Below, piece by piece: positions 1 through 64,000 of a stretch of DNA of 64,000 nucleotides; the first letter of the stretch is position 1; every line of letters starts with the position of its first letter. The DNA lies in the NCBI GenBank assembly GCA_020630575.1, contig JAHDBD010000004.1, forward strand, positions 124,001-188,000. Direction: 5' to 3'. The notes under the pieces were generated by a model. It searched no databases and was not told the DNA's origin. It was given only the letters and a program-made list of their open reading frames with translations. The stretch comes from Bernardetia sp. (GTDB lineage Bacteria > Bacteroidota > Bacteroidia > Cytophagales > Bernardetiaceae). Made by a program: the position numbers and the translations under genes.

Positions 1-2152
1 TTTCTACATATAGTCCCCATTCTGTAACACCTGAAACCATTCCTTCAAAAACTTCTCCGATATGATCAGCCATAAATTCAGCTTGTTTGAAGCGAATAGA
101 AGCACGTTCTGCATCAGAAGCACGTTTTTCCATATCTGAAGAATGACGAGCCATACTTTCATATTTGGCTGGGTCGACAGATTTAATATTGTTTTTTAGA
201 TATTTTTCAATCAGACGATGCGCCATCATATCAGGATAACGACGAATAGGTGATGTGAAGTGAGAATAATGCTCAAAGGCAAGTCCAAAATGTCCTGTTG
301 GCTTTGTAGTATAAACTGCCTTTGCCATCGAACGAATAGCTAAAGATTGAAGTGTTTCATATTCGGGTTTTCCTTCTGTATCTTGAACCAGTTTAGCTAA
401 AGAAGCTGCAAAATGCTCTGGTTCTACATTTATATCATAACCAAATGTTTTTGCCATAGCTTTCAAATTTGCTAATTTATCTGGATCTGGATCATCATGA
501 ACACGGTAAATCATTGTATTCTTCTCTTTTCCATTTTTATAACGATAGACAAATTCTGCTACACTTTTATTAGCAAGCAACATAAACTCTTCTACAAGTT
601 TGTGAGCATCTTTTCGAACTTTTGGAATAACACCTAAAGGTTTTCCATTTTCGTCTAACTTAAATTTTACTTCTTGCGTTTCAAAACTAATTGCACCATG
701 TTTAAATCGTTTGGCTTGTAGTTTTTTTGCAAGGTCATTAAGTACATTTATTTCATCGGCATAATCTCCTTCTTTTGTTTCGATGCGCTCTTGTGCTTCT
801 TCATACGTAAAACGACGATCTGAATAAATAACTGTTTTGCCATACCAACGTTTATGAACACTTCCATTTTTGTCCAATTCAAAGACAGCCGAAAAAGCTA
901 ATTTTTCTTCTTGTGGACGCAATGAACACAAGTTGTTTGAAATTCTTTCTGGTAACATCGGTACAACTCTATCCACTAAATAAACAGAAGTTGCACGTTT
1001 TTGAGCTTCTTTTTCTAATAAAGTATTCGGACGAATATAATGAGTAACATCTGCAATATGCACACCTATTTCATAATTTCCATTTGGTAAATAAGAAAGT
1101 GAAATGGCATCATCAAAATCTTTTGCATCAACTGGGTCAATGGTAAAAGTGAGAATAGGACGGAAATCTCTACGTTTTTTAAATTCTTTATCTGTAAGGT
1201 CGTCTGGAACTTCTTCTGCTTTTTTAATTAACTTTTCATCAAACTCCATTGGCAAACCAAACTCTACCATAATGGCATGAATTTCGGCTTCGTTTTCTCC
1301 TACTTTTCCTAAAACTTCAGTTACTTCTCCAACAGGGTTTTTACCTTTTTCTTCCGACCATTTTACAATCTTAACGACTACTTTATCGTCATTAGTTGCT
1401 CCATTTAGATTATCCAAAGGAACAAAAATATCCATTTTTAATTTCTTAGATTCTACCACTACAAAAGCAAAGCGATTGAGTAATTGAACATTTCCAACAA
1501 ATTCGGTTCTTCCACGCTCTACTATTTCTATTACTTCAGCTTCTGGATTTTTACCTTTCTGTTTTCCTGTTAATCTAATTTTGACAATATCTCCAGTAAT
1601 TGCTCCTTTTATCTTATGTCCTCCTACCCAAGCATCTTCTTCTAAGCCTTCACAGATAATATATGAAGAATCACGTCCTGCATCAACAGTACCAATATAT
1701 TCGTTTTTTTGTAATTCAGTATGTGATTTTACTTCTTTCGCTTCGTCTTTTTGTTCGTTTTCTAATCGATTAGATTTGTTAGAAAGAGCTTGTTTTTGTA
1801 CAGTTACATCTCTAGTGGTTTCTTTTGCAGCATGTTTTTGTTGATTGTTTTGTTTTTGCTGCTGCGAAGAGTTCGTTTTAGGTTCTTCCTTTTTTGTCTC
1901 TTGGGATTGTGTTTTAGGCTCTTCTTTTTTTGTAGTCGTATTTTCAGCAGCAGAAGCTGTATCTACAATTTCTCTTAAATTTTCTTTTTGTTCTTTTTCT
2001 GTCAAGCCAATTCTTTTATAGAGTTGGCGAAGTGTAAAACTTTCAGATTTGCTTTGAGCAAGTGTTTCTATGAGTCCTGTGGCTAATTTTTGTATTTCTT
2101 CACGGCTCAGACGAGGGTTTTTCTCGTTTTTTGTTTTTTTTCTCTTTGTCAT
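1..2152 (-). CDS. rnr: Ribonuclease R (RNB-family 3'-5' exoribonuclease), C-terminus beyond window
   Basis: Processive 3'-5' exoribonuclease that degrades structured RNA in the cytoplasm. About 717 codons are visible from an ATG at 2152; the frame is still open at the left edge, so the final S1 domain is cut off. The order is a short basic helical N-terminus, a low-complexity Lys/Gln/Glu-rich linker (about residues 70-130), cold-shock-like OB segments, then the RNB domain. The catalytic aspartate cluster DPVDAKDFDDA is at residues 339-349 and the RNB signature HYSHFTSPIRRYPD near residues 628-641. The start is favoured because RNase R N-termini are Lys-rich and the next upstream codons add nothing. 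No partner gene is adjacent. The linker is longer than in the E. coli enzyme and is probably disordered. Confidence 0.95.
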   Translation of the reverse strand, partial: MTKRKKTKNEKNPRLSREEIQKLATGLIETLAQSKSESFTLRQLYKRIGLTEKEQKENLREIVDTASAAENTTTKKEEPKTQSQETKKEEPKTNSSQQQKQNNQQKHAAKETTRDVTVQKQALSNKSNRLENEQKDEAKEVKSHTELQKNEYIGTVDAGRDSSYIICEGLEEDAWVGGHKIKGAITGDIVKIRLTGKQKGKNPEAEVIEIVERGRTEFVGNVQLLNRFAFVVVESKKLKMDIFVPLDNLNGATNDDKVVVKIVKWSEEKGKNPVGEVTEVLGKVGENEAEIHAIMVEFGLPMEFDEKLIKKAEEVPDDLTDKEFKKRRDFRPILTFTIDPVDAKDFDDAISLSYLPNGNYEIGVHIADVTHYIRPNTLLEKEAQKRATSVYLVDRVVPMLPERISNNLCSLRPQEEKLAFSAVFELDKNGSVHKRWYGKTVIYSDRRFTYEEAQERIETKEGDYADEINVLNDLAKKLQAKRFKHGAISFETQEVKFKLDENGKPLGVIPKVRKDAHKLVEEFMLLANKSVAEFVYRYKNGKEKNTMIYRVHDDPDPDKLANLKAMAKTFGYDINVEPEHFAASLAKLVQDTEGKPEYETLQSLAIRSMAKAVYTTKPTGHFGLAFEHYSHFTSPIRRYPDMMAHRLIEKYLKNNIKSVDPAKYESMARHSSDMEKRASDAERASIRFKQAEFMADHIGEVFEGMVSGVTEWGLYVE

Positions 2153-2607
2153 ATAATAAAGTTAGAAGTTAGAAGCTAAAAACTAAAGAGTTAAATCAGA
2201 ATTAGTCATTCTAATCTATTTTTAGATTCTTCTAATTTCGTAAGTGTTTAAATTGTGTTTGTTTGAATATATAGTTTAAAAAATGATTGTTTTATTCTCT
2301 CTTTTTTCTCTTTTCTGTATTATTAGGAAATAAATAAAAGTCTAAAAAATAATTAATTGCAAATTACATGAAATAATTGCGATTTGAAAATTATAACTAT
2401 CTAACTACAAATGCCTAACCAATAAAGAAGCTAATAAAGTTCAAAAAGACTTTTTTTGTAAATATGAACTTAATTTATAAGAGATTTTTGATTTGGAATA
2501 CTACTACCAATTCCCTTATCTTTATGAATTAAACATAAAAAGACGAGCAAAAGTTTGTTTTTATGTATTTTAATTTTAATCGTTTAATAAAAAAATAACA
2601 ACTACTT
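2153..2607. other. Divergent intergenic region, no gene seen
   Basis: This 455-base AT-rich spacer separates two divergent genes (rnr leftward, MscS rightward) and must hold both promoters. I see repeated short runs of the type 'agttagaag/agctaaaaac' next to the rnr start but no clear TAnnTTTG box, RNA gene or coding ORF. Confidence 0.5.
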
Positions 2608-3462
2608 ATGGATTTTGACATCAAAAATATAAATATTGAAGAACTTCTAGTAACCTATGGACTTAAAGTAGTTTATGCTTTAATTGCACTTGTTATTGGC
2701 TGGGTAGTCGTCGGTTTCATTATCAAACTTATCAAAAAAGCATTGCATAAAGCCATTAATGATTTAGCATTAGCAAACTTTTTGACAAGCATTATTGGAG
2801 TTCTTTTAAAAGTTCTTTTGTTCATTGTCGTTGCCTCTATTGTTGGAATTGATACTACTTCTTTTGCTGCAATTATTGGTGCTGCAGGTTTGGCAATTGG
2901 CTTAGCTCTGCAAGGAAGTTTGTCTAATTTTGCTGGAGGAGTTTTGATTATCCTTTTAAAACCATATCGTATAGGTGAGTTCATTGAGGCTAAAGGAATG
3001 CTCGGAACAGTAAAAGAAATTCAAATTTTTTATACCCTTCTGAATACAACAGACAACAAACTTATTATTATTCCAAATGGAGAGCTTTCAAATAGTCCAA
3101 TCACAAACTATTCAAGAGAACCAATCAGAAGAGTAGATATTACAATTGGAATTAGCTATGGAGATGATATAAAAACAGCAAAAGAAATTATGTCAAAAGC
3201 AGCAAATGCACATCCACTTGTTTTGAAAGAAGGTAATGCTCCTTCAAATCCAGTTATTGTAGTAACTAGTTTGGGAGATAGCTCAGTTAATATTGCTGTG
3301 CGCTCTTGGGCAAAAACTCCAGATTATTGGTCTGTACATAATGATTTGATTGAAGAATTAAAATATAAAATGGACGAAGCAGGAATTGAAATTCCATTTC
3401 CTCAACGTACAGTTTGGATGAAGACAGAAAATGCTATTAGTGAAGATACCAAAAACAGCTAG
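2608..3462 (+). CDS. Small-conductance mechanosensitive channel, MscS family
   Basis: Inner-membrane channel expected to open under membrane tension and release osmolytes on hypo-osmotic shock. At 284 aa it matches the size of E. coli MscS. Three hydrophobic segments lie near residues 18-40, 58-80 and 86-110. The pore-lining TM3 carries the Ala/Gly-packed pattern GAAGLAIGLALQGSLSNFAG at 91-110, the hallmark of the family. The beta domain follows (KPYRIGEFIEAKG, then PNGELSNSPITNYS), then the alpha/beta C-terminal domain. It is a single transcription unit read away from rnr. In E. coli MscS the TM3 helix is similarly Gly/Ala-rich, so gating by TM3 packing is the natural expectation. Confidence 0.93.
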   Translation: MDFDIKNINIEELLVTYGLKVVYALIALVIGWVVVGFIIKLIKKALHKAINDLALANFLTSIIGVLLKVLLFIVVASIVGIDTTSFAAIIGAAGLAIGLALQGSLSNFAGGVLIILLKPYRIGEFIEAKGMLGTVKEIQIFYTLLNTTDNKLIIIPNGELSNSPITNYSREPIRRVDITIGISYGDDIKTAKEIMSKAANAHPLVLKEGNAPSNPVIVVTSLGDSSVNIAVRSWAKTPDYWSVHNDLIEELKYKMDEAGIEIPFPQRTVWMKTENAISEDTKNS

Positions 3463-3499
3463 AGAATAGTTAAATTAATCTCTTTGGTCTCTCTGTTAT

Positions 3500-3637
3500 T
3501 TAATCTTTAAATATCTTTACTAGAATTATGCTGATGATGATTATCAAAATCATTGTTCCGTACATAAGTGGTTCTACGTAAAGATATTTTTTGTATTTCT
3601 GATACCATTCTTGAAATGATTTTTTTAGATTTTTCAT
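3500..3637 (-). CDS. Small single-pass membrane protein (45 aa), unrecognised
   Basis: This short ORF starts at ATG 3637 and stops with TAA at 3500-3502. It encodes 45 residues: a basic, aromatic N-terminal half (MKNLKKSFQEWYQKYKKYLY), then one strongly hydrophobic helix (about residues 24-41, rich in Ile) and a short KIFKD tail. The amphipathic or basic segment followed by one TM helix and a charged tail looks like a genuine small membrane protein and not noise. It is convergent with the MscS gene, 37 bases beyond its stop. I know no family for it, and no ribosome binding site is visible, which is normal for this phylum. Confidence 0.5.
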   Translation of the reverse strand: MKNLKKSFQEWYQKYKKYLYVEPLMYGTMILIIIISIILVKIFKD

Positions 3638-3809
3638 ACTGATTTGATTTTTTTGTGAACTTCAAACTAAATTAATAAATTCAAGTTGTTTGAAAAATAG
3701 GTATTTTTATCAGATTAATCAACAAAGATAATTTATAGAAAAACTGATTCCTAAGTAACTTTAAAAAATATAGACAATCATTTATAATCCTACAATAAAA
3801 GCAGTTTAA

Positions 3810-5042
3810 ATGAATTTTACATCTCAACTTTTAGAAAACTATTCTCTCTACAAAGAAAGATTACTTATATATAGACATTTTCAGCCTGAAGTGTTTAATC
3901 AAGTTTTATTTGATACAATAAAAAAGCAAAACTCTAATTTTGAACTAAAAAAGTTAGGAGAATCTGCCCAAAAGCGACCTGTTTATCATCTTACTTTTGG
4001 AAAAGGAAAAACACCTGTTTTGCTATGGTCGCAAATGCATGGAAACGAACCGACAGCAACCATGGCACTTTTAGATATTTTTCATTTCTTAGAAAATCCA
4101 ATAACAGATGAAGATAAAAAGTTAGTAGAAATACTCAAAAGTCATTTTACACTGCATTTTGTTCCTGTTCTAAATCCTGATGGAACAGCACTTTTTACAC
4201 GTAGAACAGCTCAAGGAATTGATATGAATAGAGATTTTCTTCAACGACAAACACCAGAAGCAAATTTACTCATAGACTTGGCAGCAAAAGTACAACCTCA
4301 TTTTAGCTTTAATTTGCATGACCAACGCTCAAAATATTCTGTTGGTAAAAATCCAGTACCGACCACTCTTGCTTTTCTTGCACCTGCTTTTGATAAAGAA
4401 ACAACTATTAAAAAAGAAGGAATGCGACGTTTAGAAGCAATGCAAGTAATTTCTTTAATGGTGGAAGGATTAGAAAAAGAACTAGGAGGGAAAATGGCAA
4501 AATATGACGATGAATTCGAACCTCGTGCTTTTGGAGATGGCTTTCAGAAATTAGGCTACGGAACAATTTTGATAGAATCGGGACATTATCCAAACGATTG
4601 GGAAAAACAAGAAGTTAGAAAGTACAATTATGTTTCTATTTTGAATGGGCTTTTGTCAGTTGCAAATAATTTACACAAAGACAAATCAATAGAAGCTTAC
4701 GAAAAATTACCTCTAAATGGAACACAATTTTATGATGTAATTCTGAGAAATGTAGAAATAGAATTTCCTCAGTTTGTAAAATTCAGAGCAGATATAGCTT
4801 TTGAAAGACATTCTAAATTTGATACAAAAGAACATCAATATCTTTTCAAAAGTGAAATAGTTGATATTGGAGATTTATCCACCTTTTACGGACACGAAGA
4901 ACATAATTTTGAAAATTATGCTCTTGTAATGCAAAGTGAAAAAATAGCACTTGAAAGTAATCCAAATTTAGTATTTGAAAATATAGAAAATCCACAAAAG
5001 CGTTTTGTTGTTTTGAATGGTGTGGTTTCTGGATTGATATAG
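3810..5042 (+). CDS. M14-family zinc carboxypeptidase
   Basis: Predicted metallocarboxypeptidase of family M14. The zinc ligands fit the family pattern: H77 and E80 in SQMHGNEPTA, and H170 in FSFNLHDQ. N140-R141 in DMNRDF is the usual substrate-carboxylate-binding pair, and E256 in ILIESGHY is a good candidate for the catalytic glutamate. The length of 410 aa includes an extra C-terminal domain of about 130 residues that I cannot assign. I see no convincing signal peptide, so the enzyme is probably cytoplasmic and may act on peptidoglycan-derived or other peptides, as several Bacteroidota M14 enzymes are thought to do. It is followed 108 bases later by the MSEP-CTERM gene on the same strand, perhaps in one transcription unit. 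Confidence 0.88.
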   Translation: MNFTSQLLENYSLYKERLLIYRHFQPEVFNQVLFDTIKKQNSNFELKKLGESAQKRPVYHLTFGKGKTPVLLWSQMHGNEPTATMALLDIFHFLENPITDEDKKLVEILKSHFTLHFVPVLNPDGTALFTRRTAQGIDMNRDFLQRQTPEANLLIDLAAKVQPHFSFNLHDQRSKYSVGKNPVPTTLAFLAPAFDKETTIKKEGMRRLEAMQVISLMVEGLEKELGGKMAKYDDEFEPRAFGDGFQKLGYGTILIESGHYPNDWEKQEVRKYNYVSILNGLLSVANNLHKDKSIEAYEKLPLNGTQFYDVILRNVEIEFPQFVKFRADIAFERHSKFDTKEHQYLFKSEIVDIGDLSTFYGHEEHNFENYALVMQSEKIALESNPNLVFENIENPQKRFVVLNGVVSGLI

Positions 5043-5150
5043 ATTAATTTTATGCAATTTAATTCCGTTTTGCATCATTTAAGAAAGAAAATTAGTAATT
5101 TGATACTTGTATAATATACATCTCTTTCTGTTGAATAAAATATAAAAACT

Positions 5151-8075
5151 ATGAATCCATTTTTGCATCCTCGTTGGATATTTTTTTCTACTATCCTTCC
5201 ACAACTGACTCTTTTTATTGTTTACTACAATGCTTTTCAAGTATTTGGAATGGAGTTAGATGAAAATATAGTAAATAATTGGTATGTCTATGGTTTTAGT
5301 TTTTTGGGGGTTATCATTGTTCAAACTATTTATGCTGGATATTTGACCTATCACTCAAAACCTGTAAATGGTATTTGGTCGGTCGCTACAATTGCTATTT
5401 ATTTGTTTTTAATGCTTTCTTATTATCTACAAGCAAAAGATTTAGTTCCTCGTTCTGTTCCTGATTGGATTCAAGGTGTTACTGATGTTCAGAGTTTTAT
5501 GGGAATGTTTGTTTTTCCTGCTATGTTGCACGCCATTATTGTAGGTGTTGTTGATTTTACAGGAAAGGAAGAGAAATCAAAGTATCATTTTTGGGCAGTT
5601 TTGGCTATTCCATTAGCTATTTACTTGTCTATTACACTTCTTGTTCCATTTTTAAATAAGGCTTTTTCTTATAAGTTTACAGAGTTTGCCATGACAGTCT
5701 TGATGTCTGTTATTATTATTTCTGCACTTTTTTGGCTTTTTAGAGTGGTTTATTTGGCTTATCAAAATAATAAATTTCCTCATCTTCGCAGAGTTTTAGA
5801 AATTCTCTTTATAGGAGTTTTTCCATTATTAGGACTTTATTTGAGTAAAGAATTAGATAATCCATTAGGAAATTTTCAAAGTGTTTGGTTTTTTGGGTTT
5901 GCTATTTTAGCTGCTATTATTCTGATTACTCCTTCTTCTTCTTTTAAATTATACAAATATCGTTTTGTTCATTTTCTTCTGAAAGCCTTTGTTTTTCCTT
6001 ATACCGTTTATTTTATGGTTGTTTTTATGCCATTTACGCCTCTTTCTGTAATTATGGTAATTATTGGCTTTGGTCTTTTGATGCTAACTCCTTTGGTTTT
6101 GTTTCTCATTCATGCTCAACAACTCTATCAAGATTATGATTATCTAACTAAAAATTATTCTACTTCTTCGCTATTTATTAGTTTTTTAGTTGCCGCCCTC
6201 ATTGTTCCTTTAGCTTTTTCATTGAATACTTATTATGACAGAGTTCAACTACATAAAGGCTTAGATTATTTGTATAGTTCGGATTATGATGAAAATAAAA
6301 GTGTTCCAAATCCAAATTCTATTTCAGCAACTTTGAGCCATATAGAAAATTTTAAAGTGCGTAGAAATAGAGATTGGTTGAGTATTGGAAATGATGGAAT
6401 TCCGTTGTTAGATAGTTTTTATAAATGGCTTGTTTTGGATAATATGACACTTTCAGAATCAAAAATAAATCTTTTGAATAATGTTTTTGTAGGAGAAGAT
6501 ATGCCCAAACCAACTGATACATGGCGTTTTTGGCAAGGACAAATTAATCAAAATAGAAATTTCGAAACAGGAAAAGGAGACAATACAGTAAAAATAGATA
6601 AGACAAAAATTACTTCAGTTTTTGATGAAAAACAAAATGCTTGGGTAAGTCAAGTAGATTTGGTTTTACACAATGCAGAAGAAGGATTTGGGCAGCGAGA
6701 ATATGCTACTTTTTTTGATTTGCCAGAAGGAGCATTTATCAGCAATTATTATTTGTATGTTGGTAAGGAGAAAGTAGAGGCACTTTTAGCAGAGAAAAAA
6801 ACGGCTTTGTGGGTTTATCGTCAGATTGTAAATACTCGTAAAGACCCAGGGATTTTGTATTACAACGACAAAGGCAAAATTGGCTTTCGTGTTTTTCCAT
6901 TTCTAAGAAATGAATATAGAAAGACAGGATTTGAAATTCTACATGCTGAACCGTTTGAGTTACAAATTGATGATTCTACAACTGTTTTTTTAGGAGAAAA
7001 AGAAGATTTGACAGATAAAGTATTGATTACGGATACAAATGGAATTGGTGTCAATGTTCAAGATTATTCAAAAAATAATACGGCAAATTTCAAAACTACA
7101 TCAAATTCAAATTACGTTTCTGCTAAAGAATTAACAGATTTAAAAACTATTACAAGAAAACCCTATTATCATTTTGTCTTAGATAACTCGAAATATGGAG
7201 GAATAGGAAAGGAAAAATACATTGAACGAATAGAGAAATTTTTATCAAATAATTCATTACAAACTAATTTAGAGCCAAAATATACGCTCGTTGATTTTGA
7301 AGTAAATGACTTACAAACAAATTGGAAGCAAGATTACTTAAAGAACACAAACAAAGGTGGATTCTTTTTAGAGAAAGCTGTCAAGAAAATTTGGCTAGAA
7401 AACTATCTACAAAACTTGAATCTTGATAATTCTGATAAAGCTACTTATCCGATTATTGTAGTTGTAAGTGACGAGCTAGAAGATGGAGTTTGGACAGGTT
7501 CTTTACACGAATGGAAAAAGTATGTTCCAGAAGGATTTGATTTTTATGAATTGGCTTCAAATAATAGAATTATGCTTCAAAATTTTGAGCATTTTAAAAT
7601 GTTAGGAGAACCAGTTGATAAAATCTCAATCAAAGAAGTAAAACAGAAAGGGAATTATTTTTTACCTATTTCTATTAAAAATGGAATTACTTTGCCGATT
7701 ACAGAATTTGATAAAAAAGAAGAAATCACAAGTGCAGATATAGAAGCCTTTGAAAAACTACCAAAATATGCACAGGCTTTATCTTTGCAAAATCTCAATG
7801 AAACAATGGCTTTATATCCTACTCAAGCTGAAAAACGTTGGTTAGAGCAAGTTCAAAAAAGTTTTACAGCTCGCATTCTCACACCTGTTACTACCTTTAT
7901 GGTTTTGGAAACAGAAGCACAACGAAATGCACTTTTGAAAAAACAAGAAGAAGTTTTGAGTGGAAAAAGATTATTAGATTTGACAGATGCCAGACGTTCA
8001 TCAGAACCTAGTCTTTGGATTTTTATGGCAATTTTTGGAGTTCTGTTTTTGATAAAATGTAAAATCAAATCTTGA
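5151..8075 (+). CDS. VIT-domain membrane protein with C-terminal MSEP-CTERM sorting signal
   Basis: Large (974 aa) membrane protein. The first 385 residues hold about ten hydrophobic helices. After them comes a soluble region with a vault/inter-alpha-trypsin (VIT)-like block near residues 497-590 (including LPEGAFISNYYLYVG), then a possible VWA-like region. The extreme C-terminus is RRSSEPSLW (SEP at 951-953) followed by one TM helix and a basic tail, KCKIKS. This layout matches the MSEP-CTERM protein-sorting domain that I recall as the cognate of exosortase K in Bacteroidota; the canonical Met is Ser here. No exosortase is encoded in the window, so the processing enzyme must be elsewhere or lost. 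The protein's own biochemical role is unknown. A Crp/Fnr gene starts 18 bases after the stop. Confidence 0.75.
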   Translation: MNPFLHPRWIFFSTILPQLTLFIVYYNAFQVFGMELDENIVNNWYVYGFSFLGVIIVQTIYAGYLTYHSKPVNGIWSVATIAIYLFLMLSYYLQAKDLVPRSVPDWIQGVTDVQSFMGMFVFPAMLHAIIVGVVDFTGKEEKSKYHFWAVLAIPLAIYLSITLLVPFLNKAFSYKFTEFAMTVLMSVIIISALFWLFRVVYLAYQNNKFPHLRRVLEILFIGVFPLLGLYLSKELDNPLGNFQSVWFFGFAILAAIILITPSSSFKLYKYRFVHFLLKAFVFPYTVYFMVVFMPFTPLSVIMVIIGFGLLMLTPLVLFLIHAQQLYQDYDYLTKNYSTSSLFISFLVAALIVPLAFSLNTYYDRVQLHKGLDYLYSSDYDENKSVPNPNSISATLSHIENFKVRRNRDWLSIGNDGIPLLDSFYKWLVLDNMTLSESKINLLNNVFVGEDMPKPTDTWRFWQGQINQNRNFETGKGDNTVKIDKTKITSVFDEKQNAWVSQVDLVLHNAEEGFGQREYATFFDLPEGAFISNYYLYVGKEKVEALLAEKKTALWVYRQIVNTRKDPGILYYNDKGKIGFRVFPFLRNEYRKTGFEILHAEPFELQIDDSTTVFLGEKEDLTDKVLITDTNGIGVNVQDYSKNNTANFKTTSNSNYVSAKELTDLKTITRKPYYHFVLDNSKYGGIGKEKYIERIEKFLSNNSLQTNLEPKYTLVDFEVNDLQTNWKQDYLKNTNKGGFFLEKAVKKIWLENYLQNLNLDNSDKATYPIIVVVSDELEDGVWTGSLHEWKKYVPEGFDFYELASNNRIMLQNFEHFKMLGEPVDKISIKEVKQKGNYFLPISIKNGITLPITEFDKKEEITSADIEAFEKLPKYAQALSLQNLNETMALYPTQAEKRWLEQVQKSFTARILTPVTTFMVLETEAQRNALLKKQEEVLSGKRLLDLTDARRSSEPSLWIFMAIFGVLFLIKCKIKS

Positions 8076-8093
8076 TTCAATGAATATAAATTT

Positions 8094-8681
8094 ATGAACA
8101 CATCACTTACAGAGTTAGAAAAATATATCAATTCTTATTTTGGCATTCGGCAAGCTGAAAAGTTGCGTGAGGTAAGTGACTTGTTTAAACTAACAACACT
8201 GAAAAAAGGAGAGTTTTTTCTAAAAGAAAATAAACGTTGTGATAAACTTTGTTTTATCAAAAGTGGGTTGTTACGCATTTATGTTTTAAAAGAAGACAGA
8301 GAAGTTACACAATGGATTTCTACAAAAGGTTATTTTGTGACAGATATTTCAGGCTTTATGTTCGAAAAACCATCTCGTTGGAATATGCAAGCCTTAGTAG
8401 ATACAGAAATTTATATCATAAAAAGAAGTGATTACAACAAAATTGAAAGTATAGAACCCAAGTGGTTTGATTTTGAAAAAATGTTTATTGTAAAATGTTT
8501 TGAAATGGTAGAAAATAGAGTTTTTAGTCACCTTTCTATGAATGCAGAAGAAAGATACAATGCCTATTTTGATATGAATAATGAAATTTTTAATCAAGTT
8601 CCTTTGCAATATATTGCTTCTCTTTTGGGAATGAGTCCTGAAACATTGAGTAGAATTCGAAAAAAACAACTTGAATTATAA
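8094..8681 (+). CDS. Crp/Fnr-family transcriptional regulator
   Basis: Predicted cyclic-nucleotide-binding-type regulator, 195 aa. Residues 20-125 form a jelly-roll cNMP-binding fold (KKGEFFLKEN, KSGLLRIYVL, with glycine turns). The C-terminus holds a short helix-turn-helix ending IASLLGMSPETLSRIRKK, the usual recognition helix of this Bacteroidota subfamily. The phosphate-binding arginine/serine cassette of true Crp is not evident, so cAMP binding is doubtful. The gene begins 18 bases downstream of the MSEP-CTERM gene and sits 117 bases before an SRPBCC gene, so it may regulate one or both. The class often controls small stress or redox genes; the signal is unknown here. Confidence 0.88.
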   Translation: MNTSLTELEKYINSYFGIRQAEKLREVSDLFKLTTLKKGEFFLKENKRCDKLCFIKSGLLRIYVLKEDREVTQWISTKGYFVTDISGFMFEKPSRWNMQALVDTEIYIIKRSDYNKIESIEPKWFDFEKMFIVKCFEMVENRVFSHLSMNAEERYNAYFDMNNEIFNQVPLQYIASLLGMSPETLSRIRKKQLEL

Positions 8682-8798
8682 TCTATCTAACAAATAAAGG
8701 ATATCATTTTCTTGATCTATATCAAGAAATTGAATTTTGATAAAACGGATATTTGTCTTATTCAACTAAGAAACAAACATCACTCATATCAAAACATT

Positions 8799-9236
8799 AT
8801 GGCTTATCAAATTCAAACTTCGATTATCATTCATTCTTCTGCTCAAAAAATTTGGTCAATTCTGACAGATTTTAAAAATTACCCAAATTGGAATCCATTC
8901 ATAAAATTCATAGAAGGAAATCCAAAAGTAGGAAATAAAATAACAGCTAAAATTCAGCCTCCTGATTCTAGTAAGATGACTTTTACACCAAAAGTTATTG
9001 TTTTTGATGAAAATAAAGAATTTGTTTGGTTAGGAAATTTACTTTTTAAAGGATTGTTTGATGGAGAACATCATTTTAAACTCATCGATAATCAAGATGG
9101 AACAACTACATTTATTCAAAGCGAAAACTTTAAAGGTTTGCTTGTTCCTCTTTTCAAAAGTCAGTTAGACAAAAATACTAGAAAAGGCTTTGAGTTGATG
9201 AATAAAAAGCTAAAAGAATTAGCTGAAAAAATATAA
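8799..9236 (+). CDS. SRPBCC-family (START/Bet v 1-like) protein
   Basis: A 145-aa protein of the SRPBCC superfamily, small hydrophobic-cavity proteins that bind lipids, polyketides or other apolar ligands. The family's opening strand-turn pattern is clear (IIIHSSAQKIWSILTDFKNY, then WNPFIKFIEGNPKVGNKI), and the last helix (LDKNTRKGFELMNKKLKELA) matches the long C-terminal helix. I chose ATG 8799 over an in-frame ATG at 8712, because the 29 extra residues lie before the first beta strand and look like untranslated leader. It is downstream of the Crp/Fnr regulator on the same strand. Ligand and pathway cannot be read from the sequence. Confidence 0.8.
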   Translation: MAYQIQTSIIIHSSAQKIWSILTDFKNYPNWNPFIKFIEGNPKVGNKITAKIQPPDSSKMTFTPKVIVFDENKEFVWLGNLLFKGLFDGEHHFKLIDNQDGTTTFIQSENFKGLLVPLFKSQLDKNTRKGFELMNKKLKELAEKI

Positions 9237-9290
9237 AATAAGACTGACAAATGCAATGTTTAAGAAATTGAATGATTAGTTTTTTACTCA

Positions 9291-9326
9291 AAAAAGCCTT
9301 ATTAATCATAATTAATAAGGCTTTTT
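9291..9326. terminator. Bidirectional hairpin terminator
   Basis: A perfect 16-bp inverted repeat (aaaaagccttattaat, 9291-9306, against 9311-9326) has a 4-base loop and flanking A and T tracts on both sides. It lies between the converging SRPBCC gene and the leftward double-glycine peptide gene, so it can end transcription from both. Confidence 0.85.
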
Positions 9327-9354
9327 CTAACTTTAAATTACAATATACTACTGA

Positions 9355-9522
9355 TTAGAAACCTAATGAACAAGCATTAGGTGGATAATTTGGCAGATCT
9401 CTTTTATCTACAATCTCATATTGACCTGTTTCCTCATTATAACAGTAATACAAAGCTCCACCAGTAATTTGTTGTGTTTTCTTAGTAGTTAAGGCGAATT
9501 TTTTAAATTTCTTTAAGTTCAT
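9355..9522 (-). CDS. Double-glycine-leader small peptide (RiPP/bacteriocin-like precursor), copy A
   Basis: This 55-aa ORF runs from ATG 9522 to TAA 9355-9357. Residues 1-22, MNLKKFKKFALTTKKTQQIT plus GG, form a textbook double-glycine leader: basic amphipathic start, then Q-x-I-x-GG. A 33-residue core follows with two cysteines and a NYPPNAC motif near the end. Such leaders in Bacteroidota belong to a loose class of natural-product-precursor peptides cut after GG by a peptidase-ABC transporter. The neighbouring gene to the right (9605-9778) has an almost identical leader and a related core, so this is a duplicated family. No maturation enzyme or transporter lies in the window; whether the core is modified is unknown. 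Confidence 0.75.
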   Translation of the reverse strand: MNLKKFKKFALTTKKTQQITGGALYYCYNEETGQYEIVDKRDLPNYPPNACSLGF

Positions 9523-9786
9523 AATAGTGTAATAACTTAATGTTTGAAAATGTAAAAAATCTGTCTATATTTTTGGATAATTTCTTTGTTATTTTTAGAA
9601 ATTATTAGTTAGCAGGAATCATACAATGGTTAGGTGGATAATTACCTACTTCACTTTCATGTACAAGACTAACAATGCCTGTTGCTGCATCATAGCAATA
9701 GTAGTAATCTTCTCCACCAGTAATTTGTTGTGTTTCCTTAGTAGTTAAAGCGAATTTTTTAAATTTCTTTAAGTTCATAATAGTGT
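9466..9786. repeat. Tandem duplication of the peptide leader region (unit about 256 bases)
   Basis: The block 9461-9529 recurs almost base for base at 9717-9785: it covers the leader codons, the start codon and the 'aatagtgtaata' just upstream of it. The cores have diverged but keep the spacing of the two Cys and the NYPPN motif. This is a tandem gene duplication with selection for a constant leader and a variable core. Confidence 0.75.
9605..9778 (-). CDS. Double-glycine-leader small peptide (RiPP/bacteriocin-like precursor), copy B
   Basis: This 57-aa ORF starts at ATG 9778. An in-frame ATG at 9832 would add 18 residues that do not resemble a leader and are not present in copy A, so I reject it. 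The leader MNLKKFKKFALTTKETQQIT plus GG differs from copy A at one residue (E15 for K15). The core carries YYYCYD and NYPPNHC, so two Cys and the Asn-Tyr-Pro-Pro-Asn motif are shared with copy A. The gene is read leftward into copy A, probably on one transcript. The conserved leader with a variable core points to one dedicated export or processing system encoded elsewhere in the genome. Confidence 0.75.
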   Translation of the reverse strand: MNLKKFKKFALTTKETQQITGGEDYYYCYDAATGIVSLVHESEVGNYPPNHCMIPAN

Positions 9787-10047
9787 AATAAATTGATAGT
9801 TGAAAATATGAAAATAACATGATTTGCATCACATCGCAATATAAATATAATTTTGCATTAAACTAATAATTCAATTAAATAATTTTGTTTTTAACATATT
9901 TTTCATTGAAAATACCTACATTAATACAGTTATACTTAATAAAAATTTTTTCATAAAACATGACATATACGACTGTATAGGTTTTATTTTAATTTGGGTA
10001 ATTTTGAGTAATAAATCTATTGAAACAAAAAACTGAATAAATAACAA

Positions 10048-11550
10048 ATGAAAAAAGCAGCCATCATAGGAGCAGGAATAGCAGGAATAGCAACAGCTAT
10101 TCACTTAGCCAATAAAGGATATAAAGTAGAAGTTTTTGAAGCCAATAGTTATGCAGGTGGAAAACTGTCAGAGTTTTGGAAAGATGGGTTTCGTTATGAT
10201 GCTGGTCCTTCGCTTTTTACATTACCAGAGCGTGTCGAAGAATTGATTTTGAAGTCTGGAAAGAAAGTAGAAGATTATTTTTCGTATAAAAGATTAGATA
10301 CCATCAACAAATATTTTTGGGAAGATGGAACAAAAATAGAAGCTAGTTCAAACATAGAAGAGTTTGCACAACAATTAGAAGACCAAATAGGCGAACCCAA
10401 AGAAAATGTGTTGAAATTTCTTAAAAATAGTAAAGAAAAATATGATTTGACGGCAGATTTATTTCTTACTCGTTCGCTTCATAAAGCAGAAACTTATTTT
10501 AATAAAACAGCACTAAAAGCTGTTTCACAAATTTGGAAATTAGAGCTTTTCAAGACGATGAACCAAGCAAATAGTTCTAAATTTGAGAAAGAAAAAACAG
10601 TTCAGCTTTTCAATCGATATGCCACTTATAACGGCTCTTCGCCTTATGTTGCACCTGCACTTTTGAATGTAATTCCTCATTTAGAGTTTAATAAAGGAGC
10701 TTTTTTGCCTGATGGTGGAATGTTTGATATTACTAAAGCTCTTGTGAAATTAGGAGAAGATTTGGGGGTAAAGTATCATTTCAATAAAAAGGTAGAGGAA
10801 ATAATGATTAATAAAGCTTATAATAAGATTACAGGAATAAAAGTAAAAGATTCTAAAACAGAGAATTCAATTTCTGAAAATTTAGATTTTGATGTAGTCG
10901 TTTCGAATATGGATATTGTGCATACTTACAAGAAGTTATTACCAAAAGAAAAAGCTCCTGAATTTTTATTAGAACAACAAAAATCGTCTTCTGCTCTTAT
11001 TTTTTATTGGGGAATGAATGCCGAATACAAAGAATTAGATTTGCATAATATTTTCTTTACAAAAGATTATAGAAAAGAATTTAATGCACTTTTTCATGGA
11101 AAAACGCTTTACGAAGACCCAACCATTTATATTTTTATTTCTTCTAAACATATCAAAGCCGATGCTCCAAAAGGCTGTGAAAATTGGTTTGTGATGATAA
11201 ATGCACCTCATAACTTAAACGACGGTACGCAAGACTGGGATAGTTTGATAACTAAAGCAAAACAAGATATTATCAAAAAATTGGAACGAATACTCATGCG
11301 AAATGTAGAAGAAAATATTATTTCTGAATCCATTTTAGACCCACGAAAAATTGAACTAAGAACGTCGTCTTTAGGGGGTTCTCTGTATGGAAATAGTAGT
11401 AATAATCGTTATGCAGCTTTTTTGAGACACGCAAATTTTTCCAAAACAAAAGGTTTGTATTTCTGTGGTGGAAGCGTTCATCCAGGAGGAGGAATTCCAC
11501 TTGCTTTATCGTCTGCCAAAATTGTGGGAGAAATGATCGAAAATGCTTAG
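10048..11550 (+). CDS. crtD: CrtI/CrtD-type carotenoid desaturase
   Basis: FAD-dependent amine-oxidase-fold enzyme of the phytoene desaturase family, 500 aa. The N-terminus carries the dinucleotide-binding motif GAGIAGIATAIHLANKGY (residues 8-25) and EANSYAGGKL. The C-terminal FAD motif is GLYFCGGSVHPGGGIPLALS (about 472-491). In detail it looks more like CrtD, the 1-hydroxycarotenoid 3,4-desaturase of flavobacterial myxol/flexixanthin synthesis, than CrtI: the FRYDAGPSLFTLP block is typical of CrtD. No other carotenoid gene is in the window, so the assignment rests on this protein alone. A short upstream AUG-proximal leader without a Shine-Dalgarno is usual for the phylum. Confidence 0.72.
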   Translation: MKKAAIIGAGIAGIATAIHLANKGYKVEVFEANSYAGGKLSEFWKDGFRYDAGPSLFTLPERVEELILKSGKKVEDYFSYKRLDTINKYFWEDGTKIEASSNIEEFAQQLEDQIGEPKENVLKFLKNSKEKYDLTADLFLTRSLHKAETYFNKTALKAVSQIWKLELFKTMNQANSSKFEKEKTVQLFNRYATYNGSSPYVAPALLNVIPHLEFNKGAFLPDGGMFDITKALVKLGEDLGVKYHFNKKVEEIMINKAYNKITGIKVKDSKTENSISENLDFDVVVSNMDIVHTYKKLLPKEKAPEFLLEQQKSSSALIFYWGMNAEYKELDLHNIFFTKDYRKEFNALFHGKTLYEDPTIYIFISSKHIKADAPKGCENWFVMINAPHNLNDGTQDWDSLITKAKQDIIKKLERILMRNVEENIISESILDPRKIELRTSSLGGSLYGNSSNNRYAAFLRHANFSKTKGLYFCGGSVHPGGGIPLALSSAKIVGEMIENA

Positions 11551-11639
11551 TTTTAAGGATGTTATTTCTTTTTTTTGTTTCAGGAGTGTTCCAAAACCTT
11601 TTACTTTTGAATTGGTTTTGTGTTTTATCACTAAACAAA

Positions 11640-12098
11640 ATGAAAATTATGGTTTTATATGAAGTAGAAAATGCCTTCTTGTTTTATGATATACAGTATG
11701 ATATGATTACTTTTAAATGGTTAGGAGCTGTAGCTGACGAAGAATACAGAACAGCAGTAAAAATAGCTTATGAGAAAACAGTAGAACTTGAAGTTACTCG
11801 TTGGCTCACTGATACAAGAGAAGGAAAAGTAGTTTCAGCTGAGGCACAAAAATGGATGATTACTGATTTTATACCTAATTACATTTCTAAAAGTTCGCTT
11901 CGAAGAGTTGCTTTTTTAGTTTCTAAAGATGCTTTTAGACAAGAATATATTGAAAAAGTCAAAAAATCATTTGGTGATTATCAAATAGAAGTTTTTGAAG
12001 ACCCTAAAAAAGCCAAAAAATGGCTAATCAAAATGTATAGCAAAAAAGAAGACATAGAAAATGAATTGAGAATAAAAGCAAGACAAGGTGGAAACTAA
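11640..12098 (+). CDS. STAS/SpoIIAA-like small cytoplasmic protein
   Basis: Predicted 152-aa protein of the small alpha/beta type seen widely in Cytophagales and often named SpoIIAA/STAS-like. It shows alternating strands and helices: ENAFLFYDIQYDMITFKW, then KVVSAEAQKWMITDFIPNY, RRVAFLVSK and QIEVFEDPKKAKKWL. I chose ATG 11640 because the 27 residues of the longer ORF (from 11559) are hydrophobic filler and would overlap the untranslated region right after crtD. It lies 89 bases downstream of crtD on the same strand. I infer a regulatory or sensory accessory role at most; the catalytic chemistry, if any, is unknown. Confidence 0.6.
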   Translation: MKIMVLYEVENAFLFYDIQYDMITFKWLGAVADEEYRTAVKIAYEKTVELEVTRWLTDTREGKVVSAEAQKWMITDFIPNYISKSSLRRVAFLVSKDAFRQEYIEKVKKSFGDYQIEVFEDPKKAKKWLIKMYSKKEDIENELRIKARQGGN

Positions 12099-12167
12099 AG
12101 TTTGAGTTTAGAAGAATAATCAATAATTTGTATTATAATACATCTATTGAAGCAATAACAAACACAA

Positions 12168-13328
12168 ATGTCAACTTCTTCCAACGAAAAAAACAAACTC
12201 ACAAATCGCAGAGATTTCCTAAAAAAAGGCTCACTTACTGCTGCTGCACTACTTACAGGAGGTTTATCTAGCATGACTGCTTGTTCGCCTGAAAATATCA
12301 CAAAAGAAAAACAATCTGATGTTCCTATTACTTCTGATGAGGTTTTTGAGTGGCAAGCAACCACTACTTGGCCTCCAAATTTTCCTGTTTTGGGAGAAGG
12401 TGTTGTAAAGATGGCAAAGGAAATTGAAATTTTATCAGCAGGAAGACTCAAAATTACTGTTTTTGGTGGTGGTGAACTTGTTCCTGCTTTGGAGGCTTTC
12501 GAAGCCGTTTCTTTGGGTGGTGTTCAGATGGCGCATGGTGCAGCGTATTATTGGGCTGGTCGCTTGCCTGCATCCTCGTTTTTTACGGCTGTTCCTTTTG
12601 GAATGAATGCCCAACAAATGAGTGCTTGGCTTTTTTATGGTGGTGGTTTGGAGCTTTGGAGAGAACTCTATGAACCTTATAATTTGATTCCTTTTCCGTG
12701 TGGAAATACTGGCGTACAGATGGGAGGTTGGTTTAATAAAGAAATCAATACACCAGATGATTTGAAAGGCTTAAAGATGAGAATACCTGGTTTGGGTGGA
12801 AAGGTGATTTCTGCTGCTGGTGGTTCGGCTGTCACAGTGGCTGGTGGCGAACTTTATACAAGCCTAGAGCGTGGCGTAGTGGATGCAGCCGAATGGATAG
12901 GACCTTATCACGATTACAATATGGGTTTTCATCGTGTTTCAAAGTATTATTATTACCCTGGTTGGCACGAACCTGGTTCTGTTTTAGAACTCATTGTAAA
13001 CAAGAAAGCCTTTGAAAAATTACCTTTAGATTTACAAGAAATCGTAAAAACGGCAGCATTAAAATACAACTCTTTGATTTTATCAGAATTTGAAGCAAAG
13101 AATAATTTTTATCTACAAAAAATCCTTACAGAAGCTCCAAATGTAGAATTAAGACAATTTCCGAAAGAAGTATTGGATGTATTAAAAGAAAAAACTATAG
13201 AAATTTTAGATGAAATTGCTGCAAAAGATGAGTTTGCTGGACGTGTCTATGAGAGCTTTAAAATCTTTAAAAAGCAAGTCAAAAAATGGGGCGAGGTTTC
13301 GGAACAGTCTATTGTGGATTTTTTGTAG
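12168..13328 (+). CDS. TRAP-type transporter substrate-binding lipoprotein (DctP/TakP-like)
   Basis: Periplasmic binding subunit of the TRAP transporter family, 386 aa. The N-terminus combines a twin-arginine motif (RRDFLKKG, RR at 14-15) with a lipobox ending at Cys39 (MTAC), so it is probably exported folded and then lipid-anchored. The mature part shows TRAP fold signatures: WPPNFPVLGEG near the start, the MRIPGLGGKV segment with its carboxylate-binding Arg, and EWIGPYHDYNMGF, which resembles TakP-type alpha-keto-acid/lactate binders. The membrane subunits DctQ/DctM are not in the window. Either they lie elsewhere or this is a lone solute binder. It follows the STAS-like gene by 69 bases. 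Confidence 0.85.
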   Translation: MSTSSNEKNKLTNRRDFLKKGSLTAAALLTGGLSSMTACSPENITKEKQSDVPITSDEVFEWQATTTWPPNFPVLGEGVVKMAKEIEILSAGRLKITVFGGGELVPALEAFEAVSLGGVQMAHGAAYYWAGRLPASSFFTAVPFGMNAQQMSAWLFYGGGLELWRELYEPYNLIPFPCGNTGVQMGGWFNKEINTPDDLKGLKMRIPGLGGKVISAAGGSAVTVAGGELYTSLERGVVDAAEWIGPYHDYNMGFHRVSKYYYYPGWHEPGSVLELIVNKKAFEKLPLDLQEIVKTAALKYNSLILSEFEAKNNFYLQKILTEAPNVELRQFPKEVLDVLKEKTIEILDEIAAKDEFAGRVYESFKIFKKQVKKWGEVSEQSIVDFL

Positions 13329-13329
13329 A

Positions 13330-13740
13330 ATGAATTGAAACAGTTTGTATACTAATAGTTTAAATCTGTCAGACTCATAACCAATGTATTTTTTATCCTT
13401 CTCTGTGTCTATAATGTGAGGTGTTGCATATTTCATTCTACTATATGATTCCCCTTTATATCCTTATCAAATAATACAATGTCTTCTAATACTCTAATAG
13501 CTATTGTGTAATTTGCTGTATTTTGTATTTACTAGAGATTAAATCTGTTTTTTTTATTGTTTCATAATTACCATTATATTCACTTATGGCTTTATTTTTT
13601 TAGTAAAAATCCAATTTTTAGTTTTTGATAATTAATAAACTTGCTTCATTTTTGCCAAAATCTGATGGTATGGAGATACTCTTTTCAGTATGTTTATATA
13701 TTTTTGCACTATTTTCTAATAAAACTAAGCTAATTTTTTC
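13330..13740 (-). pseudogene. Decayed coding remnant, leftward, three reading frames
   Basis: Leftward from 13740, coding-like peptides appear in succession in different frames. First comes a stretch with EKISLVLLENSAKIYKHTEK and then IPSDFGKNEASLLIIKN, which stops at 13618-13620. Next is IFTKKNKAISEYNGNYETIK, continuing to YKIQQITQ; then NYTIAIRVLEDIVLFDK; then GYKGESYSRMKYATPHIIDT, running on to YESDRFKLL. Their composition (Asn/Lys/Glu-rich, patterned hydrophobics) resembles this genome's real proteins and not AT-rich noise, and the pieces abut with stops or frameshifts between them. I read this as a degraded gene of unknown family. The alternative is chance; the frames are short. The right end of the original gene cannot be placed. 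Confidence 0.4.
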
Positions 13741-14200
13741 CTAAAAAAGTCCTAAATAACAGATTGTTTAATTCATCCTTATGTAATTTTATTACTTAAA
13801 GCGTACATTTTCAGCGTGTTATGACTTTGTTAAAGAAGCTATTTTTAAAATTAAACTAAATTAATAGTATCTTTCAAATGATATAAAATTGGATTTTTTA
13901 TATAAATAGTAAGGGTAATTAACCTTTATTACAAGTATGATTGTATTATTTTGATAAAATTTAATTTTACCAAATTTAATTTTGACTTATTAATCACAAT
14001 CACACAACTCAAGTAATAAAAGTATATTAATCAGTATTTGATTCTGCAACCTTAAGCCCTATATTTGGAGTATACTAAAACAAGAAATTATACAAAACTT
14101 CTTTATCACTCTTAGTTTTGTCTTTTCATTAAACTATTTCAAGAACCTTGTTTTTTTATTTATAATTATAATATACTTTTACACTTCAAAATTTTACGCT
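13741..14200. other. AT-rich intergenic region
   Basis: No gene or RNA is recognisable in most of this stretch. It ends in the likely promoter region of the small peptide ORF at 14201, with a TAGTTTTG box at 14113-14120. Confidence 0.4.
14113..14120 (+). promoter_or_regulatory. Possible -7 box (TAnnTTTG) upstream of small ORF
   Basis: TAGTTTTG fits the Bacteroidota sigma-ABfr -7 consensus TAnnTTTG and lies about 80 bases before the ATG at 14201. No convincing TTG/TTTG -33 element is seen at the usual spacing, so this is only suggestive. Confidence 0.3.
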
Positions 14201-14356
14201 ATGAATACTCAAAATAACTCACATCAAATTGATGCTCAAAATGAGCTTTTTGCAGAATTAGAAAACGAACTTCTTACTGAAGAGCTAGAAGAAAGACTAG
14301 AAATGACTACTAGTGCAAGTCTAAAAGATAACGATCCACCAAAACTTCCTTATTAA
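14201..14356 (+). CDS. Small acidic peptide (51 aa), possible precursor peptide
   Basis: The ORF ATG 14201 to TAA 14354-14356 encodes 51 residues. They form a Gln/Asn-rich start, a very acidic helical stretch (ELENELLTEELEERLE, about residues 19-34), then TTSASLKDNDPPKLPY at the C-terminus. It stands alone in a 1.3-kb gap and is followed 77 bases later by a terminator hairpin, which supports real expression. Acidic Leu-rich helix then a short Thr/Ser/Pro/Tyr tail is the general look of some leader-plus-core peptides, but there is no GG site and no maturation gene nearby. The function is unknown. Confidence 0.5.
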   Translation: MNTQNNSHQIDAQNELFAELENELLTEELEERLEMTTSASLKDNDPPKLPY

Positions 14357-14432
14357 TATAAGTGTTTCGAAATAGATCAAAACTTTTTATCTATACTTTC
14401 AAAAAATAAAATATGTGTTTAATTAATTATTG

Positions 14433-14466
14433 AGCCTTATCTAGTGTAATTAGATAGGGCTTTTAT
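14433..14466 (+). terminator. Rho-independent terminator after the 51-aa ORF
   Basis: Stem agccttatcta (14433-14443) pairs with tagatagggct (14451-14461), with one G-T wobble and a 7-base loop, followed by a T run. It ends the small-ORF transcript before lysA. Confidence 0.7.
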
Positions 14467-14607
14467 ATTTATAAAATTTAATTTTTCATAAAAGACTTCT
14501 TTTTAACCATCAAAACGAACTATTACTTTATTAAATTTGTTTTTAGTTCTATTATTTCATTGGAACAATTTTGTGCTTTTATTTAATTAACTTTTTTATT
14601 CAAAATC

Positions 14608-15888
14608 ATGTTAGAATTTGATCAAGACGGATATTGTATTGGGGGCATTTCTGCACTCTCACTTTCAGAAAAATATGGAACTCCTTTGTATGTATATGAT
14701 GCAAAGAAAATGGAAACACAATACAAACAGCTTTGTAAGGCGTTTTCAAAAACCAAAATGAAGGTACACTATGCTTGTAAAGCTCTTACAAATATTTCGG
14801 TTTTGAAATTCTTCAAGTCTTTGGGTGCAGGATTAGATACTGTGTCTATTGAAGAAGTTCAACTTGGTCTTTTAGCTGGTTTTGAGCCTTCTGATATTTT
14901 ATTTACACCAAATTCAGTTGCGTTAAGTGAAATAAATGAGGCAGTAAATTTGGGTGTACAAGTAAATATTGATAGTATTTCAGTTTTAGAAGAGTTTGGA
15001 CATCAATGGGGAGGAAAAGTTCCTGTTTGTGTACGTATAAATCCTCACTTGATGGCTGGTGGAAATGCAAAAATTTCTGTTGGACATATAGATTCCAAGT
15101 TTGGAATTTCTTTATATCAAATGCGACATGTTCAGCGTATTGTAGAAGCCTATAAAATGAAAATTACAGGACTTCACATGCATACAGGTTCTGATATTTT
15201 AGATGTAGAAGTATTTTTGAGAGGATTAGATATTTTATTAGAAACAGCAGAAGATTTCCCAGATTTAGAATATATAGACATGGGAAGTGGTTTTAAAGTA
15301 GCGTATAAAGAAAATGATATTACAACCGATATTGATGCCTTGGGTGAGCAGGTTTCAGAGCGTTTTAATGAATTCTGTGCATCATATGGAAGAGATTTGA
15401 CACTCGTTTTCGAACCTGGAAAATATTTGGTAAGTGAATCTGGAACATTTTTAGCTTCAGTAAGTGTTCTCAAAACAACTCCTACGGCTGTTTTTGCTGG
15501 TCTTAATTCAGGTATGAACCATCTGATTCGTCCTATGTTTTATGAGGCTTATCATCATATTACAAATATTTCTAACCCAACAGGAGTTGCTAGAATTTAT
15601 AACGTGGTTGGTTATATTTGTGAAACGGACACATTTGGTGCAAATCGAAAACTCTCAGAAGTAAGAGAAAATGATGTTCTTGCTTTCCAAAATGCAGGTG
15701 CTTATTCTTTTATGATGTCCTCTAATTATAACTCTCGTTTTCGTCCTGCTGAAGTATTAGTATATGAAGGAAAAGATTATCTTATTAGAAAAAGAGAAAC
15801 CTTTGAAGATATTACAAGAAACCAAGTAGAGATGGATTTTTCAACTATTTCTGTTGCAAATAAAAATAAAGAGGAAGTAATTTCTTAG
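14608..15888 (+). CDS. lysA: Diaminopimelate decarboxylase
   Basis: PLP-dependent enzyme that decarboxylates meso-diaminopimelate to L-lysine, the last step of lysine synthesis. At 426 aa it has the normal length. The PLP lysine is K58 in VHYACKALTN. Other family blocks are GLHMHTGSDI near residue 188, YIDMGSGFKVAY with the phosphate-binding glycines, the EPGKYLVSESG block, and the CETDTFG and NAGAYSFMMSSNYNSR active-site segments near the C-terminus. The gene stands alone between the small peptide ORF and a convergent NUDIX gene, with a shared hairpin terminator after it. Confidence 0.95.
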   Translation: MLEFDQDGYCIGGISALSLSEKYGTPLYVYDAKKMETQYKQLCKAFSKTKMKVHYACKALTNISVLKFFKSLGAGLDTVSIEEVQLGLLAGFEPSDILFTPNSVALSEINEAVNLGVQVNIDSISVLEEFGHQWGGKVPVCVRINPHLMAGGNAKISVGHIDSKFGISLYQMRHVQRIVEAYKMKITGLHMHTGSDILDVEVFLRGLDILLETAEDFPDLEYIDMGSGFKVAYKENDITTDIDALGEQVSERFNEFCASYGRDLTLVFEPGKYLVSESGTFLASVSVLKTTPTAVFAGLNSGMNHLIRPMFYEAYHHITNISNPTGVARIYNVVGYICETDTFGANRKLSEVRENDVLAFQNAGAYSFMMSSNYNSRFRPAEVLVYEGKDYLIRKRETFEDITRNQVEMDFSTISVANKNKEEVIS

Positions 15889-15908
15889 GTGATGGTAATA
15901 ATAAACCA

Positions 15909-15954
15909 AAAAATGATTTGTCTACTATTATTTATTATTAGGCAAATCATTTTT
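15909..15954. terminator. Convergent hairpin terminator (lysA / NUDIX)
   Basis: Perfect 12-bp arms (aaaaatgatttg at 15909-15920, complement at 15943-15954) with A and T tracts outside the stem. The hairpin sits between two converging genes and can serve both. Confidence 0.7.
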
Positions 15955-15966
15955 GTACAGACACTT

Positions 15967-16563
15967 TTAAAACTCAATAATCTGAGATAACAAATATTCA
16001 ATCGAAGCCCAAGTATTATTCAAAATATAAGGAATTTCAATTTCTTTAAGCCACGTTACTTTTTCTATTCCTTCTTCAATTTGTGGTTGTGGTGTGCTTT
16101 CATCTTCTGTGCTCATCTCAAACCAGTAGGTTTTTTTGATAATTTCTTTTCCTTCGTATGTATAAATATGGTAAGTAGTAGGCAATTCTTTTACAATTTC
16201 TGCTTTTACTCCACACTCTTCCTCCACTTCTCTAACAGCAGCTTCTGCATTGGTTTCATTTTCTTCTAAATGTCCTTTTGGCAAATCCCATTTTCCATTT
16301 CTAAAAATCCAAAGTTGTAGAGTATTACGAATAACCAAACCTCCAGCAGCTTCTCTGATTTTGAATTTTTTGGCAAACTCTTCAAATGACTTTGCTATAT
16401 CATCAGTTTTTATATAAGCTCTAGTAAAATCAGTTCTTGTTTTTAAAGAAAGGTATAATTTATAACTGTCTTTTATTTTTTCAGTTTGCAAAATACGTCC
16501 TCCTGTTACTTCAGGATATTCATTGACAAATTCTAAATAATTATTTTGAACAAAAATACGCAT
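15967..16563 (-). CDS. NUDIX hydrolase
   Basis: Predicted Mg-dependent pyrophosphohydrolase, 198 aa. The NUDIX box GX5EX7REUXEEXGU is complete at residues 97-118: it starts GHLEENETNAEAAV, then REVEEECG. An N-terminal part of about 70 residues precedes the NUDIX fold and may supply substrate specificity. The WDLPKGHLEENE lead-in resembles Ap4A/diadenosine polyphosphate-type or housecleaning NUDIX enzymes, but substrate cannot be assigned from the box alone. It converges on lysA and shares its terminator. Confidence 0.88.
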   Translation of the reverse strand: MRIFVQNNYLEFVNEYPEVTGGRILQTEKIKDSYKLYLSLKTRTDFTRAYIKTDDIAKSFEEFAKKFKIREAAGGLVIRNTLQLWIFRNGKWDLPKGHLEENETNAEAAVREVEEECGVKAEIVKELPTTYHIYTYEGKEIIKKTYWFEMSTEDESTPQPQIEEGIEKVTWLKEIEIPYILNNTWASIEYLLSQIIEF

Positions 16564-16990
16564 CGATTTTTTTATTTTTTTTGATAAGATAATAGAGAAC
16601 TTTTAAATGCAAGAGTTAAAAACTAGAGGTTATACACTACAAAAGTGCAAAAAAAATCCCTTTTAGACTAGTATTTTTTCTTAAAATATAAATATAATCA
16701 AATTTTATATTTAAAAAATTACATAAATACTATTTAGTTCTTCTTGATGATTAGTAACCACATAAGTAGCTTATTTGTTGATTGATAAATATATTTTTTC
16801 TAAAGAGTTAGAATATATGGAATAAAATGATTAAATTAGTTTAGCTACTTATCTAGTTAATTGACTTACTGAATAAAAAAATGATGTAAAAATAGATAAA
16901 GAAGTAGTTTAAGAATTAGGAACTTAAATAAAATAACCAAAAATAAACTAATAATTCGATTAAGATTGTATTTTAATTTACTGAAAAGAT
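16564..16990. other. Divergent intergenic region, nothing recognised
   Basis: This AT-rich spacer of 427 bases lies between the NUDIX gene and rel, which read apart. It should hold both promoters. I see no RNA gene, repeat or coding ORF. Confidence 0.5.
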
Positions 16991-19270
16991 ATGTCCATAC
17001 CAGAAAAGGGAGTAGAAATTCCCAATAAAACAGAAGAAGCAAAAAAAGAACAAGGACTTACAGAACAACAATTAGAACAGGAAAAAAATGATATTTTGCA
17101 ACGCTATCGCCACTTAATGCGATTAGCACGTCCATATATGCAGGGAGATGATGCAAAAAAAATCAAAAAAGCATTTCAGATAGCAACCGAAGCACACGGA
17201 AATGTACGTAGAAAATCAGGAGAACCGTATATTTTTCATCCTATTGAAGTTGCACGAATTGTTGTAGAAGAAATGGGGTTGGGAACAACTTCAATTATTT
17301 GTGCTCTCTTGCATGATGTTGTTGAAGATTCCGATATTCCTCTCTCAAGATTAGAAAAAGAGTTTGGAAGTCGTGTTGCCAAAATCATTGATGGACTTAC
17401 AAAAGTTCCTAGTGATATGTTTGGGCAAGAAAAATCTCAACAAGCTGAAACATTTAGAAAAGTTCTCTTGACAATTTCGGAAGACATTCGTGTTGTTCTT
17501 ATCAAAATTGCAGACCGTTTGCACAACATGCGTACACTAGAAAGTATGCCAAGTGCAAAACAACTCAAAATAAAAGCAGAAACACAATACATTTATGCTC
17601 CTCTTGCTCACCGTTTAGGGTTGTATAACATTCGTTCCGAACTCGACGATTTGTCTTTAAAGTATTCCAACAGAAAGGCATATAACGAAATTGTTGAGCA
17701 TATTAAAAGAACTAAAGCTTCTCGTACTCGTTTTATTAATGAATTTAAGAAGCCAATTGAAGAAGAATTAGCACGCCAAGGATTGGATTTTGAAATTAAA
17801 AGTAGAATGAAATCTATTTCTTCTATTCAAAAGAAAATGGTCAAGCAGCAAATTCCTTTTGATGAAGTTTATGATTTGTTTGCTATTCGGATTATTCTAA
17901 ACACAGGAGTAGGAGAGGATGAAAAAGCTGCTTGTTGGCGCACGTATTCTGTCGTAACTGATTTTTATCAGCCTAGTCCACAACGTTTGAGAGATTGGAT
18001 TAGCGCACCCAAAACGACAGGTTATGAATCACTTCATACGACTGTTATGAGTAAAAGAGGACAATGGGTAGAAGTACAGATCCGAACACACAGAATGGAT
18101 GAAATAGCCGAAAAAGGATATGCAGCACATTGGAAATACAAAGGAGGCACAGATAAGAGTGAATCTAGTATTGAAGGTTGGATTGCTAGAGTGAGAGAGA
18201 GTATTGAAAACAAAGACCTGTCTGCATTAGAGTTTATTGATGAGTTTCAGAATAACTTCTTTAGTGATGAGATTTATGTCTTTACACCAAAAGGAGATTT
18301 AAAAGTTTTGCCTCAACAATCTACTATTTTGGATTTTGCTTTTGATATTCATTCAGAGATTGGTGAGCGTTGTATGGGTGGAAAGGTAAATCATAAACTT
18401 GTTCCTCTTAATTACGAGCTTCAAAATGGTGACCAAATAGAAATATTAGTTTCCTCTAAAACAAAAGTAAGTGAAGATTGGCTATCTTATGTTCGTACTT
18501 CAAAGTCAAAACAACTTATTCGTCAGGCTCTTAAAAAAGACCAAAAACAAGTTATTGAAGATGGAAAAGATATTGTAAAACGAAAACTCAAACAACTCAA
18601 GCTTGAATTTAATGACGAAACTGTCAATCAACTTTTAGATTATTTTAGTTATAAATATGCTTCTGATTTTTATTATGCTGTTGGCAAAGGAAAAATTGAG
18701 CATACACAAATTAAAAAGTTTAAAGAAGAAGATGAGCAATACAAAGCTTCAAAAGTAAAACCAAAGAAAGAAACTAAAGCACATAAAAAGAAGAAAAAAG
18801 ATGATATTCTTCTTATTGGTGGAGATTCTACCATAGAGTTTCACTTATCTAAATGTTGCCACCCAATACCTGGTGATGATATTTTTGGACTTACTACAAG
18901 TGGACGAGGAATTCGTATTCATAGAACAGACTGTCCGAATGCTGTTGCAATTATGGCATCCTATGGAGATAGGATTATTTCTGTAAATTGGGCTAGTCAG
19001 AAATCACAGACATTTGAGGTTCTTCTTACCATTATTGGAGCTGATAGAATGGGACTTGTGAATGATGTTACTCGTATTATTTCTAATCAAAATAAAGTTA
19101 ATATTTGTGGAATCAGTTTTGATATTCATAAAGAAACAGTATTTGAGGGAAAAGTTCGTTTGCGTGTCTTAAATACTGAGCAAGTACAAAAACTAATTAT
19201 GGAACTCAAAGAACTTGATGGAGTTGTACAAGTTATGAGGCAAGATGAAGATGAAATTTTGACGGATTAG
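16991..19270 (+). CDS. rel: Bifunctional (p)ppGpp synthetase/hydrolase (Rel/SpoT)
   Basis: Stringent-response enzyme, 759 aa, that makes and hydrolyses (p)ppGpp. The hydrolase HD domain is intact: H83 in FHPIEVARIV, HDVVED at 108-113 and KIADRLHNMRT near residue 177. The synthetase domain follows (RIILNTGV, then TGYESLHTTV and VEVQIRTHRMDEIAEKGYAAHW), so both activities look possible. C-terminal regions are TGS (VFTPKGDLKVLPQQSTILDF), a zinc-finger-like segment (KCCHPIPGDDIFG, with CP in RTDCPN) and ACT (MGLVNDVTRIISNQNK). It is a single gene with its own terminator. An N-terminal Glu/Lys-rich extension of about 35 residues is unusual but harmless. Confidence 0.95.
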   Translation: MSIPEKGVEIPNKTEEAKKEQGLTEQQLEQEKNDILQRYRHLMRLARPYMQGDDAKKIKKAFQIATEAHGNVRRKSGEPYIFHPIEVARIVVEEMGLGTTSIICALLHDVVEDSDIPLSRLEKEFGSRVAKIIDGLTKVPSDMFGQEKSQQAETFRKVLLTISEDIRVVLIKIADRLHNMRTLESMPSAKQLKIKAETQYIYAPLAHRLGLYNIRSELDDLSLKYSNRKAYNEIVEHIKRTKASRTRFINEFKKPIEEELARQGLDFEIKSRMKSISSIQKKMVKQQIPFDEVYDLFAIRIILNTGVGEDEKAACWRTYSVVTDFYQPSPQRLRDWISAPKTTGYESLHTTVMSKRGQWVEVQIRTHRMDEIAEKGYAAHWKYKGGTDKSESSIEGWIARVRESIENKDLSALEFIDEFQNNFFSDEIYVFTPKGDLKVLPQQSTILDFAFDIHSEIGERCMGGKVNHKLVPLNYELQNGDQIEILVSSKTKVSEDWLSYVRTSKSKQLIRQALKKDQKQVIEDGKDIVKRKLKQLKLEFNDETVNQLLDYFSYKYASDFYYAVGKGKIEHTQIKKFKEEDEQYKASKVKPKKETKAHKKKKKDDILLIGGDSTIEFHLSKCCHPIPGDDIFGLTTSGRGIRIHRTDCPNAVAIMASYGDRIISVNWASQKSQTFEVLLTIIGADRMGLVNDVTRIISNQNKVNICGISFDIHKETVFEGKVRLRVLNTEQVQKLIMELKELDGVVQVMRQDEDEILTD

Positions 19271-19289
19271 ATTTTTTAATAAAATACTA

Positions 19290-19321
19290 TAACCTTAGTC
19301 CAAAAAAGACTAAGGTTATTT
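19290..19321 (+). terminator. rel terminator
   Basis: Perfect arms aaccttagtc (19291-19300) and gactaaggtt (19308-19317) with a 7-base loop, followed by a short T run, 20 bases after the rel stop. Confidence 0.75.
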
Positions 19322-19720
19322 TATGCTTCTTTTCCAAAATAGAAAAACAACCTTTCCAATTTGGAAAACAAGATGTTGTAAAAATTTTGTCAAAAAAATA
19401 AAATACTCTTATTTGGGCTTTAAACGGTTATTTTTTATAATTAGAAATTATTTTCTTATCTATTTTGCTATTGGCAAGCCTATTGAAATATATAAGTCAA
19501 ATGAATGGTTGTCAAAGTAACTAATTTGCAAAACTGAAAAGCTAAGCAAAAATTTTTTAACAGTAACTTTATTTTTTAGGAATCATTTATCAAGAAAGTG
19601 AAAATTGAGCAGTATGTGGTTTGTCAGTCAGAAATGATTATTTTTAGCAAATCCTTATTTTTTAACTACTCAGTTATACTTTTATCATTTTAAGAAATAA
19701 CAAAATTCCTTTTTATTGGT
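19322..19720. other. Intergenic region, no supported gene
   Basis: A 65-codon ORF at 19323-19520 has no family resemblance, no plausible start context and Lys/Phe/Ile-only composition, so I do not call it. Nothing else is recognisable in this stretch before the pseudogene. Confidence 0.4.
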
Positions 19721-21090
19721 TTAGTAAGGCAAATGTTTCCTACTATTCTTATTGTATCTAAAAATATATAAATCTGAAAGAGCAACCTCTTTATTTTCTC
19801 TGTCTGATTTTTTTATTTGAATGTAAAAGGTATGAAAATATTCTTCATTAATTTTATCCAATAGTTTTACAGCTCTTTCATTTCCATCATCAGCAATATA
19901 ATTCCAAAAATGTTCTCCAAAAGGTGTTACCAAATGTTCATATATAGAAGAAGTAGTATCAACATGAGATAGAAAACAAGCATTATTTAGTTTTATAGCA
20001 TTTATAACTGCATCTGCATCATCATAATTGATAATAGTTATTCCATTTACTTGAAATAACATTTTATCTACTTTTCCTGTACTGTAAAAGTTTTCTTTAG
20101 AAGAATAATCTCCATTCAAAAAACCGATTCCCATAGGATATATAATTTTACTTTTTGTTTTTCCATTTTTGTCTTTTATGTAAGTCAAGACTTTAGGAAG
20201 TTTTATTTTTATCCAATCTCCTTCTTTCTCTTTCCAAACCGTTTTTGGGTCATTATCAATCAAATATTCTGTATTTTCGGTTGATGAAGAAATTGATGTA
20301 ATTGGAAAAAATTCATATTCTCTCTTCAAAATATTTGCAATTACTCTTCTATTGTAAATAACAGCTAAATAAGAACGTTTTTTAAGGTATAAATTCCCTT
20401 TTCATTTTTCAGATTTTCTAATCCCTCAATTTTTGGATTGCATTCATGTTGATATAAATCTGATAAATCCATTGTTATAGAAAAGTCTTTTACAATTCCA
20501 TCTGCCCAACTACTTGAAGGAAATAAGTCATAAACAAATCGCCTTTCAGAAGGTGTAGGAATAAAACCAAAACCATAATAATAATCACTAGCATAATTTC
20601 GGACAGCGTATTTTATAGTTAAAGTTTGTGTCTTTTATTTTTCAAAATCTAATTTTAGTGCATACCATTGTCTATCAACTTTGGAAGTATACTTTTTATT
20701 ATTTTCTTCGTTATATTTATTACTTTCATAGGCATCATTCACTCTCCAATAAGCATATTTTTTAGGTATATTATTAAGCTCAACATCAAAATACAAAACA
20801 CCTACATAAGGATTTACTGTGTACTCCGTTTCGTAAATATCGACAGGAAAACCATAATGTACAGACTGCGTATTTCCATTATTTTTCAAAAAATAAGTAA
20901 CTTCAATAAACGTAGTATCACTTACTATTTTTATTCTCAAATCTTCTTTTAAAAGTGAAATATCGGCTTTTTGAAGTAAACGAATATTCCCAGTTTTTTT
21001 GAAATAATTTTCATCTACAACTCCTCCATTTGCAAAAGCTAGAGAGAAGGTTTGGAAGAATAAAAGGAAAAGTAGAGTTGAATTTTTCAT
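19721..21090 (-). pseudogene. Broken gene for exported protein with NADase-type glycan-binding-like domain
   Basis: One ancestral leftward gene of roughly 455 codons is now in pieces. From ATG 21090 a signal peptide (LLFLLFFQTFSLAFA) leads into VTYFLKNNGNTQSVHYGFPV and on to a TAA stop at 20635-20637. The same frame continues with clear coding sequence (TIKYAVRNYASDYYYGFGFI, then SWADGIVKDFSITMDLSD) to about 20380. There a frameshift at a T6 tract (20378-20383) moves into the frame RSYLAVIYNRRVIANILKRE, then FFPITSISSSTENTEYLIDN, ending at 19721. The C-terminal part, with LIDNDPKTVWKE and GDWIKIKLP, resembles the NADase-type glycan-binding (discoidin-like) domain. Two separate lesions argue for real inactivation, though readthrough or strain-specific sequence error cannot be excluded. 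Confidence 0.8.
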
Positions 21091-21274
21091 AGAAAAATAA
21101 TTGATAGGGTCATTAAACTTTGATAATAGTTCTGATTGTGTTTGAAACTATTGTCAGAGCCAGAGTACAGACTACTGACAAAGTTTTTATACAAAAGAAA
21201 AACGTTATAAATAATTGAAAATTTCATTTGTATTCTCCTCGCCGTTGTTTGTGTCCCTACCAACGACAAAAGAA

Positions 21275-22531
21275 TCAAAAAATAAACCCAATCAAAAGTC
21301 CTATCAAAATCAAGAAGGGAGCAGGTACTTTTGTAAATTGAAGAATTAGAAAAGTAGTGAGCATGATGCCGATATTGATAGATGATTTTTCGATAGGTTC
21401 TAAAAGCAAAAAAGCTCCTGCAATTACTAAACCTGCACTTGCTCCATTTATTCCTTCTAACGATGCCTTTACAGGACGGTATTTTTTGAGTTGTTCCCAA
21501 AAACGAATAACAAAGAAAATCAAAAACATTCCAGGTAAAAAAACGGCTATTGAAGCTGTAAAACCTCCTAGTATTCCACCCAAAATTCCTCCGAAAGCTC
21601 CTCCAAAAGCACCACTAAAGAAAGTTCCAAAATAGCCAGAACTAGCTAAAAAAGAGGTTTGCAACCAAGAAAGACGCTTATACATCGTCAGCGCACCCAC
21701 AAAGGCAGCAAACGAAAATACAGGGCCTGGCACGGCTTGTACAAGCGCATAACCAGACAAAAACTCATCGGCAGTCAAGAACTGTTTGAAAGTTACAAAC
21801 TCAGTATAAAGCACAGGAATAAGAACCTGTCCACCACCAAAAATAAGGCTTCCATTTCTATAAAAATTTTCAAAAATAAGTAATAAAACGCCTTTTGTAG
21901 CATTTCCTAAAATAGCCACACCAATAAACACACCGCCATACAAAATCAAGAAACGCCATCGAATATCAAACTTTTGTTTTTCTTCTTTTTCTTCTTTATC
22001 AAATTTTATAGCTGTTACTAACCCACCAGCAATCAAAATCAGAGGAAAAACCCAAGGCGTTCGATAAAAATAAGAAGCTATTCCAGCCAAAATCATGAGT
22101 ATGAAAGCAGTCTTTGTCTTGACCACTTTACGAGAAATTCGCAACGCAGCAAAAGACACAAAACCAATTGCCATAGGTTGAATAAAACGAGTAAAATCTA
22201 ATGAAATTTCTTGTTTTTGAATATAAGCCAGTCCAATTGCAGCAGTAGTCATCAGAATTGTTGCAGGCAAAATCCAAACTAAAAGTGTCCAAAAAGCAAG
22301 ATATGTTCCTCCTCGTTTGTAGCCTACAGCCATCAGAGTTTGAGTAGAAGTAGGACCTGGCAAAATCTGACAAAGGGCATTTAGCTCAATGAGTTCGGCT
22401 TCTGTTAAATATCCTCGTTTGACTACCAAAATATCCAAAAACATAGCTATATGTGCTTGAGGGCCTCCAAAAGCAGTTAGAGCAAGAAGTAAAATATCCT
22501 TCAAAAAAATATAATTGCGTAATTTTTTCAC
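21275..22531 (-). CDS. chrA: Chromate transporter, CHR family
   Basis: Inner-membrane transporter of the chromate ion transporter family, 418 aa, two homologous halves each with about five to six helices. Half 1 carries LTAFGGPQAHIAM and CQILPGPTSTQTLMAVGY; half 2 repeats the pattern as IFGGGQVLIPV and YALVQAVPGPVFSFAAFVG. The PGP motif in each half is the family hallmark. It exports chromate by proton motive force, or possibly other oxyanions such as sulfate. It reads towards the pseudogene and away from the thioesterase. A TAnnTTTG-type box lies on its strand at 22573-22580, about 40 bases upstream. Confidence 0.92.
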   Translation of the reverse strand: MKKLRNYIFLKDILLLALTAFGGPQAHIAMFLDILVVKRGYLTEAELIELNALCQILPGPTSTQTLMAVGYKRGGTYLAFWTLLVWILPATILMTTAAIGLAYIQKQEISLDFTRFIQPMAIGFVSFAALRISRKVVKTKTAFILMILAGIASYFYRTPWVFPLILIAGGLVTAIKFDKEEKEEKQKFDIRWRFLILYGGVFIGVAILGNATKGVLLLIFENFYRNGSLIFGGGQVLIPVLYTEFVTFKQFLTADEFLSGYALVQAVPGPVFSFAAFVGALTMYKRLSWLQTSFLASSGYFGTFFSGAFGGAFGGILGGILGGFTASIAVFLPGMFLIFFVIRFWEQLKKYRPVKASLEGINGASAGLVIAGAFLLLEPIEKSSINIGIMLTTFLILQFTKVPAPFLILIGLLIGFIF

Positions 22532-22651
22532 GTTCAGCTACGTCTATAAAAATAATCAATACTAATTTCTGACAAAAATACAGTTTTTGATTCGAATAAG
22601 AATGTTTGGGCATTTTAGATAAGTTAAACTATAAAGCTAAAATAAAACGGT

Positions 22652-22659
22652 ATTTTTGC
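22652..22659 (+). promoter_or_regulatory. Possible -7 box before thioesterase
   Basis: TATTTTTG fits TAnnTTTG and lies about 36 bases before the ATG at 22695; the divergent chrA promoter would have its own box, TATTTTTG on the minus strand at 22573-22580. No clear -33 element is visible. Confidence 0.35.
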
Positions 22660-22694
22660 AGTAAATACGAAAATTAAACTCAAAATATAAAATT

Positions 22695-23150
22695 ATGAAT
22701 CCAATTTTGGCGATGATAAAGTCGCAAGAAGGAAAAAAACTAGGAGCAATGAACCCACCTCTTTCTCAATGGCTTGACGGAAGACTTATTTCTGCAAACG
22801 AAGGAGAAATGGAAATGGAATATGAAGTACGTGAAGAAATGACAAATCCTGTAGGTATTTTACATGGTGGAATTCATTCGGCTATCATGGATGACCTTAT
22901 CGGAATGTCTTGTTTTTCATTGGGTCTTCCACAGGTTTATTTGTCAGTAAATTTGACTGTTGATTTTTTAGGACAAGCAAAAATAGGTGATAAAGTAATT
23001 GCAAAAACTATTTTGGTCAGAAAAGGAAAAACAATGATAAATTTTTCAGCAGAAATTCATCATTCAGAAACAGGTCAGCTTATCAGTCGTGCTACTTCGA
23101 ATATGGTAAATTCGGGTATGCAATCGGCTTGGGCAAAAGAGGAAAAGTAA
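22695..23150 (+). CDS. PaaI-family hotdog thioesterase
   Basis: A 151-aa single hotdog-fold protein that probably hydrolyses acyl- or aryl-CoA thioesters in the cytoplasm. The catalytic-type segment NPVGILHGGIHSAIMDDLIG (about residues 51-70) shows the HGG motif of PaaI-like thioesterases; the following DFLGQAKIGDKVIAKTILVRK and ISRATSNMV are the usual closing strands. It is read away from chrA and towards the second Crp/Fnr gene. No paa operon is present, so the substrate is unknown. Confidence 0.85.
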   Translation: MNPILAMIKSQEGKKLGAMNPPLSQWLDGRLISANEGEMEMEYEVREEMTNPVGILHGGIHSAIMDDLIGMSCFSLGLPQVYLSVNLTVDFLGQAKIGDKVIAKTILVRKGKTMINFSAEIHHSETGQLISRATSNMVNSGMQSAWAKEEK

Positions 23151-23210
23151 AAGCAAACTATAAAAGTATAACCATTTCAGGCTGTTTATTTGGATACAAG
23201 AAATAACAAC

Positions 23211-23333
23211 AACTTTTTAAACTAATGTGAATACAGTGTTTAAAAAGTTGATTTATATTGTGAGATTGGTTCATTATTATATTATCAGACACTTTAAATT
23301 TGTTAAGGAACAAAGTTGTTCAAAAGTGTCTGA
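23211..23333. repeat. Two stacked inverted repeats between thioesterase and Crp/Fnr gene
   Basis: First pair: aactttttaaac (23211-23222) and its exact complement gtttaaaaagtt (23238-23249). Second pair: tcagacacttt (23285-23295) and aaagtgtctga (23323-23333), with further pairing inside the loop. The hairpins lie 60 to 185 bases after the thioesterase stop and could be a terminator plus a regulatory dyad for the downstream regulator gene. Confidence 0.6.
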
Positions 23334-23457
23334 CAGTTGGTTTTATTGATGAAATTTTGCCATAAACAAGTTTTTTTTAAACTCATTAAGACTTCATCAT
23401 CAATGCTTCTTGATTTTCTTATCTTTAAACCGTCAACAAGTTATTACATAATCACTT

Positions 23458-24006
23458 ATGAATCCAATACAAATCCTCAAAGAAGCAATAGATAGAAAAA
23501 ACCCTGACTTATGGGATAAAGATATGATTCTATCAAGAAATGAAATGCTTGTTCAGACAGGCAGTATTGATAATTGGATTTATTATGTAGAAAGTGGTGC
23601 ATTAAGAATTTGTGTAGAAAGTGAAAACGAAATCCATACTACTCGTTTCGCATATCGTGGTTCGCTTGTTACGGTTCTGGATTCTTTTTTTAGAAATGTT
23701 CCTACTATTTATTCTATTGAAGCAATCCGAAAATCAAAAGTAGTTCGGATAAATGCAACTGATTTTAAAGACTTCCTTTTGTCAAGTACAGAATACACAA
23801 ACCTTTGGCGTATGCTTTTAGAAGAACTTGTTTTACAACAACTGGAAAGAGAAGTTGATTTATTAAATAATTCCCCTGTTGAACGTTATAAGCGTGTTTA
23901 TGAACGAAGTCCACAACTTTTTCAAGAGATTCCTCATAAATATATTGCAGCTTATCTTCGAATGACTCCCGAAACATTTAGTCGTTTGCATTCAAATCAT
24001 AAATAA
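23458..24006 (+). CDS. Crp/Fnr-family transcriptional regulator
   Basis: A 182-aa regulator, second of its family in this window. A cNMP-binding-like jelly roll (about residues 20-120, with YVESGALRICVESENEIHTT) leads to a C-terminal HTH IAAYLRMTPETFSRLHSNH. It differs clearly from the paralogue at 8094 and is not a recent duplicate. Its stop is only 8 bases from the convergent glycosylase stop. Two inverted repeats lie upstream, 125 bases or more before the ATG, and one may be its operator. The effector is unknown. Confidence 0.87.
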   Translation: MNPIQILKEAIDRKNPDLWDKDMILSRNEMLVQTGSIDNWIYYVESGALRICVESENEIHTTRFAYRGSLVTVLDSFFRNVPTIYSIEAIRKSKVVRINATDFKDFLLSSTEYTNLWRMLLEELVLQQLEREVDLLNNSPVERYKRVYERSPQLFQEIPHKYIAAYLRMTPETFSRLHSNHK

Positions 24007-24013
24007 AAATCAC

Positions 24014-24652
24014 TTACTTTGCAGGACTTGTCCATTTATTGTTTTTGACACGAAAACGCCAAGGTAAATCTTTATCTTCTTGAGCATAATCAATATTGAC
24101 ACGAGCAGATGCAATAATTTCATTCTCTTCAATTATTTCTCTTCTATCTTCTATCCAAATACGATTTTCTGTCAAATCTTGTCCATAATCAAAAAGGTCA
24201 ATTCCCATTGCAATAGAAAGAACTCCAGGTCCTGCTGTGAGGTTTCGTTTTAATTTGAGCTTTCCATCTTTATCTTTGATTTTCTCCATTTTTCTGCGTT
24301 CTAACATCGTTTCTACTCCCTCAATAGGTTCAACAGCACGAATCAAAACAGCATCAGCTTTTCCATACTCATTAGTTACAATGTTGAAAAGTTTGTACAT
24401 TCCATATACTAAATATACATACGCCACACCACCTTCCTCAAACATAATTTTGGTACGCTCTGTTTTCTTATTCAAATGCGCATGACAGGCTTTATCAATC
24501 GCACCACAATAAGCTTCTGTTTCTACTATTTTGCCAACTGTAATTTTATCATTTATGTCAGTTACTAAATACTTTCCTAACAGCTCTCTAGCAATTTGAA
24601 CAACATCAGAACGAGTATAAAATGATTTTGGGAGCTTTTTGGCTTGTGACAT
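24014..24652 (-). CDS. DNA-3-methyladenine glycosylase (AAG/MPG family)
   Basis: Base-excision-repair enzyme that removes alkylated purines, 212 aa, usual for the bacterial AAG family. Visible family blocks are ARELLGKYLVTDIN, IVETEAYCGAIDKACHAHLN (with the catalytic Glu in VETEAY), VAYVYLVYGMYKLFNIVTNE and LIRAVEPIEG, plus the RNLTAGPGVL segment. It converges on the second Crp/Fnr gene with an 8-base gap. Confidence 0.93.
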   Translation of the reverse strand: MSQAKKLPKSFYTRSDVVQIARELLGKYLVTDINDKITVGKIVETEAYCGAIDKACHAHLNKKTERTKIMFEEGGVAYVYLVYGMYKLFNIVTNEYGKADAVLIRAVEPIEGVETMLERRKMEKIKDKDGKLKLKRNLTAGPGVLSIAMGIDLFDYGQDLTENRIWIEDRREIIEENEIIASARVNIDYAQEDKDLPWRFRVKNNKWTSPAK

Positions 24653-24943
24653 ATCTTTAAAATAAATTAATTTTTAAAATATTTAATGTAAACTCGGTAT
24701 TAGCAATTATCATATATTTTTACTTTACTCTATACCAAAATTACTAAATAAAAGCTGTAGATAATCAGTAAACATAACCTCAAACTTAAGTGAGTTGTTT
24801 ATTACATTTGTAATCATTAAAATACACAAAGAAGAAATCATTAAATAAAAACCTATAAAAAGAAAAATCAGACAATCTAGAGACTGTCTGATTAATATAT
24901 AATGTATCTAAATACTTGTACCGTTATTTCAGTACTAAAAACT
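24653..24943. other. Spacer with T9SS-side terminator
   Basis: 291 bases between the glycosylase start and the porU stop. Apart from the hairpin at 24866-24893, nothing is recognisable. Confidence 0.5.
24866..24893 (-). terminator. Terminator of the porV-porU unit
   Basis: A 9-bp stem (aatcagaca, 24866-24874, against 24885-24893) is followed on the minus strand by a T-rich tract (tttttctttttat). It lies about 50 bases beyond the porU stop. Confidence 0.75.
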
Positions 24944-27900
24944 TTATCTCATAATATATATTTTACCTATATTTTTCTTGAACAGATTATCTTTTGCTGT
25001 TTCTCTGTGTTCGAAATTAAGTTGACTGTCACGAATATCTACTTTATAAAGATAGACACCATTAGCGAGTTTATCGCCATATTCATCTGTTCCGTCCCAT
25101 GTAAAGTCAGTAACATTATCTCCGATTCGGATTGCTCCTAGTTCGTCTTTTGTAATCGTTCTGACTATTTTCCCTGTAATAGTCATAATCTGAATACGAA
25201 TATCATCAGGAACTTCTGCACCTGTTAGTGTAAATACAAAGTGCATTTTGGTAGAAAATGGATTTGGGTATGGGTAAAAATGAGTTAGAGTTGATTTATT
25301 AATTACCTCAAAATTAACTTTATAATCTTCTGCACCTGCTTTATTTCCACTTACATCTTGTGCTTCTACGGATAATGTATATTTTCCATCTTCCAAACGC
25401 TCAGGACGGTATTCTAAACGGAAATTATTATCCTGTGAAGCAAAATACTGTACATTTTGTCCATCATAGTTCAACCTTACTCGCTCACAACTATCACATT
25501 TACTCAAATAAAGATTTATTCCAACAGTATCTTGTCGTACTAAAAACTTATTTTCATCACGAAGTTGGATAGAAATAAGAGGTGTTGGTGAAATTACGTC
25601 TCCATCCATAATTTTAATTCCATCAAAAGCAACATCTAAAACTGGGTTTACATTATCAGGTATTACAGTAAAATTAGCTTGCAAGATATTGTTTTCATAA
25701 AGCTGTTCACCCTGTATTCTTGGATTTATAAATACGGTCAATAAATTATCTCCAAAATACTCTAATGAATAAAACTTTGCATCAAACAAAAGCTCTTCAT
25801 TCCTAGCTAAAGAACTTAATGTGTCATAAGATTCTGTTGTAATTCCTGTTGTAGCGTTTCTGACAGTATAACGAACAACTAAAGGACTTACAAAGTCATT
25901 ACCCGAAATATTACGAAAACGGAAACGAATATCTACCGAATCTCCAGCCGAAACTTGAAGGTTTGTATTTTGACGATAAGAAAGTGTATCATACAATAAA
26001 ATTCCCTCAGGAACTTCTCTATAAATAACTTGCCAACGATCTAGTTGTGGAGAAGTTTGATCTATTGAATCGCTAAGAGTTGCACGTAATCTCAAATATG
26101 GATATTGATTAGCATTTATCTGACTAAGTTGAAAATTGTCTTGAGTTACATCTTGAGCAAGAATACTTTGAGAACCTGTGAAATTTTCTCCTAATACATC
26201 TATTTTCCACTTGTCATTTCCACTTGCACGTACTTTTCTAAACATGTTTCCCCAGTCAGCAGCAGGACCAATTAATGATGATGTTACAATTCCTTTATCT
26301 GAAATACCTGAAATTGTGAATGTTTCATTGATTACATCATTACGAGTTTTCAGATTTACAATCATTGCACTTCCTGCTGGTGCACCTTTTCTACCTACTA
26401 TTACAAATGCAGAACCATCTGGCAATGCTCTCAATGTAGCATTTTGTTCAGCAGACAGCCCTAATTCTACAAGACGATTTAATTGTGAACCCGTTCTACT
26501 AACTGTTACAGAGTTCATCATGATTACATAACTTCCTTCTCTAAGATTATTAAAATAATCATTAAGTTCATTGGTCTGAAAGAAAATAGGAGGAATTCCT
26601 GTAGCTGCTAGTGAAGCTCCACAAGCTTCGTTAGGATATGGATTGTATATCGTTCCTGTACGTTGGTCTATTGCAAGTGCAATTAATCTGTTATCATAAC
26701 AATCTCCATTCACTAATTCGACACCATTCATTTTGATATAATAATTTCCTGCTTGTGAAGAAAACCATCCTGCTGCTTGTATTTCGAAATTGAGTTCATA
26801 AGGTTTAAACTCCCATTTGCGAGTCTGTTCTGTATAAGTAACTCCTTCAAAAGTAGCTTTTTCAAATTGAGCTACATGGCTTTGAGACCATCCAGCAGGA
26901 CTATTATTAATGTAAATAAAAGATGAAGTTGCCCATTCAGGATTATCATCTCCTTCTGGTTCTGCGTAACGAACACGCCAATAATAAACTGTACTATCTC
27001 TCAAAGTAGGTAGACTTACATTCCATTCAGTTGTGATATAGTCTTGTAATACAATCGATTTTTTCACGCTACTATTGAATAGATGGGTTGTGTCAAGCTC
27101 GTATTCATAACTTCTTACATCTGTAAATGGGTTATTATTTTGAGCAATCAGTGTAGGAGAAGTCGTATTTACAATGCTATACTCTTTTGGCGCAAGTGTA
27201 ATCATTGTTCCACGTTGCATAAAATATTCAAAAGAAGCTGAGTTATTTGTTTCGTCGGATTCATCAATTTCCTCAAAATAATCTAAAAAAACTTCAAACT
27301 TATTTAGACCAATTGATTTTGCTTTTACATCTTCTCCTATGAAAATATCATAATAGAGTGTATCTTCACTAGCAATAGATGGATAATCTTTAACAGCATA
27401 AAAATCTGCTGTTCCGTCAGGAAATGTCCTTCTGACACGAACAGTTATTCTTTTGTTATTAAAATCCATAATTCCTAAATTCTTAGCAGCAATTTTGACT
27501 CTAAACTTATCGCTGTTTGCATTGACAAATGTTTCGTTCTCTACAGGTACAAGGCTTACACGAGAATTATCTATCATATAATCTGGCTTAGTGATAGGAA
27601 TAAGACGAACTGCTGGATCACCATGTAATGTAATTTGTTGTGCTGCTGCTCGTGCAATTTCATTTTGTACTCCATTTCTTGCCATATAAGTACGTAGCAT
27701 TTTTTGCATCACTTCTCCTATGGGAAGATTTAGATTTTCTTTTTCTGTAAAAGCCTCTTCATAAAAAGTTTGTGTATAAAGGCGAAGTTGTCCACTAAAC
27801 CCTAATTCTCCATGAGAAAGGAAAAGAATTGCTCCTTTATCAGCTGTAAGTGTCCAGTCTTCAGCTAAAGATGGTTGCGCACCATAAGGGTTTCCTGTTC

Positions 27901-29950
27901 CACAACCATTGACTAGTAACATTGGATAACGCCCTTTATTGGCATATCCTAAACGAGAATCACTTGCTTTTCCTACTTCTATATCTGTAAAGTTTACACC
28001 TGCATGTCCGAAAAAAGTAATTAGAGAAAGCCCTTCATTAACTTCATCAGAAATATCAATAAATTCTACAAAATCAGTGGTTTTCTTGGAAAGTGTTGTT
28101 ACTTCTGCACCCAAGTATTGTCCTTCTGCTATACTTTCAAAACCTTCTACATATCTTTTAAAACTAGCATGTTCAGAAGGAGAATATCCTCCACTAAGAT
28201 GAAGAAGTCTTTTTCTCCAACTTTGATCACCTTCAATAGTTTCGTGTTCTTTTACCTTATTGAGATAATCTATCACTTGTTTTGGAGTGATAGCAGAAAG
28301 ACGAGCTGTAGCTAGTGCAGGCTCTAAACTTGCATTTCTGAGTCCTGCTGTAAGCATATGATCAGAACCTGGAAAGCCATAAGGCAAAATACTATTACTA
28401 TTAGGGTTCGTAATGAGTATTCCTGTACTTTTTCCTAAAATAAATAAAAATTTAGGGTCTCCATTTGTCAGCATATAATTTGCAAAACGACGAATAGACA
28501 GAGGGCTTGTTTCACCATAAGAAAATATATTATAAAGCTGATCTATTTCTACAATAAGAGGTGTATAACTTCCTCCCTCTTGACTAGCACGATAATCTGC
28601 GTATGCTTGTGCAGCATCAGGATATTCTCCAAAACCTTCTCTTAAATTTTTAGCAGTAAGAATAATATAATCTGCATCAAATATATTAATAGGTCTAAAA
28701 TTAGCTCTTGATATTGAAGCTAAAGAAACAGATTTGGCAGTTGAAACAGCATAAATAGTTCGTCTTGTTCCTGTATTAGGAACAATCATTGTTCTTTTAT
28801 CTTCTACACTATCTGCTTGAATCTCTATTACATTTTGAGGATTAGTAATATCAAAAAAGCGAACTGATGAAGTAGGATTTTCTATTTCAAGATATGATTT
28901 ACCTTGTAGGTTGGCTTGTAAATTAAATCTTTTGGCATTTTCTCCATTCATGCGAGTGGCTTGTGGATACTTTGTCCAACCTTCACAATAACTTATTCTA
29001 CCTCTTCCTGTCAAGTTATATAAATCTTCTGTAATAGTTGTTATTGAACCATCTTGAAAAACACCCAAAGAATCAGGTACTGACTCTGAACGCTCTACTA
29101 CTTGATAATTTTCAAATTCAACCTCATCGATTACCCTTCTAATTGAATTCATATTATAAACTAGTCGTACTTTATTAGGCTGATTGATACGTCCGACTAT
29201 TCTTATGCCCACTTCTGCTTCTACCAAACTATCTCCCACATAATCTACAACAGGTAGTACATCAATACGACGAGGATTATTCAGACCATTTGTAAGCATT
29301 ATACTTGCAAAGCCTTTTCCCTCTTCCCAATCACTCACTAAACACCCTCTCCCATCAGTCGAAAGAAAACTTAGTGGGTAAAGAGGTCCAAAAGTATAAT
29401 GAGTTGCGAGTGACTTTTGAGTTTCTTGAATATGAAAACGTTCAGCTTCTAAGCCTTGTGTATTTTGTTCATAATACTTTTGAGTACGTAATCCTTGTTC
29501 TGAAACACTTTTTGTATAAGTAAGAAAATAAACAGACGTATTTCCATATAAAGAAAATTCAGGCGTAGGTCGTCCATTCGGATCGGGGTAGAGAAGTTTA
29601 TCATGTTCGCTATCTCTTTTTTTTCCATAAAACTCTACATAATCTAACGAATCCAAACGTCCATCAATCTCACCTTCTACTTTTATTGGAATCTCTTTTC
29701 CGTGATAATACATTTGAAGACGACTAGGGTTTAGAGAAACGGGAATTCCTGCATCTACTAATTCTTGAAAGTTAATTCTGTATATACCATCTTCATTGAC
29801 AGTAATTTTATAATATACTTTATCATAATCTATCCAATCCATATACTGACTAAAATCAGATGGAGGAAAATAAAGTTGTGCATTTGCTTTATTAGAAAAG
29901 GAAAATAGTATTCCCAATACAAATAAAAATGAATATATATGTTTGTTCAT
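24944..29950 (-). CDS. porU: Type IX secretion system sortase PorU (C25 peptidase)
   Basis: Surface sortase of the type IX secretion system, 1668 aa, in the gingipain-type C25 family. It removes the C-terminal signal of T9SS cargo and attaches the cargo to the cell surface. A signal peptide (SFLFVLGILFSFSNKANA) precedes the N-terminal prodomain. The catalytic pair is visible: H649 in FFGHAGV and C683 in NGCGTGN. Downstream are several Ig-like and beta-rich regions, then its own T9SS-type tail with PYPNPFS and WDGTDEYGDKLANGVYLYKV near the end. It is longer than the P. gingivalis protein. It follows porV on the same strand with an 89-base gap, the usual porV-porU order. Confidence 0.95.
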   Translation of the reverse strand: MNKHIYSFLFVLGILFSFSNKANAQLYFPPSDFSQYMDWIDYDKVYYKITVNEDGIYRINFQELVDAGIPVSLNPSRLQMYYHGKEIPIKVEGEIDGRLDSLDYVEFYGKKRDSEHDKLLYPDPNGRPTPEFSLYGNTSVYFLTYTKSVSEQGLRTQKYYEQNTQGLEAERFHIQETQKSLATHYTFGPLYPLSFLSTDGRGCLVSDWEEGKGFASIMLTNGLNNPRRIDVLPVVDYVGDSLVEAEVGIRIVGRINQPNKVRLVYNMNSIRRVIDEVEFENYQVVERSESVPDSLGVFQDGSITTITEDLYNLTGRGRISYCEGWTKYPQATRMNGENAKRFNLQANLQGKSYLEIENPTSSVRFFDITNPQNVIEIQADSVEDKRTMIVPNTGTRRTIYAVSTAKSVSLASISRANFRPINIFDADYIILTAKNLREGFGEYPDAAQAYADYRASQEGGSYTPLIVEIDQLYNIFSYGETSPLSIRRFANYMLTNGDPKFLFILGKSTGILITNPNSNSILPYGFPGSDHMLTAGLRNASLEPALATARLSAITPKQVIDYLNKVKEHETIEGDQSWRKRLLHLSGGYSPSEHASFKRYVEGFESIAEGQYLGAEVTTLSKKTTDFVEFIDISDEVNEGLSLITFFGHAGVNFTDIEVGKASDSRLGYANKGRYPMLLVNGCGTGNPYGAQPSLAEDWTLTADKGAILFLSHGELGFSGQLRLYTQTFYEEAFTEKENLNLPIGEVMQKMLRTYMARNGVQNEIARAAAQQITLHGDPAVRLIPITKPDYMIDNSRVSLVPVENETFVNANSDKFRVKIAAKNLGIMDFNNKRITVRVRRTFPDGTADFYAVKDYPSIASEDTLYYDIFIGEDVKAKSIGLNKFEVFLDYFEEIDESDETNNSASFEYFMQRGTMITLAPKEYSIVNTTSPTLIAQNNNPFTDVRSYEYELDTTHLFNSSVKKSIVLQDYITTEWNVSLPTLRDSTVYYWRVRYAEPEGDDNPEWATSSFIYINNSPAGWSQSHVAQFEKATFEGVTYTEQTRKWEFKPYELNFEIQAAGWFSSQAGNYYIKMNGVELVNGDCYDNRLIALAIDQRTGTIYNPYPNEACGASLAATGIPPIFFQTNELNDYFNNLREGSYVIMMNSVTVSRTGSQLNRLVELGLSAEQNATLRALPDGSAFVIVGRKGAPAGSAMIVNLKTRNDVINETFTISGISDKGIVTSSLIGPAADWGNMFRKVRASGNDKWKIDVLGENFTGSQSILAQDVTQDNFQLSQINANQYPYLRLRATLSDSIDQTSPQLDRWQVIYREVPEGILLYDTLSYRQNTNLQVSAGDSVDIRFRFRNISGNDFVSPLVVRYTVRNATTGITTESYDTLSSLARNEELLFDAKFYSLEYFGDNLLTVFINPRIQGEQLYENNILQANFTVIPDNVNPVLDVAFDGIKIMDGDVISPTPLISIQLRDENKFLVRQDTVGINLYLSKCDSCERVRLNYDGQNVQYFASQDNNFRLEYRPERLEDGKYTLSVEAQDVSGNKAGAEDYKVNFEVINKSTLTHFYPYPNPFSTKMHFVFTLTGAEVPDDIRIQIMTITGKIVRTITKDELGAIRIGDNVTDFTWDGTDEYGDKLANGVYLYKVDIRDSQLNFEHRETAKDNLFKKNIGKIYIMR

Positions 29951-30040
29951 AGCTATGAATGAATATTTTGTAAACCTTAAATTTATTTTCGTTGTGATAT
30001 TTCTTTACTTGCTAATACTATAAATTAAAATACCTATAAT

Positions 30041-31228
30041 TTACTGTCCTTTTTTACTAGATGTTTTCAAGGAATTTATTTGTTGTTGATTAAACATAAA
30101 ACGAAGTGAAAAAACATGTGAATAAGGAACAACAGATTGGTCAAAAGCATTTGTAATTGCATAATCAATTACAAACTGTTTAACTACAATCCCTACGCCA
30201 AAGTTAGGTTGATATGTCCAAGATTTACTACGGTCAAAATCTGTAACTTGCTGAAAGTTACCTATTCCACCACGCAAATAAACTGTATTTTTGTAATCTA
30301 GCTCTACTCCAAAGGTGGGTGCAACAGAGGCAAAATCTCCTTTAATGACTGTATTTCTTTTTCCATCAAAAGTAGTTTCTAATCCTAAACTTCCCATAGC
30401 TCCAAATTGTTGATTTTTAGTGCGCCAAGGATAAGAAACTCCTAGTGTAACACGTGGAAGAGTTACTTCTAATGAGTTTGTCGGAATTTCATTTCCAGTT
30501 CTAGAAAACGTTTCTCTAACAGCATCACTATTGAAAGAATAGGCATTATATGTTCCTGTAATATCACGTCCCATAATTCCGATTTGCCAATTTTTTATTT
30601 GTGTTTGCATTCCTATATCAATTCCAAAGCCCCAAGAAGTAGCAAAAATCCCAGCCGAGCGATGTACTACTTTTGCATTTGCACCCAAATAAATAGGATA
30701 TTTTTTTTCTGCTCTATATTCTTTTTCTTCTGTTGCCTCTCTTTCTTTTATTTTCAAACTCATAGCCCGAGCATAGGAAAACATAAAAGCATAAGAAGCC
30801 TCTGCAAATGAACCTACATTATTATAATCTACATTTCCATTTTCATCTATCAAAAAACGTGTATCAGGAATATCATCAATACCAAAACGAATAACTGAAA
30901 AAGCAATTCTGTTGGTAGAATCAATCGCAGCCGAAAAGCCTGCATAATCATAGTTGGCAATTCCTCCAAAATAAGAAACATGCATGAGAGAGAGTTCGTA
31001 CTGTTCTCTTGAGCGTAAAAGCCCTGCTGGATTCCAATATGCAGCTGTTACATCATCTGTGAAAGACACAGGGGTTCCTGACATAGCAAGTCCTCTTGCC
31101 CCTACCCCAATAGCTAAAAACTCATTACTATACTTAGGAGCATTTTGAGCTGATGATGATGAAAAAAATACTAGTGCAATCAGAAGAGAGCCAAATAACT
31201 TTATATACAGAGTAGAAATAGAATTCAT
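30041..31228 (-). CDS. porV: Type IX secretion system outer-membrane shuttle PorV
   Basis: FadL-like 14-strand outer-membrane barrel that carries T9SS cargo from the translocon to PorU, 395 aa. A signal peptide (about residues 1-27, ending SSAQ) is followed by the typical NEFLAIGVGARGLAMSG, then AAYWNPAGL, both widely conserved in PorV/PorQ proteins. Aromatic-capped strands alternate to the end. It sits directly upstream of porU on one transcript; the TAnnTTTG box at 31312-31319 should drive both. Confidence 0.93.
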   Translation of the reverse strand: MNSISTLYIKLFGSLLIALVFFSSSSAQNAPKYSNEFLAIGVGARGLAMSGTPVSFTDDVTAAYWNPAGLLRSREQYELSLMHVSYFGGIANYDYAGFSAAIDSTNRIAFSVIRFGIDDIPDTRFLIDENGNVDYNNVGSFAEASYAFMFSYARAMSLKIKEREATEEKEYRAEKKYPIYLGANAKVVHRSAGIFATSWGFGIDIGMQTQIKNWQIGIMGRDITGTYNAYSFNSDAVRETFSRTGNEIPTNSLEVTLPRVTLGVSYPWRTKNQQFGAMGSLGLETTFDGKRNTVIKGDFASVAPTFGVELDYKNTVYLRGGIGNFQQVTDFDRSKSWTYQPNFGVGIVVKQFVIDYAITNAFDQSVVPYSHVFSLRFMFNQQQINSLKTSSKKGQ

Positions 31229-31311
31229 TAATTAATTAAAAAAATGGAATGATAATAAAAGACACGAATAGCTTTATAACTAGTTAGTTATTAAGGTAAA
31301 TACCTTATATA

Positions 31312-31345
31312 CAAAGATACACAAATCATTAAATTTTATTTTCAA
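31312..31345 (-). promoter_or_regulatory. Promoter of porV-porU
   Basis: On the minus strand TATCTTTG (31312-31319) fits the -7 consensus TAnnTTTG. A TTG at 31343-31345 can serve as the -33 element with a 23-base spacer, at the long end of the accepted range. The box is about 84 bases before the porV ATG. Confidence 0.55.
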
Positions 31346-31409
31346 TGGAAAGAATTAATAACTTATTTAACAATTTAAATTTTTTGTGCACAATTTATTT
31401 TAAATAGCA

Positions 31410-31446
31410 AAAGGCTTTCCAATACGAATAGTAGAAAGCCTTTTTT
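31410..31446 (-). terminator. Terminator after the coiled-coil gene
   Basis: Perfect arms aaaggctttc (31410-31419) and gaaagccttt (31434-31443) with T runs on both strands. It lies 29 bases beyond the stop of the gene at 31472. Confidence 0.75.
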
Positions 31447-31471
31447 TGTATAAAAATAGAACAAAGTAGGA

Positions 31472-31930
31472 TTAATCCCATTCTTTGTCTGAAAATTCTT
31501 CTTTCGCTTTACCTTTTGCATCAAACCATTCTGGTAAGCCATACGCATATCCTTTTTTACCAGGTACGTTGTAACTCTGAATACGGTCTTTGAGTTTGTA
31601 AAGTGCCGCAGACAATGCTCTATCTACTTGTATTGCACTACGATCACCAATACGGTCATCTTCAAAAGCTAAATCACGCATTTCATATTTGAATAAAAGC
31701 TCATTTTTTTCTTGTAATTTGTCTAGGATAAACTTCTCCCATTGGATACGTCCACGACGCATTCCTCTATCACCACTACCACTAAGGCTACTGTGTCTTT
31801 CTTCTCCTTTCAGACGTGCAAGCACAGCACGAATATCCTCTGATTCTTTGGTAATTGCAGCCAAACGACGCTCATAACGAGCAGTAATTTCTGCAAGTTG
31901 TTGTTCACTAAAATTGACAGATCTTGTCAT
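31472..31930 (-). CDS. Unknown protein: coiled coil plus winged-helix-like domain
   Basis: A 152-aa protein I do not recognise. Residues 5-45 form a charged coiled coil (EQQLAEITARYERRLAAITK). A flexible Gly/Ser/Arg segment near 48-60 (SGSGDRGMRRG) follows, then a compact domain whose pattern suggests a winged helix: WEKFILDKLQEKNELLFKYE, then RALSAALYKLKDRI and a beta-wing GKKGYAYGLPEWF. An acidic tail KAKEEFSDKEWD ends it. The HTH-like arrangement and the Arg-rich linker suggest DNA binding, but this is inference. It reads leftward, upstream of porV, ending in its own terminator. Confidence 0.55.
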   Translation of the reverse strand: MTRSVNFSEQQLAEITARYERRLAAITKESEDIRAVLARLKGEERHSSLSGSGDRGMRRGRIQWEKFILDKLQEKNELLFKYEMRDLAFEDDRIGDRSAIQVDRALSAALYKLKDRIQSYNVPGKKGYAYGLPEWFDAKGKAKEEFSDKEWD

Positions 31931-32714
31931 AACGGTAAAAAATTTGTGTGAAAATCAAGTTATTTTGGGTAAAAAAGCAAAAATTTTTCTCTTACTAAAA
32001 AATAACTGGGAATATTTAATAGAGACATTTGTATTCAATTTTAAATTCAAATTAAATATTTCTTTTTTTGCCTGTGAAGACACTTTATAATTCTATTTTT
32101 GTTTTTTTAATTTCGATAGTTTGATAAAAATATAAGGGGTATTTTCTCTCTTTTTAGAAATTAATCAACTAATTAAAGCAATATCATTTTTTATGTTTTA
32201 TATAAAAATGATATTCAAGAATATAATATATAAAATGACTTTGTTGTATGGCAAAAATAACAAAGTTTTTCTAATAACAATAGATTTTGTAAAATTTTTT
32301 TAAGATTTTTGATTTTTATTTTATTTTCATTAAATACAACCTAGCTTTTATACTTTAGCTATACATACATCTATTCTTTTATATTTTAATAGTTTTGTGA
32401 AACCAAAATAGAAAAATCGCCTTTTATTTTAAATTTTCTATAACAAAACTCCTGTTTTTCTAAAGTGCTTTAGCTGACAAGAACATATTTATTTACCTTA
32501 TTTAATGATCGATAGAATATCTTGCCTCTAAATTAGAAGTGAATAGAAAAATCTGTCTATTTTAATATACTAATTCAGGAAAAAAGAGATTTTGAAAATT
32601 TATTCATAAGCAGTTTTATAAAACTTTTTCTTATATTTTAGCTTTATTGTAATGGGATTTAACAATTCTATTTTTTAACCTTATTTTTTCAAGATTTAAT
32701 TTTTATTTTTCATT
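31931..32714. other. 784-base AT-rich divergent region, nothing recognised
   Basis: The region between the coiled-coil gene and the Kbp gene is almost pure A/T and has no coding ORF longer than about 36 codons that looks real. No repeat, RNA gene or clear -7/-33 pair was found. It may simply hold two divergent promoters. Confidence 0.5.
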
Positions 32715-33206
32715 ATGGGATTATTTTCATTTATTAAAGAAGCAGGAGCAAAAGTATTTGGCAAAAAAGAGGAAAAAAGACAAGCTCCAGACCCTCAAAT
32801 TGCAAAGCACATAGAAGAAGAACAAAAAGTAGAAAAGTCTAAATTAGAGTCTTTACGAGATCAAGTATTAGCTCTCAATATTCCTATCGAAAACATGAAT
32901 CTTTCTTTTGGACAATCTGTGACTGTAACAGGAAAAACACAAACAAATGCAGAGCGTGAAAAAATTATTTTAGCTATCGGAAATGTAGAAGGAGTTTCTA
33001 TTGTAGAAGATAAAATTGAAGTTGTACAAGCAGAGCAAGAAGCTCAATTTTATACTGTCAAAAAAGGGGATAGCTTATCCAAAATTGCAGGAGAGTTTTA
33101 TGATAATGTAAAAGCATATCCTATAATTTTTGAAGCAAATCAACCAATGCTTAAAGACCCTAGTTTGATTTATCCAGGTCAAGTATTGCGTATTCCTGCA
33201 CAATAA
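32715..33206 (+). CDS. kbp: BON-LysM protein (Kbp/YgaU-like)
   Basis: A 163-aa cytoplasmic protein homologous in layout to E. coli Kbp/YgaU, a potassium-binding BON-LysM protein. It opens MGLFSFIKEAGAKVFGKKEE as YgaU does, has a BON domain over about residues 45-105 (FGQSVTVTGKTQTNAEREK, then VEGVSIVEDKIEVV) and a LysM domain over 112-161 (FYTVKKGDSLSKIAGEFYDN, then MLKDPSLIYPGQVLRIPAQ). There is no signal peptide. It ends in a clear terminator. The K-binding role is known for E. coli and only inferred here. Confidence 0.88.
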   Translation: MGLFSFIKEAGAKVFGKKEEKRQAPDPQIAKHIEEEQKVEKSKLESLRDQVLALNIPIENMNLSFGQSVTVTGKTQTNAEREKIILAIGNVEGVSIVEDKIEVVQAEQEAQFYTVKKGDSLSKIAGEFYDNVKAYPIIFEANQPMLKDPSLIYPGQVLRIPAQ

Positions 33207-33306
33207 TTTCGAATCTTTTTTCATTAAAAAAAACGTAGTAGTATAATTACAAAAAATATTAAAATTGCAAAACTAATATTTTTTTATATCAATAAAAAGA
33301 CTATCA

Positions 33307-33341
33307 TAAAACAGGCTGATTTAAAAAGTTAGCCTGTTTTA
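33307..33341 (+). terminator. kbp terminator
   Basis: Perfect 11-bp arms taaaacaggct (33307-33317) and agcctgtttta (33331-33341), followed by a T-rich stretch, 101 bases beyond the kbp stop. Confidence 0.7.
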
Positions 33342-33515
33342 TTTTATATAATAATCAATTATAGATTGGGTTTTAATAATACCTAATCTTATATTTAGAA
33401 ATTTTAATACCTAAACTAAAAATAAAAGCGTTCCCAAAAAACCATTTAAGTCATTTTTCTCTTATATTTATCTTACTAAATTTCTATATAGCTCACTCAT
33501 TTATACTATTTTACT

Positions 33516-34409
33516 TTGAAAACTACTTATTTTACTTTCTTCATCATAATTGCTATAATTTTCACTTCTTCTTCTTCTTGTGTTGCTCAACAAGTTAGCG
33601 ATATTCAAACTGTTGTGCCTATCAAAATACCTGATACAGTTATGTTTGCAGGGGAAAGAATTCCTTTAGAAGATGAAGACATAAAAGAACGATTAGATAG
33701 AGAACTTATTTCTATTGTATATGGACATGCTTATACGATGCTTTTATTGAAGCGTTCGGGTAAGTGGCGCAAACCACTGGAGGACAGCCTTACAAAATAC
33801 GGAATTCATAAAGATTTTTTCTATTTAGCAATTGCAGAAAGTAGCCTTGAACCAATGATAAAATCGAATAGAGATGCTTTAGGAACATGGCAGTTTTTGG
33901 AAGAAACAGGAAAGCAGTTTGGACTAATTGTAAATGATAATATTGATGAAAGGCAAGACCCATTGAAATCTTGTGTAGCAGCAACTAAATATTTTAATCA
34001 AGCCTACAAAAAATTTGGGACATGGGCAGCCGTTGCAGCTTCGTATAATAGAGGAATGGCAGGTTTAGAAAAAGCAATGGATAATCAGGGAACACGAAAT
34101 TATTATGATTTATTCCTCAATGCAGAAACTTCTCGTTATGTACTTCGAATTGCAGCCTTAAAAATGGTCTTAGAAAATCCTAAAAAATATGGTTATTGTA
34201 TAGAAGAGTATGAATATTATGATACTTTTGAGTTTGATGAAATAAAAATTACAGAGAATATTGAGAGCGTTCCAGAATGGGCAAAAAAACATGGAATGAC
34301 TTACAAAGAATTTCGTTTGTACAATCCTGCCATTGCAATTAATGACAATGAATATAATTTTGTAGTTCCTAAAGGGGGTTATGTCTTTCGTGTGAAGAAA
34401 AAGAAATAG
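33516..34409 (+). CDS. Lytic murein transglycosylase, MltD/SLT type
   Basis: Exported GH23-type enzyme that cleaves the glycan strand of peptidoglycan, 297 aa. The start is TTG at 33516; it is needed to keep the signal peptide MKTTYFTFFIIIAIIFTS, and no in-frame ATG precedes MFAGERIP. The catalytic Glu is E108 in FYLAIAESSLEP; the usual GTWQFLEETGKQFGL and AAVAASYNRGMAGLEKAM blocks follow. The C-terminal segment (WAKKHGMTYKEFRLYNPAI, then VPKGGYVFRVKKK) looks like one LysM repeat, fewer than in E. coli MltD. It converges on the gene at 34472 with a hairpin in between. Confidence 0.88.
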   Translation: MKTTYFTFFIIIAIIFTSSSSCVAQQVSDIQTVVPIKIPDTVMFAGERIPLEDEDIKERLDRELISIVYGHAYTMLLLKRSGKWRKPLEDSLTKYGIHKDFFYLAIAESSLEPMIKSNRDALGTWQFLEETGKQFGLIVNDNIDERQDPLKSCVAATKYFNQAYKKFGTWAAVAASYNRGMAGLEKAMDNQGTRNYYDLFLNAETSRYVLRIAALKMVLENPKKYGYCIEEYEYYDTFEFDEIKITENIESVPEWAKKHGMTYKEFRLYNPAIAINDNEYNFVVPKGGYVFRVKKKK

Positions 34410-34416
34410 TTCTTAA

Positions 34417-34451
34417 CCTTATCAATATAGGTTTATAGAATATTGATAAGG
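34417..34451. terminator. Convergent hairpin (transglycosylase / TPR protein)
   Basis: Perfect 12-bp arms ccttatcaatat (34417-34428) and atattgataagg (34440-34451). T runs beside the stem are weak, so it is a likely but imperfect terminator for either strand. Confidence 0.55.
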
Positions 34452-34471
34452 GAAATTATATTTTCAACTAT

Positions 34472-35944
34472 CTAATCTGTAATCTTCCACCTACTCTCCC
34501 CTCTTTCTGTATGTGCAACTATTTCGTTGCTTTCCAAATCAAAATAGGCATTGTTTAGAAAAGGTTGATGTTCATTTGTTCGTAGAGATTTGATTACTAC
34601 TTTACTTCTAGTATCATACAAATGAAGTATTTTATCTTCGCTTTGAGTTAGGAAATATCTTCCATCATCACTCAAAATTACTTTTTCATTTTCTTTAAAG
34701 TGGAATGTAGAAAACTCATTTACCTGTCTTGCTCCTCGTGTATCTAAAGTATAATAATAAATCTTATTTCCTTTACTGGTTACAGAAATAGATTCATATC
34801 TAAACATTTTTTCATCTATTTTTTCCTTTTCATTATCATTTAGTTTTTCAAATTCCCTCAAAAATAATTCTCCATAAACAAAAACTGCTTGTGGCATTTT
34901 TGCACCTTGAAAAGTATTGAGAAGTTTTCCTATTTTACTATCTTGTTCCTTTATTTCATCAACTCTTTTAAATTCTTCCTTATCTAGGTGTTTATGATTT
35001 GATTCTATAAGCCATTTTGGTTCTTTATCATTTTTTAATCCTTTTTCTTTCAAACTTCTAAGCTCCACAAGTCCACTTTCATAACTCAAAAGAAGCTCTG
35101 TTTTTTGTAAATTCTCTACCCAAAAATAGAGTTTTTCATCTTTATTTATAAACTCTTCCCACTCTTTTGGATATTCTTTCAAAATGGAATTTGATAGTTC
35201 TGTTTCTAAATCTTCTTTGTTTATAAATGACGTTGGAGGCTCAGCTTGTGCTTGCGTGATAAGAGAAAGCTGTTTTGTCGGATAATCTGAATTGGGTTTA
35301 TACTTTACAGCTTTTTTATACCAATATTTTGCATCTTTATAATTCTGTATTTTGAAAAAACGATCTGCTTCTTCCAAAGCTAATAAATACTCATTTTCAA
35401 GTTGCTCTAAAAGATGCAAAGCTTCTGTATTACTTGGGTTTATGTTTAGAGCTTTTATATAAAAACTTTCAGCTTTTGTGTAATCTTGTACCTTATAATA
35501 TTCTTTTCCATTATTTATATAGTGCTTTTCTGTAATTGTAATTCCCTGAACACTCATTGATTTTGCTGGCGAAGTAAGTGCATTGATTGCCATTCCCATC
35601 ATTCCAAAAACACTACCCAAAACAAAAATAGCTATCAAAACTCCTCCAGAATGTTTTTTGTAAAAGGCTACTTTTTTCCTTTTCTCAATTTTCTTTCTGT
35701 CTAACGAAAGCGCACGCAAAGCAGGCACTTTTTTGAGAGTCTGAGACTGATGACAGTGTGAACGACCAATATATTCCCAAGAATCTACCATAAAAGCCGA
35801 CTTACAGACACTACAAAACACTACTTCATCACCTTCTTCTATAATCTCATGGGTGATAGAATCTTGTCTTTTTTGAGCAAGAAAATGAGCATGTTTATTT
35901 TTATCTATAAAATGAGAATAAATTTTTGACGTAGATTTTTTCAT
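34472..35944 (-). CDS. Zinc-knuckle, single-TM, TPR protein of unknown function
   Basis: This 490-aa protein has an unusual order. Residues 40-65 form a likely zinc knuckle (FCSVCKSAFMVDSW, then GRSHCHQ; CxxC with H/C/H). One TM helix follows near residues 100-120 (SGGVLIAIFVLGSVFGMMGM). The C-terminal side has at least two TPR motifs (about 145-215, with NGKEYYKVQDYTKAESFYIK and YKDAKYWYKKAVKYKPNS), and a region of beta-rich short strands at 380-490 (ILSDDGRYFLTQSEDKILHL), suggestive of a WD/PQQ-like propeller remnant. It is hydrophobic only once, so the zinc knuckle is probably cytoplasmic. I do not know the family. Confidence 0.55.
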   Translation of the reverse strand: MKKSTSKIYSHFIDKNKHAHFLAQKRQDSITHEIIEEGDEVVFCSVCKSAFMVDSWEYIGRSHCHQSQTLKKVPALRALSLDRKKIEKRKKVAFYKKHSGGVLIAIFVLGSVFGMMGMAINALTSPAKSMSVQGITITEKHYINNGKEYYKVQDYTKAESFYIKALNINPSNTEALHLLEQLENEYLLALEEADRFFKIQNYKDAKYWYKKAVKYKPNSDYPTKQLSLITQAQAEPPTSFINKEDLETELSNSILKEYPKEWEEFINKDEKLYFWVENLQKTELLLSYESGLVELRSLKEKGLKNDKEPKWLIESNHKHLDKEEFKRVDEIKEQDSKIGKLLNTFQGAKMPQAVFVYGELFLREFEKLNDNEKEKIDEKMFRYESISVTSKGNKIYYYTLDTRGARQVNEFSTFHFKENEKVILSDDGRYFLTQSEDKILHLYDTRSKVVIKSLRTNEHQPFLNNAYFDLESNEIVAHTERGESRWKITD

Positions 35945-36167
35945 AATGGGGATATTTTTTCAATTCCTTTTCTACTAGCTCTGACTAAAACACTAACTTT
36001 AATCTCTTAATTAGTTTATAGACAAAGAGTTAATAAAAACAAAACGTAGTAAATTAGGTACGATTTAATACAACTATCTGTTTCAGTTTTATTAAAAATA
36101 ATGATTTTATAATAAAAAGCGACTTCTAAAATACTTCAATAAAATAATTATATAATCAAAATTACTC

Positions 36168-37658
36168 TTAAACCTTCCTAACTTTTTCCCTAGCTCGTGT
36201 CAGCGCAACATAAAGAATATTTATTTCTTCATTAATGGCTTGTTTTCTTGCTTCCGAAATTGGCTTTCCTGTTTTTGTTTGTATCGCTTTCAAGATTTGT
36301 TTTTCACTTACAAAATCATTTTGAAGATAAACTGTGTCCCATTCTAGCCCTTTTCCTTTATGTGCTGTCGTGAAAGTAATATCAGCCTTGTGAGGTTCTG
36401 TAATTCGGTTTTGAAGTCGTTCTAAAAGATTTGGAAGTTCATTTCCATATTTTTTGACAAGCTCTACTAATCTTTTCAGTGAACGGTCTTGAGAAGCTGC
36501 TGCCGTTTCCTCAATCTGTTTCCAGTCATGCCAAAAGGCTTTTTTCCGATTTGCTTTGTTATTCAGGTTTACTAATTGAGAAATAGAAGAACCATCATCT
36601 AATTGAAGATATTGTTCAAAATTCCCTTCAAAGGCTACTGAACTTACCTTTTTAGATTCAAAGAGCCATTCTATTGCTGTCTGAATAAGTCCTAGATGCG
36701 TTCTTGCGATGACTGCATGAGTTCTCTTCTGATTATTTGTTTCTTGATTTGATAAAACGGAACGAGGAATCATTTCAAAGTCATTACTATCAAAATCTGG
36801 AAAGATGTGTTTTTTCCATGCTACAACTTCCTTTGCATAATCAGTTACAGCAACAGGACAACGAAAACTTTTTTGTAAATTTAATTTTGGAAAATCTGTA
36901 TTTGAAAGCGAATTAATAGCACTTCTCCATCCATAAATCTGTTGATGTTCATCGCCTACAATCAGTTTTGTAGCTTCTTGATTCATGAAAATATCCAGCA
37001 TTACAGGCGAAGCGTCTTGTCCTTCATCGAACAAAATCCAATCAAAGGAAAGTTTAGGGTTTGAAAGTTGATATTTTTTGAGATAAAAATCGTGTGTAAT
37101 TGGAATTTTGGTATCACTCATTTTATCAAAAAGCCATTTTACTTGTTTTTCTAATTGGTCATAATTTTTCTGAGCATAAGAAAGTCCTTTTCGTGGTGTG
37201 AGCTTTTCAGTATAATCAAATGATGAAATTGTTTTGTGTGTACTCTGACAAAAGGTATCAAAAAAATCTTTGGTATGACGAGCCGAAAGGTAACTATTTG
37301 TAGTGTCAGTATCTGATAAATGAAAATAATTTTTGATAGAAGAAAGAGATAAATCCAAAATCAAAGGCGATGTTTTTTTCTTAAAAAGACTTCTATATGC
37401 CAACGAATGCGCTGTCTCTACCCAAAGTGTCGGAATATGATTTTGATTATTTAGTCGTAATTTTCTTAAAATCTCTTCTTTTATAGCTCTATTAAAAGCT
37501 AGATACAACATAAAGCCTTCACCTTCTCGTTTTTTGGCATATTCTAAAAGAGCTGTAGTTTTTCCAGAACCAGCCACAGCTTCGACTTTCAAATCACCTT
37601 CTGATTCGATGATTGATTCTTGTTGAGAAGTAAAATTGGGGTTAATTTCTAAAGGCAT
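36168..37658 (-). CDS. UvrD/FBH1-like superfamily 1 helicase
   Basis: ATP-dependent 3'-5' DNA helicase of superfamily 1, 496 aa, compact compared with UvrD (about 720) and closest in layout to FBH1-type helicases. Walker A is AVAGSGKTT at residues 27-35; Walker B with its Q motif is WILFDEGQDAS, followed by DEHQQIYGWRSA (motif III). C-terminal motifs include TTAHKGKGLEWDTVYLQNDF (motif V) and INILYVALTRAREKV (motif VI). No nuclease domain is fused. Likely roles are replication restart or repair; no partner gene is adjacent. Confidence 0.9.
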   Translation of the reverse strand: MPLEINPNFTSQQESIIESEGDLKVEAVAGSGKTTALLEYAKKREGEGFMLYLAFNRAIKEEILRKLRLNNQNHIPTLWVETAHSLAYRSLFKKKTSPLILDLSLSSIKNYFHLSDTDTTNSYLSARHTKDFFDTFCQSTHKTISSFDYTEKLTPRKGLSYAQKNYDQLEKQVKWLFDKMSDTKIPITHDFYLKKYQLSNPKLSFDWILFDEGQDASPVMLDIFMNQEATKLIVGDEHQQIYGWRSAINSLSNTDFPKLNLQKSFRCPVAVTDYAKEVVAWKKHIFPDFDSNDFEMIPRSVLSNQETNNQKRTHAVIARTHLGLIQTAIEWLFESKKVSSVAFEGNFEQYLQLDDGSSISQLVNLNNKANRKKAFWHDWKQIEETAAASQDRSLKRLVELVKKYGNELPNLLERLQNRITEPHKADITFTTAHKGKGLEWDTVYLQNDFVSEKQILKAIQTKTGKPISEARKQAINEEINILYVALTRAREKVRKV

Positions 37659-37895
37659 TTATCTAACAAATAATCTATTAGCTATTAATTTTATTCTAAA
37701 TTAAAGTAGTTTGTTTTATAAATCAAATTTTATTGAAGCTAAAAATTGATTCTAAAAAAATATTTTAAAGGGTAACAAAAGCGATTTTTTTTCATAAATT
37801 GAAAGATAAAGAAACTTTTCTAAAAATAATGGCGTTTAGAAATTCATATAACAAATATCCAATTTATTTATCAAAAAATTAAACACACACAACTT

Positions 37896-38648
37896 ATGTC
37901 AAACAAATTACACGAGCTTTTAGCTGTCGAACAAGAAAGAAAAAATAAAGCCAATCAAGCAATTGGTGAAGCAAAAAAGACTTTTACTAAAAATGACCCT
38001 TATTTTGATGGAATGGTAAAGCATTATGTTTCTTTAGAAGAAAACTCTGATGAAATTCCTGACGAAACAAAGGAAATGGTAACGACAGTTAAGAAAAAAT
38101 TGGAGGAGGCAATGGAACTTATCATTGCAGGAATTGATGCTAATATTTCGAAAGAAGAAACCAACTCTGCCGATGTTGCCAAAGCTGAACTAACAATTGG
38201 AAACAAAAAATTTGGTACATTTTCAGCTACTTCGCTTTTGGCATTGGAAAGCAATATCAACCGTTTGAAAGATTTGTATAATGCTATTCCTACACTAGAT
38301 CAAACTCGTAAGTGGGAATTTGATACCAAAACAAATGTTTATCGTACACCAGAAGAAGTAAAGTTTCGTACTGTTAAGCGTCCAAAAGTTATTGTGAAAT
38401 ATGAAGCTACAAAAGAACACCCAGCACAAACTGAACTTTTAAACCTTGATTTTCAAGTAGGTAAATACGAAACAGTTTATACCTCAGGAAAAGTTACTTC
38501 TTCTCAAAAAGGCGATATGATTGCACGTATTGATGAGCTTTTAGAAGCCGTTAAAATTGCTCGTTCGAAGGCAAATAATGCAGAAGTAAAGAATACAAAA
38601 GTAGGAAAAGATATTTTTGAATTTATCCACAAAGGAATTTTGAAATAA
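37896..38648 (+). CDS. Conserved ~250-aa protein of unknown function (DUF7873-like)
   Basis: A soluble 250-aa protein. It starts MSNKLHELLAVEQERKNKAN and shows a helical N-terminal half (to about residue 110), then blocks NRLKDLYNAIPTLDQTRKW and PEEVKFRTVKRPKVIVKYEA and KEHPAQTELLNLDFQVGKYE, ending with a long helix SQKGDMIARIDELLEAVKIA. I recall closely similar proteins across Bacteria (named by domain-of-unknown-function number, DUF7873 as far as I remember), some reported next to RNA-repair ligase RtcB-type genes; no RtcB is present here. No motif suggests catalysis. The gene has its own strong terminator. Confidence 0.55.
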   Translation: MSNKLHELLAVEQERKNKANQAIGEAKKTFTKNDPYFDGMVKHYVSLEENSDEIPDETKEMVTTVKKKLEEAMELIIAGIDANISKEETNSADVAKAELTIGNKKFGTFSATSLLALESNINRLKDLYNAIPTLDQTRKWEFDTKTNVYRTPEEVKFRTVKRPKVIVKYEATKEHPAQTELLNLDFQVGKYETVYTSGKVTSSQKGDMIARIDELLEAVKIARSKANNAEVKNTKVGKDIFEFIHKGILK

Positions 38649-38670
38649 TATCCTAGATATTAAAAATGAT

Positions 38671-38706
38671 AAAAGGTTTTGAAAAATAGTGTTTTCAAAA
38701 CCTTTT
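38671..38706 (+). terminator. Strong hairpin terminator
   Basis: Perfect 15-bp arms aaaaggttttgaaaa (38671-38685) and its complement (38692-38706), loop 6, followed by a T run, 22 bases after the stop of the DUF7873-like gene. It can also serve the opposite-strand gene that ends at 38776. Confidence 0.85.
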
Positions 38707-38775
38707 TTAATTCTAAATTTGTAAAAAACAAAAAAAAGAAATTAAATTGGTTTCACTTCTGATTTCAGACTTAGT

Positions 38776-40899
38776 TTATCTTCCTTCATTGCCTTTATGA
38801 AAATAAATAACATCAGGTTTTTCTATATCAAAATCTTCAATCCGTAGTCGTGGGACATTATCAATAACAGTTTGAAGGTAATAAGGTGCATCACTAAAAC
38901 CTGTATATACACCAAAACGTATTTGAAGAGTACGAAATGAAAAACGTTCATTATACATTCTAAATCCAACATTATAACCCTGAAAAATAGGACTTTGCGA
39001 CACAGACCCTCCAAAAGTAGCGACACCAATATCTGCCCGAAGAAAAAATGCCCACTGAAAATCTAGAAATCGCCAAGGAGTAAAAAAAACACTCTCTGTT
39101 CCAATGAACCCTACTTCTGTTCCTTTTAATTGGTCATCACTTATCCCCCAAATGCCTTCACTGCTATTGATGTCATTAAACTCTCTCTCAAATCTATTAA
39201 ATCCTTTAGTATAACGTCCTCTGACAAATTGCCTTAAACGCCACCTTCCCAAACACAATAAAGGGGTAAAGTAAGTAAACTTTGATTCAAATATGCCTTG
39301 TTCCAATTCTTTTTCAGTAGTCATATAAGAACCTAAAGCCAAAGAAGCTCGCACATAACCTATTTTTTTAGTCCTTATACCCTTGCTAAGTTCTAAACCT
39401 GTATAATATCTTGTTTCAAGGTCTGTATTTGACTTTCCAAAGGTAAGAACGGCACGTCTACCAATAGGAATATCTTCTGTTCTTCCAAAACCATAAATCA
39501 TATAATCTCTTTCATATTTACGAGTAGAAAGTCCGACACTCAAAAGCAGTTGAGTTTGATTTTGATACAAAAGATTAGTGTCTGCACTTATTTCGGGTCT
39601 GTCTGTATAATAATAGTTCGTAAAGCGAGCAGCTGTGATAATTGATGTTCTTCCTCCCTTATTTATTTTTTTATTTTTGATGGGAAAAGAATAAGCTCCC
39701 CAACCATCAGTAAGTAAATAGCTATAAAAAAAAGTGGGTGTAATCGTGTCATTTTCAGATAAAGGAAGAGCTAACCAACGCCTATAACCAGCCTCTATAC
39801 CACCTGCCCAACGCATATCAGGCGAAAGAAAACGACGTTCTAAAGCTGCATTATAACTTTTTCGCTCATAAGTATTCCAATATTCAGCACTCAAAACTGA
39901 AAATGAATTTCCCAAATAAGCAGATTCAAATTTTGATCGGTGTCCAAAAGGTTGTTTAGAATCTGGCGAATACATCAACTCTCCTTCTACATTATGTCCA
40001 AAACCTAGTAAGTTTCGCTCCTGTAACTGAATCCAACCACTATTTATTCCTGATGCTCCTGCACTTGGAACAAGCGACCAAATATCGTGAGTAATTACTT
40101 CAATATCAACAGTATCACTTACTGTTCCATCTAATCGTAGTCTTTCTTTTACATAAATACGAGCATCTCCAATGGCTCTTAATTGTCTCAAAACTCGCTC
40201 TGTATCTTTTATCAAATCAGGATTCAATTCTTCTCCTTCTTTGAAAAACAAATAACGTCTTTTTACTACACTACTTTGTGTTTTGATATGAATGGTATTT
40301 GCAGCTCTTTCTAACCAATTTCTTGTTTCGTGTAAAGTATCAGTTGCTTTTGCTCCAAAAACATCTAAAGTAAGAACATCAATTTTTCCTATTATTTTTC
40401 CTTCTTGTGCCTTCCAATCTGGATAATGCAGAACATCAGCAGGAGGGCAAAAACTAGGTTCTTTCTTTGAGCTTATAATCCAACTGACTACTTCTTTTGT
40501 CCATTTTCTCTTGGCTGCCCAATATCTAATTTTATCTGTAGTAGTAGTATCATTTGTTTCTATGTAATAATTATCAACTATTCTCTCAATGCTATCTTGT
40601 GTAATTGTAACTGAATAAGAAGGTGTATAAGGAGCTTTTTGAGCTTTAGTTTTTTGGCAGAAAAACAAACAGGAAAGCACAGTAAAACACCCTATTCCTA
40701 TATTTTTATTAAAAAAAACATTATGAATAGAATTTAAAAAGTACCTAAAAGAAGCAATACAACTGAAAAAAAGAGAATTTAGTAAATCTAAATCTAGTCT
40801 AAAAAATGAAATTCTGTTTTCCTCTAAGTTGCTGTTAGATTGGTCAGAAACCAGTTGCTTATTCATAAACTTGGGAATAATAAGCGAATTATAATACAC
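38776..40899 (-). CDS. Omp85-like outer-membrane beta-barrel with POTRA-like domain
   Basis: Predicted outer-membrane protein, 707 aa. A hydrophobic segment near residues 63-80 (GIGCFTVLSCLFFCQ, then KTKA) is probably the signal peptide; after it comes a periplasmic region with a POTRA-like alternation (GKIDVLTLDVFGAKATDTLH, then ARIYVKERLRLDG) and about 16 aromatic-capped beta strands to the C-terminus (NLLGFGHNVEGELMYSP and YGFGRTEDIPIGRRAVLT are examples). The true start is uncertain, because ATG 40899 leaves about 60 residues before the signal. Omp85-type barrels assemble or translocate outer-membrane proteins, but this one lacks the canonical C-terminal aromatic motif, so the role is open. 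Confidence 0.7.
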   Translation of the reverse strand: MYYNSLIIPKFMNKQLVSDQSNSNLEENRISFFRLDLDLLNSLFFSCIASFRYFLNSIHNVFFNKNIGIGCFTVLSCLFFCQKTKAQKAPYTPSYSVTITQDSIERIVDNYYIETNDTTTTDKIRYWAAKRKWTKEVVSWIISSKKEPSFCPPADVLHYPDWKAQEGKIIGKIDVLTLDVFGAKATDTLHETRNWLERAANTIHIKTQSSVVKRRYLFFKEGEELNPDLIKDTERVLRQLRAIGDARIYVKERLRLDGTVSDTVDIEVITHDIWSLVPSAGASGINSGWIQLQERNLLGFGHNVEGELMYSPDSKQPFGHRSKFESAYLGNSFSVLSAEYWNTYERKSYNAALERRFLSPDMRWAGGIEAGYRRWLALPLSENDTITPTFFYSYLLTDGWGAYSFPIKNKKINKGGRTSIITAARFTNYYYTDRPEISADTNLLYQNQTQLLLSVGLSTRKYERDYMIYGFGRTEDIPIGRRAVLTFGKSNTDLETRYYTGLELSKGIRTKKIGYVRASLALGSYMTTEKELEQGIFESKFTYFTPLLCLGRWRLRQFVRGRYTKGFNRFEREFNDINSSEGIWGISDDQLKGTEVGFIGTESVFFTPWRFLDFQWAFFLRADIGVATFGGSVSQSPIFQGYNVGFRMYNERFSFRTLQIRFGVYTGFSDAPYYLQTVIDNVPRLRIEDFDIEKPDVIYFHKGNEGR

Positions 40900-41640
40900 A
40901 ACTCAAAAAATGGAGGAATGTAGTTTATCAAAAACTACGTAACTCTGTCTTTATAATCAACGTCATTTATGAGGCGAATGTTTTTTTTCAACATATTTTT
41001 GTTGAAGAAATAATATTGGGTTTGTCAAAATTGGCAGACAAATAAATTCATTACCCAATCAAAGTATTCTTATTTCTACTTCAAATATTTACTCTTAAAT
41101 TATAAATAACCATCTTTCAATTGAAAAAATCAAGCTATCATTATTTTCATAGTTTTATTCTAATAATTTCTAGATTATATGATTTTCATTTTTTATAATT
41201 CTTATTTTAAGATAAAAACATCTTATAAACCTACTAGCGTAAAAAAAAGTCCTTTATAGTTTGCAATACAGACTTTTGCCTAACTTTATTGGCTGTTTCT
41301 GCGTTATACTTAACAAATAAGCCATTTTTTCAGAAAAATTAGAAAACTGCTATGTCAATTCTATTTTTTTAACTAAAAAACACTGCATTTTTAGTAGAAA
41401 ACACACATCAAACTCTAATTTTTATTCTTTCGCTTATTTGCAGTTTACAAACTTTAGGGTTAGTTTTTGCAGTTATTAGACTGGGTAGTTAGTTGATTAG
41501 CAGATTTTTAGCTTCTTTTTTAGAATTTAATTTTCAACGACTGTTCTTCAAGACACGTGATAATTAAATAGTGTTTTCAAACATTATTTTATATTTCACA
41601 ATCAAATAAGTCACAGATATTTCCTTTCCTATATATTTTT
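40900..41640. other. 741-base AT-rich divergent region, nothing recognised
   Basis: The stretch lies between the Omp85-like gene and the DUF3857 gene, which read apart. A short dyad (ttcaaca...gttgaa around 41000) may be a binding site. No coding ORF, RNA gene or -33/-7 pair is convincing. Confidence 0.4.
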
Positions 41641-43692
41641 ATGAATAAATACTTACGGTTCTTTTTTCTCTTCTCTTCTCTATTCTTGATTATAACTTTT
41701 TCAGTTTATGTAAAAGCTCAAGAAGTAGCGACTGAATTTTCTGAAAATGAAAATAATGAAATCTTTCCTTATACAGAACCTTTCCAACTTCTTAATTATG
41801 ATTGGGATATTTCTCCTAGTGCTGCAAAATCAAGTACAGATAAGAATAACGAACCAACTACTTTTGAAAAATATCATTATGGTTTAGAGTATTTTTATGA
41901 TGAAAAAGGTGATTTTAAAATGTGGGAACTGACACATCATATCGTAAAAATTAATTCAGAGAATGCACTAAAGCAGTATAATAAAGTATTTGTTTCTCTT
42001 CAAGAAGGCGAAAAATTGGTGAGTTTGAAAGCTAGAAGTATTCAAACTGATGGAAAGACAATAGAAATAGACCTTTCTCAGATTCGTAAAATAGAAGAAA
42101 ATGGCTTTTTTACTTCTTCTACTCGTTTTCCTATTGAGGGAGCGCAAGTAGGAAGCAATATTGAATATTTTTATGTGATAGAGCGTTCGGCATCTCTTTC
42201 TGGACATTATATGTATCCTGCTAATGTAGTCTTGAAAAATGTGAGCTTCGAACTTATTACTCCTGCAAATATTCTTTTTACAAGCAAAAGTTATAACGGA
42301 CTTCCACAAGCAAAACAACAGAGTGATGCAATGGGAAGAAATTTACTTTCTATATCAACTGATAAAATAAATACAGTTTCTTCAAAATCTATTTTAGGAG
42401 AAGGAAATTTGATGCGCTTGCACTATCGCTTTTCACACGTTTTGGCTGACGAAAAATATGCTGATAATAGCTGGGAAACTATTGCAAACCAACTTGCTTC
42501 AGTAGTTTATCCATTGAGTTTGAAAGATGAAAACAGACGAATTAATTCTATTTTAGAAGAATTAAATGCTCAAAAAACGTCTTTACTTCCACAGGAACAA
42601 AAAATAAAAGCAATTGAAGATTATATCAAAAACCACATTCGTATAGATGAAAATGTTAGTCACGATTCGTATTCTCTTTTGGCTTCTTTAGAAAATGGAA
42701 TGAGTGATAGTTATGGTGTTTTGCGTTTGTTTGGAGCTTTTTTTCAAAATGCAGGAATAGATCATCGTTTGGTAGGAACTTCTGATAAAAAATATTTTGC
42801 CTTTGATGAGAATTTTCCTTCGTGGGATTTTATCCACGCCTACTTGTTCTATTTTCCTTCTTTAAAAAGCTATTTGATGCCTACCGAAATTAGTTACCGT
42901 TATGGCTATATTCCGTATTCGCTTATTAACAACAAAGGTATTTTTGTAAAGCCACCTGTAATTTTGGGAGAAGATATTATTGCCTATTCAGATATTCGTA
43001 CTATCAATTTTAATCCATCTCAAAGTCATACTAATACATACTATAAAGTAAGTTTTGAAGACGAATTAAATACTACAAAAATCAATTTAAAGAGAGAACT
43101 GACTGGATATTCTGCCATAGATTATCACGCTTATTACTATTTATCTGACGAGCCTGAAAAAGCTGTTGCTAGTCGTTTTGATATTCGTGCAGGAGAACAT
43201 GCTATTACAGAACGTGTAGATATTACAACTATAGAAAATAATTATTATGATACTGAAACAGTTCGTATGGATTTGTTTAAAGTGGAAGGCAAAATATCTT
43301 CAAATACACTTGTAGAACAAGCCAACGAAACCTATTTATTCAAATTAGGAAGTCTTTTAGATGCACACCCAAAATCATATTCACAAAAAGGAAATGTAGA
43401 GAAAGGTTACCCAGAAGAGTTCAAGACAATCATTGAAATACAAATTCCAGAAGGCTATTACATCAGAAATTTCGAATCACTCAAAAAGCAGGTTTGGAAT
43501 GCAGAAATGGGACAAATGCTTATGCACTTCAAGACAGAAGCAAATATTAAAAATGGAACTTTGACAGTAGAAGTAACCGAATTTTATAGAGATGCCATTC
43601 AAACAAAAGAACAATTAGCAGCCTTCGAACGTATTAACTCTGCATCAGTAAATTTTAGCAATGCTGTTGTGATGCTTCAAAAAATGAAATAA
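41641..43692 (+). CDS. DUF3857 / transglutaminase-like exported protein, catalytic Cys absent
   Basis: Exported 683-aa protein with signal peptide FFLFSSLFLIITFSVYVKA. Residues 60-200 form a DUF3857 domain (NSENALKQYNKVFVSLQEGE, then SSTRFPIEGAQVGSNIEYFY). Residues 320-420 look like the transglutaminase-like core (DYIKNHIRIDENVSHDSYSL, then FFQNAGIDHRLVGT), and the His is plausible in WDFIHAYLFY. The usual catalytic Cys of the motif (typically KRGDCKDKA) reads NGMSDSYGV here, so Cys is replaced. The protein is probably a noncatalytic fold or binds substrate only. C-terminal beta strands follow. It has its own terminator. Confidence 0.8.
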   Translation: MNKYLRFFFLFSSLFLIITFSVYVKAQEVATEFSENENNEIFPYTEPFQLLNYDWDISPSAAKSSTDKNNEPTTFEKYHYGLEYFYDEKGDFKMWELTHHIVKINSENALKQYNKVFVSLQEGEKLVSLKARSIQTDGKTIEIDLSQIRKIEENGFFTSSTRFPIEGAQVGSNIEYFYVIERSASLSGHYMYPANVVLKNVSFELITPANILFTSKSYNGLPQAKQQSDAMGRNLLSISTDKINTVSSKSILGEGNLMRLHYRFSHVLADEKYADNSWETIANQLASVVYPLSLKDENRRINSILEELNAQKTSLLPQEQKIKAIEDYIKNHIRIDENVSHDSYSLLASLENGMSDSYGVLRLFGAFFQNAGIDHRLVGTSDKKYFAFDENFPSWDFIHAYLFYFPSLKSYLMPTEISYRYGYIPYSLINNKGIFVKPPVILGEDIIAYSDIRTINFNPSQSHTNTYYKVSFEDELNTTKINLKRELTGYSAIDYHAYYYLSDEPEKAVASRFDIRAGEHAITERVDITTIENNYYDTETVRMDLFKVEGKISSNTLVEQANETYLFKLGSLLDAHPKSYSQKGNVEKGYPEEFKTIIEIQIPEGYYIRNFESLKKQVWNAEMGQMLMHFKTEANIKNGTLTVEVTEFYRDAIQTKEQLAAFERINSASVNFSNAVVMLQKMK

Positions 43693-43756
43693 AATAAAAA
43701 CAGGAAAACATAAAGGTAAACTCCCCTTTTAATTTTATTATAAAACTTATAAAACC

Positions 43757-43789
43757 ATCCTATGAGATTAATTTTTCATAGGATTTTTC
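43757..43789 (+). terminator. Terminator after DUF3857 gene
   Basis: Perfect 9-bp arms atcctatga (43757-43765) and tcataggat (43776-43784), followed by a T run, about 65 bases after the stop. Confidence 0.65.
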
Positions 43790-43895
43790 TTTGTTTTAGT
43801 TCTTGTTTTTTTGGTGCAATGATTTAGGCTTTTAATGAGATAACTTGTATCTTGTTTTCTATTTTAAAACGCTACTTCTTACTCAAAAATCTACT

Positions 43896-43991
43896 ATGGA
43901 ACTCCTTTATCTTTGGATTGAAGACTATAAAAAACTATCTCTTTCCAAACTTACCCACGACATCGCTAAAGAATTGAGTATGTTGGAGTAA
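43896..43991 (+). pseudogene. Deleted remnant ORF (31 aa), N- and C-terminus of a larger gene
   Basis: The 31-codon ORF ATG 43896 to TAA 43989-43991 reads MELLYLWIEDYKK then LTHDIAKELSMLE. The N-terminus MELLYLWIEDYK is the usual opening of large AAA-type ATPases of Cytophagales that I remember, and the end (HDIAKEL..LE) matches a second remnant near 44930-44972 (YIAKELGLLD). The simplest reading is an internal deletion that joined both ends of one gene. It lies just before the double-glycine peptide gene. Confidence 0.4.
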
Positions 43992-44024
43992 TAGTACATT
44001 ATAATTTTATTTTTTTATGTAAAA

Positions 44025-44060
44025 AAAAGCATTTGATTTCATTAAAAACCAAATGCTTTT
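44025..44060 (-). terminator. Terminator of the double-glycine peptide gene at 44084
   Basis: Perfect 11-bp arms aaaagcatttg (44025-44035) and caaatgctttt (44050-44060), with T runs on the minus strand after the stem, 24 bases beyond the stop. A second small dyad (actaaaca/tgtttagt, 44064-44088) overlaps the stop codon. Confidence 0.75.
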
Positions 44061-44083
44061 GATACTAAACATTATCGTGGTGT

Positions 44084-44338
44084 TTAGTTACATACTACTA
44101 AAGCTCCAGGATTTGTTGAGTTTAAACAAGCCATTTTAACTGTCCAAGCATTGTAACCACAAAGAGCAGTATTACAGTTTTTACAACAATAGAGTGTTCT
44201 TGTGCCACCACCAGCATTGCCACCACCACCACCATGATTATCATCATCTCCATCGATAGGAGCAACAGCTCCACCAGATACATTTGAAGCTATTTTTTGA
44301 GATACAGCAAACTTTTTAAAATCTTTTAGACTTTTCAT
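44084..44338 (-). CDS. Double-glycine-leader peptide, Gly- and Cys-rich core
   Basis: An 84-aa ORF from ATG 44338. Residues 1-23 (MKSLKDFKKFAVSQKIASNV then SGG) are a double-glycine leader like those at 9355 and 9605, sharing KDFKKFA/KKFKKFA and the Gly-Gly cut site. The 61-residue core differs: an acidic stretch (DGDDDN), a Gly-rich tract (HGGGGGNAGGGT), then six cysteines with spacing YCC, KNC, ALC, MAC, VVC. Such Cys-rich cores occur in exported bacteriocins and modified peptides. It is flanked on both sides by decayed gene remnants and the IS, so it sits in a mobile or degraded locus. Modification and transport enzymes are not visible. Confidence 0.75.
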   Translation of the reverse strand: MKSLKDFKKFAVSQKIASNVSGGAVAPIDGDDDNHGGGGGNAGGGTRTLYCCKNCNTALCGYNAWTVKMACLNSTNPGALVVCN

Positions 44339-44683
44339 AAAAATGATAATTAGATTGAATAATGATTAATTAATATTAGTTCTGTTAGTTTTAAAAAAGC
44401 TAATTTAGCTATCATGTAATATAAATGAATTTAAAACAAATTTAACTTCTAACAAACTAATCACAAGGTAAGTATTTATTTGAATAATGCAAATATTATT
44501 TTCACTATTTAGGAAAATTATTAGCTGTGTTTTAAAATTATAAATAACTTATTTATTTTTTGTTCCTTTAACAGTTTCTTTCAGCAGGCTCTCAATAGTT
44601 TACAAACACCGATAAGATGATCCTAATACAATACCAAGGTGTAGAGAAAATGGTACAAAGGCATTGGGAGTTAAGATTAAAAA
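44339..44683. other. Upstream region of the peptide gene, nothing recognised
   Basis: AT-rich spacer. A run resembling coding sequence near 44600-44690 has stops in every frame and is probably part of the remnant at 44684-44972. Confidence 0.35.
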
Positions 44684-44972
44684 GAGATATTACTGAATTC
44701 TCTAAAACGGATTATTAAAAATGTTTTCAAATGGTATAAAGATAGAAATGTAGAATTTGAAACTCTTGTGAAAGCAAAGCCACGAGAACTAGAAAAATAT
44801 GTTGTTAAATTAAAAGAAGAAAAATACCCTTCTAAAATTGAAAAATTAAAGGATTGGTATGGTATTTCCTTAAAATCATTAAGTCAATACGGAACAACAA
44901 ATCAACCTTATTCTGCACCCACTTTCCACATTTACCTACTATATTGCTAAGGAACTGGGTTTGTTGGATTAA
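44684..44972 (+). pseudogene. Decayed gene remnant upstream of the IS
   Basis: A + frame opens near 44684 and reads KEILLNSLKRIIKNVFKWYK, then DRNVEFETLVKAKPRELEKY, then KLKEEKYPSKIEKLKDWYGI and on to SLKSLSQYG, before ending at 44948-44950. A +1 shift at its end reads YIAKELGLLD and a stop, matching the remnant at 43896-43991. I infer a gene that decayed by frameshift and deletion; its family is unknown, and the upstream half is missing or lies within 44600-44684. Confidence 0.5.
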
Positions 44973-44990
44973 TGAAAATGGTATTTGTAG

Positions 44991-45010
44991 GTTAAAGGCT
45001 TGCCTTTTAA
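44991..45010. repeat. Left hairpin flanking the IS
   Basis: The palindrome gttaaaggcttgccttttaa forms a hairpin just left of the IS. Its mirror partner on the right (46517-46536) has the same core. On the + strand it is positioned to terminate the remnant gene. Confidence 0.6.
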
Positions 45011-45017
45011 AGTATTT

Positions 45018-46501
45018 ATTAATTTGTAGAGTTTGATTTTAGTTTAATGTTTTGAATATCAATTTTTTACATTAATTTGATTTTGCAAAAGGTCTAGTAT
45101 TTCTTTTTTAGAGCAGAGTATTCTTTGTAAAGAAATAAATCCTTTTTGTTTAAATTGTTTACATTTTCTTGTAATAAATCGGACTATTTTTTGAACTTCA
45201 ATCGCCAAAAATGCAAATTGTAAAAGTTTGTTTTCAAACTCCTGTTTATTTTTTGTTCTAGGCTCACTAATTTTTAATACGTGTTTGAGTGTTTTGAAAA
45301 ATTGTTCTATATAGGTTCTATTAAACCAATGTCTTCGTAATGTTTTTGCAAAAATAGTCAAATTTGAGGTATATATAACACTTACTTTTTTTGAGCCATT
45401 TAACCTAAAAAATAATAAAACAACTTCTCTTTTTTGGCATTGATAGAATACTTTTAGACGTAAAGTAAAAGGTATTTTTTCTTCTTCTTTGAGGTGTCTT
45501 TGCGCTTCTTGATGCTGTTTTTCTTTTGCTAAAAAAGTATTGTTTATGTATTCACTTAATTTTGTTTTTTTATTATTTATATAAACAATATGACTTTTTA
45601 CTGGTACACTAATATAAATTAAGTTGTTTTCTTTCTTGGCACATTCTTCACTCAATGAGACATCACTATAGCCACTATCACAACTAAAATGAATAGCAGG
45701 TAATACACTATTTTGCTTAGCTAGTTGTTTTTGTAATTTACCCCAACGATTCACTAATTTTTTGGCTATTTGAATAGGTTCTTTTTTATCAGCTTTTCCT
45801 TTTTTTCTAACAAAATCAAAAAATAAAGGATAAAAAACATCGTCAATATATAATCCAAAACAAACTACTTTAAAGCCTAGAGTAACAGCACAATACTGTC
45901 CACTAAAGAAACGTCCAAAATAATCATTTTCTCTACCTAATTCAGAGAGCCACTGACGAAAAATACTATCATCTAAAACTGCTGTAACTCTTTTTTTTGA
46001 CCAAATACTACTATCTTTTGAAGCCATTTCTTTCAATAAATGAACCACTTGAATTTTAAATACATATTCATAAAGCAAACGTATTTTGTTGATTGTGAGT
46101 TTTTTATACAACTTTTTGTAATTGATAGAGACTTGACTACTTGTGATACCAAATTTGACTAAAATACTTTTCAAGGTAGGCAAACCTAGTAACTGACCTA
46201 GAAAAAATACAGTCTGCATTTTTTCAAAAAGTAATTTATCAGATTCATTTACATGAGAAATATCTAATTCTGAAAAAGAGTTTTGAAAAAGAGTAGAAGT
46301 GATGGAAAACTTATGTTCAAAATATTTTTTTGTCAAAGAAACTATCTTTTTGGCTACTTTTTTTTTATCATTGTAGTGTATTTTACAAAGTCTAATTATT
46401 TATTTTGTGGTAAAAACAAATATAGGGATTTTGCAAAATATAATTGCCGTAAAGAGTTGATATTCAGCAAAATACGGCAATTTTAAACTCTACAAATTAA
46501 T
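45018..46501. mobile_element. Insertion sequence with 17-bp terminal inverted repeats
   Basis: Outer ends carry a perfect 17-bp inverted repeat: attaatttgtagagttt at 45018-45034 and its complement at 46485-46501. The minimal element may be 45023-46496, flanked on both sides by TTAA, a possible 4-bp target duplication; because TTAA is self-complementary, duplication and repeat extension cannot be told apart. The element carries one transposase gene on the minus strand and about 150 bases between its start and the right end. It lies between a decayed gene and the AddB-like gene, and seems intact, so it could be recent and active. Family assignment beyond DDE transposase needs a database. Confidence 0.8.
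45059..46336 (-). CDS. IS transposase, DDE type (IS4-like)
   Basis: A 425-aa DDE/D transposase filling most of the IS. The triad is visible: first Asp in AVLDDSIFRQWL (about residue 118), second Asp in HFSCDSGYSD (about 217), and the Glu in NRTYIEQFFKTLKHVLK (about 356) within a YxxQ/ExxFxxLK block typical of the IS4-type C-terminus. The N-terminal 100 residues hold an HTH-like region (FGITSSQVSINYKKLYKKL) for end binding. No frameshift or stop is present. It reads leftward inside the element. Confidence 0.85.
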   Translation of the reverse strand: MTKKYFEHKFSITSTLFQNSFSELDISHVNESDKLLFEKMQTVFFLGQLLGLPTLKSILVKFGITSSQVSINYKKLYKKLTINKIRLLYEYVFKIQVVHLLKEMASKDSSIWSKKRVTAVLDDSIFRQWLSELGRENDYFGRFFSGQYCAVTLGFKVVCFGLYIDDVFYPLFFDFVRKKGKADKKEPIQIAKKLVNRWGKLQKQLAKQNSVLPAIHFSCDSGYSDVSLSEECAKKENNLIYISVPVKSHIVYINNKKTKLSEYINNTFLAKEKQHQEAQRHLKEEEKIPFTLRLKVFYQCQKREVVLLFFRLNGSKKVSVIYTSNLTIFAKTLRRHWFNRTYIEQFFKTLKHVLKISEPRTKNKQEFENKLLQFAFLAIEVQKIVRFITRKCKQFKQKGFISLQRILCSKKEILDLLQNQINVKN

Positions 46502-46516
46502 CACAATTTATCAAAA

Positions 46517-46536
46517 GTCAAAGGCGAGCCTTTGAC
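46517..46536 (-). terminator. Terminator of the AddB-like gene and right hairpin flanking the IS
   Basis: The palindrome gtcaaaggcgagcctttgac begins right after the AddB-like stop codon (46537-46539) and is followed on the minus strand by a T-rich run (ttttgataaatt). It matches the left-flank hairpin 44991-45010 in core sequence. Confidence 0.7.
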
Positions 46537-49500
46537 CTACTCTGTCTCCTCCTCCCAAATATCCACATCAATCACATCAGAAAATGGAATCGCTGCATCT
46601 AGCATGTTTTCTACTACTTTCTGTAAAAAAGTTTCTACTTCTGCCAAAAATCCATCTAAAGTCAAATCTTTTTCGGCTTTTAAGTGATATGGCGTAAAAT
46701 TGGAACTTAGCTTTCTAAAAAACCAAAACCCAGAAACAATTTGATATTCTTCTAAGCTAAAGTCTGTTGGCAAATGCTTTATTTGTCCTGCTTGATAGGT
46801 TTTGATAAACAAATATTTATACAAAACGAGTTGAATGATTTTGGCTTTTTCATCACTCAAAAGCTGTTCGAAAGTATCGGCTTTTAATGCTGCTGCATCC
46901 ATCTTTCCAGTTTTATAATCGATGACTTGTAGCCTTTTTATTCCTTCTTTTGTCGTGATAATATCAATTCTATCAGCCGTTCCGATGAGTTTTAAAGGGA
47001 TTTTTCTGATTTGTCCGTCTATTTTTATATCAAAAGTAACAATATTGGTTAGTTTTTGCTCTAGCGCAATCAGACGAATAGGAGCTTCCTCTTTCTGCAA
47101 ACGCATAAATTCGGGAATCAAAGACTGTGTAACTTCTTTCAATAAAAAATTCTTTCCTGTATCGTGCATCACACCACCAGCCAGTTTTGTGATGAGTTTT
47201 TCTACCAAAAGTTTCAAGTTTTCTTTGTCTTTTCGTGTTTTGTCTAGCCATTCTTCATTGATTTCTTTTCCCACCAATGGTTCAAAAAGTTCCTCCAAAG
47301 CCTCGTGCATAACCTGTCCATACGTGTGTTGAAACAAATCTTCTTCCATCATTGGAGGTTCATTGAGTTTCAAAACTTTCTGCTCATAAAAACGCATCGG
47401 TTCTTCCAAATAACGACTAATATAACTTGGTGAAAGTCCTTCTTGTGTCAAATATTTTTCTAGTCTTTGAATAATGGCAGGTGTTTTTTCTACAATTCTA
47501 GTGCTATTTTCGAAGGTAGGCAAAGGCAATTCTAAACGAGACTCATAAAAACTAATATTCTCTAAATGAGCTAGTTCGCTCTTTATTTGATTGACATAAC
47601 GGCTCGGTTCTCCTCCACGCATTCCCTCCATATCAGAGGCATAAATCAATGTTATTTTTTTGCTTCGCTGCAAAAGTCTGTAAAAATTATACGAATAGGC
47701 AGCATCGTCTTCGGTGTGTGTCGGAAGATTGAACTGTAAACGAATATCAAACGGAATGCTAGAAGTCAGCACTTTTCCACGAGGAAAAATCCCTTCATTT
47801 GCCGAAATAATAATCACATTTTCAAAATCTAAGGCTCTACTTTCCAACATTCCCATAATCTGAATAGGCGCAATGGGTTCTCCAGTAAATGGAATTTTTC
47901 TATCTCGCATCAACTCTAAAAGCAGTCTTTCAAAGGATTCTATCTTTAGTGGAATTCTTAGTTTTGCTTTTTTGGTTTTACTTTGACTTTCAGATTCATT
48001 TTTAAATTTATTTTTATTTAATTTTCTATCCAATTCTTCATCAATTTCTCCAAAAATAGAATTTCCAATATGTGTTTCTTCGTTTGGTGCGTAGGTAATT
48101 ATCATTCTTTCAATCTGTTTTAAGAGCTTATAGAACTCAAACAAATATTCACTTTCCAAAGAATGTTCTTCTTGTGTAAAACGATGTGCCAAGGCTTCAA
48201 TAATCTTGAAAAAAGAACGAAGAGCTTTATGAATATTTCCCGAATTATTGGTGTCTTTTTCCTTCGGATTGCGTTCATTTTTGCCCCAGTCTTCGAAGAG
48301 CTGTCCATACAACCAACCATTTTTCTTATAATCAGATAATTCTTTTACAGAAAAATAAATGATATTTTCTTCGTGCATTCGCTTCAACGGTGGATTTTCA
48401 TCTTCATCAATCGGACGAATATAAGGATGTTGAAGAATTCTTTGTAAGTCTTTATGATAAACGCTTAGAGGTTGGTCTTCATCACGCAACATATTTTCCT
48501 GTGCTTGAAAAAGATTTTTGATAAGCGAAAATAAAGGCGTATTTCGCAGCGAAACACCCATCGTAATATTGACCAGTTTTTGAATATTTACACCTTCGCT
48601 ACTTTTTGGGAGAGAATAAAGCATCGGTAAAAGCATCGTTTCGTCAGGCAACAAAACGGCTGTATGATTTCGTGCTTCTGAAAATTTGAAAAATTCATTT
48701 TTATAAATCATTCTCTCAATCATTTCATTAAGAAGATGTCCTGCAGTTTTGGCTTGTGTAATTGTATTGACTACACTAATTACCTCAATTTCCTTTTTCT
48801 GAGTTTGTATCAAATTTTCTACAAAACTAACTTCTTCTCTTCTACCTTTTATAAATCCATTTTGAGTAAATTTTCGAAAATAATTTCCTGCTTCGTGCCA
48901 TTTTGCATCGATATAAAAGGCATCCATATCCCAAAACGTCTTGGCTTTTCCTAGCTTTTCTAGTTTTCGAATAATTAACTCTTCAGCTTTATAAAGCTGG
49001 TTGAAACCTATAAAAACAGTACATTTTATATTTTGGTCTTCAATTACTTGTTCCAAATTTTCATAGACCCAACGAAAAGCCAAGCCACTATAGGCACGAC
49101 CCGAACTTTCTAATTTTTCTCTAAAATGATTATATGTTTTTTCTACATTTTGCCAAAAAAGATAATATTCTGTAATTCTACTTAACGAACTTATGGCTTC
49201 TTCTTGCCCTTCTTCTCCAAACATATCGCCCCAACGTTCTAGCGTTTTTACTTCGTCCAAATACTCAAAAAGTTCGTGTGATTTTATCAAATTTCTATCA
49301 ATCAAATTAAAGTCTGATAGCATCGTAATAGCCATTGGTGCAAAACGCTCTAAAGAACCTGCTACACCTTTATCAAAATTTTGGTAAGAATCATACAATT
49401 CAAAAACAAGTGCGCTTGTATCTTCAATTTCCAAACCCGAAGCCCCCACAATAAAGTCTTCTAAAGAAATTACTTTTGGAGAAAAAATAGTTTCTTCTGC

Positions 49501-49641
49501 TATTTCAGAAAGAAAAGTCTTGAAATACAGACACGCTCTTCTAGTCGGAAGAACAATATGCAAATCAGAAATTTCTGTTTTCCATTCTTGGTATAATTCG
49601 GTGGCTACTTTGTGGAGGAAAGAAGGAGAAGATAAAGACAT
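46537..49641 (-). CDS. AddB-like PD-(D/E)XK nuclease / inactivated helicase
   Basis: A 1034-aa protein matching AddB/RexB-like subunits of recombinational repair nucleases, with a UvrD-type fold and a C-terminal nuclease. The nuclease carries TADRIDIITTKEGIK and VIDYKTGK (near residue 905), the PD-(D/E)XK core, and the region LTQEGLSPSYISRYLEEPM that in AddB precedes the iron-sulfur-like box. A canonical N-terminal Walker A (GKT) is not visible; the start reads IVLPTRRACLYFKTFLSEIA, as in other AddB proteins where the ATPase is degenerate. The partner helicase-nuclease AddA is not in the window. It ends against the IS flank and has an intact start. Confidence 0.8.
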   Translation of the reverse strand: MSLSSPSFLHKVATELYQEWKTEISDLHIVLPTRRACLYFKTFLSEIAEETIFSPKVISLEDFIVGASGLEIEDTSALVFELYDSYQNFDKGVAGSLERFAPMAITMLSDFNLIDRNLIKSHELFEYLDEVKTLERWGDMFGEEGQEEAISSLSRITEYYLFWQNVEKTYNHFREKLESSGRAYSGLAFRWVYENLEQVIEDQNIKCTVFIGFNQLYKAEELIIRKLEKLGKAKTFWDMDAFYIDAKWHEAGNYFRKFTQNGFIKGRREEVSFVENLIQTQKKEIEVISVVNTITQAKTAGHLLNEMIERMIYKNEFFKFSEARNHTAVLLPDETMLLPMLYSLPKSSEGVNIQKLVNITMGVSLRNTPLFSLIKNLFQAQENMLRDEDQPLSVYHKDLQRILQHPYIRPIDEDENPPLKRMHEENIIYFSVKELSDYKKNGWLYGQLFEDWGKNERNPKEKDTNNSGNIHKALRSFFKIIEALAHRFTQEEHSLESEYLFEFYKLLKQIERMIITYAPNEETHIGNSIFGEIDEELDRKLNKNKFKNESESQSKTKKAKLRIPLKIESFERLLLELMRDRKIPFTGEPIAPIQIMGMLESRALDFENVIIISANEGIFPRGKVLTSSIPFDIRLQFNLPTHTEDDAAYSYNFYRLLQRSKKITLIYASDMEGMRGGEPSRYVNQIKSELAHLENISFYESRLELPLPTFENSTRIVEKTPAIIQRLEKYLTQEGLSPSYISRYLEEPMRFYEQKVLKLNEPPMMEEDLFQHTYGQVMHEALEELFEPLVGKEINEEWLDKTRKDKENLKLLVEKLITKLAGGVMHDTGKNFLLKEVTQSLIPEFMRLQKEEAPIRLIALEQKLTNIVTFDIKIDGQIRKIPLKLIGTADRIDIITTKEGIKRLQVIDYKTGKMDAAALKADTFEQLLSDEKAKIIQLVLYKYLFIKTYQAGQIKHLPTDFSLEEYQIVSGFWFFRKLSSNFTPYHLKAEKDLTLDGFLAEVETFLQKVVENMLDAAIPFSDVIDVDIWEEETE

Positions 49642-49845
49642 ATATTTATTTTATAAAAAACTACTTTTTGTTGATTTGGAATTACAAATTACGCATATTT
49701 TTTAATTGAGTTCTAATTATTTTAGATTCATTGATAAAAATTAGCAAAATATGTTTTTTCAAAAAAAATTCTTATTTTTAATCAAGTTTTTAATTAAACT
49801 TCTATTATTACCAAATTTATTTTATCATTTTAACTTAGAAAAACT

Positions 49846-50583
49846 ATGAATATTATTTCATTCAAATCAATTTTGATTAGTGCTTTTTTAGTAGCAACAC
49901 TCGCTTCGTGTGGAGGCGAAAAGAAAGAAGAAACTGTAGAAACAAACGTAGCTGGCAAAGTTACAGGAGAATTGAGTCTGACACAGACAAAATTTAAGAC
50001 AGGAGAGCCAATTAATGTTACTTTTAAAGTCAATCAGAAATTAGATAAACATCCTTGGATTGGTATTATTCCCTCTGAAATACCTCATGGCGATGAATCT
50101 AAAAATGACCAGCATGATGTTTCTTATAAATATTTTGATAATCAAGAAAGTGGAACATTGGAATTTTATACACCTAAAAAAGCAGGAAAATATGATTTCA
50201 GAATGCACTCTAGTGATAATAATGGAGTAGAAATTACTTCTATTTCTTTTGAGGTAGAAGACACAAATAATTCTGAGGTAACTGGTGAACTAAGTTTAGA
50301 AAGAACTATGTTCACACCTGGAGAAAAAATTATGCTTACTTTTAAGGTAAGTCAGAAACTAGACAAACGTCCTTGGATTGGCATTATTCCATCTGAAATA
50401 GAACATGGTGACGAATCTAGAAATGACCAACACGATGTTTCTTACCAATATTTTGATAATCAAGAGAATGGAGTTATAGAATTTATGTCACCTACAAAAG
50501 AAGGAAAATATGATTTCAGAATGCACTCTAGTGATAATAATGGAGTAGAAATTACTTCTATTTCTTTTGAAGTCGCTCAATAA
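49846..50583 (+). CDS. Surface lipoprotein with two tandem copies of an Ig-like domain
   Basis: Lipoprotein of 245 aa: signal ISAFLVATLASC with lipid-anchored Cys22. After an acidic linker, one 99-residue beta domain occurs twice, residues 39-137 and 145-243, about 80 percent identical by eye (VTGELSL, then QKLDK and PWIGIIPSE, then GDES and NDQHDVSY, then KYDFRMHSSDNNGVEITSIS). At DNA level 68 bases (50185-50252) are identical to 50503-50570. The PWIGIIPSE...YDFRMHSSDNNG layout resembles SKICH/C2-like or Ig-like adhesion modules, but I cannot name the family. It has its own terminator, so it is a single transcription unit. Confidence 0.8.
   Translation: MNIISFKSILISAFLVATLASCGGEKKEETVETNVAGKVTGELSLTQTKFKTGEPINVTFKVNQKLDKHPWIGIIPSEIPHGDESKNDQHDVSYKYFDNQESGTLEFYTPKKAGKYDFRMHSSDNNGVEITSISFEVEDTNNSEVTGELSLERTMFTPGEKIMLTFKVSQKLDKRPWIGIIPSEIEHGDESRNDQHDVSYQYFDNQENGVIEFMSPTKEGKYDFRMHSSDNNGVEITSISFEVAQ
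50185..50570 (+). repeat. Internal tandem duplication, unit 318 bases
   Basis: The two 99-codon domains of the lipoprotein start 318 bases apart. The 68-base identical block at 50185-50252 and 50503-50570 indicates recent duplication or ongoing gene conversion. Confidence 0.8.
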
Positions 50584-50609
50584 TTCATTCATCTTAATCA
50601 ATAAATAGC

Positions 50610-50652
50610 AAAAACAACATTTTTCTCCTTTAAGGAAAAATGTTGTTTTTTT
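50610..50652 (+). terminator. Terminator after the lipoprotein
   Basis: Perfect 15-bp arms aaaaacaacattttt (50610-50624) and complement (50636-50650) with A and T tracts outside. Confidence 0.8.
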
Positions 50653-51098
50653 TATATAAAAACTTACAAAATAAGATTTTTTTTGTATTTTTGCGTTCTA
50701 CTACTACCCAATTACTACTTTTATGTTCTTCTTAACAAATCTAAAATTAAACTCTTTTTAGATTATTGACAGACTTATTTCATTTTTTTATGAATTTGTG
50801 CTGCACTTTTGTTTCTATCTTCGTACCAGATATGATTCAATTTATAATCAAAATTAATTCTTTAGAGAAAAAAAACTACGAATAAAAATCTATCCCATTC
50901 ATTTTCAACAATTTACACTAGCAATGAGTTAAGTTAGTATAGATTTTGTATTAGAATAAAGTTAGACTAATTAGTTTATCTTAAGTAAATAAATATAATT
51001 ATTTAAAGAAAAGTAATAGTATCGATTAAGTGAGCTAATTTATTTTGGCTATTTTAATTTTTCGTGCAACCATTTTATACTCACTGTGGGTCTTTTAT
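50653..51098. other. Promoter-side region of the ECF sigma operon
   Basis: 446 AT-rich bases without a supported ORF. A TATTTTTG box at 50696-50703 fits TAnnTTTG, but no -33 is evident and the distance to the gene would leave a 390-base leader. An auto-regulated ECF promoter is expected here; I cannot identify it by eye. Confidence 0.35.
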
Positions 51099-51782
51099 AT
51101 GAGTGAATTTCCTTTTATGTCAAACATTTCTGAACATAACGGAAGTCAATCCATTGAAAATGTTGAAAATCAACAAGAAAATCAGGAACTAGATAATGAG
51201 AATACGACTACTCGTACTGCTCATATTCCTTCTTCTGAAGAATCTCAACTTATCAATGATTGCATCAAGGGCAAACGTCAGGCGCAACGTACTCTGTACG
51301 AACAATTTGCTCCCAAGATGTATGCTATCGCAATGCGTTATGCCAAAACGACACTAGAAGCTGATGATATTTTGCAAGAATCTTTTATCAATGTTTTCAA
51401 ACATATAGATAGTTTTGCACAAGATTGTCCAATAGAATTTTGGATTCGTAGGATTGTTGTCAATCAAGCACTCAAAACAGGTAGAAACAAGTATGATAAA
51501 GCCTTCAAAGAAGAAGTAACAGATGTAAATTATAATTCAGAAGAAAATATAATTTTAGATCAATTTGACTTAGAGGAACTTTTACAAATCATTCGTAGAC
51601 TGCCTGATGGTTTTCAGCAAATTTTCAACTTGTATGCTATTGAAGGATACAAACATAAAGAAATTGCAGAACTATTAGGAATCAGTGTAGGAACATCGAA
51701 ATCACAGTACGCACGAGCAAGAGCACAATTACAAGAAATGCTCTTGAAAGAAGATGAAAGCTATGAACAACTTCGGAACTAA
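51099..51782 (+). CDS. ECF-type RNA polymerase sigma factor
   Basis: Alternative sigma factor, 227 aa from the ATG at 51099 (an ATG at 51117 is equally possible; a TTG at 51045 adds hydrophobic residues that do not fit). An acidic N-terminal extension of about 40 residues (NVENQQENQELDNENTTT) precedes region 2 (YEQFAPKMYAIAMRYA, then EADDILQESFINVFKHIDSF). Region 4 carries LPDGFQQIFNLYAIEGYKHK, then EIAELLGISVGTSKSQYARA. Its last 29 bases overlap the next gene, so the two are translationally coupled and form a sigma/anti-sigma pair. Confidence 0.92.
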   Translation: MSEFPFMSNISEHNGSQSIENVENQQENQELDNENTTTRTAHIPSSEESQLINDCIKGKRQAQRTLYEQFAPKMYAIAMRYAKTTLEADDILQESFINVFKHIDSFAQDCPIEFWIRRIVVNQALKTGRNKYDKAFKEEVTDVNYNSEENIILDQFDLEELLQIIRRLPDGFQQIFNLYAIEGYKHKEIAELLGISVGTSKSQYARARAQLQEMLLKEDESYEQLRN

Positions 51783-53241
51783 TAACCGAAAGCAGTTGGA
51801 GGAGCAATTTAAGAACAAATTCGAAAATGCTCAATTTAGTCCACCTGCTCACTTATGGGAACAAATAGATGCAGCTTTAGATGCAAAGCCTTGGTACAAA
51901 CGTCCTTTATTTTATTGGACTTCTGGGCTAGTGGCAGCACTCCTATTGGTGGTTATGTTTTGGTTTACGCTAGTTTATGATAATTCAAATACGCCTTCAA
52001 ACAACGATGTTGCAAATTCTGATAAAATTGAAAATACTCAAAATAATATAGATAATAATACAGAAAATTCTTCTTCTTCAAAGAATGAAGGAATTCGTAC
52101 TATTCAAACGCCTAATGATACAGCTTTTGGTAATGTAGAAGCAAATAATCCAACTCAAAAAACTGAACGGGTTAGTAAATCTGATACAAAAAAAATACAT
52201 TCTAATTCTTCTCACAAAAATAATTCTGATAAAAACTCTACTTTCTCACAAAATACTTCTACAAACACAAGTAAAGAAAATACTGATGTAGCTATTTCTA
52301 TTTCCTTAAATGATAAAAACAAGAATAAAAATGAGGATTTAGATACAAATAATAATTTGGATGACGTAATTGCAGAAGCAAATGATACACTAGAACTTGT
52401 TGTCTTAAAAGAAATTGATTGGTCAAAATATTTACCTGTTGGAAATCCTTACTTTGAAAAAGAAGTTATTCTAAAAATGGATAGTACAAATGAAGCTATT
52501 GCAAGTAATCAAGAGAGTGAGAACCCAACAGAAAATATAAAAAAATCATCTGGAATAGCCATCACTTTTGGTATTAATCATACCCAAGGAGTTTATAAAC
52601 CTTCTTTCAGAACTGATTCTCTCTATTCTGGACTTACTGTTATTGAGGCGTATAACTCAAACCTTGCTGACACGCTTCCACAGATGAATATTGGTGGAAC
52701 TTATCAACAAACAGGTTTTGATGTCGCTCTACAGTTTGGGAAAAATCAGCACTGGAGCTTGAATATAGGAGTAGGAATGGGTAAAGCTAATTATTCTTTT
52801 GGTTCTACCAACTATACTTTAGTTGGAGGAGGAATTCAAGGAGACCAAATAGTTCCCCATTACAACACTCAAGTAGAAGTAAATTATGAGTGGATGCAAG
52901 TTCCGATAGCAATTGGTTATCAATTTGGAAGAAGTAAAGCTAAAAAATTTAGTGGTTTTGCACAACTTGGAACTGCCATAGAATTTTTAACTAGCTATTC
53001 TTATACAAGTGCTGACCCACAATTTACTTATGCTTTAGGTACTCACAGAACTACAAATACACACGTTTGGACACAAGCAGGTGTTAATTATCACATTACA
53101 AACCGTTGGACACTTTGGGGAGGAGGAACATATAAATCTTCGCTCTCTTCACTAATAAATGAAAATGGAGTTACTTTTTCTTCACAGGCTTACGGCTGGC
53201 AAGTAGGAACTCGTTTTACAATTTTTAAGAGTGGAAAATAA
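51754..53241 (+). CDS. Predicted dual-membrane-spanning anti-sigma factor (Dma-like)
   Basis: A 495-aa protein whose layout reaches across the envelope. Residues 1-50 are a cytoplasmic anti-sigma-like helix pair (QFSPPAHLWEQIDAALDAKP); one TM helix is at 53-75 (FYWTSGLVAALLLVVMFWFT). Residues 76-260 are Asn/Ser/Asp/Lys-rich and look disordered (periplasm). Residues about 265-495 form an outer-membrane barrel with alternating aromatic strands (NIGVGMGKANYSFGSTNY, then VNYEWMQVPIAIGYQFGR, then AYGWQVGTRFTIF). This is the architecture of the Dma anti-sigma family described in Bacteroides thetaiotaomicron, where it controls vesicle production. It overlaps the ECF sigma gene by 29 bases. A cleaved signal is absent, which fits the dual-membrane model. 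Confidence 0.75.
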   Translation: MKAMNNFGTNNRKQLEEQFKNKFENAQFSPPAHLWEQIDAALDAKPWYKRPLFYWTSGLVAALLLVVMFWFTLVYDNSNTPSNNDVANSDKIENTQNNIDNNTENSSSSKNEGIRTIQTPNDTAFGNVEANNPTQKTERVSKSDTKKIHSNSSHKNNSDKNSTFSQNTSTNTSKENTDVAISISLNDKNKNKNEDLDTNNNLDDVIAEANDTLELVVLKEIDWSKYLPVGNPYFEKEVILKMDSTNEAIASNQESENPTENIKKSSGIAITFGINHTQGVYKPSFRTDSLYSGLTVIEAYNSNLADTLPQMNIGGTYQQTGFDVALQFGKNQHWSLNIGVGMGKANYSFGSTNYTLVGGGIQGDQIVPHYNTQVEVNYEWMQVPIAIGYQFGRSKAKKFSGFAQLGTAIEFLTSYSYTSADPQFTYALGTHRTTNTHVWTQAGVNYHITNRWTLWGGGTYKSSLSSLINENGVTFSSQAYGWQVGTRFTIFKSGK

Positions 53242-53248
53242 AAAAAAA

Positions 53249-53290
53249 AATAACTGGTTCAAGCGTCGACGCTTGAACCAGTTATTTTTT
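53249..53290. terminator. Bidirectional perfect-palindrome terminator
   Basis: The perfect inverted repeat aataactggttcaagcg / cgcttgaaccagttatt is flanked by A and T tracts and sits between the converging anti-sigma and dienelactone hydrolase genes. It is unusually GC-rich in the stem for this genome. Confidence 0.85.
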
Positions 53291-54184
53291 TTAATACCAA
53301 TTCTTTTTCAAGAACTGTATCGTTTTCTTACGAGATTCTTTAGCTGCCGTTTCATTATAAGCTGGTGAACTAGGATTTGCAAAAGCATGGTCTGCTTCAT
53401 ATCCTAAAATAGTGATTGTTTTACCAGCTTCTTTCATTGACTTTTCAAATTCCTTCATTACTTCTGGTGTAATCCATTTGTCTTTATTAGCATAGATTCC
53501 CAAAACAGGTGATTTAATTGTCTTTATTCTTTCCATATCTTTTTCAGGCATTCCGTAATACATAACGGTTGCTTTTGTATATTCATTTGAGATAATAGAA
53601 CCTTGTAGTGACCAACCACCACCAAAACACCAACCAATTGTAGCAATTTCTAAAGGTGCGCTTGCATCTTCAATAGCTTTTTCTTTAGCATGTTTTGTCA
53701 CAGCTTCAATAATTGAAGTTGCACGAGCATTGTCCATTCCTTGCATATATTTTTGAGCATCTTCTCGTGTTGTGGCAACCTTTCCATCATACAAATCAAT
53801 AGCAATTACGTTTACTTTTTTTCCAAAATTTTCGTAGTATTTTTCTACTTCTTTTTTCACATAATCATTAAGTCCCCACCATTCGTGAAAAACAAATAAA
53901 TATTTTCCTGTTGGTTTTTTGGCCTGTACCATAAAAACATTGGCAGCTTCGCCATCTTCTACTGCTATTTCTGACATTTTGCCATATTGAGGAGTAAAAT
54001 CAAATGCAATAGGATTTGGATGTTTGTTTACAAATTCTTTATCTGTTGTAAATTTAGCAAACTCATCAACAGCACAACATGCTTTATTTCCTGATTCAGA
54101 ATCATTGAATAACAAAAAATAAGAACCTATTCCTGTAAAAACAGCAATAAGTGATAGAAAGATATAATTTTTTGAGAATAACAT
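53291..54184 (-). CDS. Dienelactone hydrolase family protein
   Basis: Alpha/beta-hydrolase of the dienelactone hydrolase family, 297 aa. A single N-terminal hydrophobic segment (NYIFLSLIAVFTGIGSYFLL) anchors or exports it. The catalytic Cys is in IGWCFGGGW, and Asp and His are likely in GIYANKDKW and EADHAFANPS, the order of DLH enzymes. It also has an HEWWGLNDY block near the oxyanion region. Substrate is unknown; in Bacteroidota these often act on lactones or carboxylic esters. It converges on the anti-sigma gene with a shared terminator. Confidence 0.88.
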   Translation of the reverse strand: MLFSKNYIFLSLIAVFTGIGSYFLLFNDSESGNKACCAVDEFAKFTTDKEFVNKHPNPIAFDFTPQYGKMSEIAVEDGEAANVFMVQAKKPTGKYLFVFHEWWGLNDYVKKEVEKYYENFGKKVNVIAIDLYDGKVATTREDAQKYMQGMDNARATSIIEAVTKHAKEKAIEDASAPLEIATIGWCFGGGWSLQGSIISNEYTKATVMYYGMPEKDMERIKTIKSPVLGIYANKDKWITPEVMKEFEKSMKEAGKTITILGYEADHAFANPSSPAYNETAAKESRKKTIQFLKKNWY

Positions 54185-54327
54185 TTTGTAGTAGTTTAGA
54201 TTATAAATGCAAAAAAGATAATTGAAAAATAGTGTATTTTTCAGAAATATGTAGTGCGAACAAAAAGTAATAGCAAGTTGTTTTGAAACAGAATCTAAAA
54301 CAATTATCTTTTATAAAAGCAATACAG

Positions 54328-54468
54328 ATGAGTAAGCATATCAAAAAATCAGATTTACCTCAAAAAATATGTCTTGTGTGTCAAAAACCATTTACTTGGA
54401 GAAAAAAATGGGAAAAAGTTTGGGAGCAGGTAAAATATTGTAGTGAAAGATGTAGGAGAGCAAAATAA
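54328..54468 (+). CDS. DUF2256 zinc-knuckle-like small protein
   Basis: A 46-aa protein of the DUF2256 family: [20 protein letters not shown] then [12 protein letters not shown] and [12 protein letters not shown]. Four Cys in CxxC...CxxxC arrangement suggest one zinc knuckle. I start at ATG 54328; the longer ORF opens with TTG and adds 15 residues with no support. DUF2256 genes are frequently next to a cryptochrome/photolyase gene, but none is here; the downstream smpB is unrelated. Confidence 0.85.
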
Positions 54469-54490
54469 ATTAACTCTGTGTTTAAATTTG

Positions 54491-54498
54491 TAATTTTG
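54491..54498 (+). promoter_or_regulatory. Possible -7 box before smpB
   Basis: TAATTTTG fits TAnnTTTG and lies about 88 bases before the smpB ATG. No -33 TTG at 17-23 bases upstream was found. Confidence 0.35.
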
Positions 54499-54585
54499 TT
54501 AAATCATAAGTAAAAAATAAAGCGAACTTATAGTGGTTAAAATAAGTTGAAGAGAAATACTCACTAATAATTAAATCAATTAAAT

Positions 54586-55047
54586 ATGTCAGGTAAAAAG
54601 AAAGAAATACAAAAGTCAGTCAGTATCAAAAATCGTAAGGCTTCTCATGAATATCATTTTATAGATATTTATCAAGCTGGAGTAGTTTTGCAGGGAACAG
54701 AAATCAAATCTATCCGAATGGGAAAAGTTACGATAAGTGATGCCTTTTGCTTGTTTATTGGAAATGAATTGTTTCTCCGTAATCTACATATTTCGCAATA
54801 CGATATGGGAAATGTACATAATCACGAAGAAAAAGCAGATAGGAAATTACTTTTGAAGCGAAAAGAACTAAAAAAACTTCAATATGATGCTCAAGATGTT
54901 GGTCTGACAATCATTCCGACAAAAGTATATGTTAATGATAGAGGGCTTGCAAAAATAGAAATTGCGCTTGCAAAAGGTAAAAAACTATATGATAAACGCC
55001 AAGACCTAAAAGCAAAAGATGCAAAAAGAGAACTTGACCGTTTTTAG
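54586..55047 (+). CDS. smpB: SsrA-binding protein SmpB
   Basis: tmRNA partner in ribosome rescue, 153 aa. Signatures are clear: NRKASHEYHFIDIYQAGVVL near the start, GTEIKSIRMGKVTISDAFCL, then the LLLKRKELKKL block and KVYVNDRGLAKIEIALAKGK, with the RQDLKAKDAKRELDRF C-terminal tail that inserts into the ribosome. The tmRNA gene ssrA is not seen nearby, which is common. The gene follows DUF2256 by 117 bases, with a possible promoter between. Confidence 0.96.
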   Translation: MSGKKKEIQKSVSIKNRKASHEYHFIDIYQAGVVLQGTEIKSIRMGKVTISDAFCLFIGNELFLRNLHISQYDMGNVHNHEEKADRKLLLKRKELKKLQYDAQDVGLTIIPTKVYVNDRGLAKIEIALAKGKKLYDKRQDLKAKDAKRELDRF

Positions 55048-55121
55048 TAAGTAATCAGTTACCAATTAATTTCAAATACTTTTTTTCCAATTGAGCAGGG
55101 TTTTAACTCTGGTTTTCTTAT

Positions 55122-55688
55122 ATGTTTATGAACAAAAAATCCATTTTAGATTTAATAAAAAAACATCAAACTTCATTTGATGAAGAAATAGAATTTCAAA
55201 AACAGATAATTAAATTTTTAGAAGAGAATGACGATTTTGCCTTACGTTCTAATCTAATTGGACAGATTACAGGTTCGGCTTGGATTGTCAATAAAGAACG
55301 TACAAAAGTTCTTTTGATTCATCATAAGAAACTAAATAAATGGTTACAAATTGGTGGACATATAGAAGATACTGATCAGACTATTGAAGAAACTATTTTG
55401 AGAGAAGTAAAAGAAGAAAGTGGTCTTAAAAATTTAAAACTACTTTCTTCTTCTATTTATGATATTGACATTCATACTATTCCTCCGAAAAAGGAAGTTA
55501 CAGAGCATTTACATTTTGATATTCGCCTAATTGTAGAAGCAGATGAAAATGAAGATTTGACTCCTCAAAATGACGAAATCTTGGATATTAAATGGTATAA
55601 TTTACATGAAGTTCAAAACTTAGCAGAATCAAACACTTCTATAAATCAATCTATGAAAAGAATGGTTGATAAGATGATAACTTTGTAA
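55122..55688 (+). CDS. NUDIX hydrolase
   Basis: A 188-aa NUDIX enzyme unrelated in its details to the one at 15967. The box reads GGHIEDTDQTIEETILREVK then EESGL, complete for Mg-pyrophosphohydrolase activity. An N-terminal helix-rich segment (SILDLIKKHQTSFDEEIEFQ) precedes it. The IGGHIEDTD start with NKWLQIGG resembles ADP-sugar or IPP-isomerase-type NUDIX folds but specificity is not readable. It follows smpB by 74 bases on the same strand. Confidence 0.87.
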   Translation: MFMNKKSILDLIKKHQTSFDEEIEFQKQIIKFLEENDDFALRSNLIGQITGSAWIVNKERTKVLLIHHKKLNKWLQIGGHIEDTDQTIEETILREVKEESGLKNLKLLSSSIYDIDIHTIPPKKEVTEHLHFDIRLIVEADENEDLTPQNDEILDIKWYNLHEVQNLAESNTSINQSMKRMVDKMITL

Positions 55689-55694
55689 GCTAGT

Positions 55695-56867
55695 TTACTT
55701 CAAAATAGCCTGTATTTTCATTGTTCTGATAGGTTTTCTAGGGTCATTGCAAATTACGGTCAGAGAACGAATATATGTTCCTCTGTCTTCTGGTGTTTGA
55801 AAGATAATTTTTACAATGGCATTACTATGAGGTGCAACCTCGTTCCATTCTGTTTTTTCTGTAAGTAGTTTGCACCCATATCCTTCTATTATCTTATGAA
55901 TTCTCAAAGGCATATTACTTTCATTTTTGAGTACAAAAGTAGCTTCTAAAGAATCTTTTCCTTCTAAATTTTTTAGATAATGACTGCCTAAGTTTATGTA
56001 ATCGTCTTCTATTTTAAGCTCTGGGTAGGCTTCTAACATTTCAATATTTAGGGCAGGAAAATACTCTTCTACATTGGCTGTTACTTTGAACTCTAACTTA
56101 ATTGTTTTTTTATTTTGCTCCCCAAAAAGCAGTACAATATCTTCTAAATAACCAAAATCATTCTTTAAAAGTGGATCATAAATAACATAGATAGCACTAG
56201 TTTCTCCTGCCTTTAAAATATGCGTAGAGTCAAAACGCACTTGTAAATGTTTTGGCATTTCCATCTTTCCTGTAAATACAAAATCATCTTTACTTGAATT
56301 ATAAAACTCAAACTTTTTAGTCATTGGAACTTTATTCAACATATTTCCAAAATGAAGATATTTAGTTCGTGTACGAATTTGTGGTGTTTTTTCTAACTTA
56401 TATTTAAAATCTCTATCCTTATCCAAAACAGGTTGTAGTTCTCCTTTCAGCATTAGTGTTTGTGTCCCTGCATTGTCTGTCTTTACTGTAAACACTTTAA
56501 CAAAGTTACCATAGTTATAAGGTAAAAAAACTAGTTCTACAAAACTACGCCCATCTTTTTCTATACTTCTATCTGAATTTTCATTCGAAAAACTACAAGC
56601 ACAATCCGTTGAAATATCTAATATTTTAATTTCATTTTCTGAATTGTTTGTAAAGTAAAAACGATGAGTAAGCGTATCTTGAAATTCTATTTTTCCAAAA
56701 TCAAATTCTGTTTCTTCAAAATCTAAGGTAGAATTTTGAGCCAAAAGCTCTGTTGAAAATAGAATAAAAGCCAAACTAAAAACACAAACAGAGAAAACTT
56801 TAGAAGAGAATTTTGAAAACATAGAAGATAGAAATGCTTCTTTTAATGCAAATTGAATTTTGTACAT
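55695..56867 (-). CDS. DUF1573 exported protein
   Basis: Exported 390-aa protein with a hydrophobic leader (FSVCVFSLAFILFSTELLAQ). DUF1573-type sequence begins TEFDFGKIEFQDTLTHRFYF, then FTNNSENEIKILDISTDCAC, a beta-rich immunoglobulin-like fold with conserved Cys pair. Further Ig-like strands fill the rest (VELVFLPYNYGNFVKVFTVK, VRFDSTHILKAGETSAIYVI). DUF1573 proteins occur abundantly in Bacteroidota surface and gliding-related systems; function is unassigned. It converges on the NUDIX gene with a 6-base gap. Confidence 0.8.
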   Translation of the reverse strand: MYKIQFALKEAFLSSMFSKFSSKVFSVCVFSLAFILFSTELLAQNSTLDFEETEFDFGKIEFQDTLTHRFYFTNNSENEIKILDISTDCACSFSNENSDRSIEKDGRSFVELVFLPYNYGNFVKVFTVKTDNAGTQTLMLKGELQPVLDKDRDFKYKLEKTPQIRTRTKYLHFGNMLNKVPMTKKFEFYNSSKDDFVFTGKMEMPKHLQVRFDSTHILKAGETSAIYVIYDPLLKNDFGYLEDIVLLFGEQNKKTIKLEFKVTANVEEYFPALNIEMLEAYPELKIEDDYINLGSHYLKNLEGKDSLEATFVLKNESNMPLRIHKIIEGYGCKLLTEKTEWNEVAPHSNAIVKIIFQTPEDRGTYIRSLTVICNDPRKPIRTMKIQAILK

Positions 56868-57034
56868 AGCTGATTACTTATTAACTTGTCTTTATAAAAT
56901 GAGTATAAATTATTATTTTTTCAGAAAAAGAATAGAAATAGAACTGGGAAAAATATTTTAAAATAATTGTAAAACTTTTATTAGAATATATCCTATAAAA
57001 GCTGACACAACTAGTTTTCTTCTAAAGCAAAATT

Positions 57035-57694
57035 ATGGATTTGAATACAAAAGTAACAAAAAACAACTTTGAAGGTGCTAATTTTTTATTAGTAAGTTGG
57101 GTAGATATGGTAGCTAATTTTTCACTTCCTGAAGATAAAAACATAGAAATCTTTACACTTCTAGGTTCTCAATACAAAGAAAATACTCGTTATTATCACA
57201 ACTGGACACATATCAAAACGATGATTAAAGGCTTGTATGATTATCCAGAAGAAATAAATGACATACTTTCTATTGAGTTAGCTATTTGGTTTCACGATGC
57301 TATTTATGTCCCACTTCGTAAAGATAACGAAAGCAGGAGCGCAAAATTTTTTCACGAACAGTTATCTCCTTATTTACCTATGGAAAGAGTGCGAAAAGTG
57401 ATGAATTATATTGAAGCTACCAAAAATCATTCTAAAACAACAGATAAAGATTTACAAGTGCTTTTAGATTTAGATTTAGCAATTTTAGGGCAATCACCAA
57501 CTGTATATCAGAACTATTCTAAGCAAGTAAGAGAAGAGTTTGGTTATGTTCCTAATTTTTTATACAAAAGAGGTCGAAAGCTAGTTTTAAAAAACTTTTT
57601 AGATAGACCTACTATTTATCAAACTACATTTTTTAAAGAGCAATTAGAAAAACAAGCACGAGAGAATATTAGAGAAGAATTAGATAGTTTATAA
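57035..57694 (+). CDS. HD-domain hydrolase
   Basis: A predicted metal-dependent phosphohydrolase of the HD superfamily, 219 aa. The metal-binding residues are in NTRYYHNWTHIKTMI and IWFHDAIYVP (H..HD), followed by a further Asp in the helix VLLDLDLAILG. The family commonly acts on nucleotides or nucleoside phosphates; the exact substrate is unknown. The gene is isolated, between the divergent DUF1573 gene and a 408-base gap. Confidence 0.8.
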   Translation: MDLNTKVTKNNFEGANFLLVSWVDMVANFSLPEDKNIEIFTLLGSQYKENTRYYHNWTHIKTMIKGLYDYPEEINDILSIELAIWFHDAIYVPLRKDNESRSAKFFHEQLSPYLPMERVRKVMNYIEATKNHSKTTDKDLQVLLDLDLAILGQSPTVYQNYSKQVREEFGYVPNFLYKRGRKLVLKNFLDRPTIYQTTFFKEQLEKQARENIREELDSL

Positions 57695-58102
57695 GATAAA
57701 AAAATCAAGCAAACTTTAATAAGAGTATCTTCTAAAAAAACATGCATTATCTATAAATAGTGCAGTTTTTTTTTGTCAAATTTTGCGTACCACCAAGATA
57801 TAAAACTTTATTTTCCAATAAGTTAAAGAACTTTTTAAGAATTTTAAAAGAAGAAATAATTGTTTTGAATTGAAATATTTGAAGTTTTTATGATACAATA
57901 TTCAGACAATAATTTGAAGTATCAAACTATTAGCAAAAATGTTTAGTGCTTTAGTATAAAAACTGATTTTTAGGTAACCTTTTGACCTGATTTACTCGTT
58001 TAACAAAGTAAACACAACAACTATTTGTAATCATTACTTCAACAAAAAAAATATCTATATAAAATACTACTACTCATCAATTCAATAAATAACTAAAAAA
58101 TT
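57695..58102. other. Intergenic region, nothing recognised
   Basis: 408 AT-rich bases between the HD gene and the TPR gene, without a supported ORF, repeat or RNA. It should contain the TPR gene's promoter. Confidence 0.4.
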
Positions 58103-59440
58103 ATGAAAAAGACGATTTACTTTACACTTATTTTATTAGGTAGCGTCTTTAGTTTTACTACTTTTACTAACTTCGCTTATGCCCAACATGAAGGTTTAGA
58201 TTGGTTTGCTAATGGAGAGCGTCATAAACAACAAGCTCGTTATGACTTAGCTTTACAAGAATATGACAAAGCTGTTCAGAGAGAGCCACGTAATCATCTT
58301 TATATTTACTCAAAAGCACAATGTGAATACCAACTCAAAAAACCAAAAGAAGCAGCACAATCATTAAGTTATGTTATTCGCTTAAACAGTAATTACTCTC
58401 CTGCTTATGCTTTGCTTGCCAAAATTTATGCAGATCAGAATGACAATGAAAAAGCTGCTCAACTCTATGATATTGCAGCACGTTATGAGCAAGAAAAAGA
58501 CAAAAAACAATTCTATCGTTTCTTTGTGATTAAAGAAAGTTTAGCTAAAAAAAATTGGGCAACAGCTTATGAAAAAATCAAAATTACCAAAACTGAATTT
58601 CCTGAAAATCTTGAACTTTATTATTTAGAATCGCAGGTAGCTAATTATTTAGGAAAATATAGAGAAGCTATTGAAGCTATCGAAACTATTGAACCCAAAA
58701 TTACAACCTTACATCCTAGCGAAAATGCTCGTTATTATTATCAAAAAGGATATGCTTACTATCATTTAGATAATTTTGAAGAGGCTTTCAAAACGTGGTC
58801 AAAAGCAAGTTATGGTAACTTTAAAAATAAGATAGAAGAATTTTCTCCTGCTCGTTATGCATATCTAGCAGAGGCTTATGTAGAAGTTCGTCAGTTTAAT
58901 GAAGCGCAAGCCTATGCTCAACAAGCTCTAAAAATAGACCCAAATAATGCAAGTGCTTATTTTACTCTAGCTAATTTACAAGATAACAAAGCAACAGCAA
59001 ATGTAGACAAAACGCTAGAACTCTATTATAAATCAGCTAAGTTTGAGAAAGATTTGAAACGCAGTACACAGATTTATGAGCAAATAGCACGACTAGAACT
59101 CTCTAAAGATAATTACGATAATGCACTTAAAGCATCACAAAACGGTTTAACATTTAATTCAGCAAATAAAAATTTGCTTTACTTAAATGGACTTGCTCTT
59201 TTTCATCTACACAAACATCAAGAAGCTGCTGAAGCACTTCAGAAAGCTCTTGCTCAGATGAGAGACCCTATTGAACATTCTCGTTGTATGTTTTTATTAG
59301 GATTAGTTTATCGCAATGGAGACAAATTAGATATTGCTCGTAGAGCATTTGCAAATGTACAAGCACAGCCTTTTAAAATGGCAGCTACCAATGAAGTAAA
59401 ACTAATACAGCAAGCTACAGAAGGCGAAGAAGAACTATAA
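58103..59440 (+). CDS. Exported TPR-repeat protein
   Basis: Secreted or periplasmic 445-aa protein made of tandem TPR units. A signal peptide (YFTLILLGSVFSFTTFTNFA then YAQ) precedes about ten repeats, for example WFANGERHKQQARYDLALQE, DNEKAAQLYDIAARYEQEKD, NASAYFTLANLQD and HLHKHQEAAEALQKALAQMR. No catalytic domain is present, so it is probably a scaffold or chaperone for envelope proteins. It stands as a single transcription unit with a bulged hairpin terminator. Confidence 0.87.
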   Translation: MKKTIYFTLILLGSVFSFTTFTNFAYAQHEGLDWFANGERHKQQARYDLALQEYDKAVQREPRNHLYIYSKAQCEYQLKKPKEAAQSLSYVIRLNSNYSPAYALLAKIYADQNDNEKAAQLYDIAARYEQEKDKKQFYRFFVIKESLAKKNWATAYEKIKITKTEFPENLELYYLESQVANYLGKYREAIEAIETIEPKITTLHPSENARYYYQKGYAYYHLDNFEEAFKTWSKASYGNFKNKIEEFSPARYAYLAEAYVEVRQFNEAQAYAQQALKIDPNNASAYFTLANLQDNKATANVDKTLELYYKSAKFEKDLKRSTQIYEQIARLELSKDNYDNALKASQNGLTFNSANKNLLYLNGLALFHLHKHQEAAEALQKALAQMRDPIEHSRCMFLLGLVYRNGDKLDIARRAFANVQAQPFKMAATNEVKLIQQATEGEEEL

Positions 59441-59479
59441 AAATTTAAAGATAAATTTCACTTACTACTATTACTATCT

Positions 59480-59535
59480 AAAGCCATTTTATATAATTAA
59501 ATCATTCAGATTTTAAATATATAAAAATGGCTTTT
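59480..59535 (+). terminator. Terminator after the TPR gene
   Basis: The arms aaagccattttatat (59480-59494) and atataaaaatggctttt (59519-59535) pair with one bulged A, followed by a T run, about 40 bases after the stop. Confidence 0.6.
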
Positions 59536-59894
59536 TTATTTGTGCCATAAAAAAATTCTACTTTTTTTTATTCTCCTTCTACGAATTATAGAAAAAACAT
59601 TTCTTGGTCATCAGGTTTTAAATCAACATAACATTTTATATTTTGTAAGATATTTTTGGATGAATTGTTGTCTTTTGTTAGAAGTAGTCTGAAACTGATT
59701 TTATTTATTTTTTTCCTTCTAAATATAAAGTAGTAACTTGATTAAGAAAGTTATAATCAGTTAATAACTGCATAAAATAGAATTTGGTAAAACTACTGTT
59801 GCATAAAATAGTTAGTTTATCTCAATTTGTCTAAACTAAAAAGTGTTTATATTGCAAATAGCACACTTTTATTTTTTAATTTGATAAACCCCTT
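59536..59894. other. Intergenic region, nothing recognised
   Basis: AT-rich spacer; no ORF, repeat or RNA gene is convincing. Confidence 0.4.
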
Positions 59895-60530
59895 ATGAAA
59901 AAGCGATTTTATATATCTATTTTTATATTTATCCTCCAAATAACTGTAAATACAGTATTTGCTCAAAATTTCTCAAAAGAATATTGGCACAAAGGAGAAG
60001 TCTATTTGTTAACAGAAGAAAGTATAAAAGGAAGTATTAGATATGACCTAGACCAAAATAATATTACTATCCGAACACCTGATAACAAATTGCGTTCTTA
60101 TAATGCTTCACAAGTAGAACAGTTTTGGATTGAGGACGAACTTCAAAAACGGGTTCGTTATTTTTACTCTCTTCCTCAGATTACCAAAGATGACTATAGA
60201 GTTCTTTATTTTTTTGAATTATTGACTGAAGGAAAAATTACCCTTCTTTGTAGAGAAAATTTTGTAGTAAAGCAAGTAGGTTACTATTCGCCTTATATGT
60301 GGGGAGGTTGGACAAATGGAGGAAGTTATGTAGTTCAAGAAGATGATTATTTTTTATTAAATAATGAAGGAAATGTAGTGGATGTAGAGGAAGATAGAGA
60401 AGCAATTATGAATATTTTTGGAAAGAAAAAAGACGTAATGGAACTTTATTTAATAGACCACAACAACAAACTGCGTAATAGAGAAGATTTATTACAGATG
60501 ATTCGTTATTACAATGAGGTTTATAAATAG
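59895..60530 (+). CDS. Exported protein of unknown function
   Basis: A 211-aa protein with a signal peptide (MKKRFYISIFIFILQITVNT then VFAQ). The rest alternates short beta strands (EVYLLTEESIKGSIRYDL, NITIRTPDNKLRSYNASQVE) and a C-terminal helix (EDLLQMIRYYNEVYK), a layout I have seen in unnamed Cytophagales proteins but cannot assign. There are no Cys in the mature part except C119-type positions within the LLCREN segment. It is a single gene; a promoter for the following L31 gene lies about 60 bases after its stop. Confidence 0.65.
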   Translation: MKKRFYISIFIFILQITVNTVFAQNFSKEYWHKGEVYLLTEESIKGSIRYDLDQNNITIRTPDNKLRSYNASQVEQFWIEDELQKRVRYFYSLPQITKDDYRVLYFFELLTEGKITLLCRENFVVKQVGYYSPYMWGGWTNGGSYVVQEDDYFLLNNEGNVVDVEEDREAIMNIFGKKKDVMELYLIDHNNKLRNREDLLQMIRYYNEVYK

Positions 60531-60582
60531 TAATTTTAGACTTATTTTTTGATAATTTACTGAATTAAAGGCTTTTTGATTC

Positions 60583-60612
60583 TTGTAATTTGGAATAAAA
60601 TGTTTAATTTTG
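60583..60612 (+). promoter_or_regulatory. Promoter of rpmE2
   Basis: TTG at 60583-60585 (-33) and TAATTTTG at 60605-60612 (-7) are separated by 19 bases, matching the Bacteroidota consensus TTG-N17-23-TAnnTTTG. The ATG is about 108 bases downstream, leaving a leader that holds a small hairpin. Confidence 0.6.
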
Positions 60613-60680
60613 CAGTTCGTTTTTTAGAGTTTTGTAGTTTTACACGCTCTAATTAGAAAAATTTAAATTAAATTTATAGG

Positions 60681-60702
60681 GTAAGTGGCGCAATCCTCTT
60701 AC
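60681..60702 (+). promoter_or_regulatory. Leader hairpin upstream of rpmE2
   Basis: gtaag (60681-60685) pairs with cttac (60698-60702), with an inner gg/cc pair and a 6-base loop around gcgcaat. This is the only GC-rich patch in the leader and sits 18 bases before the ATG. Ribosomal protein genes are often autoregulated by such leader structures; whether L31 binds this one is unknown. Confidence 0.3.
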
Positions 60703-60719
60703 ATTAAACTGTTTATAAA

Positions 60720-61019
60720 ATGAAAAAAGAAATTCACCCAGATTATCGTGAAGTAGTATTTTTAGATACTTCAAGCGACTACAAATTTTTGACTCGTTCT
60801 ACTATCCTTACAAAAGATACTATCACTTGGGAAGATGGAAAAGAGTATCCATTAGTTAAAGTAGAGGTTAGTTCTGCATCTCACCCGTTCTATACAGGTG
60901 GAAAAGGAAACTTTGGACGTACTACTGGACGTGTTGAGCGTTTCAATCGTCGTTATAAGCGTACTGATAAAAATGCAGAAGCACAAGTAGAAACAACCGA
61001 AGAGTCTACTGAAAAGTAA
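60720..61019 (+). CDS. rpmE2: Large-subunit ribosomal protein L31, type B
   Basis: A 99-aa L31 of the zinc-free type [21 protein letters not shown], then [20 protein letters not shown] and FNRRYKR. The CxxC zinc site of type A is absent, so this is the paralogue that replaces L31 under zinc limitation, or the only form in this organism. An acidic tail ([18 protein letters not shown]) extends it beyond the usual length. It has its own promoter, leader hairpin and terminator. Confidence 0.95.
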
Positions 61020-61041
61020 TCTTTATTGTTCTTTAGCACTA

Positions 61042-61092
61042 AAAAAGCCTTCAAATTCTAAGTATTATTTAGAGTTTTGAAGGCTTTTTATT
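61042..61092 (+). terminator. rpmE2 terminator (bidirectional)
   Basis: 14-bp arms aaaaagccttcaaa (61042-61055) and tttgaaggcttttt (61076-61089) with T runs both ways; it also lies 20 bases beyond the stop of the convergent lipoprotein gene. Confidence 0.85.
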
Positions 61093-61111
61093 TTTAGAAA
61101 ATTTTACTTTT

Positions 61112-61591
61112 TTATTTCTTCTTATAAGTAGTTACTGTCATTAAACTATTAGAAGTATCTGTCAGTTTTAGAAGCTCTGGACACACATCTACATAATAGC
61201 TACGATCAGTATTTCCTGCATCTAACCAAACAAAACTAAATGCCCCTAAGGTAGTATCTGAAGAAGCAGTTATTCTATACTCCCAAATTCCTGTTGCTTG
61301 ACCATTTTCAAGTTCTTCTACTGTTGCACCTAAGTTAAAGACTAAAGACATCGTTTTTTGGTCTGTCTCTGGCGTACTTACTACTTCACCATTTCTTGTT
61401 TGACGACGAGATTCTACCCATTCCCATCTACTTTCAGTAAGAATAGCATTTGCTTCTGCAACTTGACTAACTGAGTTTTCACAACTAATTATAGGTTCTA
61501 CCTCTTCTTTATCATCTTTACACGCTACAACAGAAAGAAATATAAAAAATAGTAGTATAAAAGAAACGGAATAATTTATTGATTTTTTCAT
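61112..61591 (-). CDS. Small lipoprotein of unknown function
   Basis: A 159-aa lipoprotein: signal SVSFILLFFIFLSVVAC with lipobox VVAC (Cys24). The mature part is beta-rich (SRWEWVESRRQTRNGEVVST, then VFNLGATVEELENGQATGIW, and YRITASSDTTLGAFSFVWLD), a small lipocalin-like or calycin-like sandwich typical of Bacteroidota lipoproteins. I cannot name the family. Convergent with rpmE2 and sharing its terminator. Confidence 0.6.
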   Translation of the reverse strand: MKKSINYSVSFILLFFIFLSVVACKDDKEEVEPIISCENSVSQVAEANAILTESRWEWVESRRQTRNGEVVSTPETDQKTMSLVFNLGATVEELENGQATGIWEYRITASSDTTLGAFSFVWLDAGNTDRSYYVDVCPELLKLTDTSNSLMTVTTYKKK

Positions 61592-61686
61592 TTTTGTTTT
61601 AAATATTGGGGGATTGAAAATAAGGGAATAGCAAATAACATATTAAATAATAATGTTCAGAATAGTATTACTCAAAAGTTATAGCA

Positions 61687-61730
61687 AAAAAACACCTAAC
61701 TACTAGAATAAACTAGGTTAGGCGTTTTTT
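61687..61730 (-). terminator. Terminator of the M43 metalloprotease gene
   Basis: Arms aaaaaacacctaac (61687-61700) and gttaggcgtttttt (61717-61730) with one mismatch and a T run on the minus strand, about 55 bases beyond the stop. Confidence 0.7.
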
Positions 61731-61784
61731 ATTTTATACAAAGATAAATAATTTTACTTATTTATACTTGAATTATATTTTGAG

Positions 61785-64000
61785 TTACTCTTTGATAAAT
61801 TTCATTGTTTCTATCTCACGACCATTATTAACGCTCAAGATATACATTCCTTTAGGAAGTTTTGAAACGTTGATAGAAGTTTCTTGAGAAGTAAGTGTAG
61901 TGTTTAAAACTCGTGCACCTGTTACACTGTAGATAACAACTTCTGATTCTAAGCTAAAGTATCCTAAGCGAATATTCAATGTTTGGCTTGCAGGATTAGG
62001 GAATGCTACAAAAGCAACATCTCCATCTTTAGTTCCACCAACTCTAGCATCTTGAGCTCTATCATTATGATAAGCCATTGGAGAAGGATTGATTCTGTTT
62101 GTATTACCAATTACTACTGTATAATCTTCAACTTCACCATAAGAGAATGTTTCACAAGGAGTTGCATTTGCATTATATTTCATAGATACACGCATACGAG
62201 TAGAACCGTTTGCAGCAGAAGAAGGAATCGTGAATGAGCCACTTACAGAAGAGCTTGTACTTCTTGTACGAGTATAAACTTTCTCGCCAGAGTCATCAAA
62301 ATCGCCATCTTGATTATAATCTACCCAAACATCATATGCTTCGCTATAAGTACGACTTGCCCACGCTGGAGTGATTGTGATTGTATAAGCAGTTCCTTTA
62401 GCAAATGTTGTAGAAAGATTTGTAAAGTCAGCATATCCACCATTTGCACCCGAGTTGTTGTTGATAGAACCAACTTGTACTCTTTGAATCCACTCATCAG
62501 AAACACTATTTCCTTTAGATGCACAGTAAGAAACAACTGGAGCAGAAGAAGTAGTTACAAAAGCACTAGAAGAGTATGCACTACTTACCGAACAGTTTGC
62601 ACGAACTTGGAATTCATACTGAGTAGAAGCACTTGCACCAGTAAGACCAAGAGAAGTAGAAGTAGAGTTAAGAACATTCCAAGAACCACCACCTGTACGA
62701 ACACGAACATCATACGAAGTTGCACCTGATACAGAAGACCAAGAAGCTGTAAATGAAGAACTTGTTACAGAAGAAGACGATAAACCAGCAGGAACACCAC
62801 AAGAAGGAGTAGAACCACTAGTGATATTTATAGTATAATCTTCAACTTCACCATACGAGAATGTTTCACAAGAAGTTTGTGCGCCATTATATTTCATAGA
62901 TACACGCATACGAGTAGAACCAGTTGGAGCATTTGAAGGAATAGCTAATGTTCCTGTACGAACAGCACTTGAAGCAGAACCAGCATCATAAACTAACTCA
63001 CCTGCATCATCAAAATCATTATCTTTATTAAAATCAACCCATACTTTCCAGTATTCATTGTATGAAGTTCCAGAAAACCCAGGAGTAAGAGTAAGAGCAT
63101 TAGAGCTTCCTTGAGAAAGAGTTACAGAATTAGAAGTAAAATCTGCATATCCACCATTAGCACCACTTGTTTTGTTTAAAGAACCAACTTTTACACCAGC
63201 AATCCACTCATCAGAAACACTATTTCCTTTAGATGCACAGTAAGAAGTTGTTGGAGGATTTGTTGTACCACCTGAAACTAAATCAGAACGAAAACCTGTA
63301 AGAACAGCACGCATACGAGATTTTTGACCTTCTGTGAACATATACATACAAGCATCGTTTGTATAATCCATATAGTTCATAAACATATCACTTGAAAAAC
63401 CTCCGTTGTTAGAACAAGATTTTGAAGGATAAGAAGGGCAACCACCATTTGAAGCTGCTGCAATAGGAGTGTCACTTACAAAGTCATCAGCTCCACAAGC
63501 ACCATCTCCCCAAATATGACGAAGATTTAACCAGTGACCTACTTCGTGAGTTGTAGTACGACCTAAATTAAAAGGAGCGCCTACATTTCCAGTAGAACCA
63601 AAACCAGTAGTAAGGATTACAACACCATCAGTGTTTGCAGCACCACTACCTGGAAACTGAGCATAACCCAAGATTCCACCACTCATATTACATACCCAAA
63701 TATTTAAGTATTTTTGAGTATTCCAAGCATCTTTACCACCTTGAGAAGTAAATTTCATTGCATCATTTGTAGAGAAAGATGTTTTGCTAGTTTGAGTACG
63801 TGTAACACCTGTTGTAGGATTTCCATTAGGGTCAGTAGATGCTAAAACAAACTCTATTTCTGTATCAGCTACTGAACCAGCAAATTCAGAAGGTGTAAGT
63901 GTATAATCACTATTTGTTCTTCTAAAATCTTGATTCAATACATCAATTTGAGATTGAATTTGTGCTTGACTCACATTCTGAGCTGAAGTATTATAAATTA
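61785..64000 (-). CDS. M43-family metalloprotease with GEVED domains and T9SS tail, 5' end beyond window
   Basis: Extracellular zinc metalloprotease, T9SS cargo, visible for about 738 codons; its frame is open to the right edge (IYNTSAQN before the apparent GTG at 63974), so the signal peptide and start lie outside. The M43/pappalysin active site is [16 protein letters not shown] (HExxHxxxxxH) with the Met-turn MNYMDY. Then two GEVED-type calcium-binding-like domains (each ending [13 protein letters not shown]) flank a fibronectin type III domain ([18 protein letters not shown]). The C-terminal T9SS signal is [12 protein letters not shown], then [13 protein letters not shown] and [20 protein letters not shown], so PorU/PorV in this window should process it. 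Confidence 0.92.

Follow-up and report, generated by a model that had tools for sequence, protein, structure and literature searches.

An ECF sigma factor gene and an overlapping gene for a Dma-like, predicted barrel-bearing anti-sigma factor in Bernardetia sp.

The overlapping gene pair and its predicted products

The 64,000-nucleotide stretch of Bernardetia sp. DNA analyzed here (the window) contains, on its forward strand, an ECF sigma factor gene that overlaps a gene encoding a Dma-like anti-sigma factor. The features of this locus, with the evidence for each in parentheses, are as follows.

51065..51092, + strand: ECF-type promoter TGCAACC-N16-GGGTC (-35 / -10), predicted autoregulatory (conservation, motif counts)
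51099..51782, + strand: ECF sigma factor gene, 227 aa, alternative start at 51117 (Pfam)
51754..53241, + strand: Dma-like anti-sigma gene, 495 aa (ORF, orthologues, AlphaFold2)
51754..51903, + strand: residues 1-50, predicted cytosolic anti-sigma domain (alignment, hhalign)
51904..51981, + strand: residues 51-76, inner-membrane helix (hydropathy, AlphaFold2)
51982..52545, + strand: residues 77-264, disordered Asn/Ser/Thr/Lys/Asp/Glu-rich tether (pLDDT, congener identity)
52546..53238, + strand: residues 265-495, predicted eight-stranded outer-membrane beta-barrel (AlphaFold2, Foldseek, weak Pfam match)
53244..53291, no strand assigned: inverted repeat with a 20-bp stem and T tract, probable terminator (terminator scan)

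The sigma factor matched the Pfam models Sigma70_r2 (1.9e-11) and Sigma70_r4_2 (7.7e-16), and its gene overlaps that of the anti-sigma factor by 29 nt (51754-51782); the coordinates of both genes, the overlap, and the order of domains are all as given in an earlier note made from the sequence of this DNA. In-frame Met codons downstream of both starts, at 51117 (sigma) and 51763 (anti-sigma), offer alternative starts, and use of the latter would leave an overlap of 20 nt, the same as in one congener (L031). We noted that the sigma N terminus (window 51099-51240) carries an ~45-residue low-complexity extension that is missing in other genera. Because the probable terminator, which is common to the pair and to a convergent gene (53291-54184), lies right after the anti-sigma stop codon, the operon most likely consists of just these two genes.

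The first 50 residues of the anti-sigma protein form a conserved helical N terminus that is homologous to those of other sigma-paired proteins, and an alignment of relatives revealed Glu-16, Pro-30, Trp-35, and Ile-38 to be invariant. This segment matched no Pfam model and was modeled with low confidence (pLDDT about 50-60) by AlphaFold2, for which the anti-sigma alone was used with a 12-sequence alignment as input. A hydropathy peak of 2.3 at residue 56 and the AlphaFold2 helix at residues 51-76 indicate a single transmembrane helix after the N-terminal domain. Beyond it, pLDDT stays below 50 over residues 75-264. The earlier note had described a long low-complexity region here, which holds, and had put its size at ~185 residues, which we correct to about 188; 67% of these are N, S, T, K, D, or E, and none is cysteine. 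The C-terminal barrel that had been proposed was indeed returned by AlphaFold2, as eight long strands over residues 269-492 with pLDDT in this block mostly above 90. Foldseek searches of the PDB gave top matches to the barrel that were nearly all outer-membrane barrels (OmpT, OmpW, NspA, and OmpA), and Pfam detected it weakly (OMP_b-brl_2, E 3.4e-4, 21.2 bits, under the 27-bit cut-off). Compared with congeners, identity is 89-96% over the N terminus and transmembrane helix and 74-82% over the barrel, but only 31-60%, with many gaps, over the linker, and such low identity between conserved ends fits the role of a tether.

Fused and split relatives

The whole pair, including the overlap of its genes, is kept in 4/5 other genomes of the genus at 61-72% identity, with the sigma factor 84-88% identical among congeners, and a full-length profile matched 54 of 247 genomes drawn from the phylum. 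Its retention in the genus and recurrence across the class indicate that the pair is not due to chance. We read 63 sigma loci across the class. At 37 of these the next gene encodes a protein of ~420-640 aa with a barrel (the fused form), and at the remaining 26 it encodes a short anti-sigma of ~225-330 aa (the split form), where short forms were picked by length from the profile matches and intermediate lengths (~330-400 aa) were mostly left out. In every split case (26/26), the gene after the short anti-sigma encodes a separate secreted barrel protein, with a signal peptide-like start and an outer-membrane barrel-like end. OMP_b-brl_2 was matched by 13/26 of these split partners at E ≤ 1e-3 and by 21/38 fused proteins (the 37 plus L277), and no barrel family was among those listed for the 19 neighbors scanned downstream of fused genes. 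The anti-sigma is thus either fused to a barrel or encoded directly before one, which implies that the barrel functionally belongs to the pair; this pattern, independent of experiment, suggests that anti-sigma and barrel work together.

The N termini of fused and split anti-sigma proteins are homologous (hhalign 97.4%, E 1.5e-11), and homology between fused and split barrels was undetectable by the same method (1.8%), for which reason we do not claim a common origin of the barrels. The sigma tree contains three changes between fused and split labels (2-3 in bootstraps); a single change is also possible, and the tree is weak evidence on the number of events. The genome from which the window derives holds four pairs, namely the one described here, two fused pairs (L077 and L079), and one split pair (L076). 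In the split pair (L076 1552-4302), the sigma gene is followed by that of a 328-aa barrel-less anti-sigma and an overlapping secreted-barrel gene; for the product of the latter, AlphaFold2 predicted an eight-strand barrel with confidence, together with a signal helix and a small alpha/beta domain.

Some further loci deserve mention. L077 1324-3307 and L079 1968-3995 mark the two additional fused sigma/anti-sigma-barrel pairs of the window's genome. In two genomes of one genus (L035 7781-9376 and L037 7980-9584), the N terminus of the anti-sigma protein apparently contains three copies of the P..W..I anti-sigma motif before the transmembrane helix. Further, at L278 2360-5206, an ECF sigma gene is followed by that of a 771-aa anti-sigma-like protein with a transmembrane helix and a C terminus resembling a T9SS sorting tail.

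The promoter, its predicted regulon, and two candidate small RNAs

Within the upstream region, conservation in five genomes is highest immediately ahead of the sigma gene, and TGCAACC-N16-GGGTC is present with identical spacing in 5/5 genus genomes that hold the pair. Because the motif ends 6 nt before the ATG at 51099, the mRNA may be leaderless or may start at the ATG at 51117. The motif was found once in the window, compared with 0.01 occurrences expected from shuffles. Genome-wide, we counted 6, 6, 9, 7, and 4 sites in five genus genomes (32 in total), against 1 site in total for a reversed-pattern control over the same genomes. Related genera of the window's clade have the same elements at 15-16-nt spacing. 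The split systems keep a GCAACC -35 element with a -10 element that is mostly NCATC or NCGTC, and some site of this kind was detected in 23/26. Flavobacterial fused genes had no such site within the region scanned. From the common -35 element and the different -10 elements of the split systems, we predict that paralogues are insulated from each other. A search for the regulon of the split sigma with a GCATC -10 element yielded hardly anything except the promoter of that sigma gene itself and one probably coding match. In Flavobacterium psychrophilum, SM6 promoters have been described with a CGT -10 box, and a sigma/anti-sigma pair is among them (PMC9723704). Upstream of the fused pair L077, we noted GCAGCAC...GCGTA, which resembles the site before the L277 pair and perhaps represents a third promoter class.

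The recurrent predicted targets of the motif are the pair's own operon, an Omp85-like outer-membrane protein, lipoproteins, T9SS-sorted proteins, and two non-coding transcripts. That the promoter is conserved and common to this regulon supports the prediction that the pair induces itself. The outer-membrane protein (507 aa) was judged Omp85-like by eye and from a weak ShlB/FhaC match and had no sequence match in the PDB; in G007, from a different genus of this family, a relative of it sits behind the same site. The genes predicted as further targets encode a lipoprotein-like protein of 126 aa and a T9SS-sorted protein of 850 aa, to which other genus genomes add a lipoprotein-like protein of roughly 1150 aa. 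In a distant family (G012), sites precede small lipoproteins and a lipoprotein that looks by eye to be of FKBP type. We considered the 126-aa protein as a NigD candidate and rejected it, as neither Pfam nor NCBIfam gave a NigD match. A further genome of the genus (G005) keeps several of the regulon promoter sites, including both of those before the RNAs, and we did not find the anti-sigma gene in its 460-contig assembly, which reflects either an assembly gap or a loss.

Two of the motif sites precede no credible reading frame and define the following RNA candidates in the window's genome (promoter motif and terminator in each case).

L198 4334-4523, contig C57, - strand: RNA D candidate, ~190 nt
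L199 about 4384-4484, contig C64, - strand: RNA E candidate, ~95 nt

Both end in a stem-plus-T terminator and are conserved as transcript-like units: RNA D has equivalents in four genomes, with 92% conservation compared with 82% upstream, and RNA E has equivalents in six, with 91% compared with 60% upstream. In RNA D, nearly all of the 59 predicted base pairs are kept, with one compensatory change; no compensatory change was seen in RNA E. Small non-ATG reading frames inside the two RNAs are not conserved throughout. Rfam gave no credible family match for either RNA and none for the window, and a search with perfect 12-nt matches for targets of RNA E returned no conserved site besides RNA E itself. 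In another family, this promoter is again followed by parts of RNA E (CAAACTTACAACCTAAC). We also noted RNA E-like sequence behind the motif and upstream of a response regulator-like gene at three loci of another family (L270, L272, and L269).

A predicted mechanism, its alternatives, and related systems

The best explanation of these observations, which we consider probable, is that the pair constitutes a self-inducing two-gene operon for sigma-E-like signaling of outer-membrane state. The N-terminal domain of the anti-sigma would hold the sigma factor on the cytoplasmic side of the inner membrane, and the same chain would cross this membrane once, traverse the periplasm as a disordered tether, and finish in the outer membrane as a barrel of eight strands. 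Disturbance of barrel assembly, or of the outer membrane around the barrel, would lead to inactivation of the anti-sigma, either by proteolysis or by a change relayed through the tether, and free the sigma factor. The latter would then transcribe its own operon from TGCAACC-N16-GGGTC together with a small envelope regulon, comprising the Omp85-like outer-membrane protein, lipoproteins, T9SS-sorted surface proteins, and the two non-coding RNAs. Points against this reading are the low confidence of the N-terminal model and the presence of regulon sites in G005, where we did not find the anti-sigma gene. By analogy, we favor outer-membrane assembly state as the likely signal because in the best-studied relative, EcfO-Reo of Phocaeicola vulgatus, the sigma gene is up 33-fold with an envelope-active toxin and reacts to a BamA inhibitor as well (PMC9308784). 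A bolder reading, which we regard as possible but somewhat doubtful, is that such systems are the Bacteroidota counterpart of sigma-E, in which a one-chain regulator (two-chain in the split paralogues) reads the state of an outer-membrane barrel, synthesis of envelope proteins is adjusted by two small RNAs under the control of the sigma factor, and paralogues are kept apart by their -10 elements under a common -35 element.

The earlier note had extended the likeness to Dma to control of vesiculation, and production of outer-membrane vesicles as the main output would be in keeping with the shared architecture and paired sigma factor of the Bacteroides thetaiotaomicron proteins, given that dma1 and dma2 deletions hypervesiculate (PMC13088901). 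However, Dma1 and Dma2 affect vesicles via different cascades (PMC13088901), the predicted regulon proteins that we tested contained no match to the NigD family, and vesicles may arise as a side effect when an envelope response is deregulated; we consider a vesicle output unlikely and do not carry this part of the note forward. Less likely still is that the barrel recognizes a particular external ligand, a glycan or another molecule, and does not monitor outer-membrane assembly. Glycan sensing has been proposed for Dma2 (PMC13088901), but the ORFs read next to the pair include none of a transport, SusCD, or otherwise PUL-like kind, and the predicted regulon consists of envelope and surface proteins rather than a catabolic set.

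Two other alternatives concern the integrity of the protein. The barrel might be cut off constitutively after insertion, which would leave a separate outer-membrane protein and an ordinary inner-membrane anti-sigma, with the fusion serving only for co-expression. The split systems, in which anti-sigma and barrel come from separate genes in all 26 short forms, indicate that a continuous chain is not essential. Nevertheless, all orthologues have a single open frame, the long tether is kept despite its drift in sequence, and by eye we saw no AXA-like motif after the transmembrane helix, where the earlier note had named a signal peptidase site as a finding that would refute its reading; the anti-sigma has no cysteine, so a lipobox is impossible. 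We regard constitutive cleavage as improbable. Finally, it is very improbable that the barrel is never inserted and that the C-terminal domain, misfolded or secreted, has no role: although the Pfam score of the window protein is weak, the barrel model is confident, its structural matches are outer-membrane barrels, and its identity in congeners far exceeds that of the tether.

The predicted architecture of the pair matches that of systems already described, and we conclude that the pair is real and belongs to the Dma / EcfO-Reo kind. The Dma-like reading of the earlier note is borne out by architecture, gene order, and family: Dma1 (BT_4721, with Das1, BT_4720), Dma2 (BT_1558, with Das2, BT_1559), and Dma3 of B. 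thetaiotaomicron likewise combine an adjoining ECF sigma factor with an anti-sigma that has an N-terminal domain, a transmembrane helix, a long disordered tether, and a C-terminal barrel (PMC13088901). The present pair differs in its Cytophagales host, its TGCAACC-N16-GGGTC promoter, and a predicted regulon that has no NigD match but includes two small RNAs besides an Omp85-like protein. Similarly, the Reo anti-sigma of P. vulgatus and Bacteroides fragilis has been described as crossing all compartments, its outer-membrane barrel chain reaching from cytoplasm to surface, with strong induction of the sigma factor when the system is on and a proposed role in sensing outer-membrane stress (PMC9308784, PMC13114119); the Reo regulon, however, includes three NigD surface lipoproteins, and we recognized none here. 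Relatedness to Dma1/2/3 and Reo is drawn from these published descriptions, from gene order, and from a homologous fused pair in a genome that we infer to be of Bacteroidales, which has a strong Bacteroidales-1 RNA match.

The earlier note had also called the system under-described. This no longer applies to the architecture, as Dma1/2/3 and EcfO-Reo have been published in Bacteroides and Phocaeicola. Within the literature that we searched, outside which the founding Dma paper lay, it does hold for the branch in Cytophagales, for the split form, and for a regulon that includes small RNAs: neither a split arrangement nor small RNAs driven by the ECF sigma factor were described there for these systems. 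Added here are a regulon predicted for the pair, its two candidate RNAs included, the pattern of fused and split forms, and the prediction that the promoters of paralogues are insulated from one another. How outer-membrane damage is sensed in Bacteroidota is an open question for which Dma/Reo proteins are leading candidates, and work on their regulons and signals has so far been confined to gut species. With a sharp promoter code from an environmental lineage, which points to individual targets and among them two candidate small RNAs, the question can be put to the test in reporter assays.

In Escherichia coli, RpoE-RseA (sigma-E) provides the outer-membrane assembly response, with an autoregulated ECF sigma factor and a regulon that includes outer-membrane assembly proteins and small RNAs. 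Predicted autoregulation, an outer-membrane assembly-type protein, and small RNAs in the predicted regulon are points of likeness here. RseA, however, has no barrel, and DegS senses the status of the outer membrane through free OMP C termini, whereas the window anti-sigma has a predicted barrel of its own. FecI-FecR-FecA also combines an ECF sigma factor, an inner-membrane regulator, and an outer-membrane barrel. The window pair differs from it in that the anti-sigma gave no FecR match in Pfam or NCBIfam at E ≤ 1, Pfam found no FecR, STN, or TonB-dependent receptor domain in either protein of the pair, and the barrel is predicted to be eight-stranded. The split form resembles the Fec system in having the barrel separate from the anti-sigma, and, as it is made of two pieces, it could be used to map how anti-sigma and barrel contact each other.
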